A stretch of DNA of 64,000 nt from positions 186,001 through 250,000 of the forward strand of contig RHLJ01000005.1 of the NCBI GenBank assembly GCA_003712055.1, written 5' to 3'. This DNA comes from Balneola sp. (GTDB taxonomy: Bacteria > Bacteroidota > Rhodothermia > Balneolales > Balneolaceae). A program made the translations under genes and the position numbers. The notes beneath the pieces were generated by a model that made no database searches, had not been told where the DNA came from, and worked only from the letters and a program-made list of their open reading frames with translations. This document shows positions 1 to 64,000 of the stretch, piece after piece. How positions within the stretch are numbered: position 1 is the first letter of the stretch; the number at the start of each line of letters is the position of its first letter.

Positions 1-1222
1 GATTGGAAGGAACAGACCCATCGTTGATTCTTTTTCGGATATCTTTCAAGTGTTCAAAAAGTACGGCAATAGCTTGAGCTGTATTGAAATCATCATTCAT
101 AACCTCTTCAAATGCAGATTTGAATGCAGCGATATTAAAGGCGTCAGCGTTTCCCGGTTCTGCTTTGGTAATAGTAGAAATCATGGAATGAAGATTCTTC
201 AGTCCAGTTTCTGCAGCTTCCAATGCGTCTTCAGAGAAATCGGTAGTACTTCGATAGTGACTTTGTAGCAGAAAGAATCGAATTACGTCCGGAGACCATG
301 ATCGATTGAGAAGTGTATGACTTCCGGTAAAAAACTCATCCAGATTAATGGCATTACCTAATGATTTACCCATTTTTTGTCCTTCAAGGGTAACCATATT
401 GTTATGCAGCCAATACTTAACAAATTGGGTTTCATTTGCACATTCTGATTGAGCTATCTCACATTCATGATGAGGGAATTGGTTCTCCAATCCACCACCA
501 TGGATGTCAAAACTGTTGCCAAGGTATTTGTTACTCATTACTGAGCACTCAATATGCCATCCGGGGTAACCAACTCCCCAAGGGGAATGCCATTTCATGA
601 GATGATTATCATCTGCTTTCTTCCAAAGTGCGAAGTCGGCGGCGTTCTTTTTATCAGATGCAGTTTCTACTCTCGTTCCTGATGCGGCTTCTTCTACTTT
701 TCTTCCGCTGAGCTTTCCATAATCAGGATCTGAATTGACATCGAAATACACATTCCCATTTACATCATAAGCGTGTCCCTTCTCAAGGAGTGTCTCAATC
801 ATAGATATTTGTTCGGGGATATGCCCGGTAGCTCTTGGAGAAATATCTGGCCGCAGGACATTGAGTTTATCCATGTCTCTGAAATAGGTATAGGTGTATT
901 TTTCAGCAACCTGCATTGGATCAACTTGTTCAAGGCGCGCTCTTTTAGCCAGTTTGTCTTCTCCTTCATCGCCATCTCCAACCAGGTGCCCTACATCTGT
1001 AATATTTTGAACATATCTCACATTGTAGCCGAGGTATCTTAGATATCTCACAACTATATCAAATGACACATAGCTTTTTGCATGTCCAAGATGTGCATCA
1101 CCATACACGGTAGGCCCACAAACATACATCCCTACAAAAGGAGGGTTGATTGGCTGGAACTCTTCTTTAGTTCTGGAAAGGGTGTTGTAAACAAATAATT
1201 TCGACGGATCCTGATCTGCCAC
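1..1222 (-). CDS. cysS: Cysteinyl-tRNA synthetase (partial, C-terminus beyond window)
   Basis: Charges tRNA-Cys with cysteine in the cytoplasm (class I synthetase). About 407 codons are visible, from a GTG at 1222 to the window edge; an in-frame stop lies just upstream (1235-1237), and no ATG precedes the conserved block [16 protein letters not shown]. Visible motifs are the HIGH equivalent HLGH (residues 44-47), zinc-site candidates Cys35, GWHIEC and HHECE, and the KMSKS loop as KMGKS (283-287). From memory KMGKS is common in CysRS of Bacteroidota-like bacteria, so it is not a defect. It is the last of three minus-strand genes (folE, glycosylasparaginase, cysS) with small gaps, possibly one transcript. 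No convincing Shine-Dalgarno is seen. Confidence 0.95.
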
Positions 1223-1296
1223 TAAAAACGGGTTTTAAATTCAGCTAAAAGAGATGAGAAAATACGGGTTAGATTCAAAAATTGTGCGCATTATTT

Positions 1297-2256
1297 CTAG
1301 TCAAGAACGAACTCTGAGGTTGCATATTCGTCCATATCATTAGATCGGACTGCATAGGTGAACCCTTTGTACACTGAATATGCTCCATATTCACCGTTCT
1401 TATTTAACGCAAGGAAGCCAACCTGCAAATTGGCATGATCTTCATGTTTTTCTATGATTCGTTCTGCTGCTGCTTTACAAGCTTCATTAGGACTCATTCC
1501 ATTTCTCATCATCTCAACAATAATGACGCTACCAGCCGTTCGGATAATTGCCTCACCCAATCCGGTAGCACATGCTGCTCCTACTTCATTATCAACAAAA
1601 AGACCTGCTCCAATGATAGGGGAGTCCCCAACTCTGCCATGCATTTTATAACGTAAGCCGCTGGTAGTACAGGCTCCTGCCAGATTTCCTTCTTCATCAA
1701 GAGCGAGTGAAGAGATGGTATCGTGATTTTCGATATTAATAACTGGCTTATACTCAGATGTTTTAAGCCATTCTTCCCAGGCTTTCTTTGTCTTTTCAGT
1801 GAGTAGATCTTTTTTCTCGAAACCCTGTTCAAGTGCGAATTGATAGGCACCTTCACCTGCCAACATCACATGAGGAGTTTCTTCCATGACCTTTCTGGCA
1901 ACTGAAATCGGGTTTTCGATGTGTTGTAAAAAGGCAACGGAACCACATTCGTTTTTGTGATTCATAATGCAGGCATCGAGAGTAACAAAACCATCTCGAT
2001 CCGGACTTCCTCCAATACCAACAGTTGTTCCTCTGGGATCTGATTCTACAACTCTTACTCCTTGCTCTACGGCATCAAGAGCGGAACCATTTTCGGAAAG
2101 AATCTCCCAGGAAACTTTATTCGCAACCACGCCATGATCCCAGGTAGAAATCACTATAGGTTTAGTTTGAGGTTTCGACCCAGAAAGAAGAGGGGATACC
2201 ACTGTTGAAGTGCCTGCAAGGGCAGTTAGCTTAAGAAAATCTCGTCTAGTTCCCAT
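1297..2256 (-). CDS. Tat-exported N4-(beta-N-acetylglucosaminyl)-L-asparaginase family protein
   Basis: Ntn-hydrolase of the glycosylasparaginase/isoaspartyl peptidase family, which cleaves the GlcNAc-Asn bond of glycoasparagine or related amides. The 319-residue protein begins with a twin-arginine signal (TRRDFLK, residues 3-9, then a hydrophobic stretch to about 25), so it is probably exported folded. The family's self-cleavage site is recognisable as HDT with the nucleophile Thr180, followed by the substrate-binding GRVGDSPIIGAG and the TGLGE segment. Length fits the unprocessed precursor. It lies 43 bp downstream of folE and 74 bp upstream of cysS on the same strand. Exact substrate (glycopeptide or beta-aspartyl peptide) cannot be told from sequence. 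Confidence 0.88.
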   Translation of the reverse strand: MGTRRDFLKLTALAGTSTVVSPLLSGSKPQTKPIVISTWDHGVVANKVSWEILSENGSALDAVEQGVRVVESDPRGTTVGIGGSPDRDGFVTLDACIMNHKNECGSVAFLQHIENPISVARKVMEETPHVMLAGEGAYQFALEQGFEKKDLLTEKTKKAWEEWLKTSEYKPVINIENHDTISSLALDEEGNLAGACTTSGLRYKMHGRVGDSPIIGAGLFVDNEVGAACATGLGEAIIRTAGSVIIVEMMRNGMSPNEACKAAAERIIEKHEDHANLQVGFLALNKNGEYGAYSVYKGFTYAVRSNDMDEYATSEFVLD

Positions 2257-2299
2257 AAATATTTGTTTTACTCAAAAGATGGGAATTAGAAGTAAGAAC

Positions 2300-3001
2300 T
2301 CAAAGCTGAGTATCTGTTTTGATAAAGTCGATGAACTTCTGCTGAACGTCTTGCTTTTTGAACGCACCTCTAAATTCCGAAGTAATAGTACTACTACTGT
2401 GATCTTTAATACCGCGGGTAGATACACAAAGGTGTTTACTATCAATAAATACAGCAACATCTTCGGTTTCCATAGCTTCAGAAAGTGCATCTGCAATTTG
2501 AAGCGTCAGTCGTTCCTGTACTTGAGGTCTCCGTGAGAAATAATCAACAAGGCGATTGATCTTAGAAAGCCCAATCACCTTCCCTTTGGAAATATATGCG
2601 ACATGAGCCTTACCAATAAAAGGCAGGAAGTGGTGTTCACAGAAAGAAGTAACCTGGATATTCTTTTCGATTACCATATCAGAGTAATCGTAGCCATTGC
2701 TAAATGTTCTGGCTTCAGGTCTGTTAGCTGGATTAAGCCCTTCAAAAATTTCTTTTACATACATTTTTGCAACGCGGTAGGGAGTACCTCTCAGACTGTC
2801 ATCGGTTAAATCCAGTCCTAGCGTTTCCATTATCTTTGCAAAATGCTCCTGAATAATTTCAATCTTTTCCGAGTCGGAAAGATCGAAAGCATCTTCTCTC
2901 AATGGGGTAAGTTCTCGGGAACCCACATGGGCTTCGCCTATTTCTTCAGCCGTAAGTTGATCTAAATTCAATTTTTCCAATATTGAGGTATTTTCTTTCA
3001 T
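2300..3001 (-). CDS. folE: GTP cyclohydrolase I
   Basis: Converts GTP to 7,8-dihydroneopterin triphosphate, the first step to tetrahydrofolate and pterin cofactors. The 233-residue product carries the family signature SFCEHHFLPF and the second block HLCVSTRGIKD; zinc ligands are Cys121, His124 and Cys192. I place the start at ATG 3001 (MKENTSILEK): a longer frame exists upstream, but it would overlap the divergent gene at 3095 and adds residues unlike the family. It is first of the folE-glycosylasparaginase-cysS group. A pterin-dependent hydroxylase is encoded further along (24968), which could use a pterin derived from this pathway; that link is inference. Confidence 0.96.
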   Translation of the reverse strand: MKENTSILEKLNLDQLTAEEIGEAHVGSRELTPLREDAFDLSDSEKIEIIQEHFAKIMETLGLDLTDDSLRGTPYRVAKMYVKEIFEGLNPANRPEARTFSNGYDYSDMVIEKNIQVTSFCEHHFLPFIGKAHVAYISKGKVIGLSKINRLVDYFSRRPQVQERLTLQIADALSEAMETEDVAVFIDSKHLCVSTRGIKDHSSSTITSEFRGAFKKQDVQQKFIDFIKTDTQL

Positions 3002-3094
3002 GGAGAAACGGGATAATCTGTTCAGAGATTGAACCGAACCCCAAAAATAAGAGTTCCTGCAATCAATTAATAGTAAACAAATACATGAAGACCA

Positions 3095-3403
3095 ATGATT
3101 AAGCATATTGTAATGTGGAAGCTTAAAGACAATGCTAATGGCAACTCGAAGGATGAGAACGCGCTCAAATTCAAAGAAATGCTTGAGTTATTGCCTTTAA
3201 AAATTGATGCCATAAAGTCGATGGAGGTTGGTATTGGGTATATGGAGAGTGGAGGTCCGTTTTTTGATATGGTTCTAACCACAAGTCATACCTCTAGAGA
3301 AGCATTACAGGAATACGCCGTACATCCAGAACATCAAAAAGTGGTAGAATTCGGTAAAATGATTGTTGAAGAGCGAAGAGTTGTCGATTATGAAATCAAT
3401 TAG
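3095..3403 (+). CDS. Dabb (stress-responsive alpha/beta barrel) domain protein
   Basis: A 102-residue single-domain protein opening with [12 protein letters not shown], the typical Dabb start (ferredoxin-like dimeric alpha/beta barrel), and ending with the helix and strand around [24 protein letters not shown]. Members are small dimeric proteins; some are enzymes, most have no known substrate. The gene begins 93 bp from divergent folE and is followed after 5 bp by the Smr gene, so it probably leads a three-gene operon. Nothing in the sequence shows a specific function. Confidence 0.85.
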
Positions 3404-3408
3404 GAGTT

Positions 3409-3681
3409 ATGGAAGACTTTGAACCTGTAGAGTTGCCTATTGATGGGATTTTAGATCTACATTTCTTTCAACCTAAGGAAGTGAAGGACTTAGTTCCTGA
3501 TTATATTGAGGCATGTGTTGAAAAAGAGATTTTTTCCCTGAGAATTATTCATGGAAAAGGGAAAGGGGTTCTAAGAAGAACGGTTCATTCTGTATTAGAA
3601 AAGAATGAACATGTTTTATCTTTTCGTCTGGCAGATGGTTCCAGCAGTTGGGGTGCTACCCTTGTAGAATTAAAAAAATAA
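3409..3681 (+). CDS. Stand-alone Smr domain protein
   Basis: A 90-residue protein made essentially of one Smr domain, the small nuclease-like domain found at the C-terminus of MutS2. The two family signatures are seen: [10 protein letters not shown] (LDLH-like, about residues 16-25) and [11 protein letters not shown] (HGxGxG, about 44-54). Smr domains bind and often nick structured or branched nucleic acid. Its stop codon (3679-3681) is directly followed by the ATG of a MutS-like ATPase, so the two are almost certainly co-translated. Together they contain parts of a MutS2-like protein in separated and reversed order. Confidence 0.88.
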
Positions 3682-5511
3682 ATGAAAATGACTGAAAAGC
3701 TGCAAAAGCACCTTGAATCCTATATTCATCGAGTAGAACGGATAATTGCAAAAAGAGAACGGGTCAGTAATCTGTACTCCCGAATAAGACTTGTCTACTT
3801 TATAATCGCTTTGCTTGGGATTTATTTCACCTATGGTACCATGCCTGTATGGGCATATTTATTAAGTATTATCGGTTGGATTGGTGGCTTTCTGGTGCTA
3901 CTCGACAGACATAGAAGTGTGTATCAATCCCAGGAGAAGTTTGAGCACCTGAAAAAAATTAAACAGGAACACATTGCAAGAATGAATCTGGATTGGGATT
4001 CAATCGGTTACCACCCAATTAGCTATGATTCAAAGCAACATTTCTTTGCAAATGATTTTGATCTTCTGGGCAAACACTCGCTCTCTCATTTAATAGATAC
4101 ATCCATTCATCAGGGAGGCACAAGAAAACTAATTGAATTACTTCTCTCCACAAGCCCTGTTAAAGAAAGCATAATCTATCAGCAAGAACTAATTAAACAG
4201 CTTGCTCATAGAAGTGGTTTTAGAGATAAGCTTCGAGTGATTGGCTTGTTTACAGAGTTGCACGGTTCAGAAAAAGACTGGACGACCGATGAGATGCTGG
4301 CATGGCTTCGATTACCAAAAAGAACAGAGCTAATATTTCCTCTTAAACTTCTTTGGATTCTCTTTGGGGTGAATATGATATGTGCTACGCTTTTTGTGAT
4401 TGGATTAATAAACCCCTTGCCTCTCTTAGTTGGGGTTATTGTCTATTTAACCAGTTTTAAATTCAACGACCACAAGATTAAAAGCCTCCTCGACTCTGCC
4501 TACCAAATCGAGATCATGCTGAACCGATTAAAGGGAATGTTAATGCATGTAGAGGAATATAAAGTACCCGGGGGTAGTGAATTAGCAGATCTACTTAGTG
4601 TATTTCAGGAAGAGAAGGAGAAGCCATCTGGTTACATAAAAAAAACTCAGAAAATGATGACCAGGGCATCCCTAAAAAAAAATGAAGTGCTATGGATAGT
4701 AGTGAACACTATTCTTCCCTGGGATTATCATTACGCATGGAAAGTTGAAGAACTGAAAGAAGAACTTGAGCCTCGTCTTTCCAAATGGCTGAATGCATTT
4801 TATGACTTGGAAGCATTTAGTTCCCTCTCTAATTTTGCTATACTCAATCCGGAGTATACCTGGCCTGAGTTCGAAACAGATTCAGAAATCCTTTTTGAAT
4901 CAGTGGAGATGGGACATCCTTTAATTCCGCCATCAACAAGAGTCGATAATAATTTCAAAGTTGAAAAAGGGAAGGAGCTCTTTTTGATAACAGGTTCTAA
5001 TATGGCCGGAAAAAGCACCTTCCTTAGAACAGTAGGCATAAACCTGATACTGGCATATTCGGGAGCTCCTGTATGCGCACGTTCTCTAAATACAGATTTC
5101 TTCAGGGTATTTTCTAGTATTAATATTACCGACTCACTCGATGATGGTCTTTCCCATTTTTATGCAGAAGTGAAAAGGCTTCGGGATTTGTTGGACCAGC
5201 TTCAAAAAGAAAATGAAGCTCCATTATTCTTTTTTGTGGATGAGATCTATCGAGGTACAAACAACAGAGAAAGGTTTGCAGGTAGTGCTGCTTTTCTAAA
5301 AGAGGTAGCAGGCAAGAATGGGATAGGCTTAGTTTCATCGCATGATTTAGAACTTGCCGAACTTGATAAGGAGATTTCTCAGTTAAGCAACTGGCACTTT
5401 GTAGAAAAGATTGAGCAAGGAAAGATGAGCTTCGAGTACAAGCTAAAGCCAGGGCCTTGTCCAAGCACTAATGCATTGCATATAATGCGAATAGAAGGAT
5501 TGCCAACGTAA
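3682..5511 (+). CDS. Membrane-anchored MutS-family ATPase
   Basis: A 609-residue protein whose C-terminal third is a MutS-type ABC ATPase: Walker A GSNMAGKST (residues 438-446), Walker B LFFFVDEIYRGTN, and a conserved His segment SSHDLELAEL. Unlike MutS or MutS2 it has hydrophobic pairs at about residues 33-70 and 216-252, which read as membrane segments, and lacks a recognisable MutS mismatch-reading domain. I place it in the MutS-like membrane-protein group common in Bacteroidota-type genomes; its role is unknown. The start abuts the Smr gene stop without a gap. A strong hairpin follows 3 bp after the stop. Confidence 0.85.
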   Translation: MKMTEKLQKHLESYIHRVERIIAKRERVSNLYSRIRLVYFIIALLGIYFTYGTMPVWAYLLSIIGWIGGFLVLLDRHRSVYQSQEKFEHLKKIKQEHIARMNLDWDSIGYHPISYDSKQHFFANDFDLLGKHSLSHLIDTSIHQGGTRKLIELLLSTSPVKESIIYQQELIKQLAHRSGFRDKLRVIGLFTELHGSEKDWTTDEMLAWLRLPKRTELIFPLKLLWILFGVNMICATLFVIGLINPLPLLVGVIVYLTSFKFNDHKIKSLLDSAYQIEIMLNRLKGMLMHVEEYKVPGGSELADLLSVFQEEKEKPSGYIKKTQKMMTRASLKKNEVLWIVVNTILPWDYHYAWKVEELKEELEPRLSKWLNAFYDLEAFSSLSNFAILNPEYTWPEFETDSEILFESVEMGHPLIPPSTRVDNNFKVEKGKELFLITGSNMAGKSTFLRTVGINLILAYSGAPVCARSLNTDFFRVFSSINITDSLDDGLSHFYAEVKRLRDLLDQLQKENEAPLFFFVDEIYRGTNNRERFAGSAAFLKEVAGKNGIGLVSSHDLELAELDKEISQLSNWHFVEKIEQGKMSFEYKLKPGPCPSTNALHIMRIEGLPT

Positions 5512-5514
5512 ATA

Positions 5515-5571
5515 GTTAATAGTTATTGGTTAATGGTGATAACGAATAACCATTAACCAATAACTATTAAC
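5515..5571. repeat. AT-rich palindrome, copy A (likely bidirectional terminator)
   Basis: Perfect 23-bp inverted repeat, arms 5515-5537 and 5549-5571, with an 11-nt loop; it sits between the converging MutS-like and GH16 genes. The core GTTATTGGTTAATGG recurs near 20800, 24151 and 29277. The stem could end transcripts from both sides, although there is no clear T-run after it. Confidence 0.85.
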
Positions 5572-5577
5572 CAAAGA

Positions 5578-6417
5578 CTACTCCTCTTCCAATTCAAATA
5601 CTCTTACATAATCAATCTCAAAGGTAGCTGGGAAATTATCGTCATTTACTTCCGGGCCACCAAAGTTGCCACCCACGGCCATATTTAGAATGAAGAAATG
5701 GGAGTTGTCAAAAGGCCATTCATCGTTAGTAGCATTAGTAGCTTTGAGAAATCGGAAGATGACATTGTTTCGATCATTCACATAGAACTTGATGTCATCC
5801 TCAGTCCACTCGATACCGAATACATTAAACTCTTCTTCGATATTTGGAAGTGAGACATCTCCTGAACCCTGGGCGGTTCCGTCTACGTGATTAAAAGCTC
5901 CTGTATGTACAGTGGCAAAGAAACTGTTGGGGACTTTACTTACATATTCCATGATGTCAATTTCACCACACTCAGGCCAGCTTACCCCGTTTCTACATCC
6001 ATCGCCCAACATCCAGATAGCTGGCCATAAACCAGGACCTACTAAATCGGGCATTTTCGCTCGTATTTCCATGCGGTGACCAGGCCCAAATGCAGGGATG
6101 CTTTTTAGCCTCGTTGAGGTATAATCTCCTACGCTTTGGCCTTCACTTACCTTTTGGGCTATAATTTTCATAGTCCCGTCGCTAATCACCAGATTATTAG
6201 TAGAAACAGTATAATCTTGAAGCTCCTGGTTTCCCCAGCCTGAAGCGCCAAGATCAGGATCCCAGTTATCCCGGCTCCAGGTAGTACCATCAAATTCATC
6301 ACTCCAAACCAGTCCATCTAAACCTGTATCATCATCATCGGAAGAGGAACTGCTTTTACAGCTAATAGTTAAAACTGAAATGAATGCAAGTAGAAAGAAT
6401 CCTTTAAGGTATCTCAT
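5578..6417 (-). CDS. GH16 family beta-glucanase-like lipoprotein (second copy)
   Basis: Glycoside hydrolase family 16 enzyme, a family acting on beta-1,3/1,4-glucans such as laminarin, or on sulfated galactans. The 279-residue protein has a lipoprotein signal ending LTISC (Cys20), then a Ser/Asp tail (SSSSSDDDD) that resembles the surface-export signal of Bacteroidota lipoproteins. The catalytic motif is EIDIME (Glu152 nucleophile, Asp154, Glu157 acid/base). I start at ATG 6417, because it places the lipoprotein signal at the N-terminus; an upstream GTG frame adds 9 residues. It is a tandem paralogue of the gene just upstream, 11 bp away. Substrate is not resolved. Confidence 0.92.
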   Translation of the reverse strand: MRYLKGFFLLAFISVLTISCKSSSSSDDDDTGLDGLVWSDEFDGTTWSRDNWDPDLGASGWGNQELQDYTVSTNNLVISDGTMKIIAQKVSEGQSVGDYTSTRLKSIPAFGPGHRMEIRAKMPDLVGPGLWPAIWMLGDGCRNGVSWPECGEIDIMEYVSKVPNSFFATVHTGAFNHVDGTAQGSGDVSLPNIEEEFNVFGIEWTEDDIKFYVNDRNNVIFRFLKATNATNDEWPFDNSHFFILNMAVGGNFGGPEVNDDNFPATFEIDYVRVFELEEE

Positions 6418-6428
6418 AGAATTTTTTG

Positions 6429-7256
6429 TTAGTTCAACTGCCACACACGAACGTAATCGATCTGCATTGTGGATGGAAATATAGAGTCATCAACTCCTTT
6501 AACTCCTCCTAAATTCCCTCCAACAGCAATATTTAACAGAAAGTAGAAGGGTTCATCAAATGGCCAATTATCATTATTCGAAAGTTTTGGTCGGTTAAAC
6601 GTGAGTAATATATTTTCTATTTCATCTACATAGAAATGGAGTACATCCTCTTCCCAAAGAATTCCATAATTATGAAACTCCTCTTCAATAGTTGGGAGGG
6701 GTACAAAATCTGAACTTATCTGCGTCCCATCCATATGATTGTTAGCGTTGGTATGGATGGTTGCCAATACTGAATCAGGTCGGTAGCTCACATATTCCAT
6801 AATGTCAATTTCACCGGAACCTGGCCATCCTTTCCCTTCTCTAAATGGCTCACCTAACATCCATATGGCAGGCCATAACCCATTTCCTTTTAGATCGGGC
6901 ATTTTAGCTCTGATTTCCAATCGTCCGTATTTGAAAGATCTCCTGCTATTCAAGCGGGCGGAAGTGTAATCACCCACATTTTGCCCTTCACCAATTTTCT
7001 CAGCGATGATATGAAGCTTTCCATCTTCTAAAATGGCATTTCCTGATTCTTTAGGTTGATAATCCTGCCATTCATTATTACCCCATCCCCAGTCACCTTC
7101 CTCAAAAATCCACTCTTGCTCATCAACTTCAGTTCCGTCAAATTCATCGCTCCACACCAATTCGGCGTTTTCCCATTTAGAGAAATCATAGGGTTGTTCA
7201 GGCTGACAACTGGCTAAGAACAGTCCCAAGAGTAAGTAGGTGAATAGTTTATTCAT
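6429..7256 (-). CDS. GH16 family beta-glucanase-like lipoprotein (first copy)
   Basis: GH16 enzyme of 275 residues with a lipoprotein signal peptide (MNKLFTYLLL..., lipobox LASC, Cys17) and the catalytic motif EIDIME (Glu149, Asp151, Glu154). It aligns along its length with the following gene: both have WSDEFDG, GWGN.E.QDY, IRAKMPDL.G.GLWPAIWMLG and the C-terminal FEIDYVRV-type strand (here MQIDYVRV). The duplicates differ in the tail after the lipid Cys: this copy lacks the Ser/Asp-rich tail, so it may face the periplasm while its partner faces outside. The pair starts from the 371-bp region shared with the divergent Rieske cluster. Confidence 0.92.
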   Translation of the reverse strand: MNKLFTYLLLGLFLASCQPEQPYDFSKWENAELVWSDEFDGTEVDEQEWIFEEGDWGWGNNEWQDYQPKESGNAILEDGKLHIIAEKIGEGQNVGDYTSARLNSRRSFKYGRLEIRAKMPDLKGNGLWPAIWMLGEPFREGKGWPGSGEIDIMEYVSYRPDSVLATIHTNANNHMDGTQISSDFVPLPTIEEEFHNYGILWEEDVLHFYVDEIENILLTFNRPKLSNNDNWPFDEPFYFLLNIAVGGNLGGVKGVDDSIFPSTMQIDYVRVWQLN

Positions 7257-7627
7257 GAGAGTGAGTTGATTGGACTAAAAAGTTACAGGCTTATAAATCG
7301 AAATGCCAAACTATCTATTCTTTGATACTCATTTGCGATTCCGTTCCAAAAGCTTTTGGGACGGAAGAAGCAATCTCAGTATTGTTGCCGTAATCATGAG
7401 ACCGCTTAGTTCCTCGCAGATGTTCCTCTTATTCATGCTGTTCTGATGTCTTTCGGAAGTATCCTCAGGATGACTTAAAAAAGGTGAAGCTGAATTTCTT
7501 CAATTCAATGTTCTTTTTCTAGAATAAACGCTCAGATTTTTTAAAAAATAGTAAAGAGCTTTTATTACAGATTCGTTACAGAACTTAGGTTCGAATTTCT
7601 TTTATTGTTGAAAATTAATTTCGAGGT
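7257..7627. other. Divergent intergenic region, GH16 pair / Rieske cluster
   Basis: 371 bp without a gene; it must hold promoters for both divergent units, but I cannot place them confidently. It contains an imperfect 12-bp palindrome (7341-7352 with 7353-7364, one G-T pair) and a fragment ATCCTCAGGATGAC at 7461-7474 resembling the end of the paired-hairpin repeats found at 12284 and 46715. A string GGTTCGAAT near 7588 looks like a tRNA T-loop, but no tRNA fold surrounds it. Confidence 0.6.
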
Positions 7628-9244
7628 ATGAAAGAATATAGGCTGTGTGCTTTTGATGATTTGGGTGACAGATTGCCGGCTCATAAATTGGTAAATGGAT
7701 TAGATCTGGTTGTAATCCGATATGATGAACAAGTATCCGTGCTTTACGGCAGGTGTTTGCATCGCGGTGCTTTACTAGGTGACGGACATATAGAAGGTGA
7801 TAACCTGATTTGTGGTGTTCATGGATGGGATTATCGCTTTGATACCGGGGTAAGCGAATACAAAAACGACGACATCCTTCATAAGTTTAATGCCTGGGTA
7901 GAAGGAGGTACTGTTTGGGTGGATGAAGACGAAATCAACGAATACCTGGAAGATTATCCCCAACCATTCAATCGTAATAGTTATCTGGGTGCCTATGCAG
8001 ATACGCATCCCGAAGAAACCGAGCCCTATACATTGCTCATCAAAGAGTTGGCTCAAAACGGATTGAAAAATTATGGGCACCACGGACCATCTGAGGCCAT
8101 GGGTGTTGATCGTAATACACTTCCAAAATGGGAAGATATCCAGTTTCTACCGGCACAATTAGCAAGTCGTCCCCTTTTAGATGAGGATGAAGTAAGTACA
8201 AAAGTCACCATTGGGCCTAAAGCGAAGAAGCCACTCGTTCTCGATATCCCAGTATTTGTTTCGGATATGAGTTTTGGAGCACTTTCGAGAGAAGCTAAAA
8301 TTGCACTTTCAAAAGGAGCAGAATTAGCAGGGACTGGAATTTGTAGCGGAGAAGGAGGAATGCTTCCTGCCGAGCAGGAAAATAATTCACGATACCTCTA
8401 TGAGCTTGCTTCAGGCAGATTTGGGTTTTCATGGGAGAAGGTTCAAAAAGCCCAGGCATTCCATTTTAAAGGTGGACAAGGTGCTAAAACTGGGACAGGT
8501 GGTCATCTGCCCGGAAATAAAGTAACTAAAGAAATAGCTGAAGTCCGTGGATTGCAAGAAGGAGAAACAGCCATTTCTCCCGCAGCTTTCCCAAACCTGT
8601 TTACTGCAGCCGACTTCAAAGCATTTGCTGATGAGGTTCGGGAAAAAACCGGAGGTATACCCATTGGTTTTAAGATTGCGGCAAGTCATGTCGAAGCTGA
8701 TATCGATTTCGCATTAGAAGTTGGTGTGGACTATATCATTCTGGACGGGAGAGGAGGAGGAACCGGCTCTGCACCCACGGTACTTCGCAATAATATCAAT
8801 GTACCCACCATTCCGGCCCTGGCTAGAGCCAGAAAGCACTTAGATAACGTGGGAGCTTCGGATATAACCCTCATCATTACCGGGGGACTTAGGGTAGCGG
8901 AAGATTTTTCTAAAGCCATGATGCTTGGTGCTGATGCAATTGCGGTTTCAAACTCGGCATTACAGGCAATTGGTTGCCTGGGGATGCGTGCCTGTAATAC
9001 CAATAACTGCCCGGTTGGGATTGCAACACAGAAGGAGGGGCTAAGGAAAAGAATCATTATTGATTCTTCTGCACAGCAACTGGCAAACTTCTTCCATGCC
9101 AGTACCGAGCTCGTTAAAGTAGTTGCCCGGTCTTGTGGTCATGATGATGTGTCCAAGTTTAATCATAATGATCTGAGTACGTTTAACTACGATATCCATC
9201 GGTTAACGGGTATTAACTATGCAGGAGTAAAACCGGTTATATAG
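7628..9244 (+). CDS. Rieske domain fused to FMN glutamate-synthase-like domain
   Basis: A 538-residue cytoplasmic fusion. Residues 1-105 form a Rieske [2Fe-2S] ferredoxin domain (Cys43-x-His45 and Cys62-x2-His65). From about 170 to 500 it matches the FMN-binding central domain of glutamate synthase: SDMSFGALS, the glycine-rich FKGGQGAKTGTGGHLPG, DGRGGGTGSAP and the [3Fe-4S] cysteines Cys450, Cys456 and Cys461. There is no glutaminase domain, so it cannot make its own ammonia from glutamine; stand-alone domains of this type are known, with mostly untested functions. The Rieske part suggests electrons come from, or go to, another partner rather than NADPH through GltD. It is first in a tightly packed plus-strand cluster (1 bp to the next gene). 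Confidence 0.93.
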   Translation: MKEYRLCAFDDLGDRLPAHKLVNGLDLVVIRYDEQVSVLYGRCLHRGALLGDGHIEGDNLICGVHGWDYRFDTGVSEYKNDDILHKFNAWVEGGTVWVDEDEINEYLEDYPQPFNRNSYLGAYADTHPEETEPYTLLIKELAQNGLKNYGHHGPSEAMGVDRNTLPKWEDIQFLPAQLASRPLLDEDEVSTKVTIGPKAKKPLVLDIPVFVSDMSFGALSREAKIALSKGAELAGTGICSGEGGMLPAEQENNSRYLYELASGRFGFSWEKVQKAQAFHFKGGQGAKTGTGGHLPGNKVTKEIAEVRGLQEGETAISPAAFPNLFTAADFKAFADEVREKTGGIPIGFKIAASHVEADIDFALEVGVDYIILDGRGGGTGSAPTVLRNNINVPTIPALARARKHLDNVGASDITLIITGGLRVAEDFSKAMMLGADAIAVSNSALQAIGCLGMRACNTNNCPVGIATQKEGLRKRIIIDSSAQQLANFFHASTELVKVVARSCGHDDVSKFNHNDLSTFNYDIHRLTGINYAGVKPVI

Positions 9245-9245
9245 C

Positions 9246-9449
9246 ATGGAGCGAGTCATTTCAACCATACTGGTCATTGTATTGATCTACATCTTGATCG
9301 GGATTTTATTCTCTATACTTTTTATCTGGAAAGGATTATCAAAAGTAGATCATGGAGTTGAGGGGAGTGGTAAGCTTTTTAAGGTATTGATCTTCCCCGG
9401 ACTGGTAGCCTTTTGGCCGTTATTTGCTGCTAAATGGAGAAAAGCATGA
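9246..9449 (+). CDS. Small two-TM membrane protein in Rieske cluster
   Basis: A 67-residue protein with a long hydrophobic stretch at about residues 5-28 and a second at about 46-62, ending in the basic tail AAKWRKA. It starts one base after the Rieske/glutamate-synthase stop, and its stop overlaps the next small gene's ATG (ATGA). I do not recognise a family. The size and context fit an accessory subunit of a membrane redox complex. Confidence 0.75.
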   Translation: MERVISTILVIVLIYILIGILFSILFIWKGLSKVDHGVEGSGKLFKVLIFPGLVAFWPLFAAKWRKA

Positions 9450-9541
9450 AAGCATCTCTTCGTAAATCTCACCTCCTAATCTGGATGGTACTTACTGTTG
9501 TAGTATTAACCCTGACGGTACGGGCATTTTTATGGGCGTAA
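9446..9541 (+). CDS. 31-residue single-TM micropeptide in Rieske cluster
   Basis: Short frame from ATG 9446 to TAA 9541. It begins MKASLRKSHLL, continues as one hydrophobic helix (IWMVLTVVVLTLTV) and ends RAFLWA: positive-inside N-terminus, one membrane span. Its ATG overlaps the stop of the 67-residue gene by 4 bp, and its end overlaps the ferric-reductase-like gene start (9532) by 10 bp. These couplings and the protein character argue that it is translated. It resembles in kind the micropeptide subunits of membrane oxidases; no sequence family is recognised. Confidence 0.65.
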   Translation: MKASLRKSHLLIWMVLTVVVLTLTVRAFLWA

Positions 9542-10575
9542 ATTATACTTCCGTGTTATGGAATAAGCAGAAGAAAGGATACGATAAGATTCTATGGCTA
9601 GGTATTCTTCTGATGCTGGTCTGTTTTATAGCTTTTCAGCTACTTTTCCATCCCCAAATTACCATCGAAACCCTGCTGATTAGAGCAACTGCGGTTACTG
9701 CTTTTGTGTTGCTGCACATTATCTTAGCAATTGGTCCTTTGGCGAGGTTAAACACCAAATTTCTGCCTTTATTGTATAACCGTAGGCATTTGGGGGTATC
9801 CATGTTCTTTATCGCATTGATCCATGGGGCATTCTCCATTATTCACTTTCATGCCCTGGGTGATGTGAATGCCATTGTGAGTGTATTTACCTCAAACCAG
9901 CATTATCAGTCGATCAGTGAGTTTCCATTTCAGGTTCTGGGTTTTCTGGCACTCGTGATTTTATTCATTATGGCAGCTACCAGCCATGATTTCTGGTTGC
10001 ATAACCTGTCTCCTAAAATCTGGAAGACCCTGCATATGGCAGTGTACATCGCTTATGGAATGTTAGTACTACATGTGGCATTAGGAGCACTTCAATACGA
10101 AAGTCATCCTGTGTACTGGGTGCTGTTAGTCGGAGGATTTGCAGGGATCGCAGGTCTTCATTTAGCAGCAGGAATTAAAGAAAAAAAACGGCTTTCGGCC
10201 GATAAAGATAAACTGGAAAAGGAAGGCTTCTATGAAGTTGGCCCTGTTTCAGAAATCTCCGAAAAGTGTGCTAAGACTTTATTCATTGATGGTCAAAACA
10301 TAGCCATCTTTAAATATGATGGAAAAGTATCGGCAGTTCATAATGTATGTAAACATCAGATGGGGTCGTTAGGAGAAGGAAAGATTGTGGATGGATGTAT
10401 AACCTGTCCATGGCATGGCTATCAATATTTACCTGAAAACGGACAATCTCCGCCACCATTCACTGAGATTCTTCACACCTATGAAGTAAAAGTGAATAAC
10501 AGTATGGTTTGGGTGAACCCTACTCCAAAACCAGAAGGGACTTTTGTAGAACCAGCAATCGTGGAGGGAGCATGA
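9532..10575 (+). CDS. Ferric-reductase-like haem b membrane protein with C-terminal Rieske domain
   Basis: A 347-residue protein. The N-terminal two-thirds (about residues 20-212) hold six hydrophobic helices with His residues typical of the ferric-reductase-like/MsrQ family (candidates His62, His98, His168, His181), which bind b-type haem in the cytoplasmic membrane. After a charged linker (KEKKRLSADKDKLEKEG) comes a Rieske domain with Cys273-x-His275 and Cys292-x2-His295 (CPWHGYQY). Such a protein would move electrons between a soluble or internal [2Fe-2S] centre and membrane haem. It lacks the usual FAD/NADPH domain of ferric reductases; the Rieske domain takes that place. Its last bases overlap the next gene's ATG (ATGA at 10572). 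Confidence 0.93.
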   Translation: MGVNYTSVLWNKQKKGYDKILWLGILLMLVCFIAFQLLFHPQITIETLLIRATAVTAFVLLHIILAIGPLARLNTKFLPLLYNRRHLGVSMFFIALIHGAFSIIHFHALGDVNAIVSVFTSNQHYQSISEFPFQVLGFLALVILFIMAATSHDFWLHNLSPKIWKTLHMAVYIAYGMLVLHVALGALQYESHPVYWVLLVGGFAGIAGLHLAAGIKEKKRLSADKDKLEKEGFYEVGPVSEISEKCAKTLFIDGQNIAIFKYDGKVSAVHNVCKHQMGSLGEGKIVDGCITCPWHGYQYLPENGQSPPPFTEILHTYEVKVNNSMVWVNPTPKPEGTFVEPAIVEGA

Positions 10576-11423
10576 GCGAACAAGAGTTTTATATAGGTTG
10601 GCAGGAGGATATGCCTCCATCGAACAAGAAGTTTCTAAAACGAATCATAACTGCTCTGTTTTTACTGATTCCTATTCTCGTATTTATGATGGTGATTTCT
10701 CAACGGCCATTTAATGATCATCATTTTGAGTTTGGGACACTCAGTGAGCTTACAGGGGTATATGTAAGTGATCCAGTTCCCATGCTAATGGTGGAAGACG
10801 GAGTACCTGAAGGCTTTTCCAAAAATGTATTATTGGTAGGTTTTGGGAAGTTTGGAGCTGGGGGAATCATAGATGCAATTGAAGAAGAACAAGGTTCCTT
10901 GGAATACAAGGAAGTCACTTTATCTGGTACACTTATTTATGGAGATGGGGTTACAATGATGGAGCTTACCAATCTTGAAGAAAGCTTTGTCTCCTCTAAG
11001 GAATCTGAAATTCCAATAATGTTAGATGAGCCGGTTTTAAGAGAATTTTCCTGGTACGGCGAGATTTTAGATCCCAAGTGTTATTTCGGAGTGATGAAGC
11101 CAGGGGAAGGAAAAATTCACAAAAGCTGTGCGATACGTTGTATTAGTGGAGGAATACCTCCTGTAATGAGGGTACTTCATCACAATGCTTCAGACTATCA
11201 GTACTACATAGTGAAGGGAGTAAATGGGGAAGACATTAATCAAGAAGTATTACCCTATGTGGCGGAGACCATTCAATTCGATGGATTTATATCTATACAA
11301 AATGGATGGAATGTCATTTATCTTGATATGGATTCAGTCACAACTCAGAGATATAATAAGCTGTCACTATATAAAGAATTAAAATCCTTAGATGCGGAAG
11401 CATATGAGTTATATTCAAACTGA
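10572..11423 (+). CDS. Membrane-anchored protein with conserved-looking Cys/His motif, unknown function
   Basis: A 283-residue protein with one membrane segment (about residues 24-42, basic residues before it), so most of it is probably periplasmic. I do not recognise a named family. The striking part is at 163-197: GEILDPKCYFGVMKPGEG, then KIHKSCAIRCISGGIPP, giving Cys170, His183, Cys186 and Cys190 among glycines and prolines. It looks like a metal- or cluster-binding site or a redox disulfide. I start at ATG 10572, because it overlaps the previous stop as ATGA, although an in-frame start exists at 10509. Context places it as the outer partner of the haem/Rieske membrane protein. Confidence 0.8.
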   Translation: MSEQEFYIGWQEDMPPSNKKFLKRIITALFLLIPILVFMMVISQRPFNDHHFEFGTLSELTGVYVSDPVPMLMVEDGVPEGFSKNVLLVGFGKFGAGGIIDAIEEEQGSLEYKEVTLSGTLIYGDGVTMMELTNLEESFVSSKESEIPIMLDEPVLREFSWYGEILDPKCYFGVMKPGEGKIHKSCAIRCISGGIPPVMRVLHHNASDYQYYIVKGVNGEDINQEVLPYVAETIQFDGFISIQNGWNVIYLDMDSVTTQRYNKLSLYKELKSLDAEAYELYSN

Positions 11424-12186
11424 TCAACGCATCCATTACCTCTCCCAGATTCTTGCAAAAGCCGGGCGGACTTTTATACCTAAAAAGGAGGACGATAGCC
11501 ACACCAACCTGTACTTTAATGCCGAAAAAAACTGGATTGAGGGTAGGTGGATAGAGACTTCAAACGGGAATATTAAGCTGGTACTACGAATCACTGATTT
11601 TTGCATGCTTTGGGTAGATGAAAAAGAAGAAACGATTCATACAGTTTCTTCCGTAAAGAAATTAGAGCAGGAAGTCATCAGTCAGCTATCAAAAATACCA
11701 CACCAGTATGGGCTAGATACCGCCAGTTTTTCGGATCCCATGCATTTCGAGATTCCCGACTATAGTTTTAAAGGCTTTGAGTATCAAATGATTAACCGAC
11801 ATAATCTGGATGAATGGATGCAATGGCGCAGCCTCGGGAATAAAGCTTGTGAAAGAGTACTAGGGATGTTAAAAGTAGATGGGGATATTCGAATCTGGCC
11901 TCATCATTTTGATACCGGAATATTTGTGCAAACCAAAGAAAGAATGGGAATTGGATTTGGGTTGGCTATGCAGGATATAAAAGTGGAATCTCCTTATTTC
12001 TACATGTCCGGATATCCGGCAATCGGAAGTCTCGTGTACGAGAACCTTCCGGAAATAGAAAAAGCCGAATGGATAACCTCGGGAGAATACAAAGGGGTTG
12101 TATTACCCGTCACCGATTTCGAAGAAACTAGCACGGAGCTTGATAAATACATCGAGAAAGCACTGGGCTGGTTTTTGAAACATTGA
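11404..12186 (+). CDS. Hypothetical soluble protein, possibly DUF5996-like
   Basis: About 260 residues, no signal peptide or membrane helix. The second half contains IRIWPHHFDTGIFV, GIGFGLAMQD, YFYMSGYP and EWITSGEYKGVVLPV, an arrangement resembling what I remember of DUF5996 proteins (WPHHFD, YFYV..P, LP); this is a weak recognition. The start is uncertain: ATG 11392 or 11404; I chose 11404 for less overlap with the preceding gene (20 bp) and the GGAAG just before it. The overlap with the cluster argues for a linked function. No catalytic motif is evident. Confidence 0.7.
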   Translation: MSYIQTDQRIHYLSQILAKAGRTFIPKKEDDSHTNLYFNAEKNWIEGRWIETSNGNIKLVLRITDFCMLWVDEKEETIHTVSSVKKLEQEVISQLSKIPHQYGLDTASFSDPMHFEIPDYSFKGFEYQMINRHNLDEWMQWRSLGNKACERVLGMLKVDGDIRIWPHHFDTGIFVQTKERMGIGFGLAMQDIKVESPYFYMSGYPAIGSLVYENLPEIEKAEWITSGEYKGVVLPVTDFEETSTELDKYIEKALGWFLKH

Positions 12187-12196
12187 TATGTCACCC

Positions 12197-12267
12197 AGAG
12201 CGAAGCGAAGGGTCTGCAAAACACTATGTATTGTGGTTAAGATTGTGTGGATTCATCGCTTCGCTCT
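12197..12267. repeat. 11-bp inverted repeat (AGAGCGAAGCG type)
   Basis: Arms 12197-12207 and 12257-12267 are perfect inverted copies 49 bp apart, just after the stop of the hypothetical gene at 12186. It adjoins the paired-hairpin element at 12284 and may be part of a larger composite repeat or a weak transcript end. Confidence 0.7.
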
Positions 12268-12283
12268 GAAAGACCTTAAAATC

Positions 12284-12384
12284 ATTCCGAACTTGTTTCG
12301 GAATCTTACGGAAAGGCTTTGATTGAATATTTATTTATTAATCGTTTTATGAGCCTCACAAAGATCCTGAAACGAGTTCAGGAT
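12284..12384. repeat. 101-bp paired-hairpin element, copy 1
   Basis: Two 8-bp hairpins with 5-nt loops at the ends of a 101-bp unit: ATTCCGAA/TTCGGAAT (12284-12304, loop CTTGT) and ATCCTGAA/TTCAGGAT (12364-12384, loop ACGAG). The inner segment ending AATCG.TTTAT.AGC.TCAC.AAG is shared with the copy at 46715-46815. It lies in the gap before the Rieske-ThDP gene. Confidence 0.85.
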
Positions 12385-12416
12385 GACCAAGAAATTATTA
12401 ATCAAATAAACCCACT

Positions 12417-14366
12417 ATGAGCGATACCCTAATCTGGCACAAAGTCCTCGACAACAAAGAAGACCTTCCCGAAGGAAGAGTAATGACCGTTACTGCAGGT
12501 CATAAAGGAATTTGCCTCACCCATTTTGAACGCACCTATTCGGCTTTAGACAACAAGTGCCCCCATCAGGGAGGGCCTTTAGGAGAAGGAAGTATCGAAA
12601 ATGGAATGCTCCGTTGCCCATGGCACGGCTGGGATTATCATCCCTGTACAGGAAACTCACCCGGGGGCTTTGATGATGGCGTGGATGCCTATGCAATCAA
12701 AGAAGAAGGCGGAGCTATTTATGTAGGCCTTGAGCCAGAGAAACCTCATGAAACTACCATTTCTGATGTAATGGTAGAAACCATGATTAACTGGGGAGTA
12801 AACACGGTATTTGGAATGGTAGGGCATTCCAATCTTGGTTTTGCTGATGCCATGCGCCGACAGGAAGAAAAAGGGAATCTTCGGTTCTTTGGAATCCGGC
12901 ATGAAGGAGCTGCTTCGTTCGCAGCCTCAGCCTATGGAAAGCTGACCGGAAAACCAGCTGGGTGTTTTGCAATTGCCGGACCGGGTTCGACCAATATGTA
13001 CACCGGTTTATGGGATGCCAAAGTAGACCGCGCTCCCATTCTGGCGCTAACCGGACAGGTAGCCACGCAGGTAGTAGGAACCGGAAATTTCCAGGAACTG
13101 GATTTGGTACAGGCTTTTGACTCAGTAGCCGAGTTCAATCATAGAGTAGGAGCAACCAGCAGGCATGCAGAATTGATGTCTTTAGCAGTAAAACATGCAA
13201 TCCTGAAACGGGACGTCTCACATCTCACCTTTCCTGATGAAGTGCAGGAAACGCCAGCTCCGGCGCATGCCAAAGCAAAAACTCCGGAGAATCGAATCAC
13301 CCCAATGAACATTGCTCCTCCAAAAGAAAGCTTTGATAAAGCAGTCGGGATGCTCAATGAATCAAAACGCCCGGTTATCATAGTTGGTCATGGAGCTCGT
13401 TTCCATATGGATCAGGTCATTAGCTTTGCAGAAAATCTGAAATGCCCGGTGCTTACCACCTTTAAAGGAAAAGGACAGATATCGGATCATCATCCATTAG
13501 GCTGTGGAGTATTAGGGCGCAGTGGAACCCCAATCGCATCCTGGTTTATGAATGAATCAGATTTACTGTTAGTAGTAGGCGCTTCCTTCTCCAATCACAC
13601 AGGAATCACTCCCAAGAAACCAACCATCCAGATTGATTTCGATCCATTAGCACTAAGTAAATTCCACCAGGTAGACGCTGCTGTTTGGGGAGAGATTTCT
13701 GTTACTATGGAAATGTTTGAAGAATCAGGCATCACCCTGGACAACAAAAATGACAATATCCAGGAAATCGCTGATCGATGGGAAATCTGGCGAACAGAAA
13801 AAACGAAGCGCCTGATTGAAGATCATGGACAAGGAGTAAGCTCCATTGCTGTATTTGATGCCTTAAACCAACATGCCCCAGAAAATGCGGTGATGTGTGT
13901 GGATGTGGGTAACAACGCCTATTCCTTTGGCCGCTACTATGAAAGCAAAGACAACACCTTTTTGATGTCCGGGTACCTTGGTTCCATCGGTTTTGCTTTA
14001 CCTGCTGCTATGGGAGCCTGGACGGCTGTTGGAAAAGACCGTCCGGTAATAGCAGTAGCAGGGGATGGAGGCTTTTGCCAGTATTTAGCCGAAATGACAA
14101 CCCTGGTTAAATACAATATGCCCATTAAAGTGATTGTGCTAAACAACAACGAACTGGGTAAAATCTCCAAAGAACAACGAGCTGGTGAATTGGATGTGTG
14201 GGCGACCAGCCTATCCAATCCCGAATTTGCAGAATATGCCAAAGGCTGTGGAGCTAAAGGAATACTTGTTACCGAGCGAGATCAATTAGATGCTGCCATG
14301 CAGGAACTCTTTGCCCACGATGGTCCGGCGCTCCTTGAGATTAAGACGGATGTGAGTTTGATTTAG
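12417..14366 (+). CDS. Rieske domain fused to ThDP-dependent 2-oxoacid-metabolising enzyme
   Basis: A 649-residue fusion. Residues 1-105 are a Rieske domain (Cys48-x-His50, Cys67-x2-His70). The rest is a full ThDP enzyme of the acetolactate synthase/pyruvate oxidase/benzoylformate decarboxylase superfamily: catalytic Glu163 in GIRHEGAASFAA, a central Rossmann-like domain (about 300-430), and the ThDP/Mg motif GDGG (549-552) to NNN (576-578). ThDP enzymes that pass electrons on from a 2-oxoacid exist (pyruvate:quinone oxidoreductase); the fused Rieske domain suggests a comparable one-electron exit. The central domain shows no obvious FAD clue I can verify. It lies 230 bp after the preceding cluster gene, so may have its own promoter, but shares strand and theme. 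Substrate unknown. Confidence 0.93.
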   Translation: MSDTLIWHKVLDNKEDLPEGRVMTVTAGHKGICLTHFERTYSALDNKCPHQGGPLGEGSIENGMLRCPWHGWDYHPCTGNSPGGFDDGVDAYAIKEEGGAIYVGLEPEKPHETTISDVMVETMINWGVNTVFGMVGHSNLGFADAMRRQEEKGNLRFFGIRHEGAASFAASAYGKLTGKPAGCFAIAGPGSTNMYTGLWDAKVDRAPILALTGQVATQVVGTGNFQELDLVQAFDSVAEFNHRVGATSRHAELMSLAVKHAILKRDVSHLTFPDEVQETPAPAHAKAKTPENRITPMNIAPPKESFDKAVGMLNESKRPVIIVGHGARFHMDQVISFAENLKCPVLTTFKGKGQISDHHPLGCGVLGRSGTPIASWFMNESDLLLVVGASFSNHTGITPKKPTIQIDFDPLALSKFHQVDAAVWGEISVTMEMFEESGITLDNKNDNIQEIADRWEIWRTEKTKRLIEDHGQGVSSIAVFDALNQHAPENAVMCVDVGNNAYSFGRYYESKDNTFLMSGYLGSIGFALPAAMGAWTAVGKDRPVIAVAGDGGFCQYLAEMTTLVKYNMPIKVIVLNNNELGKISKEQRAGELDVWATSLSNPEFAEYAKGCGAKGILVTERDQLDAAMQELFAHDGPALLEIKTDVSLI

Positions 14367-14370
14367 ATAG

Positions 14371-14419
14371 TTTTGTTACTCTTGTAACAAAAAGTTAAAA
14401 TCAATTTTTCATTGATTTT
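14371..14419 (+). terminator. Tandem hairpins after the Rieske-ThDP gene
   Basis: Two adjacent perfect 9-bp stems, 14371-14379/14384-14392 (loop TCTT) and 14397-14405/14411-14419, each with A/T-rich arms and a T-run (the second ends in TTTTT), 5 bp after the stop. They fit a transcription end for the cluster. Confidence 0.65.
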
Positions 14420-14428
14420 TAAGACTAC

Positions 14429-15268
14429 ATGCAAGACAAAGTATTTATCCCTAAATATTCTTTCAAAATTAAAGCTTCAATAATTGGAGCTTTTTTGTTT
14501 TTTGTGATCACTCTAGCTTTAGGGATAATAGATGAAGGGGCTCATTCCGAAATATGGTTTTGGGTTTCATTAATTTTTTGGTCGCTTCTTTTAGTTTTTG
14601 CCCCACTAATGATGTTCAAGCGGATCATATTTGGTGATCAAATTATTTTGGAAAGGTATTTTATTAAACCATGGATTATTCCATATAAAGATGTAGTAGA
14701 TATTTCTTACCCATATATCAAACTCAAGCGTTTTTATATACCAATAACTGAAATTATAAATAGTGAAGAGCTTATAGAATTAATGTATAAAGAATTTGAA
14801 AGAAGAGAGCTTTTAGATCATCTTAGTGATGTAGTTTGGAAGGAAAACGAAAATTCACTCTTCTCATCACTTTTAAGTTTAAGTTTTTCATTGTCGATCC
14901 TTACTCTTCTAGAAAATATTTTTTCTATTCAGCTTTCTTCAATTAGTTGGATACTAATTGAAGTGGTTCTTTTCTCACTATTTTTTGCTGCTCTATATAA
15001 TTTCAAAAAACGTTTCTACAAAAATATTGAAGAGCAAAATGAGGACAATTACTATAGGCGATTAGACAAACTAATAAGTTTTGAAATGTCACTAACTGTG
15101 GCTTTTTTTACTTCAATAATTACACTATATATTCCTGCTGAACTCGAAATATTCTTATCCATTTATAGTTCAAAAGTGAATGTTTTTTTAATCTGGTTAA
15201 CCGCCAGCTTGCTTGTTTTCTCTATTTCATTTGGATATTTCCAGTTAGTAAAGAAAGAGAAGTTTTAG
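14429..15268 (+). CDS. Hypothetical multi-pass membrane protein, AT-rich
   Basis: A 279-residue protein of unknown family with about six membrane helices: two near 15-65, two near 147-195 and two near 222-272. Between the first pair and the middle pair, residues 66-115 (FGDQIILERYFIKPWIIPYKDVVDISYPYIK) look like a small PH-like beta domain as in bacterial PH/YdbT-type membrane proteins; that is a weak resemblance. The DNA is visibly more AT-rich than the neighbours on both sides, suggesting a different history. It stands alone between the terminator hairpins and the sulfatase gene. Confidence 0.75.
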   Translation: MQDKVFIPKYSFKIKASIIGAFLFFVITLALGIIDEGAHSEIWFWVSLIFWSLLLVFAPLMMFKRIIFGDQIILERYFIKPWIIPYKDVVDISYPYIKLKRFYIPITEIINSEELIELMYKEFERRELLDHLSDVVWKENENSLFSSLLSLSFSLSILTLLENIFSIQLSSISWILIEVVLFSLFFAALYNFKKRFYKNIEEQNEDNYYRRLDKLISFEMSLTVAFFTSIITLYIPAELEIFLSIYSSKVNVFLIWLTASLLVFSISFGYFQLVKKEKF

Positions 15269-15318
15269 TTTCTGAATCAAATCCGGTAGGTTCCGCAAAT
15301 CACCAACACAAAAACTCT

Positions 15319-16677
15319 ATGAGATTCGCTCTTTTCAGTTGTTGCTTGATTCTTCTCACAGCTTGCTCTACACCTACTAAAGAACTTCCACCTAACATCA
15401 TCTATATCTTCACAGATGATTTAGGGTATGGGGATGTTGGAGTTTTTGGAGCGACGGATATCAAGACTCCGAATATAGATCGGATGGCAGAAGAGGGGAT
15501 AAAGTTCACCGAGTTTTATTCGGTTTCGCCAGTGTGTACTCCTTCGAGGGCAGGGTTGCTTACCGGGCGCTATCCCCAACGGATGGGATTAAACGGAGTG
15601 TTTTTCCCTGAAAGTTTTGAGGGTATGCCTCAAGAGGAAATCACGATCGCCGAAATGCTGAAAGAGGAAGGTTATGCTACCGGCTTAGTTGGCAAATGGC
15701 ACCTGGGGCATATGCAGAAATTCATGCCGCTGGTTCAGGGTTTTGATGAGTATTTTGGCATTCCTTACAGCAACGACATGGAAAGTGTGGTGTATATGAG
15801 AGGCAATGATGTAGTCTCTCATTCTGTAGATCAAACCCAGCTCACCAAAACCTACACCGAAGAAGCTATTCAGTATATCGAGGATCATAAAGAGGAACCT
15901 TTCTTTTTATATCTGGCTCATAATATGCCACATGTTCCAATCTATGCTTCGGATGAATTCCTTGGGAGCTCTGATCGAGGTTTATATGGAGATGTAATCC
16001 AGGAACTGGACTGGAGTGTGGGACAAATCCTGGAAAAACTAGAAACAGAGAACCTGTTGGAAAATACCCTCGTTATTTTCTCCAGTGATAACGGACCATG
16101 GTTAGTGATGGAAGATCATGGGGGCAGTTCTGGAGGATTTAGGGAAGGGAAGATGTATTCTTTTGAGGGAGGGATGAGAGTCCCGACCGTAGCCATGTGG
16201 AAAGGAAAAATTTCAGCCGGAACGGTGTATGATGATATGGCCACGCAACTGGATTGGTTGCCTACCTTTGCAACTTTGACCGGAGCAGAAGTACCTGCTG
16301 ATAGAGCGATTGATGGTAAAGATATTTCAGAAGTGCTATTTGGAACCGGAACGAGGGTAGAAGAAGGGTTTTTGTACTTTGAATTCGGTGAGTTAACCGG
16401 CTATAGAAAAGGAGAGTGGAAGGTGAAACGACCATTTGCAGGATTTGAAGGGGCTCGATGGAAGAAGTCTTCACCTCCACATGATTCCTTGCTCATCAAC
16501 TTGAAATCAGATCCTTTTGAGCAGGTGAACTTATTTGAGGAGAATAAAGACTTAGCACGGGCCTTGTTTAAAGAGATGGAAGAGAAGTATGCAGGTTTAG
16601 GAGAACTTCCTCCGTCAATTGTAATTCGAACTCCTGCCGATGAAAGTCATTATGAGTATTTGGAGGGGAAGAAATGA
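15319..16677 (+). CDS. Sulfatase (S1 family) lipoprotein
   Basis: A 452-residue sulfatase that would hydrolyse sulfate esters, probably on glycans. It has a lipoprotein signal (MRFALFSCCLILLTAC, Cys16), the metal-binding DD pair (Asp33, Asp34) in IYIFTDDLGYGDVG, and the formylglycine signature C-T-P-S-R (Cys73), which must be oxidised by an anaerobic or aerobic maturase encoded elsewhere. Further family segments are GKWHLGH, MPHVPI and SDNGP. With the two GH16 lipoproteins 8 kb away it suggests use of sulfated marine polysaccharides, although they are not in one operon. Followed by a short heptamer repeat. Confidence 0.94.
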   Translation: MRFALFSCCLILLTACSTPTKELPPNIIYIFTDDLGYGDVGVFGATDIKTPNIDRMAEEGIKFTEFYSVSPVCTPSRAGLLTGRYPQRMGLNGVFFPESFEGMPQEEITIAEMLKEEGYATGLVGKWHLGHMQKFMPLVQGFDEYFGIPYSNDMESVVYMRGNDVVSHSVDQTQLTKTYTEEAIQYIEDHKEEPFFLYLAHNMPHVPIYASDEFLGSSDRGLYGDVIQELDWSVGQILEKLETENLLENTLVIFSSDNGPWLVMEDHGGSSGGFREGKMYSFEGGMRVPTVAMWKGKISAGTVYDDMATQLDWLPTFATLTGAEVPADRAIDGKDISEVLFGTGTRVEEGFLYFEFGELTGYRKGEWKVKRPFAGFEGARWKKSSPPHDSLLINLKSDPFEQVNLFEENKDLARALFKEMEEKYAGLGELPPSIVIRTPADESHYEYLEGKK

Positions 16678-16737
16678 AGAACATTGAACATTGAACATTG
16701 AAAAATTGAACATTGAGAAATTGATCATTGAACAAAT
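16678..16737. repeat. Degenerate ATTGAAC tandem repeat
   Basis: After the sulfatase stop the unit AACATTG repeats about five to six times with small changes (AACATTGAACATTGAAC...). Purely tandem and short, with no spacer structure. A serine hydrolase gene follows at 16800. Confidence 0.7.
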
Positions 16738-16799
16738 GTTCTTCCTTCTAAACAGCAACCAAATCCCTTATTCTCCGTCCTACAGCCTTGTTTTAACAC

Positions 16800-17870
16800 A
16801 TGAATATGACAAAGTATTTCTCTCTTTCTCTCATCCTTTTGCTTGGGTTTTCTCTCCAAGTTTATGCGCAGCATTCATTTGAACACATTGCTCCTGAAGA
16901 AGCTGGATTTGACCCCAATAAGCTAGACTCACTCGCAATGTATCTGGAAGACGCAGGTTCTTCTTCGATGATGATTTTGGTAGACGGGAAAATTGCTTTT
17001 GAATGGGGAGAAACGGATAGACCGCATACCATTCATTCCATCCGTAAAGCCATGCTTAATTCGCTCTATGGAATTAAAGTGAACGAAGGGGTAATCGATA
17101 CCAATAAAACCATGGCTGATCTTGGGATTGATGATATCTTTGAATTATCAGAGCAGGAGAAAACAGCCCGTATAGCCGACTTGTTAAAATCCAGATCCGG
17201 AGTCTATCATAGTTCTGCAGCTACCTCACAAGGGATGCTTCGAGGGAAGCCGGAACGGGATAGTTATAAACCTGGTGAGTATTACTTTTATAACAACTGG
17301 GATTTCAATGTACTCGGAGCCATCCTGGAGCAAGAGACCGGAAAAAGCATTTATGAATTGTATTATGAAGAAATAGCCAAACCTCTGGGGATGCATGATT
17401 TTAAAGGGCGATATGATACCATCACCATTGATGAAGATTTCGAAGAAGAAGGTTTTCCGACCAGAGATGGTTTCTATCAATATGAACCGGACAAATCTAA
17501 ATACCCGGCTTATCACTTTCGGATGTCTGCCCGGGACATGGCTTTGTATGGGCAACTATATCTGCAAAATGGAAACTGGGAAGGGGAACAACTGATTCCG
17601 GAATCATGGATCCAAACAAGTGTAAAGCCTTATTCTCCTTATAACCCACGCTTTGGACTTGCCTATGGAATGTTATGGTATGTGCTCATGCCTACAGAAA
17701 CACGTTCCAGCACTTCGTTTTATCATACCGGAACCGGGGTTCACATGATGGGAATTTATCCAGCCTCAAAGTTGGTACTTATCCATCGAGTGGATACCGA
17801 AAAAGAAAATGATTTTGGTTCTTCTGAGTTTTACGGGATGATTGATCGAGTGTGGGGAGCAAGGGATTGA
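16800..17870 (+). CDS. Secreted serine hydrolase, class C beta-lactamase fold
   Basis: A 356-residue protein with a cleavable signal peptide (about residues 1-23, ending VYAQ) and the penicillin-binding/class C fold motifs: SIRK (Ser80-x-x-Lys83, nucleophile and base), a Y-N motif in YYFYNNWDFNVLG, and HTGTG in the KTG position. Such enzymes are usually esterases, amidases or peptidases of small periplasmic substrates; true beta-lactamase activity cannot be assumed. Start at ATG 16800; a second ATG at 16806 would also keep the signal peptide. It is 42 bp upstream of the epimerase-like gene. Confidence 0.88.
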   Translation: MNMTKYFSLSLILLLGFSLQVYAQHSFEHIAPEEAGFDPNKLDSLAMYLEDAGSSSMMILVDGKIAFEWGETDRPHTIHSIRKAMLNSLYGIKVNEGVIDTNKTMADLGIDDIFELSEQEKTARIADLLKSRSGVYHSSAATSQGMLRGKPERDSYKPGEYYFYNNWDFNVLGAILEQETGKSIYELYYEEIAKPLGMHDFKGRYDTITIDEDFEEEGFPTRDGFYQYEPDKSKYPAYHFRMSARDMALYGQLYLQNGNWEGEQLIPESWIQTSVKPYSPYNPRFGLAYGMLWYVLMPTETRSSTSFYHTGTGVHMMGIYPASKLVLIHRVDTEKENDFGSSEFYGMIDRVWGARD

Positions 17871-17912
17871 AATAATGATCTGTCTGCCCTAGGTTCCAGA
17901 AAAAGGATTGCT

Positions 17913-18578
17913 ATGAAAATTATTATAACCGGCGCCACGGGAATGGTAGGAAAAGGCGCCATGCTGGAGTGTTTGGAAAGCCAGGAAGTTGAGGAAGTAC
18001 TGGTTGTTAGCAGAAGATCGGTGGGGGTGGATCACCCCAAATTGAAAGAGCTTTTAGTAGAAGACTTCTTCAACCTGACTCAAATCAAAGAAGAGCTTAC
18101 GGGATACGATGCTTGTTTCTTCAGTTTGGGGGTTTCTTCAATGGGTAAAACAGAGGAAGAGTATGCTAAGATCACCTATGAGCTCACTCTGAATTTTGCC
18201 AACACACTGCTTCCACTTAACCCGTCAATGACGTTCATCTATGTATCCGGAAAAGGTACGGATGAATCAGAGCAGGGTAGTATGATGTGGGCAAATGTAA
18301 AGGGAAGAACGGAAAACGAACTTTCAAGATTAGGATTCAAAGCTTTTTATCGGTTCCGGCCAGGCTATATCCATCCCGAAAAAGGTATTGTATCGCCTAT
18401 ACGAACCTACAGGTTTTTTCATGCGCTCTTTAAGCCTATTTATCCAATGTTGAGAAAGAATACCAAATCATTGACAGATACAACCCGAATAGGTCAGGCG
18501 GTTATTCAATTGGTGAAAGGGGGATATGAGAAAGAGATTATCGATCCGGTGGATATTAATAGCCTTGCTGCTCGATAG
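17913..18578 (+). CDS. NAD(P)-binding epimerase-like protein (atypical SDR)
   Basis: A 221-residue Rossmann protein beginning MKIIITGATGMVGKG (GxxGxxG nucleotide-binding loop, residues 7-13). It continues VVSRRS after the second strand and has FIYVSGKGTDES and FRPGYIHP, as in short NmrA/HTATIP2-like atypical SDRs. The usual YxxxK is not clear (WANVKGRTE lies in that region), so it may sense or reduce an unknown substrate, or not be catalytic. It follows the serine hydrolase in the same direction; the 550-bp repeat-rich gap comes after it. Confidence 0.85.
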   Translation: MKIIITGATGMVGKGAMLECLESQEVEEVLVVSRRSVGVDHPKLKELLVEDFFNLTQIKEELTGYDACFFSLGVSSMGKTEEEYAKITYELTLNFANTLLPLNPSMTFIYVSGKGTDESEQGSMMWANVKGRTENELSRLGFKAFYRFRPGYIHPEKGIVSPIRTYRFFHALFKPIYPMLRKNTKSLTDTTRIGQAVIQLVKGGYEKEIIDPVDINSLAAR

Positions 18579-19128
18579 ATGAAATTCACCTTTACTTGAT
18601 ACTTTTGACCGAGCAAAAGTATCCAAAACCCGTCGTAAGAAATGTAGATACCGTTCTCGTTCTACACCGTCGCTGATTATCTCACCAAATCACGATCCTA
18701 TCAACTACCAAAATAACTCCTACCGCATTTCTTCCGGAGTTGGTTTGGAAATTTTTCCTAGTTCCGCCTTAGAAATTAGAATGGGTACAGTGAATAGAAG
18801 TATTTGCGTACCCGAAGGGTGAATAAATCCACACCGGATGAAAAGAGTTAACGATTGAGGCAGATCGTGGACCTTTGGATTTATTCAGCATATACTTTAT
18901 GAACGCCATTCAAATTTCGTAGCGGAGAGCTTTTGGTTCTGGAGCTTGCACTGAGGAAGCTCAGTGTCGGTACAAAAGAACATATTTCTGGTATCATTGA
19001 TAAAAACTTCGATATAGTTTCGAGTTAATCCGCGAGCTTACCACTACAGATCCCGGATCAAGTCCGGGATGACTTAAAAAATAAATCTCAAACATTCCCC
19101 CCATCCTTTTTTCTTTCTACTTTTAGGA
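18579..19128. repeat. 550-bp non-coding region with several inverted repeats
   Basis: No credible gene is seen. Structures in order: a 10-bp hairpin GATACTTTTG/CAAAAGTATC (18598-18607/18614-18623); an 11-bp inverted repeat GAATAAATCCA/TGGATTTATTC (18821-18831/18876-18886); a 7-bp hairpin CACTGAG/CTCAGTG (18949-18955/18960-18966); and a hairpin ATCCCGGA/TCCGGGAT with a 5-nt loop (19050-19057/19063-19070), like one half of the 101-bp elements. It looks like a composite of repeat units or the remains of a mobile element, and must also contain the aguB promoter near its end. Confidence 0.7.
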
Positions 19129-20016
19129 ATGAGTGATGAAAGAACCGTACAAGTTGCCCTTATCCAAATGAGCTGTTCCTCCAATCCAGAGGAAAACCTG
19201 GAAAAGGTGAAGGACAAAATCAGAGAAGCTGCCAATAAAGGAGCCAGGATCATTTGCTTGCAAGAGCTTTTCCGATCATTGTACTTTTGTGATATCGAAG
19301 ACTACGACAACTTTAAACTGGCTGAGCCCGTGCCAGGACCTACCACAGAGATGCTCCAGCCTCTTGCTAAAGAACTAGGAGTAGTGATCATTGTATCGCT
19401 ATTTGAAAAAAGAGCAGAAGGGTTATACCACAATACAACAGCGGTTATCGATGCTGATGGCAGTTACCTGGGTAAGTACCGAAAAATGCATATTCCGGAT
19501 GACCCTGGGTATTGTGAGAAATTCTACTTCACTCCGGGAGATCTGGGTTATAAAGTTTTCAAGACCAAATATGCTACTATTGGAGTATTAATTTGCTGGG
19601 ATCAATGGTATCCGGAAGCAGCACGTATAACTGCGCTAAAAGGGGCAGAGATGTTGTTTTATCCAACAGCTATTGGCTGGCATAAAGATCAGGACCTTCA
19701 AACCAATGAAGAACAATACGAGGCCTGGCAAACGATTCAGCGCTCCCATTCAGTAGCTAACGGAGTTCCAGTCATTTCAGTAAATCGGGTTGGTATAGAA
19801 GGGGAGATGCAATTTTGGGGAGGTTCATTCATAACGAATGCCTTTGGAAAGGTTTTATTTCAGGCTTCATTCAATCAGGAAGAAGTTCATGTTCAGGAAT
19901 TAGCATTGAATGAATCCAATCAATACAGAACGCACTGGCCTTTTTTAAGAGACCGTCGCATTGATTCTTACCAACCTATCACCCAACGCTTTTTAGACGA
20001 AGATGAACTGGATTGA
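19129..20016 (+). CDS. aguB: N-carbamoylputrescine amidase
   Basis: Nitrilase-superfamily amidase that turns N-carbamoylputrescine into putrescine, CO2 and ammonia, the last step of the agmatine route. The 295-residue protein shows the Glu-Lys-Cys triad segments: CLQELFRS, KYRKMHIPDDPG and the nucleophile elbow LICWDQWYPEAAR (Cys about residue 156). The MHIPDDPGYCEKFYFTPGD stretch is typical of AguB. AGGA lies just before the ATG. It overlaps aguA by 14 bp, and the pair defines arginine-derived putrescine synthesis in this organism (an arginine decarboxylase would be elsewhere). Confidence 0.95.
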   Translation: MSDERTVQVALIQMSCSSNPEENLEKVKDKIREAANKGARIICLQELFRSLYFCDIEDYDNFKLAEPVPGPTTEMLQPLAKELGVVIIVSLFEKRAEGLYHNTTAVIDADGSYLGKYRKMHIPDDPGYCEKFYFTPGDLGYKVFKTKYATIGVLICWDQWYPEAARITALKGAEMLFYPTAIGWHKDQDLQTNEEQYEAWQTIQRSHSVANGVPVISVNRVGIEGEMQFWGGSFITNAFGKVLFQASFNQEEVHVQELALNESNQYRTHWPFLRDRRIDSYQPITQRFLDEDELD

Positions 20017-21088
20017 TGCTCCGGCCTCAATGATAAAGTCTGATTTCACTGGTTTTCCTAAAGAGAACGGGTATTATTTTCCTGCGGAATGGGAAAAACA
20101 TGAAGCCACTTGGTTGAGCTGGCTCCATAACCCTGATACATGGCCTGAGAAAATAGAAAAGATATTCCCGGTGTATTGTGAATTCATACGCCTGATCGCA
20201 GAAGGGGAAAAAGTGAAAATCAATGTGAACTCAAAGAAAATGGCTAGCGAGGCTTTTCAAATGCTGAGCAAAGCGGGAGTGGATATAACCCAGGTGTATT
20301 TCTACCACAATCCAACCGATGATGCCTGGTGCAGAGATCACGGCCCGACTTTTCTGGTCAATAAGGATCCCTCAAAACCTAAGATTATAGTGGATTGGGA
20401 ATACAACGCCTGGGGAGGTAAATATCCACCGTACAATCTAGACAATAATATTCCTTCACGAATTGCAGTAAAACAAGGGATGGCTTTTGCTCAACCAGGA
20501 ATTATTATGGAAGGAGGATCCGTAGATTTCAACGGAGCAGGGGCAGTATTAACCACTATTTCCTGTTTACTGAACCCAAATCGGAATCCGACCTTATCGA
20601 AAACCGAGATAGAGAACTATCTGATTAATTACTATGGTGTTGAAGAGATAATCTGGCTAGGAGATGGAATTGTTGGAGATGATACCGATGGACATATTGA
20701 CGATATAACACGCTTTGTGGACGAGAGTACGATCGTTACGGTAGTAGAAGAGAATGAAGAAGATGACAATTACGAACCGTTATTGGTTAATCGTGAATTG
20801 GTTAATGGTATTTCTATTAACCAATCACCATTAACCATAATCGAACTTCCAATGCCTTCACCTGTTTATTATGAGGGGCAAAGGTTGCCTGCTTCTTATG
20901 CTAATTTTTATATCTCTAACAAATATGTGATTGTTCCGGTATTCGATGATCCCAATGATGAAAGAGCATTATCAATTCTTCAGGATTGTTTCCCTGATCG
21001 TAAAACTGTTGGATTAGATGCGACGGATCTTATCTGGGGACTAGGAGCTTTTCATTGCCTAAGTCAGCAGGAGCCAGCAACTACTTAA
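20003..21088 (+). CDS. aguA: Agmatine deiminase
   Basis: Hydrolyses agmatine to N-carbamoylputrescine and ammonia; peptidylarginine-deiminase fold. Family segments are FPAEWEKHEATWLSW, DDAWCRDHGP, EGGSVDFNG, DDTDGHIDDITRFVD and the catalytic Cys352 in GAFHCLSQQ. The start is either ATG 20003 (overlapping aguB by 14 bp) or ATG 20030, which would put the usual number of residues before PAEW; I report the longer form. Odd feature: residues about 260-278 (VNRELVNGISINQSPLT) are encoded by a palindromic repeat otherwise found between genes (20782-20836). They fall between conserved blocks, in what should be a surface loop. Confidence 0.95.
   Translation: MNWIDAPASMIKSDFTGFPKENGYYFPAEWEKHEATWLSWLHNPDTWPEKIEKIFPVYCEFIRLIAEGEKVKINVNSKKMASEAFQMLSKAGVDITQVYFYHNPTDDAWCRDHGPTFLVNKDPSKPKIIVDWEYNAWGGKYPPYNLDNNIPSRIAVKQGMAFAQPGIIMEGGSVDFNGAGAVLTTISCLLNPNRNPTLSKTEIENYLINYYGVEEIIWLGDGIVGDDTDGHIDDITRFVDESTIVTVVEENEEDDNYEPLLVNRELVNGISINQSPLTIIELPMPSPVYYEGQRLPASYANFYISNKYVIVPVFDDPNDERALSILQDCFPDRKTVGLDATDLIWGLGAFHCLSQQEPATT
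20782..20836. repeat. AT-rich palindrome, copy D, inside aguA
   Basis: Nested inverted repeats: ATTGGTTAAT at 20782-20791 and again 20797-20806, with the reverse ATTAACCAAT at 20816-20825; GGTTAATGGT at 20800-20809 with ACCATTAACC at 20827-20836. The same words make up the intergenic palindromes at 5515 and 24151. The reading frame stays open through it. Confidence 0.8.
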
Positions 21089-21476
21089 ATTCCATCTCAA
21101 CTGGATATTGTACTTTTAACACTGAATGTTGCTCGAATTCAGTTTTATATAAGCTGATTAATGAATCAATCTTAAGGTTTTCAGAAGTAGTATTCTCATG
21201 GAGATATATTAAGGTCACTGACTTTTCATGATGTTTTACTCCTTCATCATCACTCCAAAATCCATTTCCTAAAATTTCTGTATAGCCAGAAAGTATTTCT
21301 TCGACATTTTTCTCTTTAAAAACCTCCCAGTCTTCTAAGGGAATTGGTTCACCTGTGGAAGTAGAAAGGCCGAAGTAGATTTCCGTTTTAACACTGGAAG
21401 TAGCTTCAGGATTGGAACAGCACATAACCAGTATTCCTGAAAATATGATTATTGCTTTTATTTTGACTGAGCTCAT
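21081..21476 (-). CDS. DUF3574-like small lipoprotein
   Basis: A 131-residue protein with a lipoprotein signal (hydrophobic 7-18, LVMCC). The mature part has IYFGLSTSTGEPIPLEDWEVF, then GNGFWSDDEGVKHHEKSVTLIYL, which fits DUF3574 (an FGLS start, a W in the first helix, then a G.W.D.G..... strand). The family has no known function. The 3' end overlaps the convergent aguA end by 8 bp. The upstream membrane-protein gene is in the same direction, 58 bp away. Confidence 0.75.
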   Translation of the reverse strand: MSSVKIKAIIIFSGILVMCCSNPEATSSVKTEIYFGLSTSTGEPIPLEDWEVFKEKNVEEILSGYTEILGNGFWSDDEGVKHHEKSVTLIYLHENTTSENLKIDSLISLYKTEFEQHSVLKVQYPVEMEFK

Positions 21477-21534
21477 TTTAATTATTCCTTATTGGGTGAT
21501 GTTGAAAAACGGTTTTAATATAAAAAGGTACAAT

Positions 21535-22221
21535 CTAAGCAGTATCAACAGAATTAGAACGATCTTCCTTTTTTATTTCTAGATAATAGATATAGACTAG
21601 AAGCATCAGAAGAATAGAACTGAAAGAAGAGAATATGTGAACAATCATTTCGAGGAATATATTATCTGGTAGATCAAGGAAATATCCAATGATAATAAAG
21701 GGGAGCTCCAATATGAGGGTGGCTAGTAGGATTCGAAAGAACTTAATTTTAGCCTCAGTATAACTGAGATACATTGCTTCTTTAATGGATAGCTTCTCAA
21801 AAACAACAATAACAGGAGTAAATATGAAATAAACAGAGACCAATAATCCGGGAATAATAAAGAGAAAGAAACCCATTATTGTTAGTGCATGATAACCGAA
21901 ATAAACTATTGTAAAACTCTTAAATACATTTTTAAACTTATCAATAATCTCATTACGGTCATTCGGTAGAGAGTAGAAAGCCACTTCAGCAAGCAATAGA
22001 GTAAGCAACAAAAGGGCGAATACGAATAAGAAATTTACTATTCCTACTATTATTCCATTAAGCGAAAAAAAAGGGCTAATTGTCCATAATATCTCTTGCA
22101 AAAAATGAACTACAAGAAATTGTAAGACAAGTAAAGGCAAAAGGTAGGATATAAAGAGTGTGCGATGCCTGTTAAATAAGTAAAAAACCCTGATGATATC
22201 GTAAGTACTATTTTGCTTCAT
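21535..22221 (-). CDS. Hypothetical six-TM membrane protein
   Basis: A 228-residue, strongly hydrophobic protein with about six helices (approximately residues 22-48, 52-82, 102-140, 158-180 and 185-215, some of them double). The order YLSYTEAKIKFFRILLATLILELPFIIIGYFLD resembles the membrane domains of YciC/DUF975-like proteins, where a Ser/Thr-x-x-hydrophobic loop precedes paired helices. I start at ATG 22221, because the codon before it is TTG. Function unknown; possibly cotranscribed with the DUF3574-like lipoprotein downstream. Confidence 0.7.
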   Translation of the reverse strand: MKQNSTYDIIRVFYLFNRHRTLFISYLLPLLVLQFLVVHFLQEILWTISPFFSLNGIIVGIVNFLFVFALLLLTLLLAEVAFYSLPNDRNEIIDKFKNVFKSFTIVYFGYHALTIMGFFLFIIPGLLVSVYFIFTPVIVVFEKLSIKEAMYLSYTEAKIKFFRILLATLILELPFIIIGYFLDLPDNIFLEMIVHIFSSFSSILLMLLVYIYYLEIKKEDRSNSVDTA

Positions 22222-22362
22222 CAAATGATTTATAGATAAATCGTCTTTTAAGATCCGTTGTAAATAAAGAATTTAATTTTAGATGTACTAGTTCAATCTG
22301 GTGCTAACCCTGATTGGGATTAAGGAATTTTCTTTTTTGAGTCAGCAGGAACCTTAATAAAA

Positions 22363-22389
22363 AAAAGCCCTAATTAAATCAGGGCTTTT
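22363..22389 (-). terminator. Rho-independent terminator of the SDR gene
   Basis: Read on the minus strand: stem AAAAGCCCT/AGGGCTTTT (9 bp, loop 9 nt), followed by a run of T (complement of 22355-22366), 20 bp after the SDR stop. A textbook intrinsic terminator shape. Confidence 0.88.
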
Positions 22390-22408
22390 AAAATGGGTTG
22401 AACTAAAA

Positions 22409-23281
22409 TTAGTTTGACTTAGGACCATCCCAGTCCGGGATTCCAAAACCTTCTAAAGAAGCTTTACGAATTGGTTCTACCGCATCATTTACTGCCTGTA
22501 ATCCAAAGTCTAATCCGGAAATAGTTCGAAGCGGACGTGTTCCTGGTTCCATGTTAATCAGTTTTTCGAAATCTTTAACTACAATCATTGGATCAGTAGC
22601 TTCAGGAGTATTCTCAAAGAGGTCAAGTACCTGGTTGGTAAATCCTTCACCAAATTCTTGTACGTGCTGGTAGGCAGCAGCAGCTTCAGGGTTAGATGGA
22701 GGGGTCATATTTCCAAAGAAGCTTGTTTTAAATGGACCTGGCTCAACTAAAACTACATCTATGCCAAGAGGAGCAAGTTCATATCTCATAGCTTCACTTA
22801 AGCCTTCTAATCCCCATTTACTTGCATTATATACTCCAAACCCAGGGAATGCTGCACGTCCAGCAGTTGAGCTTACCTGAATGATTAATCCTGAGCCCTG
22901 AGCTCTCATTCCGGGAAGTACTGCATTAGCAGTTCGAACGGTTCCAGCGATATTAATATCTAACTGTGCTAGCACATCATCTCCGCTAAATGCTTCAATC
23001 GGTCCGCCAAATCCTGAGCCAGCATTATTGATTAATACATCAACTCCAGCTGTTTGAGCCAGAGCGGCTTTAATACTTTCGTCTGATAGTACGTCCAGTT
23101 CCAGGACATCAATGGTTACGTTGTTTTCTTCAGCAAATGTTTTTAGAGCGGTAGCAGCTTCGGCGTTTTTGCCATCGGTATTTCTCATGGTTGCATACAC
23201 ATGATGACCTTGTTCGGCTAAATATTTAGAAGCGTCAAAGCCAAATCCCGAGCTGGTTCCTGTAATAAGTATTCGTTTCAT
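22409..23281 (-). CDS. Short-chain dehydrogenase/reductase
   Basis: A 290-residue classical SDR with NADP(H)-type cofactor loop TGTSSGFG (residues 7-14), NNAG (about 88-91), the catalytic Ser in VSSTAG and YNASK (Tyr and Lys of YxxxK). The C-terminal 80 residues are longer than the SDR core and resemble proteins annotated as SDR/oxidoreductase of unknown substrate. It stands alone between its own terminator (22363) and a 157-bp upstream region. The substrate cannot be predicted. Confidence 0.92.
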   Translation of the reverse strand: MKRILITGTSSGFGFDASKYLAEQGHHVYATMRNTDGKNAEAATALKTFAEENNVTIDVLELDVLSDESIKAALAQTAGVDVLINNAGSGFGGPIEAFSGDDVLAQLDINIAGTVRTANAVLPGMRAQGSGLIIQVSSTAGRAAFPGFGVYNASKWGLEGLSEAMRYELAPLGIDVVLVEPGPFKTSFFGNMTPPSNPEAAAAYQHVQEFGEGFTNQVLDLFENTPEATDPMIVVKDFEKLINMEPGTRPLRTISGLDFGLQAVNDAVEPIRKASLEGFGIPDWDGPKSN

Positions 23282-23438
23282 TGTAATAGTAATAATGGTT
23301 GTTTGTTTATTGAATAATGGTGCAGATTGAACTGCTTTTTGATTCAGAAATAATTAAATCAAATCCGAGTCGAATTAAACAAACACCGTGCTAAATAATC
23401 GTTAATTCTGATAAGAAGAATCTATCAGGTTGATTAGC

Positions 23439-24059
23439 TCAGGAATTTGGCCGGTAGAAATTCCAGGTTGTGAATGTATTACCAACCTCTGCTTGGCCAA
23501 TAATCTCATATCCAAATCGTTGGTAAAAAGCTACGTTTTTGGATACCTCAGTGGATAAAGTAACTCCTCTCGACTCCTCCAACTCTTTTGAAAATTGATG
23601 GACATGATTGAGTAATAATTTACCCAGGCCCAATCCTTGAGCTTCTTTTTTAACACCAATCATATTCAAATGAATATGTGGTTCTGCCACATCAAACTGA
23701 GAGCAGATAGTGCCAAATTGTTCGTACCTGCCGCGGGCTTCCTCACCAAGTTCCTGCCAGATCTGCTTTTTTGCTAGTTCTATTTCAGGCACATCTACAG
23801 ATTTGAAAGGAATGGAGACAGTAGCAACTGCTTTGAGATCTTCTTGTTCGAAAACACCAAACATATATTCATTCCGAAGAACGCGATTCAATACAAAAAA
23901 ATGGATAAGCTTCCTGTATTTCGAATCATAGTCAGTAGTGTCACCCAATACATATTTCATAACCGGGTATTCAAAGAACGCATCACAGAATATGTCTACA
24001 ACCTGTTCAATATCTTTCCCAGGGATTTGTACTACTCTATTTTTCGAATCATTCATCAT
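23439..24059 (-). CDS. GNAT family N-acetyltransferase
   Basis: A 206-residue GNAT protein. The acetyl-CoA loop is recognisable in LNMIGVKKEAQGLGLGKLLLNHV (about residues 131-153, with Q-x-x-G-x-G), followed by the C-terminal VAFYQRFGYEIIGQAEV typical of the fold. The first part (FCDAFFEYPVMKYVLGD) is like GNATs acting on small molecules. Two ATG codons in tandem can serve as start (24059, 24056). Monocistronic; acceptor substrate unknown. Confidence 0.9.
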   Translation of the reverse strand: MMNDSKNRVVQIPGKDIEQVVDIFCDAFFEYPVMKYVLGDTTDYDSKYRKLIHFFVLNRVLRNEYMFGVFEQEDLKAVATVSIPFKSVDVPEIELAKKQIWQELGEEARGRYEQFGTICSQFDVAEPHIHLNMIGVKKEAQGLGLGKLLLNHVHQFSKELEESRGVTLSTEVSKNVAFYQRFGYEIIGQAEVGNTFTTWNFYRPNS

Positions 24060-24150
24060 AGCATAAACTTATGGCTACCAAAGGTATTGCTATGATTGAT
24101 TATAGAAATACTATTAAATAATTACACATAGTTTACTGCAAGATTTTTTG

Positions 24151-24206
24151 GTTATTCGTTAATGGTTATTGGTGAACTCCCTTACCAATAACCATTAACG
24201 AGTAAC
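24151..24206. repeat. AT-rich palindrome, copy B
   Basis: 23-bp arms 24151-24173 and 24184-24206 with one mismatch and a 10-nt loop, between two minus-strand genes. Its sequence words (CGTTAATGGTTATTGG) match copy A at 5515, with halves in swapped order. It probably ends the DUF427 transcript. Confidence 0.85.
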
Positions 24207-24270
24207 TCTTAAGATCAGTAAGTAATTCATGCATACTAATTCATCCTACTTTATGGAATAAAAACTCAAA

Positions 24271-24825
24271 CTACAGAGAGGCTTCAGGAATTTCACCTTT
24301 AAATGGGCCAACAATTTCTGAGGTAATCCATCCGCCATAAAATCCACCAGGCTGAGGACGCACTTTTTCTCCGTCAACATAGCAGTCAAGGTGAGCAGGA
24401 TAGAACGAGAGGTATCCAGCTATTGCTGAGAAATCCTCAAAGGGATTAGGATAGCTCCAGGCTACTTTTCTTAAAATCCCGGTACCGGCTATCACATCCC
24501 AGTATTGGGCAGCTCCTTTCCATTCACAAAGAGAAGCCCCTCCAGATGGTTGCAAAAAATCCATATTTAAAGAATCTGGGGGAAGATAGAAAGTAGGGGG
24601 ACTGGCAGTTTCTAAAATTCGGATAGCTCTACTGGTTTCTGAAATTATAATTCCTTCTGATTTGACGACAACTGTTCTGGAATCAGCTACAATCTTGGGA
24701 GGCCTTGGGTAATCCCAAACAGATTCTTGTCCTGATTCAGGCTCTAATGCAAAAGGAGGTCGTTTTTGACCACGGTATTCCCATTTGTCTCTGTTTGCTT
24801 TAATCCAGTTTGGTATTTTAGCCAT
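24271..24825 (-). CDS. DUF427 domain protein
   Basis: A 184-residue cytoplasmic protein of the DUF427 family: ESVWDYPRPPKIVADSRTVVVKSEG, IRILETASPPTFYLPPDSLNMDFL, EWKGAAQYWDV and WSYPNPF match the family plan of a small beta-barrel. No established activity. I start at ATG 24825 (MAKIPNWIKANRDKWEYRGQ); the longer frame begins with a TTG and adds 11 residues. Alone on the minus strand, divergent from the aromatic amino acid hydroxylase (142 bp between starts). Confidence 0.88.
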   Translation of the reverse strand: MAKIPNWIKANRDKWEYRGQKRPPFALEPESGQESVWDYPRPPKIVADSRTVVVKSEGIIISETSRAIRILETASPPTFYLPPDSLNMDFLQPSGGASLCEWKGAAQYWDVIAGTGILRKVAWSYPNPFEDFSAIAGYLSFYPAHLDCYVDGEKVRPQPGGFYGGWITSEIVGPFKGEIPEASL

Positions 24826-24967
24826 GAATAATTGTTTGAGATATTTTTTTATGGACAATTACTACTTAAAAATGGTTTCAAGCTTACAAGTTTTGACTTC
24901 AAATTTTATGTAAAAAGCGCTACCATAATTAGCTGAATTCATTAAAACTGGTACTTAATCTCTATCC

Positions 24968-26731
24968 ATGGATGTTCATTTTGAGTTAAATGAAGTAACC
25001 GCCAAGCTTCCTAAACATCTGCACAAATTTATAGTCCGGCAACCCTATGAGGATTATACTGCGCAAAACCAGGCTGTATGGCGCTATGTGATGCGAATGA
25101 ATGTAGACTACCTGAGCAAAGTAGCACATGGTTCTTATATCGAGGGACTGGCAAAAACAGGGATCTTTGTTGATGAAATTCCTAGGATGGAAGGAATGAA
25201 CCGCATTCTTAAGGATATCGGATGGGCGGCTGTATCAGTAGATGGTTTTATCCCGCCCAATGCTTTTATGGAATTCCAAGCCTACAATGTATTGGTGATC
25301 GCATCTGAGATGCGAACCATTGATCATATTGAGTACACTCCAGCTCCGGATATTATACATGAAGCAGCAGGGCATGCTCCAATCATAGCCAATCCTGAAT
25401 ATGCAGAATATTTGAGGAGGTTTGGAGAAATTGGTAGTAAGGCGATCTCATCGGCTAAAGATTACGAGATGTACGAAGCCATTCGCTTACTATCTATTCT
25501 TAAGGAAGACCCCAACTCATCTCAAGATGAAATAGATAAAGCTCAACAGCAGGTTGAGCATCTACAGGAAAATATGGGTGAACTTTCCGAAATGGCTATG
25601 ATCAGAAACCTTCATTGGTGGACTGTCGAGTATGGATTAATCGGAGATCTTGAAGATCCAAAGATTTATGGAGCTGGACTGCTGTCCTCAATAGGGGAGA
25701 GCAAATGGTGCCTGCAACCAGAGGTTAAAAAGGCGCCTTATTCTTTAGATGCTGTGTATCAGAATTTTGATATCACTAAGCCACAGCCTCAGCTTTTCGT
25801 TACTCCTAATTTTGCTTTCTTAAGTCAGGTTTTAGAAGAATTTGCGAATACTATGGCTTTGAGAACAGGAGGATTAAAAGGTGTACTCAAACTCATTGAT
25901 TCGGGGAGTCTTGGTACCGTTGAACTAAGTACCGGAGTTCAGATTTCCGGCACTTTTACTGAGGTAATAAAAGATCAAAATGGCAACGTCGCCTATTTAA
26001 GAACAACAGGCCCAACAGCTCTAGCTAATCGAGACAGAGAACTTATAAAGCATGGAACATTTTACCATACGGATGGTTTTGGGAGTCCTGTAGGAAATCT
26101 AAGGGGTATAAACCTACCTATTGAAGATATGTCTCCAAGAGATCTTGAGGCTTATGGTATTTATGAAGGCAAAGAGGTTTCTCTCGAATTCGAAAGCGGC
26201 GTGAAAGTTGAAGGGAGGATCGTTACAGGAACCAGGGATATTCGAGGTAAGATCCTATTAATAACCTTCGAAGAATGCACCGTTAGCTTTGAAGATCGAA
26301 TACTCTTTAAACCTGAATGGGGAGTATATGATATGGTTATTGGGAAAGAAATTGTTTCAGCCTTTGCCGGTCCTGCTGATGTGAACTCTTTCGAAGAGAT
26401 AGGGAAAGTATCAGAAACGAAGACCCATAAGATTAGCTACTCTGATTCTGAAAAAGTATTGTTTGATTATTACACGACAGTAAGAAAGCTGAGAGAAAAT
26501 GAAGATATTACTTCAGAAGATCTCAAAGAGATATCTGAGAGAATAAGGGCGGACTTTCCGAAGGACTGGCTACTCCCACTTGAGCTTTATGAATTGGCTT
26601 CAAAATATGAGCTGGAAATACAGGATGAACTGTTGTCTTATCTGGATAACTTAAAACAAGATGAGTCACTTAAAAAACTCATTGAGAATGGGTTAGAGAT
26701 CATTCAAAAAAATGAGCTGCAGGGAGCTTAA
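24968..26731 (+). CDS. Aromatic amino acid hydroxylase, long form
   Basis: Pterin- and iron-dependent monooxygenase, probably phenylalanine 4-hydroxylase. Iron ligands are His131 and His136 (PDIIHEAAGHAP) and Glu221 (WWTVEYGLIGD). The catalytic domain occupies about residues 15-320; the remaining 260 residues (two beta-rich segments with GTVELSTGVQISGTF and VEGRIVTGTRDIRG, then a helical tail) are absent from the short bacterial PhhA enzymes. Long forms of about 580 residues are, from memory, usual in Bacteroidota-like bacteria. There is no phhB (pterin carbinolamine dehydratase) beside it. Pterin could come from the folE route. Confidence 0.93.
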   Translation: MDVHFELNEVTAKLPKHLHKFIVRQPYEDYTAQNQAVWRYVMRMNVDYLSKVAHGSYIEGLAKTGIFVDEIPRMEGMNRILKDIGWAAVSVDGFIPPNAFMEFQAYNVLVIASEMRTIDHIEYTPAPDIIHEAAGHAPIIANPEYAEYLRRFGEIGSKAISSAKDYEMYEAIRLLSILKEDPNSSQDEIDKAQQQVEHLQENMGELSEMAMIRNLHWWTVEYGLIGDLEDPKIYGAGLLSSIGESKWCLQPEVKKAPYSLDAVYQNFDITKPQPQLFVTPNFAFLSQVLEEFANTMALRTGGLKGVLKLIDSGSLGTVELSTGVQISGTFTEVIKDQNGNVAYLRTTGPTALANRDRELIKHGTFYHTDGFGSPVGNLRGINLPIEDMSPRDLEAYGIYEGKEVSLEFESGVKVEGRIVTGTRDIRGKILLITFEECTVSFEDRILFKPEWGVYDMVIGKEIVSAFAGPADVNSFEEIGKVSETKTHKISYSDSEKVLFDYYTTVRKLRENEDITSEDLKEISERIRADFPKDWLLPLELYELASKYELEIQDELLSYLDNLKQDESLKKLIENGLEIIQKNELQGA

Positions 26732-26752
26732 GAGTCTGGATCTGGTATTTAT

Positions 26753-28285
26753 CTAATAGTAAGTTCCGGAGTTACTAACAAATGCGATTTTTTTACTATC
26801 GGGTGACCAGCTTGGTACATTCATCGTTCCCTGCCCACCATATACATAGGCGATAATTGTTGGCTCTCCACCTTCAATAGGCATCAGTCGAAGCATTACT
26901 TCTTTATAAAAAGGGTGTTGAGAAGGCTCAACATCGGTTCCAAAACTGATAAAAGCTATCCATTTTCCGTCAGGTGAGATATGTGGAAACCAATCATTAA
27001 ACTCTTCATCAAATGTTAATTGAGTTTCATTCGAACCATCAGCATCCATTCTCCAAATCTGCATAGCACCAGTCCGGTCGGAATTAAAATAGATGTATTT
27101 TCCATCTGGTGAGTACTCAGAGCCGTCATCTAAACCTGGGGTGTCTGTGAGCTGGATTTCTTCCATGGTATTAATATCAGCAGAGTAGATGTCATATTTC
27201 CCATTTCTGAAACCTGTAAAAGCAACTCTGCTATTATCAGGTGATATTCCATGAAGGTATGAAGCTCCTATGCCCGATTTTGTGACTTGTTTGAGACTGT
27301 CACTCCCATTACTTGGAAGTATGTATATAGTTGAATTATTGTCGTCGTCGGGATTATGATTGCTTATTCCAAGCAACTTTCCATCAAATGATAACACATG
27401 GTCATTATTGTTATTAACGGCGAAACCTGAATTGAGTAGTTCTATTTTTTCCTTTTCAAAGTGATAGGTATATAGATAGCCATTAGAATTATAGATCAGG
27501 CTTTCTCCATCAACAGTCCAGTTCGGAGCCTGAATAGAATGTTCAGACTCAAATAAAACCGTTCTATTTCCAGTCTCAATATTAAGGATTTCCATCCTGC
27601 TACCCAGGTATTGTTGATATTGAATTAAATCTTCCGGAGCAGGTTTTATAATCCTGACATTTCTAAATTTGGCTTGTTCAATAACATCCGGATTATGTGC
27701 ACATACATAAATGCCAGCCAGAACTTCATTTTTTAAATTAACCTCAGAAGTTTGGACAACAGAGAAAGGGTTTCCTTTTTTAGCTGTTGAAAATATATAG
27801 GTGTCACCAATTCTGGCCAATTGGATTACATTCGCAGAGCTATCCTTCGATACAGTTTCCTCTGTAGGGCCGTTAAATTCTTTTCTGTATTGCAGCGATA
27901 CTAATCCGTCTCCATGAACGGTACCATTAACCATTGCTGAATGAGAGGAGAGGTTGTTCCTGACTGCCCAGCCAACCTTACGATGTGGATCAACTCCTTC
28001 ACCAACAAACTCAATTTCTGCTCTAAGTATGAAATCTCCTTGAACAGCTTTCCATAGAAAGTGCATTTCGTCTGTTTCGGCCCACATGTTAAAACCGGAT
28101 CCTGTAATCATATATTCTTCTGTTTCGTGATTGTACTCAACTGAACCAGCATGTTTTACCTCACCTATATCTATGGAGTTGTCAAATATTCCTAATTGGT
28201 AGTCGGGTAGTACATCATCAGGGATTGAACAGAACATGAAAAGGCTGATTACCGGAATCAATAATACCAGGTGTTTGACATTCAT
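26753..28285 (-). CDS. Lipoprotein with jelly-roll-like N-domain and TolB-like beta-propeller
   Basis: A 510-residue exported protein: a hydrophobic signal ending FMFCS (Cys19), a first domain (about residues 35-215) with FNMWAETDEMHFLWKAVQGDFILRAEIEF and VGWAVRN, as in DUF1349/concanavalin-like domains, and a C-terminal propeller with PD40 repeats (SPDNSRVAFTG, SPDGKYIYFNSDRTG, SPDGKWIAFIS, SPDSKKIAFVS). Such two-part proteins in these bacteria are often annotated as biopolymer-transport TolB-like; real roles are unknown, likely binding of a polymer or protein at the cell surface. Not linked to tolB/pal genes here. Monocistronic. Confidence 0.85.
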   Translation of the reverse strand: MNVKHLVLLIPVISLFMFCSIPDDVLPDYQLGIFDNSIDIGEVKHAGSVEYNHETEEYMITGSGFNMWAETDEMHFLWKAVQGDFILRAEIEFVGEGVDPHRKVGWAVRNNLSSHSAMVNGTVHGDGLVSLQYRKEFNGPTEETVSKDSSANVIQLARIGDTYIFSTAKKGNPFSVVQTSEVNLKNEVLAGIYVCAHNPDVIEQAKFRNVRIIKPAPEDLIQYQQYLGSRMEILNIETGNRTVLFESEHSIQAPNWTVDGESLIYNSNGYLYTYHFEKEKIELLNSGFAVNNNNDHVLSFDGKLLGISNHNPDDDNNSTIYILPSNGSDSLKQVTKSGIGASYLHGISPDNSRVAFTGFRNGKYDIYSADINTMEEIQLTDTPGLDDGSEYSPDGKYIYFNSDRTGAMQIWRMDADGSNETQLTFDEEFNDWFPHISPDGKWIAFISFGTDVEPSQHPFYKEVMLRLMPIEGGEPTIIAYVYGGQGTMNVPSWSPDSKKIAFVSNSGTYY

Positions 28286-28425
28286 AAAGCGAGTAGGTTG
28301 GAAGTGTAATAGGCTGAACGAGTATATAGTAAAATGAATTGATTAATCCTACTTATAGAACTTTAAATTGAGTTACAATTGGTAAGAGATGAAGAGAGAA
28401 AAGAAAACTTCGACTCCTGACAGAA

Positions 28426-29151
28426 TCAGAAAAATATGCTCATCGTCCTAAGGCCAAGAGGTCCATTTACTACTTTAAAAGGCTCGCCAAATTCAAACCC
28501 TCCTAAGTGACCAAAATAGCGGGCTCTGGCTTCCAATTGTTTAAAGTATCTATTTGAAGAAATATAGGTCTCCGGTTCGCTACCGGGTTCAGTTACATTA
28601 AACTGGGTGTCAAATGCGAGAATAGCCTTTTTCTTTTGCTCCCAATGCTCAGAAATATCCAGTATAAAATCTGGATCAAATGGGCGGTCCTGCATGTATT
28701 GAATGATATGCCCAGGCCTCCATGCAGATTGTTGATTCCCGTTATCATCAATACTTTCAAGCTTACTTAACCCTGAGTAGAATAGAGCATCGATGCATAA
28801 TTGAGTTGCCTTACTATGGTCAGGATGACGATCATAAGAAGCCCCAATAATACATAGCTTGGGGCGCTTAGCGCGAACTTCACGAATGATCGCTAGTTGA
28901 TTTTCTTCCGAGTTTTCCAGAATAGAATCACCAAGATTTAGATTAGTGCGATAGGAAATACCCAGTACTTTGGTTGCTTCTTCTACTTCTTTTGCTCTGA
29001 TTTCTGCCGTACCTCGTGTTCCCATTTCTCCTTTAGTCAAATCCACCAGGCCCACAGAAAGACTTTCTGAAACTAACCTGGAGATCGTACCCCCGGCATT
29101 TAGTTCCGCATCATCAGGATGAGCAGCAAAGACGAGTACATCTAGATCCAT
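28426..29151 (-). CDS. bshB1: Bacillithiol biosynthesis deacetylase BshB1
   Basis: Zinc deacetylase of the LmbE/PIG-L family, which removes the acetyl group from GlcNAc-malate to give GlcN-malate, a step of bacillithiol synthesis. The 241-residue protein has the zinc motif AHPDD (His11, Asp13, Asp14) and the later ligand in DRHPDHS. The TKGEMGTRG segment and overall length fit BshB1 rather than mycothiol-type deacetylases. BshA and BshC are not in this window. The neighbours do not help with regulation; the gene diverges from the exporter operon with 278 bp between starts. Confidence 0.9.
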   Translation of the reverse strand: MDLDVLVFAAHPDDAELNAGGTISRLVSESLSVGLVDLTKGEMGTRGTAEIRAKEVEEATKVLGISYRTNLNLGDSILENSEENQLAIIREVRAKRPKLCIIGASYDRHPDHSKATQLCIDALFYSGLSKLESIDDNGNQQSAWRPGHIIQYMQDRPFDPDFILDISEHWEQKKKAILAFDTQFNVTEPGSEPETYISSNRYFKQLEARARYFGHLGGFEFGEPFKVVNGPLGLRTMSIFF

Positions 29152-29276
29152 TCTTTTTTAAAGAAAGTAAGAAGTTTTTGATATGAACCTAAATTTCAAA
29201 TTTGATAGGCTTTATAAAAACTCTATTAAATTTGGACATATGGTTTACATTTTCTATCCACTTAGGGTGCCGCAGC

Positions 29277-29319
29277 GTTATTGGTTATTTGTTGATCACG
29301 TTACCAATAACAAATAACC
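29277..29319. repeat. AT-rich palindrome, copy C, with two alternative hairpins
   Basis: Two mutually exclusive stems can be drawn: GTTATTGGT/ACCAATAAC (29277-29285 with 29303-29311) or GGTTATTTGTT/AACAAATAACC (29283-29293 with 29309-29319). It is a variant of the palindromes at 5515 and 24151, and sits 111 bp before the ATG of the first exporter permease. Confidence 0.75.
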
Positions 29320-29429
29320 ATTGGGCAATCATTTATTGTACTTTACAAAAGTTTTTTAATTTTGAACTTTCTGAAACGAAAAGGAATTTGTCTCGTACGG
29401 ATTTCGCATTGTTCAACATTCTTTCCACT

Positions 29430-30656
29430 ATGAGATTTTTAAATAGCTTTTTCGAAGGGCTTCGGGTAGCTCTTCGGGCCCTCGCCATTAACAAGGTTCG
29501 CTCAGTGTTGACCGCTCTTTGTATCATTATTGGAATCACCATGGTTACTGTAGTTGATTCGGTTACAACCGGAATGGATGAGAATTTCGAAAATAGTATG
29601 GCTATGCTGGGTCGAAATGTAGTATATGTTGAAAAATGGCCATGGGATTGGGGAGATTTAGAATGGTGGGAGATTGCAGGACGTAAAGAAATGCAATTGG
29701 ATTATGTTGAATTCCTCGACGAAAATAGTCGCCTGGCTAGTGATGTAGCCGCATCAGCTAATCAAAATGTATCTATCCGCTATAAAGATAAAAATGCTGA
29801 TCAGGTTGGGATTAATGGGGCTACGGCGAATTATTTAAATATACAGGGATTGAATATTGAACGAGGACGAATGTTCACCGAAGAGGAGGCAAGGTCAGGG
29901 GTAAAGGTTGTTATCATAGGTAAATCTCTCCAAGAAGGCTTATTTGAGGAAGAGGATCCGTTGGGGAAAGAAATACGACTTGGAGGTCAACGGTTTACAG
30001 TAATTGGAATTCTTGAAAAACAAGGGAGTTTTCTCGGTTTAGGGGATGCTGATAATCGAGCAATTATACCAATTACAGCCTATGGAACTATTTATGGATT
30101 GAGGTGGGGGATACAAATTGGAGTGAAGTTTCCGGATGAGCAAAGTGCTATCGACGGAGAATATGAAATTGAAGGGCTTATGCGAAGAGTTCGAAACATT
30201 GATGCTGCTGAAGACAATGACTTTGCAATTAATAAACCTCAGGCCTTTGAGGAACAACTCGCTGGCTTCAAAAATGGAGTATATCTTGGAGGTTTTGTTT
30301 TGGTAGGGCTTTCTCTTCTGATTGGAGGTATTGGAATCATGAATATCATGTTTGTATCGGTAAGAGAACGAACTAAAGAAATAGGAATTCGAAAAGCAGT
30401 GGGTGCTAAATCATGGGAAATACTCACACAATTTTTAATTGAAGCTGTAATGATATGTATGCTTGGAGGGTTGTTTGGTGTAGTTCTAGCTTCTTTTTTT
30501 ACCGTAATGATTGACCAAGTATTTACGGCCACAATGAATTTAGGAGTAGTACTTTTTGCTTTTGTTCTTTGCTCTTTAGTTGGAATTACTTTTGGTTTTA
30601 TTCCCGCTTACAAAGCTGCAAAGTCTGATCCTATTGAATCCCTAAGATTTGAATAA
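29430..30656 (+). CDS. ABC transporter permease, MacB/FtsX type (first)
   Basis: A 408-residue permease: a first membrane helix at about 22-43 (VRSVLTALCIIIGITMV), a MacB-like periplasmic domain, three C-terminal helices (from about 278) and the hallmark end AAKSDPIESLRFE. The E.G.R.A..A in FFEGLRVALRALAINKVRS is the usual entry of such permeases. I place the start at ATG 29430, since the longer frame (from 29202) runs through the palindrome at 29277 and lacks family character. Its stop overlaps the start of the second permease by one base. Probably forms a heterodimer with it. Confidence 0.92.
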   Translation: MRFLNSFFEGLRVALRALAINKVRSVLTALCIIIGITMVTVVDSVTTGMDENFENSMAMLGRNVVYVEKWPWDWGDLEWWEIAGRKEMQLDYVEFLDENSRLASDVAASANQNVSIRYKDKNADQVGINGATANYLNIQGLNIERGRMFTEEEARSGVKVVIIGKSLQEGLFEEEDPLGKEIRLGGQRFTVIGILEKQGSFLGLGDADNRAIIPITAYGTIYGLRWGIQIGVKFPDEQSAIDGEYEIEGLMRRVRNIDAAEDNDFAINKPQAFEEQLAGFKNGVYLGGFVLVGLSLLIGGIGIMNIMFVSVRERTKEIGIRKAVGAKSWEILTQFLIEAVMICMLGGLFGVVLASFFTVMIDQVFTATMNLGVVLFAFVLCSLVGITFGFIPAYKAAKSDPIESLRFE

Positions 30657-31879
30657 TGCAGTTCACCGAAACTTTTAAGCAGGCAACCGATTCTTTAAGA
30701 GCGAATAAGATACGCTCTTTTCTCACTCTCTTAGCTTTGGTAATTGGAGTATTTTCAGTAATTGTTTCCACTACTGCAGTTGCTGTGCTGGACAATTTCT
30801 TCACCAATACAATGAGTATTCTGGGAAGTGATGTAATTACTGTTCAAAAAAATCCCGCAGTTCAAATGGGGCCGAATGATCCCAGTTTAAGGAATAGGAA
30901 GAATATCAAATTTGAGGATGCAGAAGATCTTCAGGATCGTGCGCAAATAGCTGAAGGAATATCTCCATTAACTACCTTTAGTTGGACCAAGATAACCTAT
31001 GGGGATCAAGAGACAGACCCGGATGTTATGATTCGGGGTAGCAATGACGAATTTATCGAAAACAATGCGTTCACCCTTGGAGATGGAAGAAATATAAATG
31101 AGGAAGATATTCAATATGCCAGAAATGTAGTTGTGCTTGGAAAAGATGTTCAGGTTGAGCTCTTTGAAAATGAATACCCACTTGGGAAAACGGTGAGAAT
31201 TGATGGCAAGCCATATTTGGTAATAGGGCTTTTAGATAAAAAGGGTCAAATTTTTGGGTCTTCCTTCGATAATCTTGTAATTATTCCTTATACCACTGGT
31301 GTTAAAAATTATGGAGGAGAAAGAGGTATAGGTATCCAGCTACGGGCTCCTGAGATTGCCAAACTAGAGAATACTATTGAAGAAGTTACAGGGATTATGA
31401 GGGTTATTCGTGGAGTAAACCCATTAGATGATAATGATTTTGAAATTATTACTAATGATTCGCTTGGTGGTACTTTCGATAACTTTACCGGAGTACTTTT
31501 TTGGGCGGGTATTTTCATTGGCATAATTACACTTCTAGGTGCCGGAATCGGAGTAATGAATATAATGTTAGTTTCTGTTACAGAACGAACTCGAGAGATT
31601 GGGATCAGAAAATCTGTTGGTGCAACCAGAAAAGCGATTGTAAACCAATTTTTAATGGAAGCAATATTCGTCTGCCAACTCGGTGGGTTAATAGGTTTGA
31701 TTTTAGGAATAATAGGTGGTAATTATGTTGCAGTACTATTAGACACGGAACCAGTTGTACCTTTGGTTTCAGTCTTAGGTAGTTTCTTTGGTATGACCTT
31801 TGTCGGTTTAATATTTGGAGTATATCCTGCCTATAAGGCTTCTAAACTTGACCCAATAGAGAGTTTACGCTACGAATAA
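30656..31879 (+). CDS. ABC transporter permease, MacB/FtsX type (second)
   Basis: A 407-residue paralogue of the previous gene (MacB_PCD plus FtsX domain; ends YKASKLDPIESLRYE). Shared blocks are NKIRSFLTLLALVIGVFSVI near the N-terminus, GKDVQVELFENEYPLGKTVRIDGKPYLVIGLL, and NIMLVSVTERTREIGIRKSVGATRKAI before the last helices. One-base overlap (TAATG) with the first permease argues for coupling. The matching ATPase lies at the end of the operon (35861). Substrate unknown; MacB-like systems export peptides, lipopeptides or toxins rather than take up nutrients. Confidence 0.92.
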   Translation: MQFTETFKQATDSLRANKIRSFLTLLALVIGVFSVIVSTTAVAVLDNFFTNTMSILGSDVITVQKNPAVQMGPNDPSLRNRKNIKFEDAEDLQDRAQIAEGISPLTTFSWTKITYGDQETDPDVMIRGSNDEFIENNAFTLGDGRNINEEDIQYARNVVVLGKDVQVELFENEYPLGKTVRIDGKPYLVIGLLDKKGQIFGSSFDNLVIIPYTTGVKNYGGERGIGIQLRAPEIAKLENTIEEVTGIMRVIRGVNPLDDNDFEIITNDSLGGTFDNFTGVLFWAGIFIGIITLLGAGIGVMNIMLVSVTERTREIGIRKSVGATRKAIVNQFLMEAIFVCQLGGLIGLILGIIGGNYVAVLLDTEPVVPLVSVLGSFFGMTFVGLIFGVYPAYKASKLDPIESLRYE

Positions 31880-31948
31880 GATTTAAAGCGGAACGAAATT
31901 TCGATTCTTGTATATTATTTAGGTGCAAGAAATTAGTAGGGCATTACT

Positions 31949-32161
31949 ATGAATGAAGAAATAATTCAAAATTTAAATGAACGCCTTGATCTCGCTATCG
32001 AGAAAGGAAGAGATATTCTTTCTGATGAGGAGCTTCAGCTTCGATTGAAAGAACTGAAAGACCAGGCTGAAGAAACAATTCGTGAACGACCGCTTCTAAG
32101 TGTTGCAGTGGTTGCGGCGGTAGGATTTATCATTGGGCGCTTGTTACGCTCAGACGATTAA
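31949..32161 (+). CDS. Small helical membrane-anchored protein, YqjD/ElaB (DUF883)-like
   Basis: A 70-residue protein with a charged amphipathic helix (residues 1-47) and one C-terminal helix VAVVAAVGFIIGRLL followed by RSDD. This is the architecture of YqjD/ElaB proteins, which bind the inner membrane and sometimes ribosomes. It starts 69 bp after the second permease and is followed, one base after its stop, by the holin-like gene. With the next two genes it forms a trio comparable to yqjD-yqjE-yqjK. Confidence 0.8.
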   Translation: MNEEIIQNLNERLDLAIEKGRDILSDEELQLRLKELKDQAEETIRERPLLSVAVVAAVGFIIGRLLRSDD

Positions 32162-32162
32162 C

Positions 32163-32576
32163 ATGGATCAACTAAATACAAGGTTAAAGCAAATTACCGG
32201 GGAACTTAAAGAGTATATAGAAACCCGGATTAACCTACTTGTTCTCAATGTAGGAGAACAAGTTACGGGCTGGGTTGGAATTTCTACTCAGAAAATTATT
32301 GGATTTACGGTGCTTGGTTGCGGATTATTTTTCGCCGCTATTGCATTGGCTTTTTACCTTGGAGATTTGCTCGAAGACGACGCGCTTGGCTTTTTGGTGG
32401 TATCACTTCCTTTATTGCTTATCGGAGTAATTTTTGCGTTTTCAAAACCTTTTGGTATTGCAAAGTCGATTCAGAGGCAATTGATGTCAGGAGTAATTAA
32501 GTCGATTGAAGAAGATGAAGAACAAGAAGCACTCCAATTAAGTGAAGGTCAAAGGAAGAAGGAGTTGAAGCAATGA
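32163..32576 (+). CDS. Holin-X/YqjE-like small membrane protein
   Basis: A 137-residue protein with an amphipathic N-terminus (1-45), two tightly spaced hydrophobic helices (about 45-65 and 75-98) and a charged tail rich in Glu/Lys, as in phage-holin superfamily Holin-X/YqjE proteins. Start at ATG 32163, right after the preceding stop; a frame opening 30 bp earlier would overlap the YqjD-like gene. It overlaps the next ATG by 4 bp (ATGA). YqjE-like proteins are not shown to be holins; the name comes from topology only. Confidence 0.8.
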   Translation: MDQLNTRLKQITGELKEYIETRINLLVLNVGEQVTGWVGISTQKIIGFTVLGCGLFFAAIALAFYLGDLLEDDALGFLVVSLPLLLIGVIFAFSKPFGIAKSIQRQLMSGVIKSIEEDEEQEALQLSEGQRKKELKQ

Positions 32577-32923
32577 GTAAGTCAAAAGATCCCATTGCGC
32601 AAAAAAAGAAAGAACTGAAAGCCAACCTGGTAAGAATACAGAATGATTTAGACCAATCACTTACAAATGTTCGCGATGAGGTTGCCGAAAGTTTTACTCC
32701 TAAGGAAATTGTTAAGAAGTATCCGCTCCCTGTAATTGGAGTATCCTTAGTAATAGGTTTCTTACTTGGTTCAGGAGGGGGGAGCCGAAAATCTGGTAAA
32801 TCGTCTAAGGAAGGAATTGCTCAATCGGTTGGGAATTCTATCAAAAAGAAACTTACTCAAAAAGCGGTAGATGCTGCATTAGACTATGTTGACGAAAAAT
32901 TTTTAAACCGAAAGGAAGATTAA
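32573..32923 (+). CDS. Small membrane-anchored helical protein, DUF3618/YtxH-like
   Basis: A 116-residue protein: charged helix 1-45, one hydrophobic segment LPVIGVSLVIGFLLG (about 53-67), then Gly/Ser-Lys linker and a C-terminal helix ending YVDEKFLNRKED. The plan resembles DUF3618 or DUF883 proteins. It is the third of the trio between the permeases and the TolC gene. The overlap with the previous gene indicates co-translation. No enzymatic motif. Confidence 0.75.
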   Translation: MSKSKDPIAQKKKELKANLVRIQNDLDQSLTNVRDEVAESFTPKEIVKKYPLPVIGVSLVIGFLLGSGGGSRKSGKSSKEGIAQSVGNSIKKKLTQKAVDAALDYVDEKFLNRKED

Positions 32924-33047
32924 ATTCGTCTTAGAAGCGATTAAATAAGTAAAAGGTTATAAAACCTAATCACAGTAGAAAATTCTGTAACTATTTTTAG
33001 TGTCTAACGTGCAAGCACACCGCAATTAAACCAAGATATAAATAGAT

Positions 33048-34412
33048 ATGAAACGAATTCTTTCGCTAGCACTTCTAATAACAACAATCACTACGGCAAC
33101 AACATTAGGGCAATCGGTACAAAAAATAACACTTCAGGATGCAATACAGATTTCTTTGGAGAATAATTATCTCTTAAAGCAAGCTGAAAATAATTTAGCA
33201 TTAGCTGACGAGAGCATCAGAAGTGAATACGCAGATTTCTTACCATCATTAAATTCCTCTGCAAGTTATTCAAGACAAACGGGGCGGCAATTTGTTCAAG
33301 AAACATTAACATTTGATGATGTTACTTCCCAAAGTATAAATGGAAGTGTTTCGACAAACCTTACCATTTTTAATGGTTTCGAGAACATTATCTCTCTTAG
33401 ACAAAGCCAAATAGCACAAACATCGGCAGAAGATAGGCTCCAAAGAGAAAAAGAAACCGTGATTTTTAATACAGCAACAAGATTTTTGCAGGTTTTATTA
33501 GATACGCAGCTCTTAGAAAACGCTCAGGAAAATCTCTCCTATTCTGAACGTCAGCTGGAACAAATTCAAGCCCAGGTAGAAGTAGGTTCTCGACCACAAG
33601 TGGACTTATTCAATCAGGAAGCAACCGTGGCTAATAATGAATTAACAGTTACTCAAAACGAAAATACGTTAGTGCTTAGCCGACTAAATTTAATCCGACA
33701 GTTACAGATTGATCCTTTAGGTGATTATGAGTTTGTAGTTCCAGAAATCGGAGATGAGCAAGCGTCGAGTGCAAATCCTTCTGCCTATTCTTTAGAAGAA
33801 CTGATTGATGAAGCTTTGGCAACACGAGCTGATTATCGTACAGCTGAGGCAAATATTAAAAACTTTGAACTACAGTTGCAGTTATCAAAGACAAGGTTAA
33901 TCCCTACCGTTGGAGCTAACGCTAGTATTTCTTCAGGGTATTCCGATCAGTATTCTTTGTTTGGAGAAAGTGTAAGTTTTAATGATCAATTTTTTGACCA
34001 ACGAATAAATCGTACATATGGATTATCCTTAAGCATTCCAATATTTCAAAATTGGGATAGGATGTATAATATCGAATCTTCAAAAGTTAATTTAAAAAAC
34101 GCTGAACTTGGTTTAGATGATACCAGACTTGGTATTATACAGGAAGTTACTCAAGCTTTTACAACCTATTCGGCATACGTGAAAGCATATGAAGCAAGTA
34201 CCAAGGCTCGTGTTGCATCGGAGAAAGCATTTGAAACAGAACAAGAGCGTTATAATGTTGGTGCTAGTACTCTAGTTGAACTTACTCAGGCACAAGCCAA
34301 TTTTGTTCAAGCTCAATCAAATTATACAAGAGATTTATACAATCTTGTATTTCAGGAAAAGCTTCTGGATTTCTATTTAGGCAAGCTTAGTGGCGAAACA
34401 GTAGAATTTTAA
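33048..34412 (+). CDS. TolC family outer-membrane channel protein
   Basis: A 454-residue outer-membrane efflux protein with a cleavable signal (MKRILSLALLITTITTATTLGQS) and the two-fold TolC pattern: long helices such as SLENNYLLKQAENNLALADES and SYSERQLEQIQAQVEVGSRPQVDLFNQEA, repeated later as EQERYNVGASTLVELTQAQANFVQAQSNY. It completes the export path across the outer membrane for the MacA/MacB-like proteins in this operon. A 124-bp gap with a small hairpin (32953-32967) precedes it, so a secondary promoter is possible. Confidence 0.94.
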   Translation: MKRILSLALLITTITTATTLGQSVQKITLQDAIQISLENNYLLKQAENNLALADESIRSEYADFLPSLNSSASYSRQTGRQFVQETLTFDDVTSQSINGSVSTNLTIFNGFENIISLRQSQIAQTSAEDRLQREKETVIFNTATRFLQVLLDTQLLENAQENLSYSERQLEQIQAQVEVGSRPQVDLFNQEATVANNELTVTQNENTLVLSRLNLIRQLQIDPLGDYEFVVPEIGDEQASSANPSAYSLEELIDEALATRADYRTAEANIKNFELQLQLSKTRLIPTVGANASISSGYSDQYSLFGESVSFNDQFFDQRINRTYGLSLSIPIFQNWDRMYNIESSKVNLKNAELGLDDTRLGIIQEVTQAFTTYSAYVKAYEASTKARVASEKAFETEQERYNVGASTLVELTQAQANFVQAQSNYTRDLYNLVFQEKLLDFYLGKLSGETVEF

Positions 34413-34435
34413 CATTAGTTATTGAGGGGTAAATC

Positions 34436-35842
34436 ATGGCTAAAAAGAAAAAATCTTCAAAGAGAACACTTTTTTGGATTCTCGGAATTGTATTTGTTCT
34501 CTTTCTAGGAGGCTTCGGGTTAAAACAAGCAGGAGTGCTAGGTAGTGAAGCAAAAGGCACTTCGGTTGAAACAGCACAAGCTAAGCTCAAAACCATCACT
34601 CAGGTAGTATCCGCATCTGGTAAAATTCAACCAGAAGTAGAAGTGATTATCCGCCCCGATGTTTCTGGTGAGATTATAGAGCTATCGGTAAAAGAAGGAG
34701 ACTTTGTTAGAAGAGGTGATCTTTTACTTCGTATTAAACCGGATATCTATCAGGCGAGAATTGATAATTTAAACGCTGCTCTTTTAACTCAGAAGGCGCG
34801 CCTTGAGCAAACAAAAGCTACACTAATTCAAGCTGAAGCTGCTCACGAACGTGATAAAGAGTTATTTGATAGAAGTGTAATCTCAGAGATGGACTACATT
34901 CAAACTAAATCCAACTGGGATTCTCAGAAAGCTAATCTAAAAGCTGCTGAGTACCAGGTAGAAAGTGCTGAAGCTCAATTACGTCAGGCTCAGGAAGAGC
35001 TTGAACAAACAGTTATTCGCGCTCCTCAAGATGGAACTGTTACAGGTTTAGCCGTTGAGAAAGGAGAACGTGTACTGGGGAATTCTCAAATGGCAGGTAC
35101 CGAAATGATGCGCGTTTCTCTGTTAGACCGTATGGAAGTACTTGTCGAAGTAAATGAAAATGATATCGTCAATGTATCTGTAGCTGATACCGCCCGAATT
35201 GAAGTCGACGCATATCCTGAGCGTCAGTTCAATGGTGTAGTAACCGAAATTGCTAATTCAGCAAGGGTCACTGGTGCAGGATCTAACGAACAGGTAACCA
35301 ACTACCAGGTAAAAGTTAGGATTGTTACTCCGCATAACTTAGAAAGTACAGGTGGCCAGTTAGTAAGAACCGATTATCCTGAAAATCCTGAGGAAGGTTT
35401 CGTACCAAACTTTAAGCCGGGTATGTCTGCTACAGTAGATGTTGAAACCGAAATGGCTATTAATGTAGTTTCTATTCCAATTCAGGCGGTAACCATTCGA
35501 GATTTTGCTAAAGATGAACCAGGGGAAACAGAAGGTACAGAAGAAGGGGAGGTTTCAGAAGATGAGGCACAAGTTGAAATGGCCTCAGCAACCACTAATA
35601 CTAATGATGATTTAATCATTCAAAAGGAAGATTTCAGAAAGGTAGTATTCAAAGTTTCTAATGGTGAGGTAACACGTATCCCTGTTGAGACAGGAATTAG
35701 TGACAATACCCATATTCAAATTACTACGGGAGTAGAAGCTGGTGATGAGATTGTTATCGGGAGCTACAGAACTCTTTCAAGAAATCTCAAGAACGGGGAC
35801 AAAGTAGAAGTATCTAACAGTACTTCAGCACCAAGTAACTAA
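34436..35842 (+). CDS. Periplasmic adaptor (membrane fusion protein), MacA/HlyD type
   Basis: A 468-residue adaptor with one N-terminal membrane segment (about residues 10-29), a lipoyl-like domain (IRPDVSGEIIELSVKEGDFVRRGDLLLRI), a coiled-coil hairpin (about 105-195) and a second half-lipoyl strand (VIRAPQDGTVTGLAVEKGERV), then barrel and membrane-proximal parts. An acidic insert (PGETEGTEEGEVSEDEAQ, about 362-380) is unusual. A good ribosome site (GAGGGG, 34424-34429) lies 6 nt before the ATG. It links the MacB-like permeases with the TolC channel encoded just upstream. Confidence 0.94.
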   Translation: MAKKKKSSKRTLFWILGIVFVLFLGGFGLKQAGVLGSEAKGTSVETAQAKLKTITQVVSASGKIQPEVEVIIRPDVSGEIIELSVKEGDFVRRGDLLLRIKPDIYQARIDNLNAALLTQKARLEQTKATLIQAEAAHERDKELFDRSVISEMDYIQTKSNWDSQKANLKAAEYQVESAEAQLRQAQEELEQTVIRAPQDGTVTGLAVEKGERVLGNSQMAGTEMMRVSLLDRMEVLVEVNENDIVNVSVADTARIEVDAYPERQFNGVVTEIANSARVTGAGSNEQVTNYQVKVRIVTPHNLESTGGQLVRTDYPENPEEGFVPNFKPGMSATVDVETEMAINVVSIPIQAVTIRDFAKDEPGETEGTEEGEVSEDEAQVEMASATTNTNDDLIIQKEDFRKVVFKVSNGEVTRIPVETGISDNTHIQITTGVEAGDEIVIGSYRTLSRNLKNGDKVEVSNSTSAPSN

Positions 35843-35860
35843 AATTTAGGGCAATTAATA

Positions 35861-36586
35861 ATGAGCGAAAAAGAAGCTGTCATCCAAATTACTGACCTGA
35901 CACGTACCTACAAAATGGGGGAAACCCTTGTTAGGGCATTAGCAGGTGTCTCATTCAATGTTAAAGAGAACGAATACATTGCGATCATGGGGCCCTCTGG
36001 TTCAGGTAAATCAACCTTGATGAATATGATTGGTTGCCTGGATACTCCATCATCAGGTGAGTACATATTGAATGGAAATCAGGTGAGCCAAATGGATGAT
36101 GCTGAACTAGCCGAAGTCCGTAATCGTGAAATTGGTTTCGTATTCCAGACATTCAATCTTCTTCCGCGAACAAGTTGCCTGGCTAATGTGGAATTACCGC
36201 TCATTTATGCAGGAATGAAATCATCGGAAAGAAAAGAAAAAGCTGCAGAAGTACTTGAGAAAGTTGGGCTCGGTGATCGTATGGATCATAAACCCAATGA
36301 GCTTTCCGGTGGACAGCGACAGCGTGTGGCTATTGCAAGAGCACTTGTCAATAACCCATCGATTCTTCTTGCTGATGAGCCGACTGGAAATCTGGATTCT
36401 AAAACTGGTGATGAAATTATGCTGTTGTTCGAGGAGCTTTATCGTCAGGGTAATACTATTATTCTGGTAACTCACGAAAACGATATTGCCAAATACTCAC
36501 GAAGAATAGTTCGGCTTCGGGATGGTTTGATTGAAACAGATAAGGTGGTTGAGAATCCCACACTGGCTAATCAGGAATTAGTTTAA
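35861..36586 (+). CDS. ABC transporter ATP-binding protein, MacB/LolD type
   Basis: A 241-residue ATPase: Walker [10 protein letters not shown] (residues 44-52), Q-loop FQTFNLLPR, signature [15 protein letters not shown], Walker [13 protein letters not shown] and switch His in LVTHE. It belongs to the MacB/LolD class, which moves substrates from the periplasm outward or pulls lipoproteins. It closes the operon and is followed by a strong terminator. In classical MacB the ATPase and permease are one chain; here they are separate, as in LolCDE. Confidence 0.96.
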
Positions 36587-36590
36587 TTCA

Positions 36591-36622
36591 ATAAAAAAGG
36601 CGCTTATAAGCGCCTTTTTTAT
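36591..36622. terminator. Bidirectional terminator
   Basis: Perfect palindrome with 16-bp arms centred at 36606/36607: A-run, GGCGCTTATAAGCGCC, T-run. It serves both the plus-strand exporter operon and the minus-strand barrel gene whose stop is at 36628. Confidence 0.93.
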
Positions 36623-36627
36623 TTCAT

Positions 36628-37614
36628 CTATCTTCCAAATCCAATCCCAACACCTGCATTAAAGGTGGTATACTCTGATAAAGTAACTTCACCATAAATC
36701 CTAAGGATGGCGATTTTAAATTGAAAACCTGCCAAGGCATGGGCATTTGCATCTGAATCCAGAGATGCAGAAACAGGATCTGTATAATCAATCGATCCAT
36801 TATTGTCTACGTCGTATTCCCCAAGCATATCAATATCAATACTTCCTCCCTGGATACCGAATCCTGCATAAAGTGATATAAGGGGTAGGCTTTTCCCAAC
36901 CAGGGCATTTACAACATAGGAACTTGTTGTTGTTTCAACAATTTGATCCAGTTCTTTTGAAATATATCCGTTCAAATCTATTTGTGAATATCCGGCCATT
37001 ATGGAGATATCTAATGGAAATAAACCGGGTAAGTACTGAGAGATACCATGCTTAATTCCGACTCCGAATACAGACATGTCTCCATAATCAGGGATTTCGG
37101 TTTCAGGAATAAATCGTATGGTTATATCAGTATTAGCTACCAGACCAACATTCGCCTGAATCATTGCTGCCGGAACATAACTGAAGCCCGAACCTTGAGG
37201 AACCTGAATTGGATCATAGGTGCCTGTAATATCAGTAATAGTCTGGCCCGGAGTATCTGTCCCTGCGATGGTACTAGACTCTCCAGGCGAGACAGTAACA
37301 TTCTGAAGTCCTATAGTATTGGCATCAAACATTTGAGCTGAACTAGGTACAGCAGATAACGCTGTTCTTACTTGAATACTGAAATTCAATGTTTTAGACG
37401 GTGCAGCTTTAGTATTCCAACCACTATTTAAGCCGGTACTTATCCCAGTAGCTAACGGTGCAAGATAAGCTGTGGTTAAAGCACGTGTATTTTCTTCCTG
37501 AGCCTCAAGGAAAGCATTAATTTCATTAACCTGGGCATGAGTTGGATTTGCAATCAACACTGCTATTAAAAGGATCAATAGCGATGTAAATTTTATTGAC
37601 ATGCGAGAGTACAT
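36628..37614 (-). CDS. DUF6588-like outer-membrane barrel-type protein
   Basis: A 328-residue exported protein (signal MSIKFTSLLILLIAVLIANPTHAQ after four extra residues) with alternating beta-strand pattern and end GVGIGFGR. The early segment LAPLATGISTGLNSGWNTKAAPSK is what I remember as the opening of DUF6588 proteins in Bacteroidota. Two possible starts, ATG 37614 or 37602; the second gives a clean signal peptide. Residues around DVDNNGSIDYTD look like a calcium-binding loop (DxDxNGxID). Function unknown. Confidence 0.75.
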   Translation of the reverse strand: MYSRMSIKFTSLLILLIAVLIANPTHAQVNEINAFLEAQEENTRALTTAYLAPLATGISTGLNSGWNTKAAPSKTLNFSIQVRTALSAVPSSAQMFDANTIGLQNVTVSPGESSTIAGTDTPGQTITDITGTYDPIQVPQGSGFSYVPAAMIQANVGLVANTDITIRFIPETEIPDYGDMSVFGVGIKHGISQYLPGLFPLDISIMAGYSQIDLNGYISKELDQIVETTTSSYVVNALVGKSLPLISLYAGFGIQGGSIDIDMLGEYDVDNNGSIDYTDPVSASLDSDANAHALAGFQFKIAILRIYGEVTLSEYTTFNAGVGIGFGR

Positions 37615-37706
37615 AGGGAACCTCCGGGTTATCGTTTTAAGATTTGTGCAATATTAGCAATAAAATTCTGAAATAGAATACCCAATTTGAGTGATATAAT
37701 TATGCT

Positions 37707-38612
37707 TTATAAAGATTCCAGGATTCTAATGTAGGAATCATAGCGGCTTGCTTCGATTTCTCCACGTTCAAAAGCTTCAACTACACCGCAATCCGGTTCA
37801 TGCAAATGGGTACAGTTATTAAACTTGCATTGTGTTCTGGGATCCAGCATTTCAGGGAAATACAGAGAGAGTTCCCAGGGCTCAATGTTAAACAATCCAA
37901 ATTCCCTTATTCCAGGGGTGTCGGCAAGATAAGCGCCATTAGAAAGCCTGATTAGTTTGGCAAAAGTAGTGGTGTGTTTTCCTTTATTAGAATAAGAAGA
38001 AACTTCACCCACTTTCTCAGAATAGTTGGGATCGAGTGCATTCAAAAGGCTTGTTTTTCCAACACCTGAGGGACCAATAAATACTGATGTTTTATCGACT
38101 AGAGTTTCTCTAAGTAGATGAAGGCAATCTGGATCGTGTGCCACAGTAGTAAAAACCGGGTACCCAAGCTCTTCATAGATGTCCTGGATATCTTCAATCA
38201 TACTTTCATCCCTTTGGGTAGCCAGATCCAGCTTATTGATGATAATAGCACCTTGTACATCATAAGCCTCACAGGTCACTAAAAAACGATCAATGAAGCC
38301 TTCTTTTAATCTGGGTTGTTTAACGGATTGAACCACAAAAGCGATATCTAGATTTGAAACCAGAATATGCTCTCCTCTTCGACCATGGGTGGCTTGCCGG
38401 GTTATATAATTTGTTCTCTCATGGATTTCTTCAATAGTACCGGTATCGTCATCATTTATCTTGATGGTTACCCAATCTCCAACTGCAAGAGGATTAGTTA
38501 CTTCTTTCTCCTCAAGTCTGAATCTACCTGGTAAACGGCTTTCAACAACAGTTTCTCCAGTATCTATTTTGTACCAGCTTCCTGTTGACTGTATGACTCT
38601 ACCTTTTTGCAT
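37707..38612 (-). CDS. rsgA: Ribosome small-subunit GTPase A
   Basis: Circularly permuted GTPase that helps late maturation of the 30S subunit. In the 301-residue form starting at ATG 38612 (MQKGRVIQ), an OB-fold comes first, then G4 NKLD (about 126-129), G1 GPSGVGKT (180-187), G3 DTPG (231-234) and the zinc site Cys262, Cys267, His269, Cys275 (CKFNNCTHLHEPDC). A TTG six codons upstream is a possible longer start, but the ATG fits the family. Divergent from the SnoaL-like gene (72 bp between starts). Confidence 0.96.
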   Translation of the reverse strand: MQKGRVIQSTGSWYKIDTGETVVESRLPGRFRLEEKEVTNPLAVGDWVTIKINDDDTGTIEEIHERTNYITRQATHGRRGEHILVSNLDIAFVVQSVKQPRLKEGFIDRFLVTCEAYDVQGAIIINKLDLATQRDESMIEDIQDIYEELGYPVFTTVAHDPDCLHLLRETLVDKTSVFIGPSGVGKTSLLNALDPNYSEKVGEVSSYSNKGKHTTTFAKLIRLSNGAYLADTPGIREFGLFNIEPWELSLYFPEMLDPRTQCKFNNCTHLHEPDCGVVEAFERGEIEASRYDSYIRILESL

Positions 38613-38684
38613 GGGCTGAAAATAAGGCAAAGAAAAGCAGGAATTAAATCCTATTCTGCTATATTCAGCAAAAAATCGGGTTTT

Positions 38685-39158
38685 ATGAAACGGATTATTT
38701 CTTCAATCATTTTCACTTTATTGCTAACAGGAACAGGGATACTTGCTCAAACAGAGGTAGATGAACTTTGGAAGGAAGTTTCGAGGACGGTAGCAGAAGG
38801 GGATTTTGAAGGGTATAGTGCTACTTTTCACACAGATGCCATTCTTGTGAATGGTATTTCAAAAAAAAGCTACCCGATCTCCAATGCATTAAATGGCTGG
38901 AAACAAGGTTTTGATGATACAAAAGCTGGAAAAATGACGGCCAGTGTAGAGTTTCGATTTTCAGAAAGATTGATTGGTTCTGTCACAGCTCATGAAACCG
39001 GGATTTTTAAATACTCATCTCAACAGGAGGGAGGTGAAGCTCAAACAGTTTACATCCATTTCGAATCCCTTAGCTCCAGAACATCGGGCACTTGGAAAAT
39101 GATGATGGAATACCAGGTTAAGATAGCTACAGAAGAGGAGTGGGCTGAGTTGGAGTGA
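38685..39158 (+). CDS. Secreted SnoaL/DUF4440-like protein
   Basis: A 157-residue protein with a cleavable signal peptide (MKRIISSIIFTLLLTGTGILAQ) and a mature part of NTF2/SnoaL-like type: LWKEVSRTVAEGDFEGYSATFHTDAILVNGISKKSYP, then strands ending GTWKMMMEYQVKI. Such domains form a cone-shaped pocket and bind or transform small molecules. I start at ATG 38685, which gives the signal peptide; the frame upstream lacks one and overlaps rsgA. No catalytic residues can be assigned. Confidence 0.8.
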   Translation: MKRIISSIIFTLLLTGTGILAQTEVDELWKEVSRTVAEGDFEGYSATFHTDAILVNGISKKSYPISNALNGWKQGFDDTKAGKMTASVEFRFSERLIGSVTAHETGIFKYSSQQEGGEAQTVYIHFESLSSRTSGTWKMMMEYQVKIATEEEWAELE

Positions 39159-39193
39159 TCATAGCCTGACTTTTTAAACTATTAATTACAGTT

Positions 39194-40060
39194 TTATTTA
39201 TCGCTTAAATAGTTAAGTAATTCCTTAGTAAATCGTCTAGCCCCTAGTTCGTTTAAGTGATCGGAATTCAGAAATAATGAATCCTCATACATTGCTGTGG
39301 TTTGATCAAAAACAATATGTTTTTTGCTGTATCTCTCGGCTAAAGCATTAAAGCGTTGCATAGCAGCTGGAGGAATATTTTCCAGGTAATTTATGTGAAC
39401 CGGATTGCTAACTAATACGATTTCAATATTCTTTGAGACACATAACTCTATAATTAAGTCTAAATAGTTAATAGACGTTTCGGAGATTCCTAATTCAATT
39501 CCATCATAGTAATAATGCCGTTCAATGGTAGCTTCCCAATCAGAAATGATATTCGTTTTGTTATTGGTATAGCCTCCTATATAATTGACATGGTTTTTCT
39601 TGGGATAAAATGCGGTTTGCTTCCATACAACCTTATAGAATGCTTTGTAGTCTACAGGAATTGTATTCGAAATCTGGTCAAATTCACTTATCGAATAACT
39701 TCGTCGGAACATCTCATCAGACCATCTCTCGTTTGAAAATTTCAAGTCATTGAATCCGGAAATGTTGTGAGGGGCAAAGCCTAGAATTAAAGTATCAGGA
39801 GTAAACGAATTGAAAATCTTTTTAAGCTTCCAATAGGTCAGAACATAAGGTTCTGCTGTTTGAGAGATATTTATTGAACTATTAAAATACTCCGGGTTTA
39901 GGCTTCTTTGAGTATGTGAATCTCCTACGATTAGTACAGAAACATTTTCAACAGGAACAGGCTGATTGCTATGGAGATACCAATTGGCGGCAATATTTAT
40001 TCCAAAATATAGCACCGGGAATAAAGTAAAGATGGCAAGCTTTCTAAGAAATTTCCGCAT
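39194..40060 (-). CDS. SGNH/AlgX-like partner of MBOAT acyltransferase
   Basis: A 288-residue protein with one N-terminal membrane segment (about residues 8-27) and a probable periplasmic SGNH hydrolase-like fold: LIVGDSHTQRSLNP (Ser of the GDSH block, about residue 48) and, near the C-terminus, SDHLNELGARRF (D-x-x-H). It starts 3 bp after the MBOAT gene stop, so they are cotranslated. In alginate and teichoic-acid systems such proteins (AlgX/AlgJ, DltD) take acyl groups from the MBOAT membrane protein and put them on polymers. Acceptor here unknown. Confidence 0.82.
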   Translation of the reverse strand: MRKFLRKLAIFTLFPVLYFGINIAANWYLHSNQPVPVENVSVLIVGDSHTQRSLNPEYFNSSINISQTAEPYVLTYWKLKKIFNSFTPDTLILGFAPHNISGFNDLKFSNERWSDEMFRRSYSISEFDQISNTIPVDYKAFYKVVWKQTAFYPKKNHVNYIGGYTNNKTNIISDWEATIERHYYYDGIELGISETSINYLDLIIELCVSKNIEIVLVSNPVHINYLENIPPAAMQRFNALAERYSKKHIVFDQTTAMYEDSLFLNSDHLNELGARRFTKELLNYLSDK

Positions 40061-40063
40061 GTA

Positions 40064-41509
40064 TTAAAATTGAAAATAAATGAATTCTTGTTCTTTGCCG
40101 CCAAACCAAAATATTGCGAGTATTAGCGCATAATACATTCCATATCGTAGAGGCCTTTTCCATGATAAGCCTAAATTAGATATCGCATATTGCCCATCTC
40201 TTCCCAGCCATTCTATTAAAATGAAAATCGAAAGTAGTAGAATAATAGTCTTGTACTTTAAATAAGTCCCTAGAATTAGAAAAGAATCAGGATTATGGAA
40301 CATACTCGAAATGTATTGGATAGCATGTCCAATATTTTCGGCTCTGAAAAAAATCCAAGCAAAAACTGTTAATGCAAATGTTAATAGTATTTGTGTAATC
40401 TCCTTTATGTTTGGAAGAAACTTTCCCGATGCAACAGTATCCAGGTAGTTCCGGTTATTATTAGTTAGCATAAGTGGTAAGAAATAAATGGCATTAAGTA
40501 TACCCCATACAATAAAGGTCCAATTTGCGCCGTGCCAAAATCCACTAACTATAAATATTGCAAAGGTATTTCTGATTTTAAGCAAGGTATTACCCCGGCT
40601 ACCACCAAGAGGGATATAGAGGTAATCTCTAAACCAGGTTGATAGAGAGATATGCCAACGTCTCCAAAACTCAGCAATATTTCTTGAGAAATATGGGAAG
40701 TTAAAGTTCCGCATGATATCAAAACCAAATAGTCGGGAGGTACCTATAGCTATATCTGAGTAACCTGAGAAATCGCCATATATTTGAAAAGTGAAGAATA
40801 AGGCACCAAGAAATAGTGTACTTCCAGAATAGTCCGCAGAATTATTGAAAATCTCATTTGCGTAAACCGCACAATTATCTGCAATTACAATCTTTTTGAA
40901 TAAACCCCAAAGGATCTGGCGCATTCCGTCAACAGCTTTTGAGTAATCAAAGGATCGTTTTTTATAAAACTGAGGCAGTAAATTAGTTGCACGTTCAATA
41001 GGTCCAGCAACCAGCTGAGGGAAGAAACTGACAAACGCGGAAAATGCAATAAAATCCTTTGTGGGTTCTAGTTTCTTCTTATAGATATCTATGGTATAAC
41101 TTAATGTCTGAAAGGTATAGAAACTGATTCCGACTGGTAAAACGACGTTTAATGAATTAGCACTAATCTCCGCTCCGAAAAGGGTAAAAGCTGCTACAAA
41201 ATTTTCTAGGAAGAAATTGTAGTATTTAAAAAAACCAAGGAAGCCAAGATTTACTCCTATACTAAGCCATAGAAGTAATTTTCTCTTAGGTTGATTGTTT
41301 TCATCCTTTAGTTTAAGGCCAATTGTATAATCAACAATAGTACTAATAAGGATAAGTGATAAGAATCTCCAATCCCACCAACCATAGAATAAATAGCTAG
41401 CTGCTACGATTAAGAAATTTTGTAGCTTTAGGCGCCTGTTAGTTACGAACCAATACAGTAAAAAAACTGTAGGCAAAAAAAATGCAAAATCGATAGAATT
41501 AAAAAGCAT
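40064..41509 (-). CDS. MBOAT family membrane O-acyltransferase (AlgI/DltB-like)
   Basis: A 481-residue polytopic protein with the MBOAT core: ISFYTFQTLSYTID, GDFSGYSDIAIG, FNFPYFSRNIAEFWRRWHISLSTWFRDYLYIPLGG and the catalytic His326 in SGFWHGANWTFIVWG. It moves an acyl (often acetyl) group from the cytoplasmic donor across the membrane for polymer modification. With the SGNH partner it forms a two-gene unit; no polysaccharide genes are beside it, so the polymer is unknown. Upstream 251 bp contain no gene that I can support. Confidence 0.94.
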   Translation of the reverse strand: MLFNSIDFAFFLPTVFLLYWFVTNRRLKLQNFLIVAASYLFYGWWDWRFLSLILISTIVDYTIGLKLKDENNQPKRKLLLWLSIGVNLGFLGFFKYYNFFLENFVAAFTLFGAEISANSLNVVLPVGISFYTFQTLSYTIDIYKKKLEPTKDFIAFSAFVSFFPQLVAGPIERATNLLPQFYKKRSFDYSKAVDGMRQILWGLFKKIVIADNCAVYANEIFNNSADYSGSTLFLGALFFTFQIYGDFSGYSDIAIGTSRLFGFDIMRNFNFPYFSRNIAEFWRRWHISLSTWFRDYLYIPLGGSRGNTLLKIRNTFAIFIVSGFWHGANWTFIVWGILNAIYFLPLMLTNNNRNYLDTVASGKFLPNIKEITQILLTFALTVFAWIFFRAENIGHAIQYISSMFHNPDSFLILGTYLKYKTIILLLSIFILIEWLGRDGQYAISNLGLSWKRPLRYGMYYALILAIFWFGGKEQEFIYFQF

Positions 41510-41760
41510 TTCTTTTTTAACCTGGGATGTTCTTCGTCTGCATCTATAATTCTTTTATTTGCCCAAGGTAAGAACCTACAATCAATGATTATCCTTGGAT
41601 TTCTAAAACACTAGAATAGTGATAAAATCGATATAACCACAAGGCAGAACACTAGCTAGAAATAGGAATGACTTTTTAAGGATAAAATTGCTGATGAGAC
41701 ACTTGGTCAAGATCGCTACAGAGTAAGAGAAGAGCACAGGACTCTTTTTCTATCTTTAAA

Positions 41761-41997
41761 TCAGCAATCACTAATCACGGGTTCTTCTTTTTTTGAACGA
41801 AGTTTACTCAAGTGATAAGTATGGATAACAACAGCAACAGAACATCCAATAATAAAAGGTGGAGCATTCAATAAGAGCCCATAAATGATATAGACTGCAT
41901 TTGCAGTTAGAGAGAGTGTGCGCAGAAGAAAGATATTCTTCATTGCCATGGATGTTAAATTTAAGACCAGGGCACCATAACCGATTAAATGAATCAT
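41761..41997 (-). CDS. YgjV-like small inner-membrane protein
   Basis: A 78-residue protein with three hydrophobic helices: IHLIGYGALVLNLTSM, LLRTLSLTANAVYIIYGLLL and APPFIIGCSVAVVIHTYHL. The pattern (first helix with Gly, N-A-V-Y-I-I-Y-G-L, then pocket helix) matches YgjV-type proteins. I start at ATG 41997, because it overlaps the stop of the MarR-GNAT gene as ATGA, rather than at 42009. The coupling suggests control by the same MarR-type regulator. Function unknown. Confidence 0.75.
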   Translation of the reverse strand: MIHLIGYGALVLNLTSMAMKNIFLLRTLSLTANAVYIIYGLLLNAPPFIIGCSVAVVIHTYHLSKLRSKKEEPVISDC

Positions 41998-42944
41998 AAG
42001 GATTTGCACATGATCTTTTCAGTCCGATCCAGGACGGCCATTTGCGGTGGAGCCTCTCTATCATCAAAACCTAACTTGTAATAAAGTTTGTGAGCTTTAG
42101 GCATCGATAAAGTAGTTTGAAGCCAAAGTGTATCAGCTTCATTTTCCATACATCTTGTGATACATCTTTCAATGAGTTTGGTGGCTATTCCCATTTTCCT
42201 GTAATCAGGAGATATGAACAGTTTAGCAAACTCAAAAGAATCTTCATCCAGTCTTTTTAAAGCAACACATCCAACTATATCTTCTTTGTATCTGGCGAAA
42301 AAAACAAATCCACCTGTCTCTATATAAGCTTTATCAGGATTTGAAAGCGTAAATTTATCTTCTTCCTCCAATTCTCCATCTAATACATCTTTTAGCCAGG
42401 GTGTTGCCAAATCAGAAAAATATTTTTTCAGACTCGGTTTATAGTCAACCACTTTAACAGTACCCCAATCCTTATTTTTTGCTGTTTCATTGATAGGAAA
42501 CTTTATTGAATTCGTATCAATCCTATTTAAGATGTTTATTAAATCAGGATGCCCGTTATCAAAAAGTTCTTTTAAAGCTCTAGTGAACGAAAGCCAAATT
42601 GGTTCTAGTTTTTTTAAGAGCTTATTCCCTTTATGGGATAATTGTACAAGTTTAGATCTTTTGTCATCAGGATTAACCTCTAATTTGACCAGCTCTTCTT
42701 TTTCAAGTTCTCTCAATACATTTTTTACCGAGATATGGGAGAAATCAATTCGATCTGCAATCTCCATGATTGCTAATGGCTTATTTGCGTTAGCGAGAAC
42801 ATAGAATACAGAAAACCAACTGGCCTTAAATTCAATACCTGCTTCTTTATAAATTTTATCTCCATCCAGATAGAGCTTTTCACTTATTCTTCTAAATCTG
42901 GTTGCTCCAGCCAGGTGACCTAGTTCTTTTAAGATATCATTCAT
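41994..42944 (-). CDS. MarR-GNAT fusion regulator/acetyltransferase
   Basis: A 316-residue fusion. Residues 1-145 form a MarR-type winged helix: AIMEIADRIDFSHISVKNVLRELEKEELVKLEVNPDDKRSKLVQLSHKG (about 59-106). Residues 160-310 are a GNAT acetyltransferase with KLFISPDYRKMGIATKLIERC (acetyl-CoA loop 249-256) and HKLYYKLGFDDRE near the end. Such fusions probably sense or modify a small molecule and control their own transcription. Directly upstream is a 13-bp inverted repeat (42957-42993), a very likely operator. The YgjV-like gene is coupled downstream. Confidence 0.9.
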   Translation of the reverse strand: MNDILKELGHLAGATRFRRISEKLYLDGDKIYKEAGIEFKASWFSVFYVLANANKPLAIMEIADRIDFSHISVKNVLRELEKEELVKLEVNPDDKRSKLVQLSHKGNKLLKKLEPIWLSFTRALKELFDNGHPDLINILNRIDTNSIKFPINETAKNKDWGTVKVVDYKPSLKKYFSDLATPWLKDVLDGELEEEDKFTLSNPDKAYIETGGFVFFARYKEDIVGCVALKRLDEDSFEFAKLFISPDYRKMGIATKLIERCITRCMENEADTLWLQTTLSMPKAHKLYYKLGFDDREAPPQMAVLDRTEKIMCKSL

Positions 42945-42955
42945 GAGTGTATTTT

Positions 42956-42994
42956 TATGAAAGGACTTTCATAAATTATAAAAGTCCTTTCATA
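42956..42994. promoter_or_regulatory. Operator-like inverted repeat of the MarR-GNAT gene
   Basis: Perfect 13-bp arms ATGAAAGGACTTT (42957-42969) and AAAGTCCTTTCAT (42981-42993), 24 bp from arm to arm, 12 bp upstream of the ATG at 42944. The first arm also belongs to a local palindrome TATGAAAGGACTTTCATA. The spacing of about two helix turns fits a dimer of winged-helix regulators; autorepression is inferred. Confidence 0.78.
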
Positions 42995-43096
42995 AATACT
43001 ACAATTTTTTAATCCTAACGAAAAGCTTTGAGTTTATGGAGAGGGGATAAGTGCCAATATGAACAGGCTAACCACAAGGCTTTTCAATCGATAAAC

Positions 43097-43621
43097 TTAG
43101 TTCGATCGTTCTTCAAATTCTTTTCTCCCTAGTGTATATAGTTTTAGCTCTTCATTACCATCTGGAAGTTTGATATACGATTGGTGTCGAAAACCGAGCC
43201 TATCTAACACTTTGCAGGATACGGTATTGTTATCTGTAGTAATGGCACTTATTTCTTCTTGTTCAAACCTTTCAAAGGCCACCTTCACCATCATCAATGC
43301 ACCTTCCGTAGCGTATCCTAGTCCTTCAAATTCTGAAAGGAGTGCATACCCGATATCTAATCCATCAACTCCATTTCTGTCATGTATGCTACAAGTCCCC
43401 ACAGGATCACCAGACTTCTTTTCGATCATCACATGGTTAATGAAACCTTTCTCCTCTAATACAGGACTCATCCGGGAATTCATGTATTCCCTTGCACGCT
43501 CATCGCTTGTGATATTTCTGTCTCCAATATTGAGGTGCCATTTTTCTGTATTCATCAGCCTGAAGAGGAAGTTGGCATCTTCTTCATTAATGAGTCTTAG
43601 TTTTAGTCGCTCCGTTTCCAT
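43097..43621 (-). CDS. RimJ-like GNAT acetyltransferase
   Basis: A 174-residue GNAT of the RimJ/RimL-like group: opening ETERLKLRLINEEDANFLFRLMNTEKW, SCSIHDRNGVDGLDIGYALLSEFEGLGYATEGALMMVKVAFE (acetyl-CoA loop with E-x-x-G-x-A) and CKVLDRLGFRHQSYIKLPDG. The start directly abuts the stop of the four-TM protein gene (43622). Last gene of a probable five-gene minus-strand operon starting with the SDR at 46529. Substrate not known (protein N-terminus or small molecule). Confidence 0.9.
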   Translation of the reverse strand: METERLKLRLINEEDANFLFRLMNTEKWHLNIGDRNITSDERAREYMNSRMSPVLEEKGFINHVMIEKKSGDPVGTCSIHDRNGVDGLDIGYALLSEFEGLGYATEGALMMVKVAFERFEQEEISAITTDNNTVSCKVLDRLGFRHQSYIKLPDGNEELKLYTLGRKEFEERSN

Positions 43622-44086
43622 CTAGAAGAATCGAAAATGAGGGCGACTTACATAAGACGAAAATTCCCAGGGTATATTTACAAGGATGATGATGAGTCCA
43701 ATAGAAAACCAGATGGTCATTGTTTTGAATTTTGCCAGATCATCGGTGTTCCTCTTAGCAGAAGAAGATCCAAAAGTGATTAAGCCAACAGCCAATATCA
43801 TCATAATGGGATGTTCCATCCCAAAAAAGCGGATGTCACTAATCTTGACAGCGTCCCCGAAGTTTTCAAAAAAATAGCGGATAATTGGGCTGATGGGGTA
43901 TAGAATAATCCCAATTAGAAATTGAATATGTGTTAAGGTTATCGTCCAATGTCTGAATCGATTATCAACAGTGTCGAACTTTTTCTTAGTAACCCACCCT
44001 CTAATCCCTAGAACGATAGAAATGAGTAGACTAATTAATACTAACCAACGGAATATGGAATGACTTGTCAAAAGTACATGATACAT
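43622..44086 (-). CDS. Four-TM membrane protein with histidines (cytochrome b-like family)
   Basis: A 154-residue protein with four hydrophobic helices (about 8-28, 48-70, 92-108 and 122-142). His9 (SHSIFRWLVL), His46 and His53 in HWTITLTHIQFLIG, and His92 in GMEHPIMMILAV are candidate haem or metal ligands. Similar small proteins in Bacteroidota are sometimes annotated as cytochrome B-like; no haem binding is proven. It lies between the AraC regulator (35 bp) and the GNAT gene (0 bp). Confidence 0.75.
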   Translation of the reverse strand: MYHVLLTSHSIFRWLVLISLLISIVLGIRGWVTKKKFDTVDNRFRHWTITLTHIQFLIGIILYPISPIIRYFFENFGDAVKISDIRFFGMEHPIMMILAVGLITFGSSSAKRNTDDLAKFKTMTIWFSIGLIIILVNIPWEFSSYVSRPHFRFF

Positions 44087-44121
44087 GTTGATTGAGTTTT
44101 GTTTATGGCATCAATTTACTC

Positions 44122-45036
44122 TTAATTCATCTTGTATTTCTTTCTATACTCTGAAGGGCTCATTCCTTCTTTATTTTTGAATAATTTTGAAAAATACTGT
44201 GGGTATTCAAACCCCAATTCATAGGCTACTTCAGAAATATTTTTATTTGGATTCAATAAAATATTCTTGGCTTCATCTATCAAGTACAATTGTAAATGTT
44301 CGGTTGTAGTTTTACCGGTCTCTTTTTTTAGAGTATCGCTAAGGTAGCGTTGGGAAACCGACATCTTTTCTGCTAACTGTTCGATACTTGGGATGCCTTG
44401 TTCTTGTAGTTGTCCCGATTCAAAATATGCCTCTAGTTGTCGGTGAAATTGCTCCAGTAAATCATTGGATAGCTCTTTTCGATTCAAAAACTGTCTTTCA
44501 TAAAAACGATTAGCATATTTCAAAAGGGTACTCAATTGAGAAATAATGAGATCTTTACTGAATTGATCCTGGTTGTTGTGGTATTCTATCTCAATACTCT
44601 CTACAATAGATTCCATCTGTCTTTCTTCTCTTGGCGAAAGATGTAAGGCTTCGTTAGCGGAGTAGGAAAAGAATCCATATTTCTTGATTTGATGTACTAG
44701 CTCCGTTCCTCGAAGAAAATCTTCATGGAAGTTTATTGAAAAGCCTTTTTGCTCAAAAACTAAGCTTTTGTCCCATTGTAAAACCTGCCTTGGAGCCATG
44801 AATACCATAGCTCCATTAGTGAAATCATATTTCGTTCGCCCATAGTTTAAATTCCCTTTCACTATTTTTTTCAAGCTAATCGTATAGCAATCATTTGTGA
44901 TAGGAGGTGAACTCTCTTTTGGACAGGGTAGAAAACTATCTCCTTTTGTGAACAGGACACTCAGCATAGGATGTTCAGGGCGAGGCAATTGCATATAATC
45001 GAAATATGCTGATAGTGTGTTAAAATGCTGCATCAT
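44122..45036 (-). CDS. AraC family transcriptional regulator
   Basis: A protein of about 304 residues with a C-terminal AraC-type double helix-turn-helix: IPSIEQLAEKMSVSQRYLSDTLKKETGKTTTEHLQ and NISEVAYELGFEYPQYFSKLFKNKEGMSPSEYRKKYK. The N-terminal half is an unspecific cupin-like sensor region. The start is ATG 45036; a TTG at 45045 would overlap the upstream membrane gene by 4 bp. The neighbour arrangement (SDR, small membrane protein, AraC) suggests it controls the operon that contains it. Confidence 0.92.
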   Translation of the reverse strand: MMQHFNTLSAYFDYMQLPRPEHPMLSVLFTKGDSFLPCPKESSPPITNDCYTISLKKIVKGNLNYGRTKYDFTNGAMVFMAPRQVLQWDKSLVFEQKGFSINFHEDFLRGTELVHQIKKYGFFSYSANEALHLSPREERQMESIVESIEIEYHNNQDQFSKDLIISQLSTLLKYANRFYERQFLNRKELSNDLLEQFHRQLEAYFESGQLQEQGIPSIEQLAEKMSVSQRYLSDTLKKETGKTTTEHLQLYLIDEAKNILLNPNKNISEVAYELGFEYPQYFSKLFKNKEGMSPSEYRKKYKMN

Positions 45037-45041
45037 ACGGC

Positions 45042-45554
45042 TCAATTATCCAGATTTTTTTCTACTGATATCAATTGTTGATTGTATGCCTTCACCCTCT
45101 CATAGGCATTACTGTCAATGAATAAAATAACCACCATAAGCGCAATGGTTGTGATACTAATGGCACGCCAGCTGGGTTTATCAACAAAAATGAGTAGCAA
45201 AGCAGCACCAACAATAATAACCGGAATGATCTTAAATACGATGGTTCGGTATTCTCCTATTATTTTTTCCGTGTTGGCTATTTCGGATTTCACAAAATCA
45301 GAGGGATCACTATTGTAAGCAGTTGCAAAGTCTGTAGTTCTGGCTTTATTGGTGAAGAGTAGGCCAAGTCCTATAGCCAAAAGCAAGATACCTGCTACCA
45401 GAGTTGGGAATATGAATGCTTTCGCCAGTTCGGTTTTTCCCAATTGCCAAAATCCTATGGTTCCTAGCACAAATAGAATTCCGAAGAAAATGAAAAATTG
45501 AGATGAGAAAACTTCGGCTTTAGCCCAATCGATTGCGGTTTTTAATATGTCCAT
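45042..45554 (-). CDS. Hypothetical four-TM membrane protein
   Basis: A 170-residue protein with helices at about residues 19-38, 46-68, 106-123 and 130-147, and a polar segment between the second and third helix (NKARTTDFATAYNSDPSDFVKSEIANTEKII). I recognise no domain. From memory similar genes occur next to AraC regulators and SDR enzymes in flavobacteria-like genomes. It lies 24 bp after the SDR gene and directly before the AraC gene. Confidence 0.75.
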   Translation of the reverse strand: MDILKTAIDWAKAEVFSSQFFIFFGILFVLGTIGFWQLGKTELAKAFIFPTLVAGILLLAIGLGLLFTNKARTTDFATAYNSDPSDFVKSEIANTEKIIGEYRTIVFKIIPVIIVGAALLLIFVDKPSWRAISITTIALMVVILFIDSNAYERVKAYNQQLISVEKNLDN

Positions 45555-45578
45555 GGTTTAGGTTTTAAGGTTTTTGAT

Positions 45579-46529
45579 TTAAATGTCCCATTTCAAACCA
45601 GTCGCTTTTTCTGATACTTCCCACAACCTTTCGGCAACGGCTTTATCCTTTGCATGAGCTTCTAATGTATGTGCTCCAACTGGACCAGTCCAGTTACTTC
45701 TACCTGTAGGTCCATAAAAACCGCTTTGATCCAGGTCTTTCTCAGTAGCGCACATCAATTGAGGATAAGCTCCTTTCTCAGCCGATTGCGTTAATGGTGA
45801 GAATTTCATCAGACCAAAAATAATTCTCATCATTAAACTGCCACTCGTTGTGATTAATGACGTTCTAGATGAACCTGGGTGACAAGCATATACTTTAACA
45901 TCCGTTTTACCAGCTTTTTTCAACTTTTCCTGTAATTCATACATACACATAATCTGGGCGAGTTTGCTTTGACTATACGCATTGTTAGGAGCGTAATCTT
46001 TATCCCAGTTCATGTCGTCAAACTTGATGGTTTTAAGTCCCATGTCGTACCCCATACTGCCTACTGTTACAATACGGCCTTTAGATTTTTCAATCAGTGG
46101 GAATAACATTCCCTGAAGGGTAAAATGACCATAGTGGTTCACACCAAGCTGACTTTCAAAACCATCAATTGTAAGTTTTTGAGTAGGTACCTGGGCGATA
46201 GCAGCGTTACAAATCAACGCATCAATATGGGATACGGTTTCAAGTACCTCCGTTGCTGCTTTTTTTACTGAAGCTTGTTCTGCCAAATCCATTTTTATAG
46301 CTGATACATGTATTTCATTTCCAAGTTCTTGCTTTAATGCGCTAATTGTATCACTTGATTTTTTTGGGTTACGATTCAGCATAACCACTTGTGCACCTTT
46401 TGATATTAATATGCGGGTAGCCTCAAACCCGGTTCCGCTCGTAGTTCCTGTTATGATGTAAGTTTTACCTCTTAAATCTCCTAGTCTTTCAGGAGTCCAT
46501 CCCTTTTTTCCAAATTCTGTCGTGTTCAT
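45579..46529 (-). CDS. SDR family oxidoreductase (retinol/protochlorophyllide-reductase-like)
   Basis: A 316-residue SDR with cofactor loop TGTTSGTG (about residues 28-35), CNAA in the NNAG position, and YSQSK (YxxxK). LAQIMCMYELQEKL and the region around VYACHPGSSRTSLITT are typical of SDRs annotated as protochlorophyllide or retinol dehydrogenase-like. Such annotation says little about the substrate in non-photosynthetic bacteria. First gene of the probable operon with a membrane protein, AraC regulator, four-TM protein and GNAT. Its promoter must lie in the repeat-rich 351 bp upstream. Confidence 0.9.
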   Translation of the reverse strand: MNTTEFGKKGWTPERLGDLRGKTYIITGTTSGTGFEATRILISKGAQVVMLNRNPKKSSDTISALKQELGNEIHVSAIKMDLAEQASVKKAATEVLETVSHIDALICNAAIAQVPTQKLTIDGFESQLGVNHYGHFTLQGMLFPLIEKSKGRIVTVGSMGYDMGLKTIKFDDMNWDKDYAPNNAYSQSKLAQIMCMYELQEKLKKAGKTDVKVYACHPGSSRTSLITTSGSLMMRIIFGLMKFSPLTQSAEKGAYPQLMCATEKDLDQSGFYGPTGRSNWTGPVGAHTLEAHAKDKAVAERLWEVSEKATGLKWDI

Positions 46530-46880
46530 CTTTATTCGTTTTAGTTATTGAATAGGATGACTCAAAAGTAGGAGTGGAGCTATTCTATTGTCTTATACCA
46601 GATTTCGAATCTTGTATACTTTTTGGGTTTTCATAGCAATTTCAATAATAAAATTTCAATAATAAAAAGGGAGAGAACTCGGTTATGCTTGGAATAGAAA
46701 TAATTAAGTAAGTCATCCTGAACTTGTTTCAGGATCTTTTGGTAGGGCGTTGACTACTTATTCTCTCGGCAATCGCTTTATAAGCTTCACGAAGATGCCG
46801 AAACAAGTTCGGCATGATGGGTTTAACATTTCTTTTAAGTCCAATACCGACCTTGCTGTGATTATCTATCAAATCGATTG
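46530..46880. other. Intergenic region with tandem and paired-hairpin repeats
   Basis: 351 bp without a gene. It holds two perfect copies of a 14-bp unit ATTTCAATAATAAA (46639-46666), then the second 101-bp paired-hairpin element (46715-46815). The part next to 46529 should contain the SDR promoter; I cannot place its boxes. Confidence 0.7.
46715..46815. repeat. 101-bp paired-hairpin element, copy 2
   Basis: Hairpins ATCCTGAA/TTCAGGAT (46715-46735, loop CTTGT) and ATGCCGAA/TTCGGCAT (46795-46815, loop ACAAG), total length identical to copy 1 (12284-12384). The region before the second hairpin (AATCGCTTTATAAGCTTCACGAAG) aligns with copy 1, while stem bases differ in a paired manner. Confidence 0.85.
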
Positions 46881-47261
46881 TTAGTTTGACTGAACTAGGG
46901 GTTTAAAACCTCCATACACCATGCGAGCGGCATCAAAAATTAATCGTTGAGGATTGAGCAGGGGAGTAACTAATTCCGTCATTCTTGGGTCAGCTGGAAC
47001 TTGTTCATTTGCTGAATCACGAACTTCTTTCGAAGGGAAAACAACCCATCCAAAAACTATGGCTTCGTCTTCTTTTGCATCGACAGCTTCTACGAATGAA
47101 CGAATACCTTCCAGGGTCAAATCCTCACCTACATATTCGAAGTAGGAGAGTGCACCGTATTCTTTCCAAATTTCAGCTACCTGCCCGGCTACGTTCTTGT
47201 ATTCATCTAAGTGAACTCTTGGGACTGGAAGGACAAAGCCATCTATGTAATTTTCACTCAT
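46881..47261 (-). CDS. DUF1428 family protein
   Basis: A 126-residue YbaA/DUF1428 protein (dimeric alpha/beta barrel): NYIDGFVLPVPRVHLDEYKNVAGQVAEIWKEYGALSYFEYVGEDL, VVFPSKEVRDSANEQVPADPRM and RMVYGGFKPLV match the family. Function unknown, although members resemble the Dabb/ABM fold. It is monocistronic between two repeat-rich gaps. Confidence 0.92.
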   Translation of the reverse strand: MSENYIDGFVLPVPRVHLDEYKNVAGQVAEIWKEYGALSYFEYVGEDLTLEGIRSFVEAVDAKEDEAIVFGWVVFPSKEVRDSANEQVPADPRMTELVTPLLNPQRLIFDAARMVYGGFKPLVQSN

Positions 47262-47368
47262 GTTTATCTATTTCTTAACGATTTCTGAACTGAGAAGATA
47301 AACAAGTTTGAGACTATTGCTCGAATAAAGCGATGGGAGTCAAAGATTTGAACGATCTGCTGAATGTG

Positions 47369-47444
47369 TCATTCCGCGGCGAAAGCCGGAATCTAGAATT
47401 GAGGTTTAAGCAAAAACTAGATTCCTGCCTTCGCAGGAATGACC
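47369..47444. repeat. 76-bp element with terminal inverted repeats, MITE-like
   Basis: Starts GTCATTCC and ends GGAATGAC. Each end is itself a hairpin (ATTCC...GGAAT at 47372-47393, loop GAAA; ATTCCTGC/GCAGGAAT at 47422-47429/47434-47441), and the inner flanks AATCTAG/CTAGATT (47391-47397/47418-47424) pair as well. The plan of ATTCC-N-GGAAT ends recalls the Neisseria dRS3-type repeat. It lies between the lon stop and the DUF1428 gene. Confidence 0.8.
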
Positions 47445-47454
47445 TAGCATTTCG

Positions 47455-49983
47455 TTAAGTAGTCTCCACTTTACTTACTTCTTCTTTGCCATTTTTACCC
47501 GCAACTGCTTTACGATGGGCATCACTAACCTTGAAGAACTCCTTTACATCATTTATGGCTTCCTTTTCCAGGATGATATCAAGTAAAGAGTCCATTCTCT
47601 CTAGATAGTCCACTTCCAGGTTGCCGATTACATCTGCTTCGATTTCGGAAACATCTTTTTCGTTCTTCTTAGGCAGAAGCACTTTTTTGATACCAGCACG
47701 CTTGGCAGCTAATACTTTTTCCTTAATTCCACCTACTGGAAGAACAAGGCCTCTTAAGGTGATTTCACCGGTAAGGGCAATGGTACCTTTTACCTTTCTT
47801 TGAGTAAAGATGGAGGCAATAGCACTCATTAAGGATACACCGGCACTAGGACCGTCCTTGGGAACTGCTCCAGCTGGAACGTGGATATGTAAATCCCAGT
47901 ACTTGAAGGCTTCTTCTGGAATACCAATCTCTTCAGCATGTGCCTTTAGATAAGAGATAGCCAGCATGGCGGATTCTTTCATCACATCACCGAGTTGACC
48001 AGTAATATTCAGTTTTCCGGAACCTCTTGAAACACTAGCTTCAATGAAAAGGATATCGCCGCCGAATGGAGTCCAGGCGAGACCAGTAGCCACACCAGGA
48101 ACGGTAGTTCGCTCAGCTACATCACTGAAGAATTTCTGTTTGCCTAGGAAATCTTCAATATCTGGAACATCCACACTGTATTGTTCCAGTTCTCCGGAAG
48201 CGACTTTAGCTGCTACCGCGCGACAAACCGCTCCAACCTGTCGATCCAGGTTACGAACGCCAGATTCACGAGTATACTCATCAATGACTTTGTGAATAGC
48301 TTCTTCAGAGATGGTAAGCTGACCTTCTTTCAAACCGTTTTCTTTGATCTGTTTTGGGATCAGGTACTTCTTAGCGATTTCAGATTTCTCCTCAAGGGTA
48401 TAACCACTAATATTGATGATCTCCATTCTGTCTCTAAGCGGGCCAGGAATGGTTTCCAAAGAGTTAGCAGTGGCAATAAAGAGAACCCTTGAAAGATCAT
48501 ATTCCAGCTCCAGGTAGTTATCACTGAACGTATCATTTTGCTCTGGGTCTAAAACCTCAAGCAGGGCAGAAGTAGGATCACCACGGTAATCGGCTCCTAC
48601 TTTATCGATCTCATCCAGCATAATAACCGGGTTTCCTTTTCCGGCTTTTTTCATAGATCGGATAATTCGGCCGGGAAGGGCGCCGATGTAGGTTCTTCGG
48701 TGTCCACGGATTTCAGCTTCATCCCGGATTCCACCCAGGCTGAACCGCTCAAATTCTCTGTTTAAAGCTCTCGCAATGGATTTCCCTAATGATGTCTTCC
48801 CAACTCCCGGAGGGCCGTAAAAACACAAAATCGGAGCTTTCATGTCCTGCTTAAGTTTAAGGACCGCCAAATACTCAATAATTCTCTTTTTGACCTTTTC
48901 CAGCCCATAATGATCTTCATCTAATACTGTTCGAGCATATTCAAGATCGAGCTTGTCCTCGGAGTACTCTTCCCAGGGTAAATCTAAGATCCATTCTAGG
49001 TAACCGTGAATAATTCCATAATTAGGAGAAGCATTTGGAGTCATCTCCAATCGCTGAAGTTCTTTCTCTGCTACTTCCCGGGCGTAGTCAGGAAGCTGTT
49101 TCTCTTCAAGTTTTTTTCTAAGCTTATCTACTTCCTGTTGTTCTGCACCTTCTCCCAGTTCTTCCTGGATGGCTTTCATTTGCTGGCGCAGGTAAAACTC
49201 TCGCTGCTGGTCGTCAATATCCGATTTAACCTTAGTGCGGATTTTCTCGCTCATATTCAGAACCTGGAGTTCCTGCTCCAGGAATTCCATAATCTTCTCG
49301 AGATTCATTGAGAATTTAGGTGTCTCGAGTAAGTCCTGCTTTTCATCCAGGTCCACATTCAGATTGGAGGCAATAAAATTGAGAAGAAAAGTAGGGCTGT
49401 TGATATTGCTTAATGCTACTGCTGCCTCCGAAGGGATATTCGGAGACTTGTTGATGATATCGACGGCGGTCTCTTTCACATTTCGGATAGAGGCGCTTAG
49501 CTCCAGTCCCTGGATATCCATTTCTTTTGGAAAGGCCTTAACCTTTGCCTTGAAATAAGGTTGATCTTGTGTGAATTCTTCTACTTTAAAAACTGATTTA
49601 CCCTGGATCACGATGCTTCGTGAGCCATCCGGCATTTTGATTAACTTCAAAATTTGAGCTACCGTACCGATGGTGTACAAGTCTTCATAGTTAGGTTCCT
49701 CAACATCCATATCCTTTTGTGTGACCACACCAATCGTTTTATCACCAGCGTATGCTTCTTTTACCAGTGCTAGCGAACGATCTCGTCCGACAGTTATGGG
49801 TACAACCACCCCAGGGAAAAGAACGGTATTCTTCAAAGGGAGGATAGGAAGGGACTCTGGTACTTTTGCTTCACTTAAGGCTTGTTCTTCTTCTTCGGAG
49901 AGCAAGGGGATGGAAGTCTCGAAGTCTTCGAAACTATCATCGTTTTGATCAAATTCGTCTAAGTAATCTAGTCTTAATTTCAT
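47455..49983 (-). CDS. lon: ATP-dependent protease Lon
   Basis: Cytoplasmic AAA+ protease of about 842 residues: N-terminal LON substrate domain ([23 protein letters not shown]), a long coiled region, Walker [10 protein letters not shown] (about residue 390), Walker [10 protein letters not shown], and the Ser-Lys dyad in [10 protein letters not shown] (Ser about 713) and [14 protein letters not shown] (Lys about 755). I start at ATG 49983, preceded by AAAAAAAGGACTTA; ATG 50001 is an alternative. Upstream frame beyond has only a TTG. A heat-shock promoter cannot be recognised from the sequence. Confidence 0.97.
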
Positions 49984-50098
49984 TAAGTCCTTTTTTTGCA
50001 TTTCGATAGTAAATGGCAAAGACGAAGCCAGAATTAGTAAGCCCAACAAAGAGTCATGAAAATTGATTCTTGTCAGAGATGCAAGGCAAACTGTCAGT

Positions 50099-51604
50099 CT
50101 AGAAATGGAACTGCAAAGCAGCGACAGTAAGACCTGTTATCGTTGGGTTATCACCAAAAGTTCTGGATACAAATTGTGTAGCTATTGATAAATCCCAAAG
50201 TTGTGTCTCAATAGCGGTTCCGAAGCTGAAATAATTAGGTAGTTCTGTAGCTAATTGAGTTCCTGCCCGGATAGGAAGGAATTTAAGTGGACGTATTTCA
50301 ATTCCCGCTGAAGCAACAAGCTTCGTAGAATTGAACGCATTGTTTGTAAAGCCAATACTTAAATCGCCCATCAGTTTTATTCTGTTTATTTCCAATAGAG
50401 CCCCGGCATGAAGCGCTGTTGGAAGCAGCACGGAAAAATCACCACGTTCTTGTTGAGCCAGAACAAAAGGATTTTGAGCGCCATATTTGTCAATAAAATC
50501 AATAAACTGACCTGGAGCACCGACAAAAGCATCACTTGCAACTCCAGTTGGTAAAGAGGCTACATTTGTTGTATCGCTTGTAATGTTCAGGTCGATCCCA
50601 TTTTCACTATAGTTTACAAACCCTATATCAGTAATAGATAAGGAGAGACGAAGAGACTTATTTGTTTGCTGATTGTTATTACTTATTGTGGATAAATCAT
50701 TACCAAGAGTGATTAAGTAAGTAAATCCGATATCCAGACCTATTCCTATACCATATCGATTAAAAATCTCGTCGGATATGTTTTGGGTAAGAGCGGTTTC
50801 AGCAGCTACACCATTAAGATATTGATCGGTAGCAATACCAAAATTTCCGGATGCCTGATACTCAAACTCCTGGGTTAGCTGATTGATTCCTCCCGATGTG
50901 GAATACACATTGTCCCATTTGGCATTTTGATAGGCCCCACCTAGCACAAGTTTTGGAGCAATGCCAAAATAGAACTCGTCAAGCCTAGGGGTCATATCAG
51001 AGAAAAAATTAAAGGATTCGGAATACCCAAGGGAGATCTCATATAGAGATTGATAACGGTGAGTAAGGCTTCGATCCAGGCTTTGAACTCCACCAATATC
51101 TTGTAATACATTAGAATACCACCCACGACCTACTTCAAAACTTGAAGATATACGATTTCGAAGAGCGAGGGAAAAAGCACGATCCTCATTTCTCCATTTA
51201 AAGCCTAATAGGATTAGGTCTAATCTGGTTTGATGAAGAGAAGTATTCCGGTCACGTATGTAATTATCTTCTAAAATCTCAAGACGATCTGCATCTGAAA
51301 TAGTATATCTCCCTGGTTCAAAGGCCGAAAGATAATCGGTCAGGTTGCCTGATTGTTGTTCCAGGTCACTAAAGTTTTGAACAGCATTAAAATAGGTTCC
51401 GGTAATAAAAAGCCCGACATCTATATTTCTTCTTCTATCCTGGATAAGCAGATTTGCGGGATTGTAAAAGTTAGCTGAATAGTCGGTAAGGTAAGAACTT
51501 CCACCACCACCCAGAGCTACGTTTCTGGGTGTAAGTACAGGCTGAGCAATGGCAGATACCAATCCTGCCAGAGCCATTATTATGGCACTTACTGTCCTTT
51601 TCAC
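50099..51604 (-). CDS. Outer-membrane beta-barrel protein (DUF5723-like)
   Basis: A 501-residue exported protein: signal peptide MKRTVSAIIMALAGLVSAIAQ, then an LGGGGSSYLTDYSANFYNPANL opening as in FadL/PorV-like and DUF5723 proteins, and a C-terminal aromatic strand ending LQFHF, typical of outer-membrane barrels. The first codon is GTG (51604); the next Met would remove the signal peptide. It begins 17 bp after the uvrD stop, possibly cotranscribed. Ligand or partner unknown. Confidence 0.82.
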   Translation of the reverse strand: MKRTVSAIIMALAGLVSAIAQPVLTPRNVALGGGGSSYLTDYSANFYNPANLLIQDRRRNIDVGLFITGTYFNAVQNFSDLEQQSGNLTDYLSAFEPGRYTISDADRLEILEDNYIRDRNTSLHQTRLDLILLGFKWRNEDRAFSLALRNRISSSFEVGRGWYSNVLQDIGGVQSLDRSLTHRYQSLYEISLGYSESFNFFSDMTPRLDEFYFGIAPKLVLGGAYQNAKWDNVYSTSGGINQLTQEFEYQASGNFGIATDQYLNGVAAETALTQNISDEIFNRYGIGIGLDIGFTYLITLGNDLSTISNNNQQTNKSLRLSLSITDIGFVNYSENGIDLNITSDTTNVASLPTGVASDAFVGAPGQFIDFIDKYGAQNPFVLAQQERGDFSVLLPTALHAGALLEINRIKLMGDLSIGFTNNAFNSTKLVASAGIEIRPLKFLPIRAGTQLATELPNYFSFGTAIETQLWDLSIATQFVSRTFGDNPTITGLTVAALQFHF

Positions 51605-51620
51605 AATCTTAGTTTTCCGT

Positions 51621-53918
51621 CTATTCGATGATTTGAAGAGGGGCGGCCCTCAACATAAGTTTTTTTTGACCTCTTGATTTAAAAAATACGACAACTTTTG
51701 CATCCATTCCTAATCCACTCCTGCTGATTATTTTTCCAGGTCCAAACTTGGCATGGTGTACTTGTGCACCAACCTGGAAGGGGTCTTCTCCATCTTGATA
51801 GTCATATTGTATGGTTGTAGTAGCAGAAGAAGTAGTTTTCTTAGTAATGGGTTTGTCCCAATCATATTCTATCTCAGCAAATCCGGTTTTAGTATCCTTG
51901 GATGTATTGTCGATTGTGAAACGGTCTTTCTTTTGACTAATTGTGGCGCCTGTCTCTGTTCGTACGATACCAGGGTCTACTTCATCTAAGAACCGGGATC
52001 TCAGTTGCTGTTGTTCTTCTCCGAACTTGAACCGGGTTTGGCAATAGCTAAAATAAAGTCTCTGTTCAGCTCTGGTAATGGCTACATAAAAGAGTCGCCT
52101 TTCTTCTTCTATGTCTGCGTCAAATCCCTCTCTTGCTCCAACCGGGAAAAGATTCTCTTCCAATCCTACTACAAATACAACAGGGAACTCAAGACCTTTT
52201 GATCCATGAACGGTCATTAAAGTTACTGCAGGTTTGTTTTCGTCGAATTTATCTCCATCCGTTATTAAGCTGATTTCCTGGAGAAAAGCACTTAAGGATG
52301 GATTAGAAGTTCCTTTTTCGTAATAGGAGATGGCGTTTTGAAATTCTAGTACATTTTCTCTTCGCATCATAGAGTCATGTGAGTTTTCCTCTACCAATGC
52401 TTTCATATAGCCACTTTGTTCGAGTACAGCCCTGGTCACCTCAGTAAGGCTCCTACCTTCTTTTAAGTCTTTGCTGAGGCTGTTCATCATGTTTACAAAT
52501 TCCCGGATTCGAACTTTTGCAGGCTTATATACATCTGTTTGTTCAACCTGTTCAAGCATACTCCAGATAGATACTCTATTCTCCCGGGCGGTATTTCTAA
52601 GATCGTTAATGCTCTTGTTGCCAATACCCCTTGAAGGTTCATTAATGATTCGAATAAGGTTTGTCTCATCATTTTTGTTAACCAACAAAGTTAAATAAGC
52701 CAATACGTCCTTGATCTCCTTACGCTGATAGAAGGAGAGACCACCAATCAACTGATACGTGATATCATGTCTTCGTAAAGCTTCTTCAAATACCCTGGAT
52801 TGGTAGTTTGTTCGATAAAGAATAGCGAACTCGTTGTTTTTATAACCATGTCGCATTTTTAGCTCCAGGATATATTGAGCTACACGATTAGCTTCATCTC
52901 TGTCATCATAGTTTTTGAGAAGAATAATAGGTTCTCCCAATTCTTTCTCCGTCCAAAGAGTCTTCTCAAGTTGTTTTTTATTCTTCTTAATGATGGAATC
53001 AGCACATTGAAGAATAGCTCTTGTGGAGCGGTAATTTTGCTCTAGTGGAACTTGCTTGGCATTGTCATAATCTTCTTGAAAAGAGAGGATGTTCGTTATA
53101 TCGGCGCCACGGAATGAGTAAATACTTTGGGCGTCATCACCAACTACGCAAATATTCTTGTATTTATCAGCCAGCATTTTAGTCACTTTATACTGGGCAT
53201 GATTAGTATCCTGATACTCGTCAATCAGGATATACTTGAAACGATCTTGATATTTTTCTAGGATGTCAGGATGTTCTTCGAATAACTCGATAGGTTTAAC
53301 AAGGAGATCATCGAAATCCATTGCGTTACTTTGCTTTAAGCGTGTTACATAAATAGCATACACCCTGGCTGTGATGTCATCAAGGGTAGAGCTTACAAAG
53401 CGTTCCTGATAATTCTCAGGGTTAATTAACTGGTTCTTGGCATCACTGATTTTATTCCGAATGGCTTTGGGTTTGATCTCGCGGGGATCAAAATTCAGTT
53501 CTTGCAGAATCTGCTTTATAACTGTTTCAGAATCACTGGTATCATAAATCGTGAAGTCTTTACCGTAGCCTAATTTCTCTGCTTCGAAACGAAGGATTTT
53601 AGAAAAGATGGAGTGGAAGGTACCCATCCAGAGTTTTTGGGCTTTATCACCAATGAGATTTTTGATTCTATCCTTCATCTCCCTGGCTGCTTTATTGGTA
53701 AAGGTTAGAGCCAGAATCTCATGAGGAGCTGCTTTAAACTGTTGAAGTAGATAAGCGATGCGGTAAGTAAGTACTCTCGTTTTTCCGGATCCTGCTCCCG
53801 CTACAATAAGTAGAGGCCCGTTGGAGTGGGTAACAGCCTCGTATTGCTGCTTGTTCAGCCCTTTTAGGAAATCGGGAGAATTGCGAGGTTCTTCAGACTG
53901 GAGAGAAAATGTTTTCAT
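51621..53918 (-). CDS. uvrD: UvrD/PcrA-type DNA helicase
   Basis: Superfamily 1A helicase of 765 residues, working in DNA repair and replication-fork processing: Q motif LNKQQYEAV, Walker A GAGSGKT (41-47), motif II in DEYQD, motif III in DAQSIYSFRGAD, motif VI in YVAITRAEQRLYFS. The C-terminal region (FQVGAQVHHAKFGPGKII) is the Tudor-like RNA-polymerase-binding domain of PcrA/UvrD. UvrD, PcrA and Rep cannot be told apart with certainty from the sequence alone. Hairpins at 53983-54051 separate it from valS. Confidence 0.96.
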   Translation of the reverse strand: MKTFSLQSEEPRNSPDFLKGLNKQQYEAVTHSNGPLLIVAGAGSGKTRVLTYRIAYLLQQFKAAPHEILALTFTNKAAREMKDRIKNLIGDKAQKLWMGTFHSIFSKILRFEAEKLGYGKDFTIYDTSDSETVIKQILQELNFDPREIKPKAIRNKISDAKNQLINPENYQERFVSSTLDDITARVYAIYVTRLKQSNAMDFDDLLVKPIELFEEHPDILEKYQDRFKYILIDEYQDTNHAQYKVTKMLADKYKNICVVGDDAQSIYSFRGADITNILSFQEDYDNAKQVPLEQNYRSTRAILQCADSIIKKNKKQLEKTLWTEKELGEPIILLKNYDDRDEANRVAQYILELKMRHGYKNNEFAILYRTNYQSRVFEEALRRHDITYQLIGGLSFYQRKEIKDVLAYLTLLVNKNDETNLIRIINEPSRGIGNKSINDLRNTARENRVSIWSMLEQVEQTDVYKPAKVRIREFVNMMNSLSKDLKEGRSLTEVTRAVLEQSGYMKALVEENSHDSMMRRENVLEFQNAISYYEKGTSNPSLSAFLQEISLITDGDKFDENKPAVTLMTVHGSKGLEFPVVFVVGLEENLFPVGAREGFDADIEEERRLFYVAITRAEQRLYFSYCQTRFKFGEEQQQLRSRFLDEVDPGIVRTETGATISQKKDRFTIDNTSKDTKTGFAEIEYDWDKPITKKTTSSATTTIQYDYQDGEDPFQVGAQVHHAKFGPGKIISRSGLGMDAKVVVFFKSRGQKKLMLRAAPLQIIE

Positions 53919-53982
53919 TACATTTTTCGATTCTTATGGTCTTATTCAATGATAGCATCTCATTACTGACACACTCCTTAAT

Positions 53983-54051
53983 CCCCTCTTAAGAGGGGAA
54001 ATCCTTTGACTATTTTGGTACCCAAAAAAAGAGTTCCCCTCCCTGGAGGGG
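53983..54051. repeat. Pair of C4T/AG4 palindromes
   Basis: Perfect palindrome CCCCTCTTAAGAGGGG (53983-53998) and hairpin CCCCTCC-CT-GGAGGGG (54036-54051), 37 bp apart, in the 147-bp gap between valS and uvrD. C-rich with similar arms, it is another repeat type distinct from the AT-rich ones; it may also end the valS transcript. Confidence 0.75.
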
Positions 54052-54065
54052 ACAGGGGTGGGTTT

Positions 54066-56738
54066 TCATTCGAAATCCTTCAATTGCTCTTGCAGTTTAG
54101 CAAGATTTGCTTCCCCATCTCGCTTTTTGTTTCGCTCGTTTTCAACAACGGCTTCCGGTGCATTATTAACAAAATTCTGATTGCTGAGCTTTCCATTTAC
54201 ACCTTTTAGCCATCCAGTAATTCTGTCAATCTCTTTTTGGATACGTTCCTTTTCCTTGTCAACATCAATCAGTCCGGCAAGAGGTACATATAATTCATTT
54301 CCATTAACAATGGCAGAAGAGCATGCTTTAGGTTTTTCGATGCTCTTTGAGATATCAAGAGATTGCATTGATTGAAGCTTTTCCAAAACCCAACGATTCT
54401 GCGAAAGAGAAGATGCTAACGAATCATCCTTAGTTTTTACAAGTACTTCAAGCGGTTCTTTAGGAGACACGCCCATTTCAGCTCTGATATTTCTAAGCGA
54501 GGAAATCATCTCCTGCATAGTCTGGAAAAGTGTGATGTCATCCTGATTGTCAAAAGCCTCGTTGTATGTAGGCCAATCAGAAATGACCAGTGCTTCTTCA
54601 GGCTTCCGGTCCTGGATGTACTGCCATATTTCTTCTGAGATAAACGGCATGAAAGGGTGGAGGAGTTTCATTAATTGCTCGAAGAACCCAAGAGCTACAT
54701 TCATCTTTTGGGTATCAAAAGAATCACCGTAATTATATGGTTTGGCCAATTCTATATACCAATCACAAAAGTCATCCCAAATTAAAGAGTATACCTTTTT
54801 GAGGGCATCATTAAGCTTATAGTTTTGGAAGTCTTCATCAACTCCTTTGATAGTCTGTTGAATTCTGGCCATCATCCAGCGATCAGCAATATTATCAGAA
54901 TCAATAGAAAGAGTGGGCTCATAGCTTACACCGTCTTCCATATTCATTGTCAAAAAGCGGAAGGCGTTCCAAATCTTATTGGAGAATTTTTTACCCTGAT
55001 CACAAATGGATGGATCAAATGGTAAATCGTTACCAGCTGGAGTGGAGAACAGCATTCCCATACGAACTCCATCTGCTCCATATTCTGAAATCAATTCAAG
55101 TGGATCAGGAGAGTTGCCGAGGCTCTTGCTCATTTTTCGACCAAGCTTATCCCGCACAATTCCTGTATAGTAAACATTTCGGAAGGGTAGATCTCCACGG
55201 TATTCGTAGCCTGAAATAATCATACGTGCTACCCAGAAAAACATAATCTCAGGTGCAGTAACCAGATCATTGGTTGGATAATAATAGTCGACTTCTTCTT
55301 CAGTATAGAATCCATCAAATACCGAAATTGGCCATAGCCATGACGAAAACCAGGTATCCAGTACATCTTCATCTTGAGAGAGATCCGCACCAGTTAACGA
55401 GGCATTTCCTGATTTCTGCTGAGCCAGCTGAATAGCTTCTTCTAAAGTCTTAGCAACAACAAAATCGTCATCACCTTCGCCATAGTAGTAAGCCGGAATA
55501 CGATGTCCCCACCATAACTGCCTGCTAATACACCAGTCTTTGACATTCTCCATCCAGTGGCGATAGGTGTTTTTAAACTTAGCCGGATGGAATTGGATAT
55601 TATCATTCATCACATTTTCGAGAGCTGGCTGTGACAACTCTTTCATAGATACCCACCATTGAAGAGAAAGTCTGGGCTCAATTACCACATCGGTTCGCTC
55701 TGAGTACCCAACCTTGTTCATGTAATCTTCCACCTGTACAAGATTTCCTGCTTCTTCAAGGTCTTTGGATATCAGTTTACGAACCTCAAAGCGGTCTATT
55801 CCTGTATAAAGTTGGCCATCTTCACTGATCGTACCATCTGCATTCATCATATTGATGGTTTCTAGATGGTGTTTCTCACCTAATTCGTAATCATTTACGT
55901 CATGTGCTGGGGTAACTTTCAGACAGCCAGTACCAAATTCCGTGTCCACATAATCATCAAGGATGATCGGTACCTCACGATTTACCAATGGTACAATTGC
56001 TTTCTTACCATGCAGATGAGTGTAGCGCTCATCTTTTGGGTTGATACAAACAGCGGTATCTCCAAGAATGGTTTCAGGTCGAGTTGTGGCTATGGTTACA
56101 AAATCTTCTGTCCCTGAAATCTGGTATCGAACGTAATAAAGTTTGGATTGGACTTCCTTGTGAATTACTTCTTCATCGCTTAAAGCTGTTTGTGCAGCAG
56201 GGTCCCAGTTAATCATCCTGGCGCCACGGTAAATTTTACCTTTGTTGAAAAGATCGATAAAGGTATCTATTACGCTTTCCGAGTACTTTTCATCCATAGT
56301 GAATGCAGTACGATCCCAATCGCAGCTAGCACCAAGCTTTTTCAATTGCTCGAGAATAATTCCACCATGCTTATGAGTCCATTCCCATGCATGTTTAAGA
56401 AATTCATCTCTGGAAAGGTCACTCTTTTTGATACCTTCTTCTCGTAGCTTTCTTACCACTTTTGCTTCAGTAGCTATAGAAGCGTGATCAGTTCCCGGAA
56501 CCCAAAGTGCATTAAACCCCTGCATGCGAGCTCTTCGGGTAAGTACATCCTGAATGGTATTATTGAGCATATGCCCCATATGCAAAACACCCGTTACATT
56601 AGGAGGAGGGATCACAATAGTGAATGGCTCTTTGGAATGATCTACTTCCGAACGGAAATAGTTATGATCCATCCAATAGGAGTACCATTTGTCCTCAACC
56701 TGTGTAGGATCATATTTTGATGGAATTTCTTTAATCAT
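54066..56738 (-). CDS. valS: Valyl-tRNA synthetase
   Basis: Class I synthetase of 890 residues: PPPNVTGVLHMGHML (HIGH as HMGH, residues 53-56), an editing (CP1) domain with TTRPETILGDTAV, KMSKS (535-539, RKMSKSLGNSPDP) and a C-terminal coiled coil (DVDKEKERIQKEIDRITGWLKGVNGKL) which contacts the tRNA corner. It charges tRNA-Val and hydrolyses mischarged Thr-tRNA. Full length and intact. Upstream of its start lies an imperfect inverted repeat (56753-56814). Confidence 0.98.
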   Translation of the reverse strand: MIKEIPSKYDPTQVEDKWYSYWMDHNYFRSEVDHSKEPFTIVIPPPNVTGVLHMGHMLNNTIQDVLTRRARMQGFNALWVPGTDHASIATEAKVVRKLREEGIKKSDLSRDEFLKHAWEWTHKHGGIILEQLKKLGASCDWDRTAFTMDEKYSESVIDTFIDLFNKGKIYRGARMINWDPAAQTALSDEEVIHKEVQSKLYYVRYQISGTEDFVTIATTRPETILGDTAVCINPKDERYTHLHGKKAIVPLVNREVPIILDDYVDTEFGTGCLKVTPAHDVNDYELGEKHHLETINMMNADGTISEDGQLYTGIDRFEVRKLISKDLEEAGNLVQVEDYMNKVGYSERTDVVIEPRLSLQWWVSMKELSQPALENVMNDNIQFHPAKFKNTYRHWMENVKDWCISRQLWWGHRIPAYYYGEGDDDFVVAKTLEEAIQLAQQKSGNASLTGADLSQDEDVLDTWFSSWLWPISVFDGFYTEEEVDYYYPTNDLVTAPEIMFFWVARMIISGYEYRGDLPFRNVYYTGIVRDKLGRKMSKSLGNSPDPLELISEYGADGVRMGMLFSTPAGNDLPFDPSICDQGKKFSNKIWNAFRFLTMNMEDGVSYEPTLSIDSDNIADRWMMARIQQTIKGVDEDFQNYKLNDALKKVYSLIWDDFCDWYIELAKPYNYGDSFDTQKMNVALGFFEQLMKLLHPFMPFISEEIWQYIQDRKPEEALVISDWPTYNEAFDNQDDITLFQTMQEMISSLRNIRAEMGVSPKEPLEVLVKTKDDSLASSLSQNRWVLEKLQSMQSLDISKSIEKPKACSSAIVNGNELYVPLAGLIDVDKEKERIQKEIDRITGWLKGVNGKLSNQNFVNNAPEAVVENERNKKRDGEANLAKLQEQLKDFE

Positions 56739-56752
56739 GGCCTGTATAGTTT

Positions 56753-56814
56753 TGCCACGAAAGCACTAAAGCACAAAAGAAAATTTACCTTCGTGTTTTT
56801 GAGATTTAGTGGCA
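56753..56814. repeat. Imperfect inverted repeat with TGCCAC/GTGGCA ends
   Basis: The ends TGCCACGAAAGCACTAAAG and CGTGTTTTTGAGATTTAGTGGCA pair imperfectly (TGCCAC at 56753-56758 and CTAAA near 56766-56770, against TTTAGTGGCA at 56805-56814). It fills the gap between rsmB and valS. Low-complexity intergenic repeat; no gene. Confidence 0.5.
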
Positions 56815-56821
56815 GCAAAAA

Positions 56822-58204
56822 TTACTTTACTCGCTTCAACAATACTCCAAAATGTCCGTCACATCCGTGAATATGCGGAAAGGTCTGATATGCCTTACCA
56901 TCTTCAGCAAGTACTTCTTCCGGTACAAAATCATCAAGTGGTTCAAGCACGAAATTATCGTCCATCTTTTCGAGAAGCTTGTTCACCTGCTCCATATTTT
57001 CTTCTGGTTCAATAGAGCATGTACTATAAACCAATCGGCCACCTAGTTTTACCATATTTGCAGCTTCTTCAAGAAGTTGCTCCTGTAATTCCACAGCCTT
57101 TTTAAGTCCTTCTTCGTCTCTTCTCCAGCGTAAGTCAGCTCGTTTGCTTAATACACCAGTTCCGGTACAAGGGGCATCCAGTAACACGGCATCAGCGAGC
57201 GGGAGAGATAATTCAAGTACATCTCCACGCCTGATTTTGATATTCTCGGCACCAAAACTAAGTGCGCTTTCAGCTAGTTTCTCCAATCGCTCTCCTGAAA
57301 TATCCACGGCGAGAATATCACTATTCGCTTCAGTTAAATCGGCGATCATAATCGATTTGGTACCAGGTGCGGCACATAGATCATAAATCTTTTCATCTGG
57401 TTGGGGATCTAACACAAAAGGGGCCAGTCCTGCAGCAATATCCTGAACCTGGCAAAGTCCTTTCAACAGCAATCCCTTCTCAATGAAAGGTTGTACAGAA
57501 TCCACTTTATAGAAATTTGGGAGCCACTCACTTTCTTCAAATTCAACACCCATCTTATCCATGCGGAGCTCAAAATTCTCTGGTTTGGTACGAAGCGTGT
57601 TCACACGAACATAGTAGTTGGGACGTGTGTTATTGGCCTGCATTAGCTGGAAAGCTTCGCGCTCACCAAAACGCTTACTCCATCGGGCAACCATCCATTC
57701 AGGATGTGAGAAAGTAGCAGCAACTAGCTTGGTTCGATCAGGATATGCAGGCTTTGGGAGATTCTCTATATCACGCTGAAGGTTACGCATGATTGCATTT
57801 ACAAGATCACCCGTTTTTGAGCCTAACTTAAATTTCGCGATTTCTACGGCTTCATTAATAGCCGCATAATCAGGGGTGCTATCCATGAATAACATATCAT
57901 AGATCCCCAAACGTAGAATATTCTTTAGCTCCGCCTTCATTTCATCTACAGCAATGCTAGAATAATGGTCGATTAAGAAATCCAGGTAGCTTCGGCGACG
58001 AAAAATGTTTTGGACGTATTCTCGAACCTGAGCTTTTTCTCTTGTATCCAGTTCATCCGCAATGGAATAATCCAGGTTTCGATTGATATCAAATTCTATA
58101 AGTATGTCAATGCTTGCTGAGCGCTCTGAAAATTCGGTTTCCACTGGAGTACTGATTAAAAGTGTAAGGTTCTTGCTATGAAAAAAGGTGATTTTTTGAG
58201 TCAC
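56822..58204 (-). CDS. rsmB: 16S rRNA m5C967 methyltransferase
   Basis: A NusB-like N-terminal RNA-binding domain (about residues 25-150) followed by a SAM-dependent methyltransferase: CAAPGTKS (SAM loop), DAPCTGTGVLSKR (motif IV with Pro-Cys) and YSTCSIEPEEN with catalytic Cys of motif VI near residue 396. Methylates C967 of 16S rRNA. The first codon is GTG at 58204; a later GTG at 58144 would begin just before the NusB-like domain and may be the true start, since no ATG precedes residue 85. Terminator hairpin upstream separates it from creD. Confidence 0.95.
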   Translation of the reverse strand: MTQKITFFHSKNLTLLISTPVETEFSERSASIDILIEFDINRNLDYSIADELDTREKAQVREYVQNIFRRRSYLDFLIDHYSSIAVDEMKAELKNILRLGIYDMLFMDSTPDYAAINEAVEIAKFKLGSKTGDLVNAIMRNLQRDIENLPKPAYPDRTKLVAATFSHPEWMVARWSKRFGEREAFQLMQANNTRPNYYVRVNTLRTKPENFELRMDKMGVEFEESEWLPNFYKVDSVQPFIEKGLLLKGLCQVQDIAAGLAPFVLDPQPDEKIYDLCAAPGTKSIMIADLTEANSDILAVDISGERLEKLAESALSFGAENIKIRRGDVLELSLPLADAVLLDAPCTGTGVLSKRADLRWRRDEEGLKKAVELQEQLLEEAANMVKLGGRLVYSTCSIEPEENMEQVNKLLEKMDDNFVLEPLDDFVPEEVLAEDGKAYQTFPHIHGCDGHFGVLLKRVK

Positions 58205-58230
58205 CTTTCATCGTGTATATCTATAAAAAT

Positions 58231-58253
58231 GAGCCGATGGATTAGATCGGCTC
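58231..58253 (-). terminator. Intrinsic terminator after creD
   Basis: Stem GAGCCGAT/ATCGGCTC (58231-58238/58246-58253), loop 7 nt; on the minus strand it is followed by ATTTTTATAG. Lies 48 bp after the creD stop and before rsmB. Confidence 0.82.
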
Positions 58254-58300
58254 AAGAACGACAAAGATAGAATTTTAAGAGGGGATTTGCTACTACAAAG

Positions 58301-59671
58301 TCACAACTTTACTTCTGAATTAAGCTTATACCAATCTATTTTTCTAGAGAAATACATTACAAATCCCAGAATCAGGAATAATCCCAAACTTCCTGTTAAT
58401 AAAGCCAGGTTTTCCATTTGTATGATTATGAATATGAAGCCATAGAGTACGATTAGTGTTCCAGAGAGCAGAAGTGTAAAACGAGTGTTTTTCAATACAG
58501 CTTTTACATATCCAGCTACCAATAAAAGTGTTAGCGAGGAGGAGAGTAGGTAGGCAATATCAAAAGATGTGTATTCAGATATAGAAAGCAGTAGGGTATA
58601 GAAAAGGCATAGAGCTAGACCAACAAGGGTATACTGAATAGGATGTATTGCCTTCTTGTTGAAGATTTCAACAAAAAAGAAAACCAAAAAAGTTAGGCCG
58701 ATGAATAGAATAGCATATTTGATACTTCGCTCACTACGTTGGTAGTTATCAGCTGGGATAAAAAAGTCTACACCGAATGCTGAGGCCTTTATGTCATGTT
58801 TTTGATTTGTCCACTGCTGAGGATAGCTTCGGTTTAAATCAATAATGTCCCAGCTTGTTTTAAAACCTTCTTGGCTTATGTGTTTATCATCTGTGTTGGG
58901 TAGAAATGTTCCATTAAAGCTTGGAGAAGGCCATGATGAATTCATACTTACCTGGGTAGTTTTACCTACAGGAGTGAAATAAATATGGTCGCTTCCTTTT
59001 AAATTAAGATCAAAAGAAAAATCAGCCCCTTTGATTAATTGACCCTTATTCTCGAGTTCTGTTGTGGCATGAATCCCAGTTCTTATTAAACCCTTATCCA
59101 TAATTTCTGAACCAGCAGAAAACGGTTTGTCTTCGTTTCCCCAGTTTAGAATTACCTGTTTGTCTATTCCTCGTATATCTGAAATACCTACAGTAATAAA
59201 TGCCTGATAAAGCAAAAGATCGTTCATTGCTATGCCAAGCGAAGAGGGATTAAAATCAGCAAAAAATCCTTTGAAGGTTGTCTGGCTATCATATACAGCT
59301 ACTTCAAATATTCCACGATTTAAGCGTTGAGGTATTACATGGCTATTAACTTTTAATTCATCTGGGAGGATGTGGATTTGGTTAATCTTTTCTATGAATT
59401 CGTATTCATTGGTAGCACTTTTTTGAACCTTTATTATTCGTTTGTATGGAATGGTAAGAATAGGTCCGATTACGGTCTGCTCTTTCCCCCATTTTTCTCC
59501 GATTTCTGAAATGGCTTCTGTTTTAATTTCGGTTCGATCAGAAATTAATCCGCGGACCATCGAGGCAGGGATTAACATTAACAAGGTAAGGCAAACTATT
59601 AGGGTAATTTTTAAGAATAGTCCATTCTTTTGAGTGAAGCTTTGTTTTAGAGGATTCTCTTGTTCTGACAT
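58301..59671 (-). CDS. creD: CreD family inner-membrane protein
   Basis: A 456-residue protein with an N-terminal helix (about 20-42), a large periplasmic domain and five to six C-terminal helices (about 310-445). Blocks such as RTEIKTEAISEIGEKWGKEQTVIGPILTIPY and SRRSERSIKYAILFIGLTFLVFFFVEIFNKKAIHPIQYTLVGLALCLFYTLLLSISEY (given here in parts) are characteristic of CreD. In enterobacteria CreD belongs to the CreBC regulon and is linked to envelope stress and colicin tolerance; no creBC is beside it. Neighbour of the MuiA-like gene (80 bp). Confidence 0.93.
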   Translation of the reverse strand: MSEQENPLKQSFTQKNGLFLKITLIVCLTLLMLIPASMVRGLISDRTEIKTEAISEIGEKWGKEQTVIGPILTIPYKRIIKVQKSATNEYEFIEKINQIHILPDELKVNSHVIPQRLNRGIFEVAVYDSQTTFKGFFADFNPSSLGIAMNDLLLYQAFITVGISDIRGIDKQVILNWGNEDKPFSAGSEIMDKGLIRTGIHATTELENKGQLIKGADFSFDLNLKGSDHIYFTPVGKTTQVSMNSSWPSPSFNGTFLPNTDDKHISQEGFKTSWDIIDLNRSYPQQWTNQKHDIKASAFGVDFFIPADNYQRSERSIKYAILFIGLTFLVFFFVEIFNKKAIHPIQYTLVGLALCLFYTLLLSISEYTSFDIAYLLSSSLTLLLVAGYVKAVLKNTRFTLLLSGTLIVLYGFIFIIIQMENLALLTGSLGLFLILGFVMYFSRKIDWYKLNSEVKL

Positions 59672-59751
59672 TTGGGTAAGGGTTAGTTTAGGTGAAATGA
59701 AATGAGTTTAACCCTCACCTAAATGTTAGGTTCCTTTATTAAGTGTGAATA

Positions 59752-61653
59752 TTAGTAAACAATCCGTTTCCCTTTAGGGTATTCGAGTTCATAGCTGAGC
59801 CTGAGTGTTTTTACTTCTCCAGGAGCAATATCCAGTTTCCAATCAATGATCCCGGTATCCTCATTTAAGTCACCATTACTCAGTTCTTTTGTTGATACTT
59901 GGATTTCTTCATTAGTAGAAACCGGAATTTGATCTTCAACAGTTATTGAAACGGGTTCTGATTTTGTATTCCGAACAGTGATTTCATAAGTAAACAGTTC
60001 CCTGGTTTTATTTCGGAAGAAATTTTTTGAAGAGAAGTCTTTCAGTTTAGTTCGTTCCAATACAATCCGTTCATCTTTACCTAGTGATACCGATAAAGTA
60101 TCTCCGGAAGAAGCAGGGTCTAAATAGGTACTTCCAACAAAACCATTATCAAAGTAGATGTTGGCTTCACCAGCGAGCAGGTTTAATTCGTTCCAGTCGG
60201 GGATGTTACCGAGCAAGTAGGCATGAGCAGATAGTTTGGGCACCGTACCATAGAGATAATCCGTCTCAATGAATTCATTTTTTATTTCCAGGGTATGGGC
60301 TTTACCATCAGAAGGAACAGAATAGGGGACTTCAATTCTATAACTAAAACTGGTTTGACTGGCAGTTTCTACTATATCAATAAAGGTTGGCTCTTCTATT
60401 TTTTCCTCTGCGAATCTGTGTTTTGGAAATCCGTCAGTGGTGAATAGACCAGAGCGTTCTTCATTACTTGTGTAACCTCTAACAAACAATTCATCCATAC
60501 CAACTACCCCAAATTCCAGAGGTATTTCTAAATAAAGACCGTTATTAGAAATATTAATTCGAACGGTGGAGGTTTCATAACCAATGAACATCACTGAGAG
60601 CGAATAGAAGCCATTTGGTACTCCAGATATCTCAAACATTCCATTTTGGTCTGTTACATCTCCTATTGCCAATCCTGGTAACATCACACTAGCACCTGCT
60701 ATTAGTTCACCATCTACATCATACACTTTTCCCTTTATAACTCCCCGTTCGTTCGAGACTCTTCTTAAAACGTTTGCAGTACCACCAGGGATTCCTCTGT
60801 AAGAGTTGTATCCGATATAATTTTGATATAACTCGGGTTTGGTAGATCGCGAACTTGGATCCCCAGAATTAATGGTAAACTTGACATCTTCCCAATCAAT
60901 ACCAGTTCGTTGGTAAATATTCGCTTTATAGGTGATTTCTAAAGGTGAGTCGATATCTGAGGATCTTATATCGTAGCTCGGTGTCCATCCGGCATTGGAC
61001 ACCTGATAAGAAAGGGTAAAGTCGATGCTTTGAGGATTATTGGTCTGAACTTCTGCAATCACTTCTTTGAAACTGGTTCTTTCAACTTCCCAGCTATTAT
61101 TGATCTGGAGATTTACTCTCGAAAGTTCTTCGTGGATGGCTACGATTTCATTTCTTATGGAAATCTGATCTTGAAGTAATTCGGATAAATTTTGCTGATA
61201 TAGTTTGAGCAACTGCTCAATTTCTGCTGCGGTAAGTTTATTATTCTTTATGATTTCCTGGGTGGAGCCCAACATCGCAATACCTTGATCAATGACCTTT
61301 AAGTCGGCATTTTTTTGTTGAATCGAAAGCTCCAATTCTTGTTTTCTTTTTTGAAGGTTTTCAAGGTTTGGGTTTACAGAAGGCTTTTCTGAATAATTAT
61401 GTCTTGTTGTAATGGAGAGGAGGGTATAAGAGCCATTTCCTCGTAGTTGAACGCTTTGATTAATGAGGGTTTCTGTCAGACCAGAAAAAACAAGCGTATT
61501 TTTGCCTACCTGTAAATCTACTTTTCCAAGGCGTTGGATTTGAGCCTGGCTTTTAAATACAGTCACTTCTTCAATTTCTGTAACTACTTGCACAGAGTCG
61601 GAGGAAGGATTAGTAGTAGTTGAGAATAGAATTGATAGTAACAGAATGAGCAT
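59752..61653 (-). CDS. MuiA-like DUF4139 protein with inserted CarboxypepD-reg domain
   Basis: A 633-residue exported protein: signal peptide, DUF4140 N-terminal domain (about residues 25-120, VTVFKSQAQIQRLGKVDLQVG), a coiled coil (about 98-190), then the DUF4139 beta domain (SYQVSNAGWTPSYDIRSSD, YKANIYQRTGIDWEDVKFTINSGDPS). A carboxypeptidase-regulatory-like domain (about residues 303-390; GKVYDVDGELIAGASVMLPGL..GDVTDQNGMFEISGVPNG) is inserted into DUF4139. Muc-A inhibitor-like proteins affect surface phenotype; mechanism unknown. The insert is a known module of outer-membrane receptors. Neighbours creD and the HtrA-like gene suggest an envelope context. Confidence 0.88.
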   Translation of the reverse strand: MLILLLSILFSTTTNPSSDSVQVVTEIEEVTVFKSQAQIQRLGKVDLQVGKNTLVFSGLTETLINQSVQLRGNGSYTLLSITTRHNYSEKPSVNPNLENLQKRKQELELSIQQKNADLKVIDQGIAMLGSTQEIIKNNKLTAAEIEQLLKLYQQNLSELLQDQISIRNEIVAIHEELSRVNLQINNSWEVERTSFKEVIAEVQTNNPQSIDFTLSYQVSNAGWTPSYDIRSSDIDSPLEITYKANIYQRTGIDWEDVKFTINSGDPSSRSTKPELYQNYIGYNSYRGIPGGTANVLRRVSNERGVIKGKVYDVDGELIAGASVMLPGLAIGDVTDQNGMFEISGVPNGFYSLSVMFIGYETSTVRINISNNGLYLEIPLEFGVVGMDELFVRGYTSNEERSGLFTTDGFPKHRFAEEKIEEPTFIDIVETASQTSFSYRIEVPYSVPSDGKAHTLEIKNEFIETDYLYGTVPKLSAHAYLLGNIPDWNELNLLAGEANIYFDNGFVGSTYLDPASSGDTLSVSLGKDERIVLERTKLKDFSSKNFFRNKTRELFTYEITVRNTKSEPVSITVEDQIPVSTNEEIQVSTKELSNGDLNEDTGIIDWKLDIAPGEVKTLRLSYELEYPKGKRIVY

Positions 61654-61739
61654 AACGAGTTGGATTAGTTGAAAAGATGAAGGGGTAACGCTTCACTTTG
61701 TAAATCCGTGTAAAAATGCTCAAAATTATTTAGCGTGGA

Positions 61740-63089
61740 TTAATCCACCTCAATGATGTAAACATGGTTTCTTACTGATTCAACCAGGTCAGCCAAAGAA
61801 GAATTTGCAGCTTTATTCATCAATTCTAAACTCATTTCTTCAGGTAAAAGCTCAAACAAGTTGATGAGGTAGTTTGCTTTTACTGAGTAGCTGGCGTTTT
61901 CAGCTCCAAGGTGCTTTGCATTTACAATCCCGATTAGATTGCCATTCATATCAAAGGTTGGTCCTCCGCTGTTACCGGGTTGAACAGGAGCTGAGATTTG
62001 ATACGCGGTAATATCTCCCTGGAAGCCTGTTCTTGAACTGATTATCCCTGTGGTTAGCTTCAGTTCATCTCCCATGGTAGCTCGTAAAGGATAGCCCAGA
62101 ACAAATACTTCATTGCCCACCTGGGAGAGTTCTCTCTTTAGCTGGAAGGGGATAGGCTCTATATCTACATCCCCAACATCGATTTTTATAATTGCCAGGT
62201 CGTTTCGTTGATCCGTTACAATTACCTCGGCGGCGTATGGTTGATTAAAATCTCCATTAACACCTTTAACGGTAATACTTTCAGCTCCTTCCACCACATG
62301 ATGATTTGTAACTACATAGCCCTGTTCAGAAATCGCAAAGCCAGACCCTGAAGAAGATGTAAATGAATTTTGAGTGGGATACATCTTGATGAAGGGCTGG
62401 TTTATCTCTGACTCTGTATTAATAAGGCTCATTATGCCATCCGAAAAAGAAATCAGGTACCCGGTGTCGTAGGTTCTGTTATGCTCTAGCCAGGTTGTTT
62501 TGAAGGTGTTGATCGCCCCTGTATTTGATAGCTTTGCCTTAAGATTCCCTTCTCGCCATAAAGATCGGTATTCATTAGCGGTACCATTCAAATAGATTAG
62601 TGAATAGCCCCCTGTATTATTTTTCAATACCCCAACCTCCATGTTTTTTAAATTGGGCCCAGTACTTTCATAAATACCTTCTATAGGATCAAATCGATTA
62701 CTCCAGATTTCCTTTAAACTCTTTCGGTCGATTAACGCAGTGTCTTCTGCATAAGTGATTTTTGCTATATGTCCTGTGAAATTCAGACAGGTAAATTGAA
62801 GATCGATTTCCTGAACAATTAAGGCATTTCCACCTGCAGCCCGGGCAATGTCGTGGGCATCGTTTTCAAATTTCTGCATGTTGCAGTCTTTTTGAGAATT
62901 GGTATTCACTTCAATAGAACCAATGACTTCAATATCACCAAAGATGTCCTTTCCGGCAATGTAAGTGAATACCTCTGTAGTATCACCTAATGCAGGTTTT
63001 TCAACATTGATGGTAGTCGTATAGAGCTGAGTACAAGCACTAAAAACCATCAATGACATTACACTAAGAATGAGGAATAGTTTTTTCAT
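61740..63089 (-). CDS. HtrA-like trypsin-fold protease lipoprotein with unknown N-domain
   Basis: A 449-residue protein with lipobox VFSAC (Cys19), an N-terminal domain of about 210 residues not recognised (contains ARAAGGNALIVQEID and several Cys), and an S1C protease domain from about residue 244: TNHHVV (His264), NDLAIIKI (Asp297), QPGNSGGP (Ser374). There is no PDZ domain after the protease, unlike DegP/HtrA. I start at ATG 63089; the preceding GTG adds one residue. Probably quality-control or signalling protease in the periplasm. It lies 86 bp upstream of the MuiA-like gene. Confidence 0.88.
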   Translation of the reverse strand: MKKLFLILSVMSLMVFSACTQLYTTTINVEKPALGDTTEVFTYIAGKDIFGDIEVIGSIEVNTNSQKDCNMQKFENDAHDIARAAGGNALIVQEIDLQFTCLNFTGHIAKITYAEDTALIDRKSLKEIWSNRFDPIEGIYESTGPNLKNMEVGVLKNNTGGYSLIYLNGTANEYRSLWREGNLKAKLSNTGAINTFKTTWLEHNRTYDTGYLISFSDGIMSLINTESEINQPFIKMYPTQNSFTSSSGSGFAISEQGYVVTNHHVVEGAESITVKGVNGDFNQPYAAEVIVTDQRNDLAIIKIDVGDVDIEPIPFQLKRELSQVGNEVFVLGYPLRATMGDELKLTTGIISSRTGFQGDITAYQISAPVQPGNSGGPTFDMNGNLIGIVNAKHLGAENASYSVKANYLINLFELLPEEMSLELMNKAANSSLADLVESVRNHVYIIEVD

Positions 63090-63141
63090 CACAAAAGAAA
63101 CGCTATTTCAAAATGCGCTTCTAAATATGACAAAAAAGAAA

Positions 63142-63843
63142 TCAAGTGGAAACCTGGTTTCGATGTATTGAAAGAGAACGGTCATTTTTTATAACCATGT
63201 ATCCCCAGAAGATTAACAGTATCCCCAGTAGCTCGGTGACATAAAGCACATAGGTATATCCAAATTTTGTGGCAGTACCCCCAATTCCGGGAAGTATACC
63301 TCCAACAGCGATTAGTACATTTCCCCAGAAACGACCTTTGAACTCATTATTTCCAAAGTATTTGAAGGCCGAATAGAACGCACCTCCCACCAAAAAGATA
63401 ACGGCATAGATATTTACAAAAGGAGTTATAAGACGAATAAAACTCCACTCTAATACATTTCCGTTGAGCTTTTCAGAAACTACACTTGTATCCAGGGGAG
63501 AAAGAATGACCAGCACAATGGAGATGATGAGTACTACAATGAGAATTGCAGTGAGTATATCAGCCGTCTTTTTCTTCATCAATAAATAAATGGTTCCTTG
63601 TGCAAGCGGAACTCCTCCAAGGAAAGCACCTGCTATATACCAGGTTTTAAAAAGGATCGGGTTCCATCCGAAAATAGTGTGAAGACTTTCTACGGTTGTA
63701 CCTGCAGAATAAGTAACTACACCTATGGTCCACCACATTAAATAAAGAGCTTCAGGTTTTTGCCTCCAGTGATTGTAAATCACGTAGAAGAAATACACAC
63801 AAAAGAGCGTGGTTGAAATAGGTATATAAGCTACAAATGGCAT
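63142..63843 (-). CDS. Hypothetical seven-TM membrane protein
   Basis: A 233-residue protein with about seven hydrophobic helices and short loops: PFVAYIPISTTLFCVYFFYVIY, YLMWWTIGVVTYSAG, TWYIAGAFLGGVPLAQGTIYLLM, LTAILIVVLIISIVLVIL and three more. Trp and Tyr rich N-terminal helices are seen. I recognise no family. I start at ATG 63843; the codon before it is TTG. 52 bp upstream of the HtrA-like gene, so perhaps cotranscribed. No regulator is seen. Confidence 0.78.
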   Translation of the reverse strand: MPFVAYIPISTTLFCVYFFYVIYNHWRQKPEALYLMWWTIGVVTYSAGTTVESLHTIFGWNPILFKTWYIAGAFLGGVPLAQGTIYLLMKKKTADILTAILIVVLIISIVLVILSPLDTSVVSEKLNGNVLEWSFIRLITPFVNIYAVIFLVGGAFYSAFKYFGNNEFKGRFWGNVLIAVGGILPGIGGTATKFGYTYVLYVTELLGILLIFWGYMVIKNDRSLSIHRNQVST

Positions 63844-64000
63844 CAAAGACGAATAGTTATTTTAAAAGCCTCGAATAAAACGATGATGTATGAAGATTTT
63901 ATGAAGATGGTTGCAAGCAGAAATAATTAAAGTGGCTGAGTTTTGAAATAAACCATGCATGAAATGATTGCCTCTCTTTCTATATCTGCCTATCTTTATC

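Follow-up and report, generated by a model that had tools for sequence, protein, structure and literature searches.

The window analysed here (a 64,000-nucleotide stretch of a Balneola sp. genome) contains two copies of a paired-hairpin repeat whose right-hand stems differ by paired base changes, and the question raised by this locus is whether the repeat is constrained as a folded nucleic acid and, if so, by which enzyme it is spread. A sequence-only reading had proposed a REP/BIME-like element driven by a RAYT (REP-associated Y1 transposase). Overall, our analysis retains one part of this interpretation (the paired stems, the REP-like doublet and the constraint on folding) but not the RAYT driver, the associated gene being that of a small GIY-YIG nuclease.

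Anatomy of the window copies

The first copy (12281–12387 with its tags, plus strand) has a B-type left end and a C-type right end and, at 115.3 bits, is the best match in the genome of the covariance model R1 described below. Its left hairpin (12281–12306, plus strand; stem 12284–12304, type TCC/GGA; DNA fold z −4.46) carries the tag ATC in place of GTC and is separated from the right hairpin (12362–12387, minus strand; stem type CCT/AGG), a hairpin pattern match, by a 55-nt spacer (12307–12361, plus strand) reading TACGGAAAGGCT... at the B end and, in reverse, TTGTGAGGCTCA... at the C end. The unit is intergenic, with an ATG at 12417, ∼30 bp downstream. The second copy (46712–46818, plus strand; 106.2 bits with R1) likewise has a B-type left end and a C-type right end and consists of a left hairpin (46712–46737, plus strand; type CCT/AGG), a 55-nt spacer (46738–46792, plus strand) and a right hairpin (46793–46818, minus strand; type GCC/GGC); it is intergenic, between two minus-strand genes. 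Counted from the first to the last stem base, each copy is exactly 101 nt long (12284–12384 and 46715–46815), as had been noted, and the right-hand stems are indeed CCTGAA/TTCAGG (copy 1) and GCCGAA/TTCGGC (copy 2). The two copies are identical at 76 of 107 positions overall and at 35 of 55 in the spacer. Their equal length is typical rather than special, since 42 pattern-found units from six genomes span 100–113 nt.

Further tagged hairpins occur in the window. A single one, GTCATCCCGGACTTGATCCGGGATCT, is a pattern match at 19048–19073 (minus strand), and another doublet is formed by a left half at 47368–47394 (plus strand) and a right half, GTCATTCCTGCGAAGGCAGGAATCT, at 47419–47443 (minus strand), the latter of the type found beside the GIY-YIG genes L301 and L302. 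This doublet (47368–47443) is of the GCGAAGGC type and lies ∼550 bp from copy 2. A second GTC-tagged family, GTCACCCAGAGCGAAGCGAAGGGTCT, was read from the sequence at 12190–12215 (plus strand), with a degenerate partner at ∼12251–12275; this repeat (12190–12275) directly adjoins copy 1 and resembles hairpins near other GIY-YIG clades.

Family size and covariation

The hairpin pattern matched five times in the window against 0.23 expected from shuffles, and 86 times in the 3.63-Mb genome against none for a reversed control pattern; with the stem and loop positions left free, the genome gave 168 matches against 11 for the reversed control. These excesses show that the hairpin matches are not due to chance. 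The genome-wide covariance-model search suggested by the sequence-only reading (model R1, built from 25 aligned units) gave 95 host matches at E ≤ 0.001 among the 150 first-look candidates scored, a number that includes both strands of a near-palindromic unit and thus corresponds to roughly half as many places. The paired stem changes extend across the genome: of 74 hairpins found with zero mismatches, 73, 73 and 72 have a Watson–Crick pair at the first, second and third free position of the stem, as compared with shuffle means of 37.5, 36.5 and 58.0. All 24 close hairpin pairs converge, so that head-to-head dimers predominate, and the description of the repeat as a dispersed, two-hairpin, REP-like doublet holds.

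Across the 25 aligned units, pairing within the two local hairpins reaches 98.4% and their covariation is 0.319 (0.129 in shuffles), whereas the stem that would join one arm to the other is 87.2% paired, below all 500 shuffles. Hence the arms are selected for pairing with themselves and against pairing with each other, and the proposed constraint on a folded nucleic acid is borne out by this local covariation together with the paired stem changes. Covariation is also seen in the loop, between positions 10 and 13 (C-G in 112 and T-A in 16 of 132, making 128 of 132 paired vs a mean of 100.7 and a maximum of 112 in shuffles), as though this pair closed a loop of two bases. The stem has eight pairs and the loop five nucleotides, the first pairs being A-U and then U-A in both hairpins of all 25 rows. 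The trinucleotide GTC is present at 82 of 84 unit ends, preceded by any of the four bases A, C, G and T, and the tail CT is found in the window copies and in 25/25 aligned units, although the search pattern itself required CT.

A coding element with the same ends

Two 387-bp versions of the window unit each enclose a complete 96-aa GIY-YIG gene (Pfam PF01541 matches of 1.1e-15 and 1.6e-13 for the two proteins). As the enclosed gene encodes a GIY-YIG protein and not a Y1 transposase, these units do not qualify as elements of the IS200/IS605 type. A third GIY-YIG gene of the same genome (L263) has one hairpin left. In 45/45 GIY-YIG proteins there is no variation at the catalytic residues (Y, Y, G, R, H and E).

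When scored with a profile derived from units of 105 bp, ends upstream of the gene were C-type in 9 of 12 cases (of the remaining three, L243 is shifted by one base, L315 is weak and L244 is B-like) and ends downstream of it were B-type in 9/9. Ten units of intermediate size (133–246 bp) have the polarity of the coding elements (B ends 10/10, C ends 9/10), and several of them align to coding elements at the ends only. The window copies have both ends, and their polarity, in common with the coding element and are therefore best read as its non-autonomous derivatives.

Paralogous coding elements occupy unrelated loci, and in the clearest pairs (L241 vs L263 and L241 vs L245) the hairpin's outer edge is where similarity between the dispersed elements sets in; in other pairs it runs ∼45–150 nt past the hairpin. 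Five long units (L221 and L229–L232) have sequence in common that extends tens of bases past the hairpins at either end, so these may have moved within, or be nested in, a larger repeat. A search for empty sites of the window copies gave no clean junction: for copy 1 the best matches of the neighbouring gene in four relatives were 30–32% identical, with no orthologous site, and for copy 2 the one orthologue (79%, in G018) had no tagged hairpin in 3.9 kb and a different upstream gene.

Overall, we consider it probable that the window copies are non-autonomous, GTC-tagged inverted hairpin doublets (dimers of the CGTC type of REP), the autonomous form of which is a ∼390-bp element with the same ends and one 96-aa GIY-YIG gene, spread by the putative nuclease. 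This reading brings together the anatomy, covariation, end polarity, deletion intermediates, gene–repeat link and cognate pattern observed here. Mechanistically, the two hairpins would fold separately in single-stranded DNA (on the lagging-strand template, or during uptake or repair), the cognate GIY-YIG nuclease may recognise the tag, stem and loop and cut near the hairpins, and repair or rejoining could then copy the hairpin-to-hairpin unit elsewhere.

RAYT genes and the repeat

Spread by a RAYT, as of a REPIN, was attractive because the overall anatomy matches (an inverted hairpin doublet, a 5′ tag and a 3′ CT) and because the genome contains a single RAYT (NF047646, 115 bits), with a longer tagged element 243 bp downstream of it. 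On the other hand, a tagged hairpin lies no more than 300 bp away from only 3/27 RAYT/IS200 loci and on both sides of 0/27, so that none of these loci showed the expected arrangement of a RAYT gene between two such hairpins. One of the three hairpin-near loci (L036) is the RAYT of the window genome itself, the immediate flanks of which are copies of an unrelated palindrome, and another (L037) adjoins a GIY-YIG gene (L251). RAYT-bearing relatives lack the units (G005, G012 and G020, for example, have 0, 3 and 4 matches to R1 vs 95 in the window genome), and the tag is GTC, not GTAG. A RAYT as the driver of the window repeats is therefore not supported, and this explanation is very improbable.

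This RAYT of the window genome (L033, G000:C5:32948-33403) lies between copies of that unrelated palindrome, which is CCGTAGCTCAGCTGCGGAAC-like, has a partial second RAYT copy upstream, and is a REPtron of its own.

Association of GIY-YIG genes with tagged hairpins

A strict tagged hairpin was defined as GTC, five perfect pairs starting A-Y, and CT, and was counted as near when within 300 bp. By this measure, small GIY-YIG genes had a tagged hairpin near in 48 of 97 cases and on both sides in 34 (leaving out the long frames L279, L296 and L298), as compared with the 3/27 and 0/27 of the RAYT/IS200 control (leaving out L035, L047, L051, L054 and L062, which are short loci or have odd coordinates). 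A second control, the UvrC domain, gave 0/20, though it is weak downstream, where UvrC's own coding sequence lies. A later search in the class of Pedobacter terrae gave 21/30 near and 14/30 on both sides (65 hairpins near vs 4 far), and in the class of an alphaproteobacterial MAG, with a looser tail (C only), the values were 13/30 and 4/30 (25 near vs 9 far). In 38 relatives, the best 12 GIY-YIG matches (at least 105 bits) all have hairpins of the window-unit type nearby, and units were found in 5/7 relatives with such a match and in 0/31 without. GIY-YIG genes enclosed by or adjacent to tagged hairpins are also present in genomes titled Paceibacterota, Elusimicrobium, Saprospiraceae, Sphingobacteriaceae and Melainabacteria.

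A tree was built from 93 proteins. Of the 46 genes in it that bear hairpins, 45 belong to a single clade of 67 (support 92), and the remaining one is placed among the 26 rows outside it; the tree has few columns, proteins outside 75–135 aa were left out, and the row L306, mistranslated and of odd make-up, forms a very long branch. Protein and hairpin similarity are correlated between genomes (rho 0.387, exceeding all 2000 within-genome permutations) and also within genomes, and nuclease clades and hairpin families diverge together; examples of the cognate hairpin types are GAACTTGTTTC, GCGAAGGC and GAGGATACCTCCGAAG. As many of the loci are related, the P values overstate their independence.

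The association has exceptions on both sides. About half of the small GIY-YIG genes are without a strict hairpin, many of them UPF0213-like and others with variant repeats (seen by eye only), and members of the hairpin clade without a tagged hairpin have other repeat types, again as judged by eye. No unit was found at the pattern level in G007 and G012, each with a nuclease of at least 105 bits; in these and other genomes the hairpins closest to the gene point away from it and do not enclose it. Conversely, of 39 named carriers searched, seven (G066, G068, G070, G083, G085, G089 and G090, most of them MAGs) gave only long-frame matches such as UvrC, so that the repeat occurs in some carriers without a small nuclease.

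Probable folding as DNA and the heterodimer rule

With DNA parameters two separate hairpins are favored over one long stem in 23/25 real units, and in 0/50 sequences altered so that both arms are identical copies; under RNA parameters the separate hairpins prevail in 6/25 and the long arm-to-arm stem in 19/25. These energies come from explicit, hand-set structures and are rough, but the opposite outcomes favor folding of the unit as single-stranded DNA. In closely spaced units the two arms would have to differ, or else both might anneal into one long hairpin. Short units (∼105 bp) from six genomes had like arms in 0/42 cases vs 8.1 expected (P 1.5e-4, within-genome shuffles), and homodimers make up 9/15 longer units and coding elements (some of the long units being near copies of each other) vs 0/40 units of 115 nt or less (Fisher 7.9e-7). 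The confinement of homodimers to longer units ties the heterodimer rule to closely spaced arms, which would be expected to anneal if they were identical. An absolute rule was rejected, as homodimers are marked in other taxa, e.g. Saprospiraceae and Patescibacteria (93 pattern-found units of the genome_contigs set, each with at least 4/5 pairs in both hairpins); in its strict form the rule is shown for short units of the Balneolaceae group only.

Alternative explanations

The GIY-YIG protein might be a site-specific single-strand nuclease cutting the repeats for control of DNA uptake, for defence or for recombination, with the repeats themselves spread by host repair. The cognate pairing of nucleases with hairpins and the invariant catalytic residues fit this explanation equally well, and such a role has reportedly been described in Neisseria (see below); we nevertheless hold it to be unlikely, as a gene inside hairpin-bounded units with matching ends looks like self-spreading, and so do the numerous deletion derivatives and the paralogous elements at unrelated loci. 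An element acting at the RNA level (a terminator, or an RNase-resistant or regulatory transcript structure) would agree with the very stable structures obtained by RNA folding and with unit midpoints falling outside open frames of at least 120 codons in 42/42 units. Such a role is quite improbable, given that the covarying hairpins prevail when folded as DNA and the long stem when folded as RNA, that four loci gave no Rfam match at E up to 1, and that the nuclease link would be left unexplained.

A coincidental association would arise if repeats and small accessory genes both gathered in long intergenic stretches. RAYT and GIY-YIG genes are indeed both accessory and intergenic-rich, and the L037/L251 locus carries one of each. 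Clustering of this kind is nonetheless scarcely credible in view of the far lower scores of the RAYT controls, the falling off of hairpins with distance (52 near vs 8 far, and likewise in the later search) and the single hairpin-bearing case among the 26 small GIY-YIG rows outside the main clade.

Relation to known nucleases and repeats

The AlphaFold model of the GIY-YIG protein (pLDDT 78.6) weakly resembles structures of UPF0213 (PDB 1zg2, 1ywl) and Slx1 (6seh), with a best E of 1.9e-3, and these proteins have the domain in common; according to the title of its entry, Slx1 cuts branched DNA. UPF0213 differs in its setting: of the 26 rows that the tree places outside the hairpin clade, many of which look UPF0213-like on inspection by eye, one has tagged hairpins. 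A literature search combining GIY-YIG with REP terms found no link between the two among the papers listed. A 2025 paper in Nature Communications on Ssn (site-specific single-stranded nucleases of the GIY-YIG superfamily) is said to describe small GIY-YIG enzymes that cut single-stranded DNA site-specifically and have cognate repeats, in hundreds of copies, in Neisseria, reportedly with an emphasis on natural transformation and tools; the GIY-YIG catalytic residues would be a common feature, being present in 45/45 of our proteins. That work may already hold part of the answer: it would support the proposed enzymology and reduces the novelty of the gene–repeat link. What can be claimed here is the element architecture, the derivation of the doublets, the testing of cognate pairing in several families and the interpretation of heterodimers through DNA folding.

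Among known repeats, the closest are the CGTC REPs, which have a 5′ tag CGTC (or TGTC, CCTC), a stem of 8–9 bp with A-T as the first two pairs, a loop of 4–5 nt and an unpaired tail that fits CCA in most of them but not all (PMC3733652). Bacteroidetes are among their named hosts, and they prefer heterodimers, a preference left unexplained there (Di Nocera, De Gregorio and Rocco 2013, PMC3733652); a dedicated transposase is apparently lacking, according to the closing statement of this 2013 survey (PMC3733652). The window family is alike in its 8-bp stem beginning with A-T, its 5-nt loop, its unpaired tag ending in GTC, its head-to-head dimers, its preference for heterodimers and the lack of a RAYT link; it differs in a tail CT instead of CCA, in the free base before GTC, and in the GIY-YIG gene and the energetic explanation of heterodimers proposed here (PMC3733652). 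REPIN/BIME elements with their RAYT (TnpAREP) likewise form inverted doublets with a 5′ tag and CT beside the hairpin, with one cognate nuclease per repeat family and the nuclease gene flanked by the repeat, but their tag is GTAG and their nuclease a HUH tyrosine enzyme, as opposed to GTC and GIY-YIG here (PMC8266576).

A broader proposal, which we advance tentatively and with slightly more doubt than trust, is that small GIY-YIG proteins are the missing partners of the whole superfamily of GTC-tagged REPs in several phyla. The ∼390-bp element would then be transposase-less mobile DNA with a nuclease that targets a pair of hairpins, each folded on its own in single-stranded DNA; its deletion derivatives would be the REP doublets, and the heterodimer rule would follow from keeping the hairpins from annealing. 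If the GIY-YIG link is true, an enzyme could be named for the widespread CGTC-type REPs, and the question would be testable with one protein and one oligonucleotide. It would also provide a physical reason for the heterodimer preference, left without explanation in the 2013 survey (PMC3733652), and would place among selfish elements many small proteins whose sole annotation is that of a GIY-YIG nuclease.

Additional observations

Tandem arrangements were seen in three places. In G244 (L437 742-5383) a 457-bp sequence is repeated in tandem in ten nearly identical copies, each of which contains a GIY-YIG frame and a sequence resembling a tRNA 3′ end; tagged hairpins were absent from this array. 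A tandem array of doublets is present in a Melioribacteraceae MAG (L064 148-868), and in the genome of a Sphingobacteriaceae member from a lichen another surrounds a GIY-YIG gene (L295). Within the window, an AT-rich palindromic repeat of a separate family (with GTTAATGGTTATTGG-like arms) occupies at least three places (5515–5571, 24151–24206 and 29271–29318), and 12417–14366 encodes a Rieske [2Fe-2S] domain fused to a thiamine pyrophosphate enzyme.
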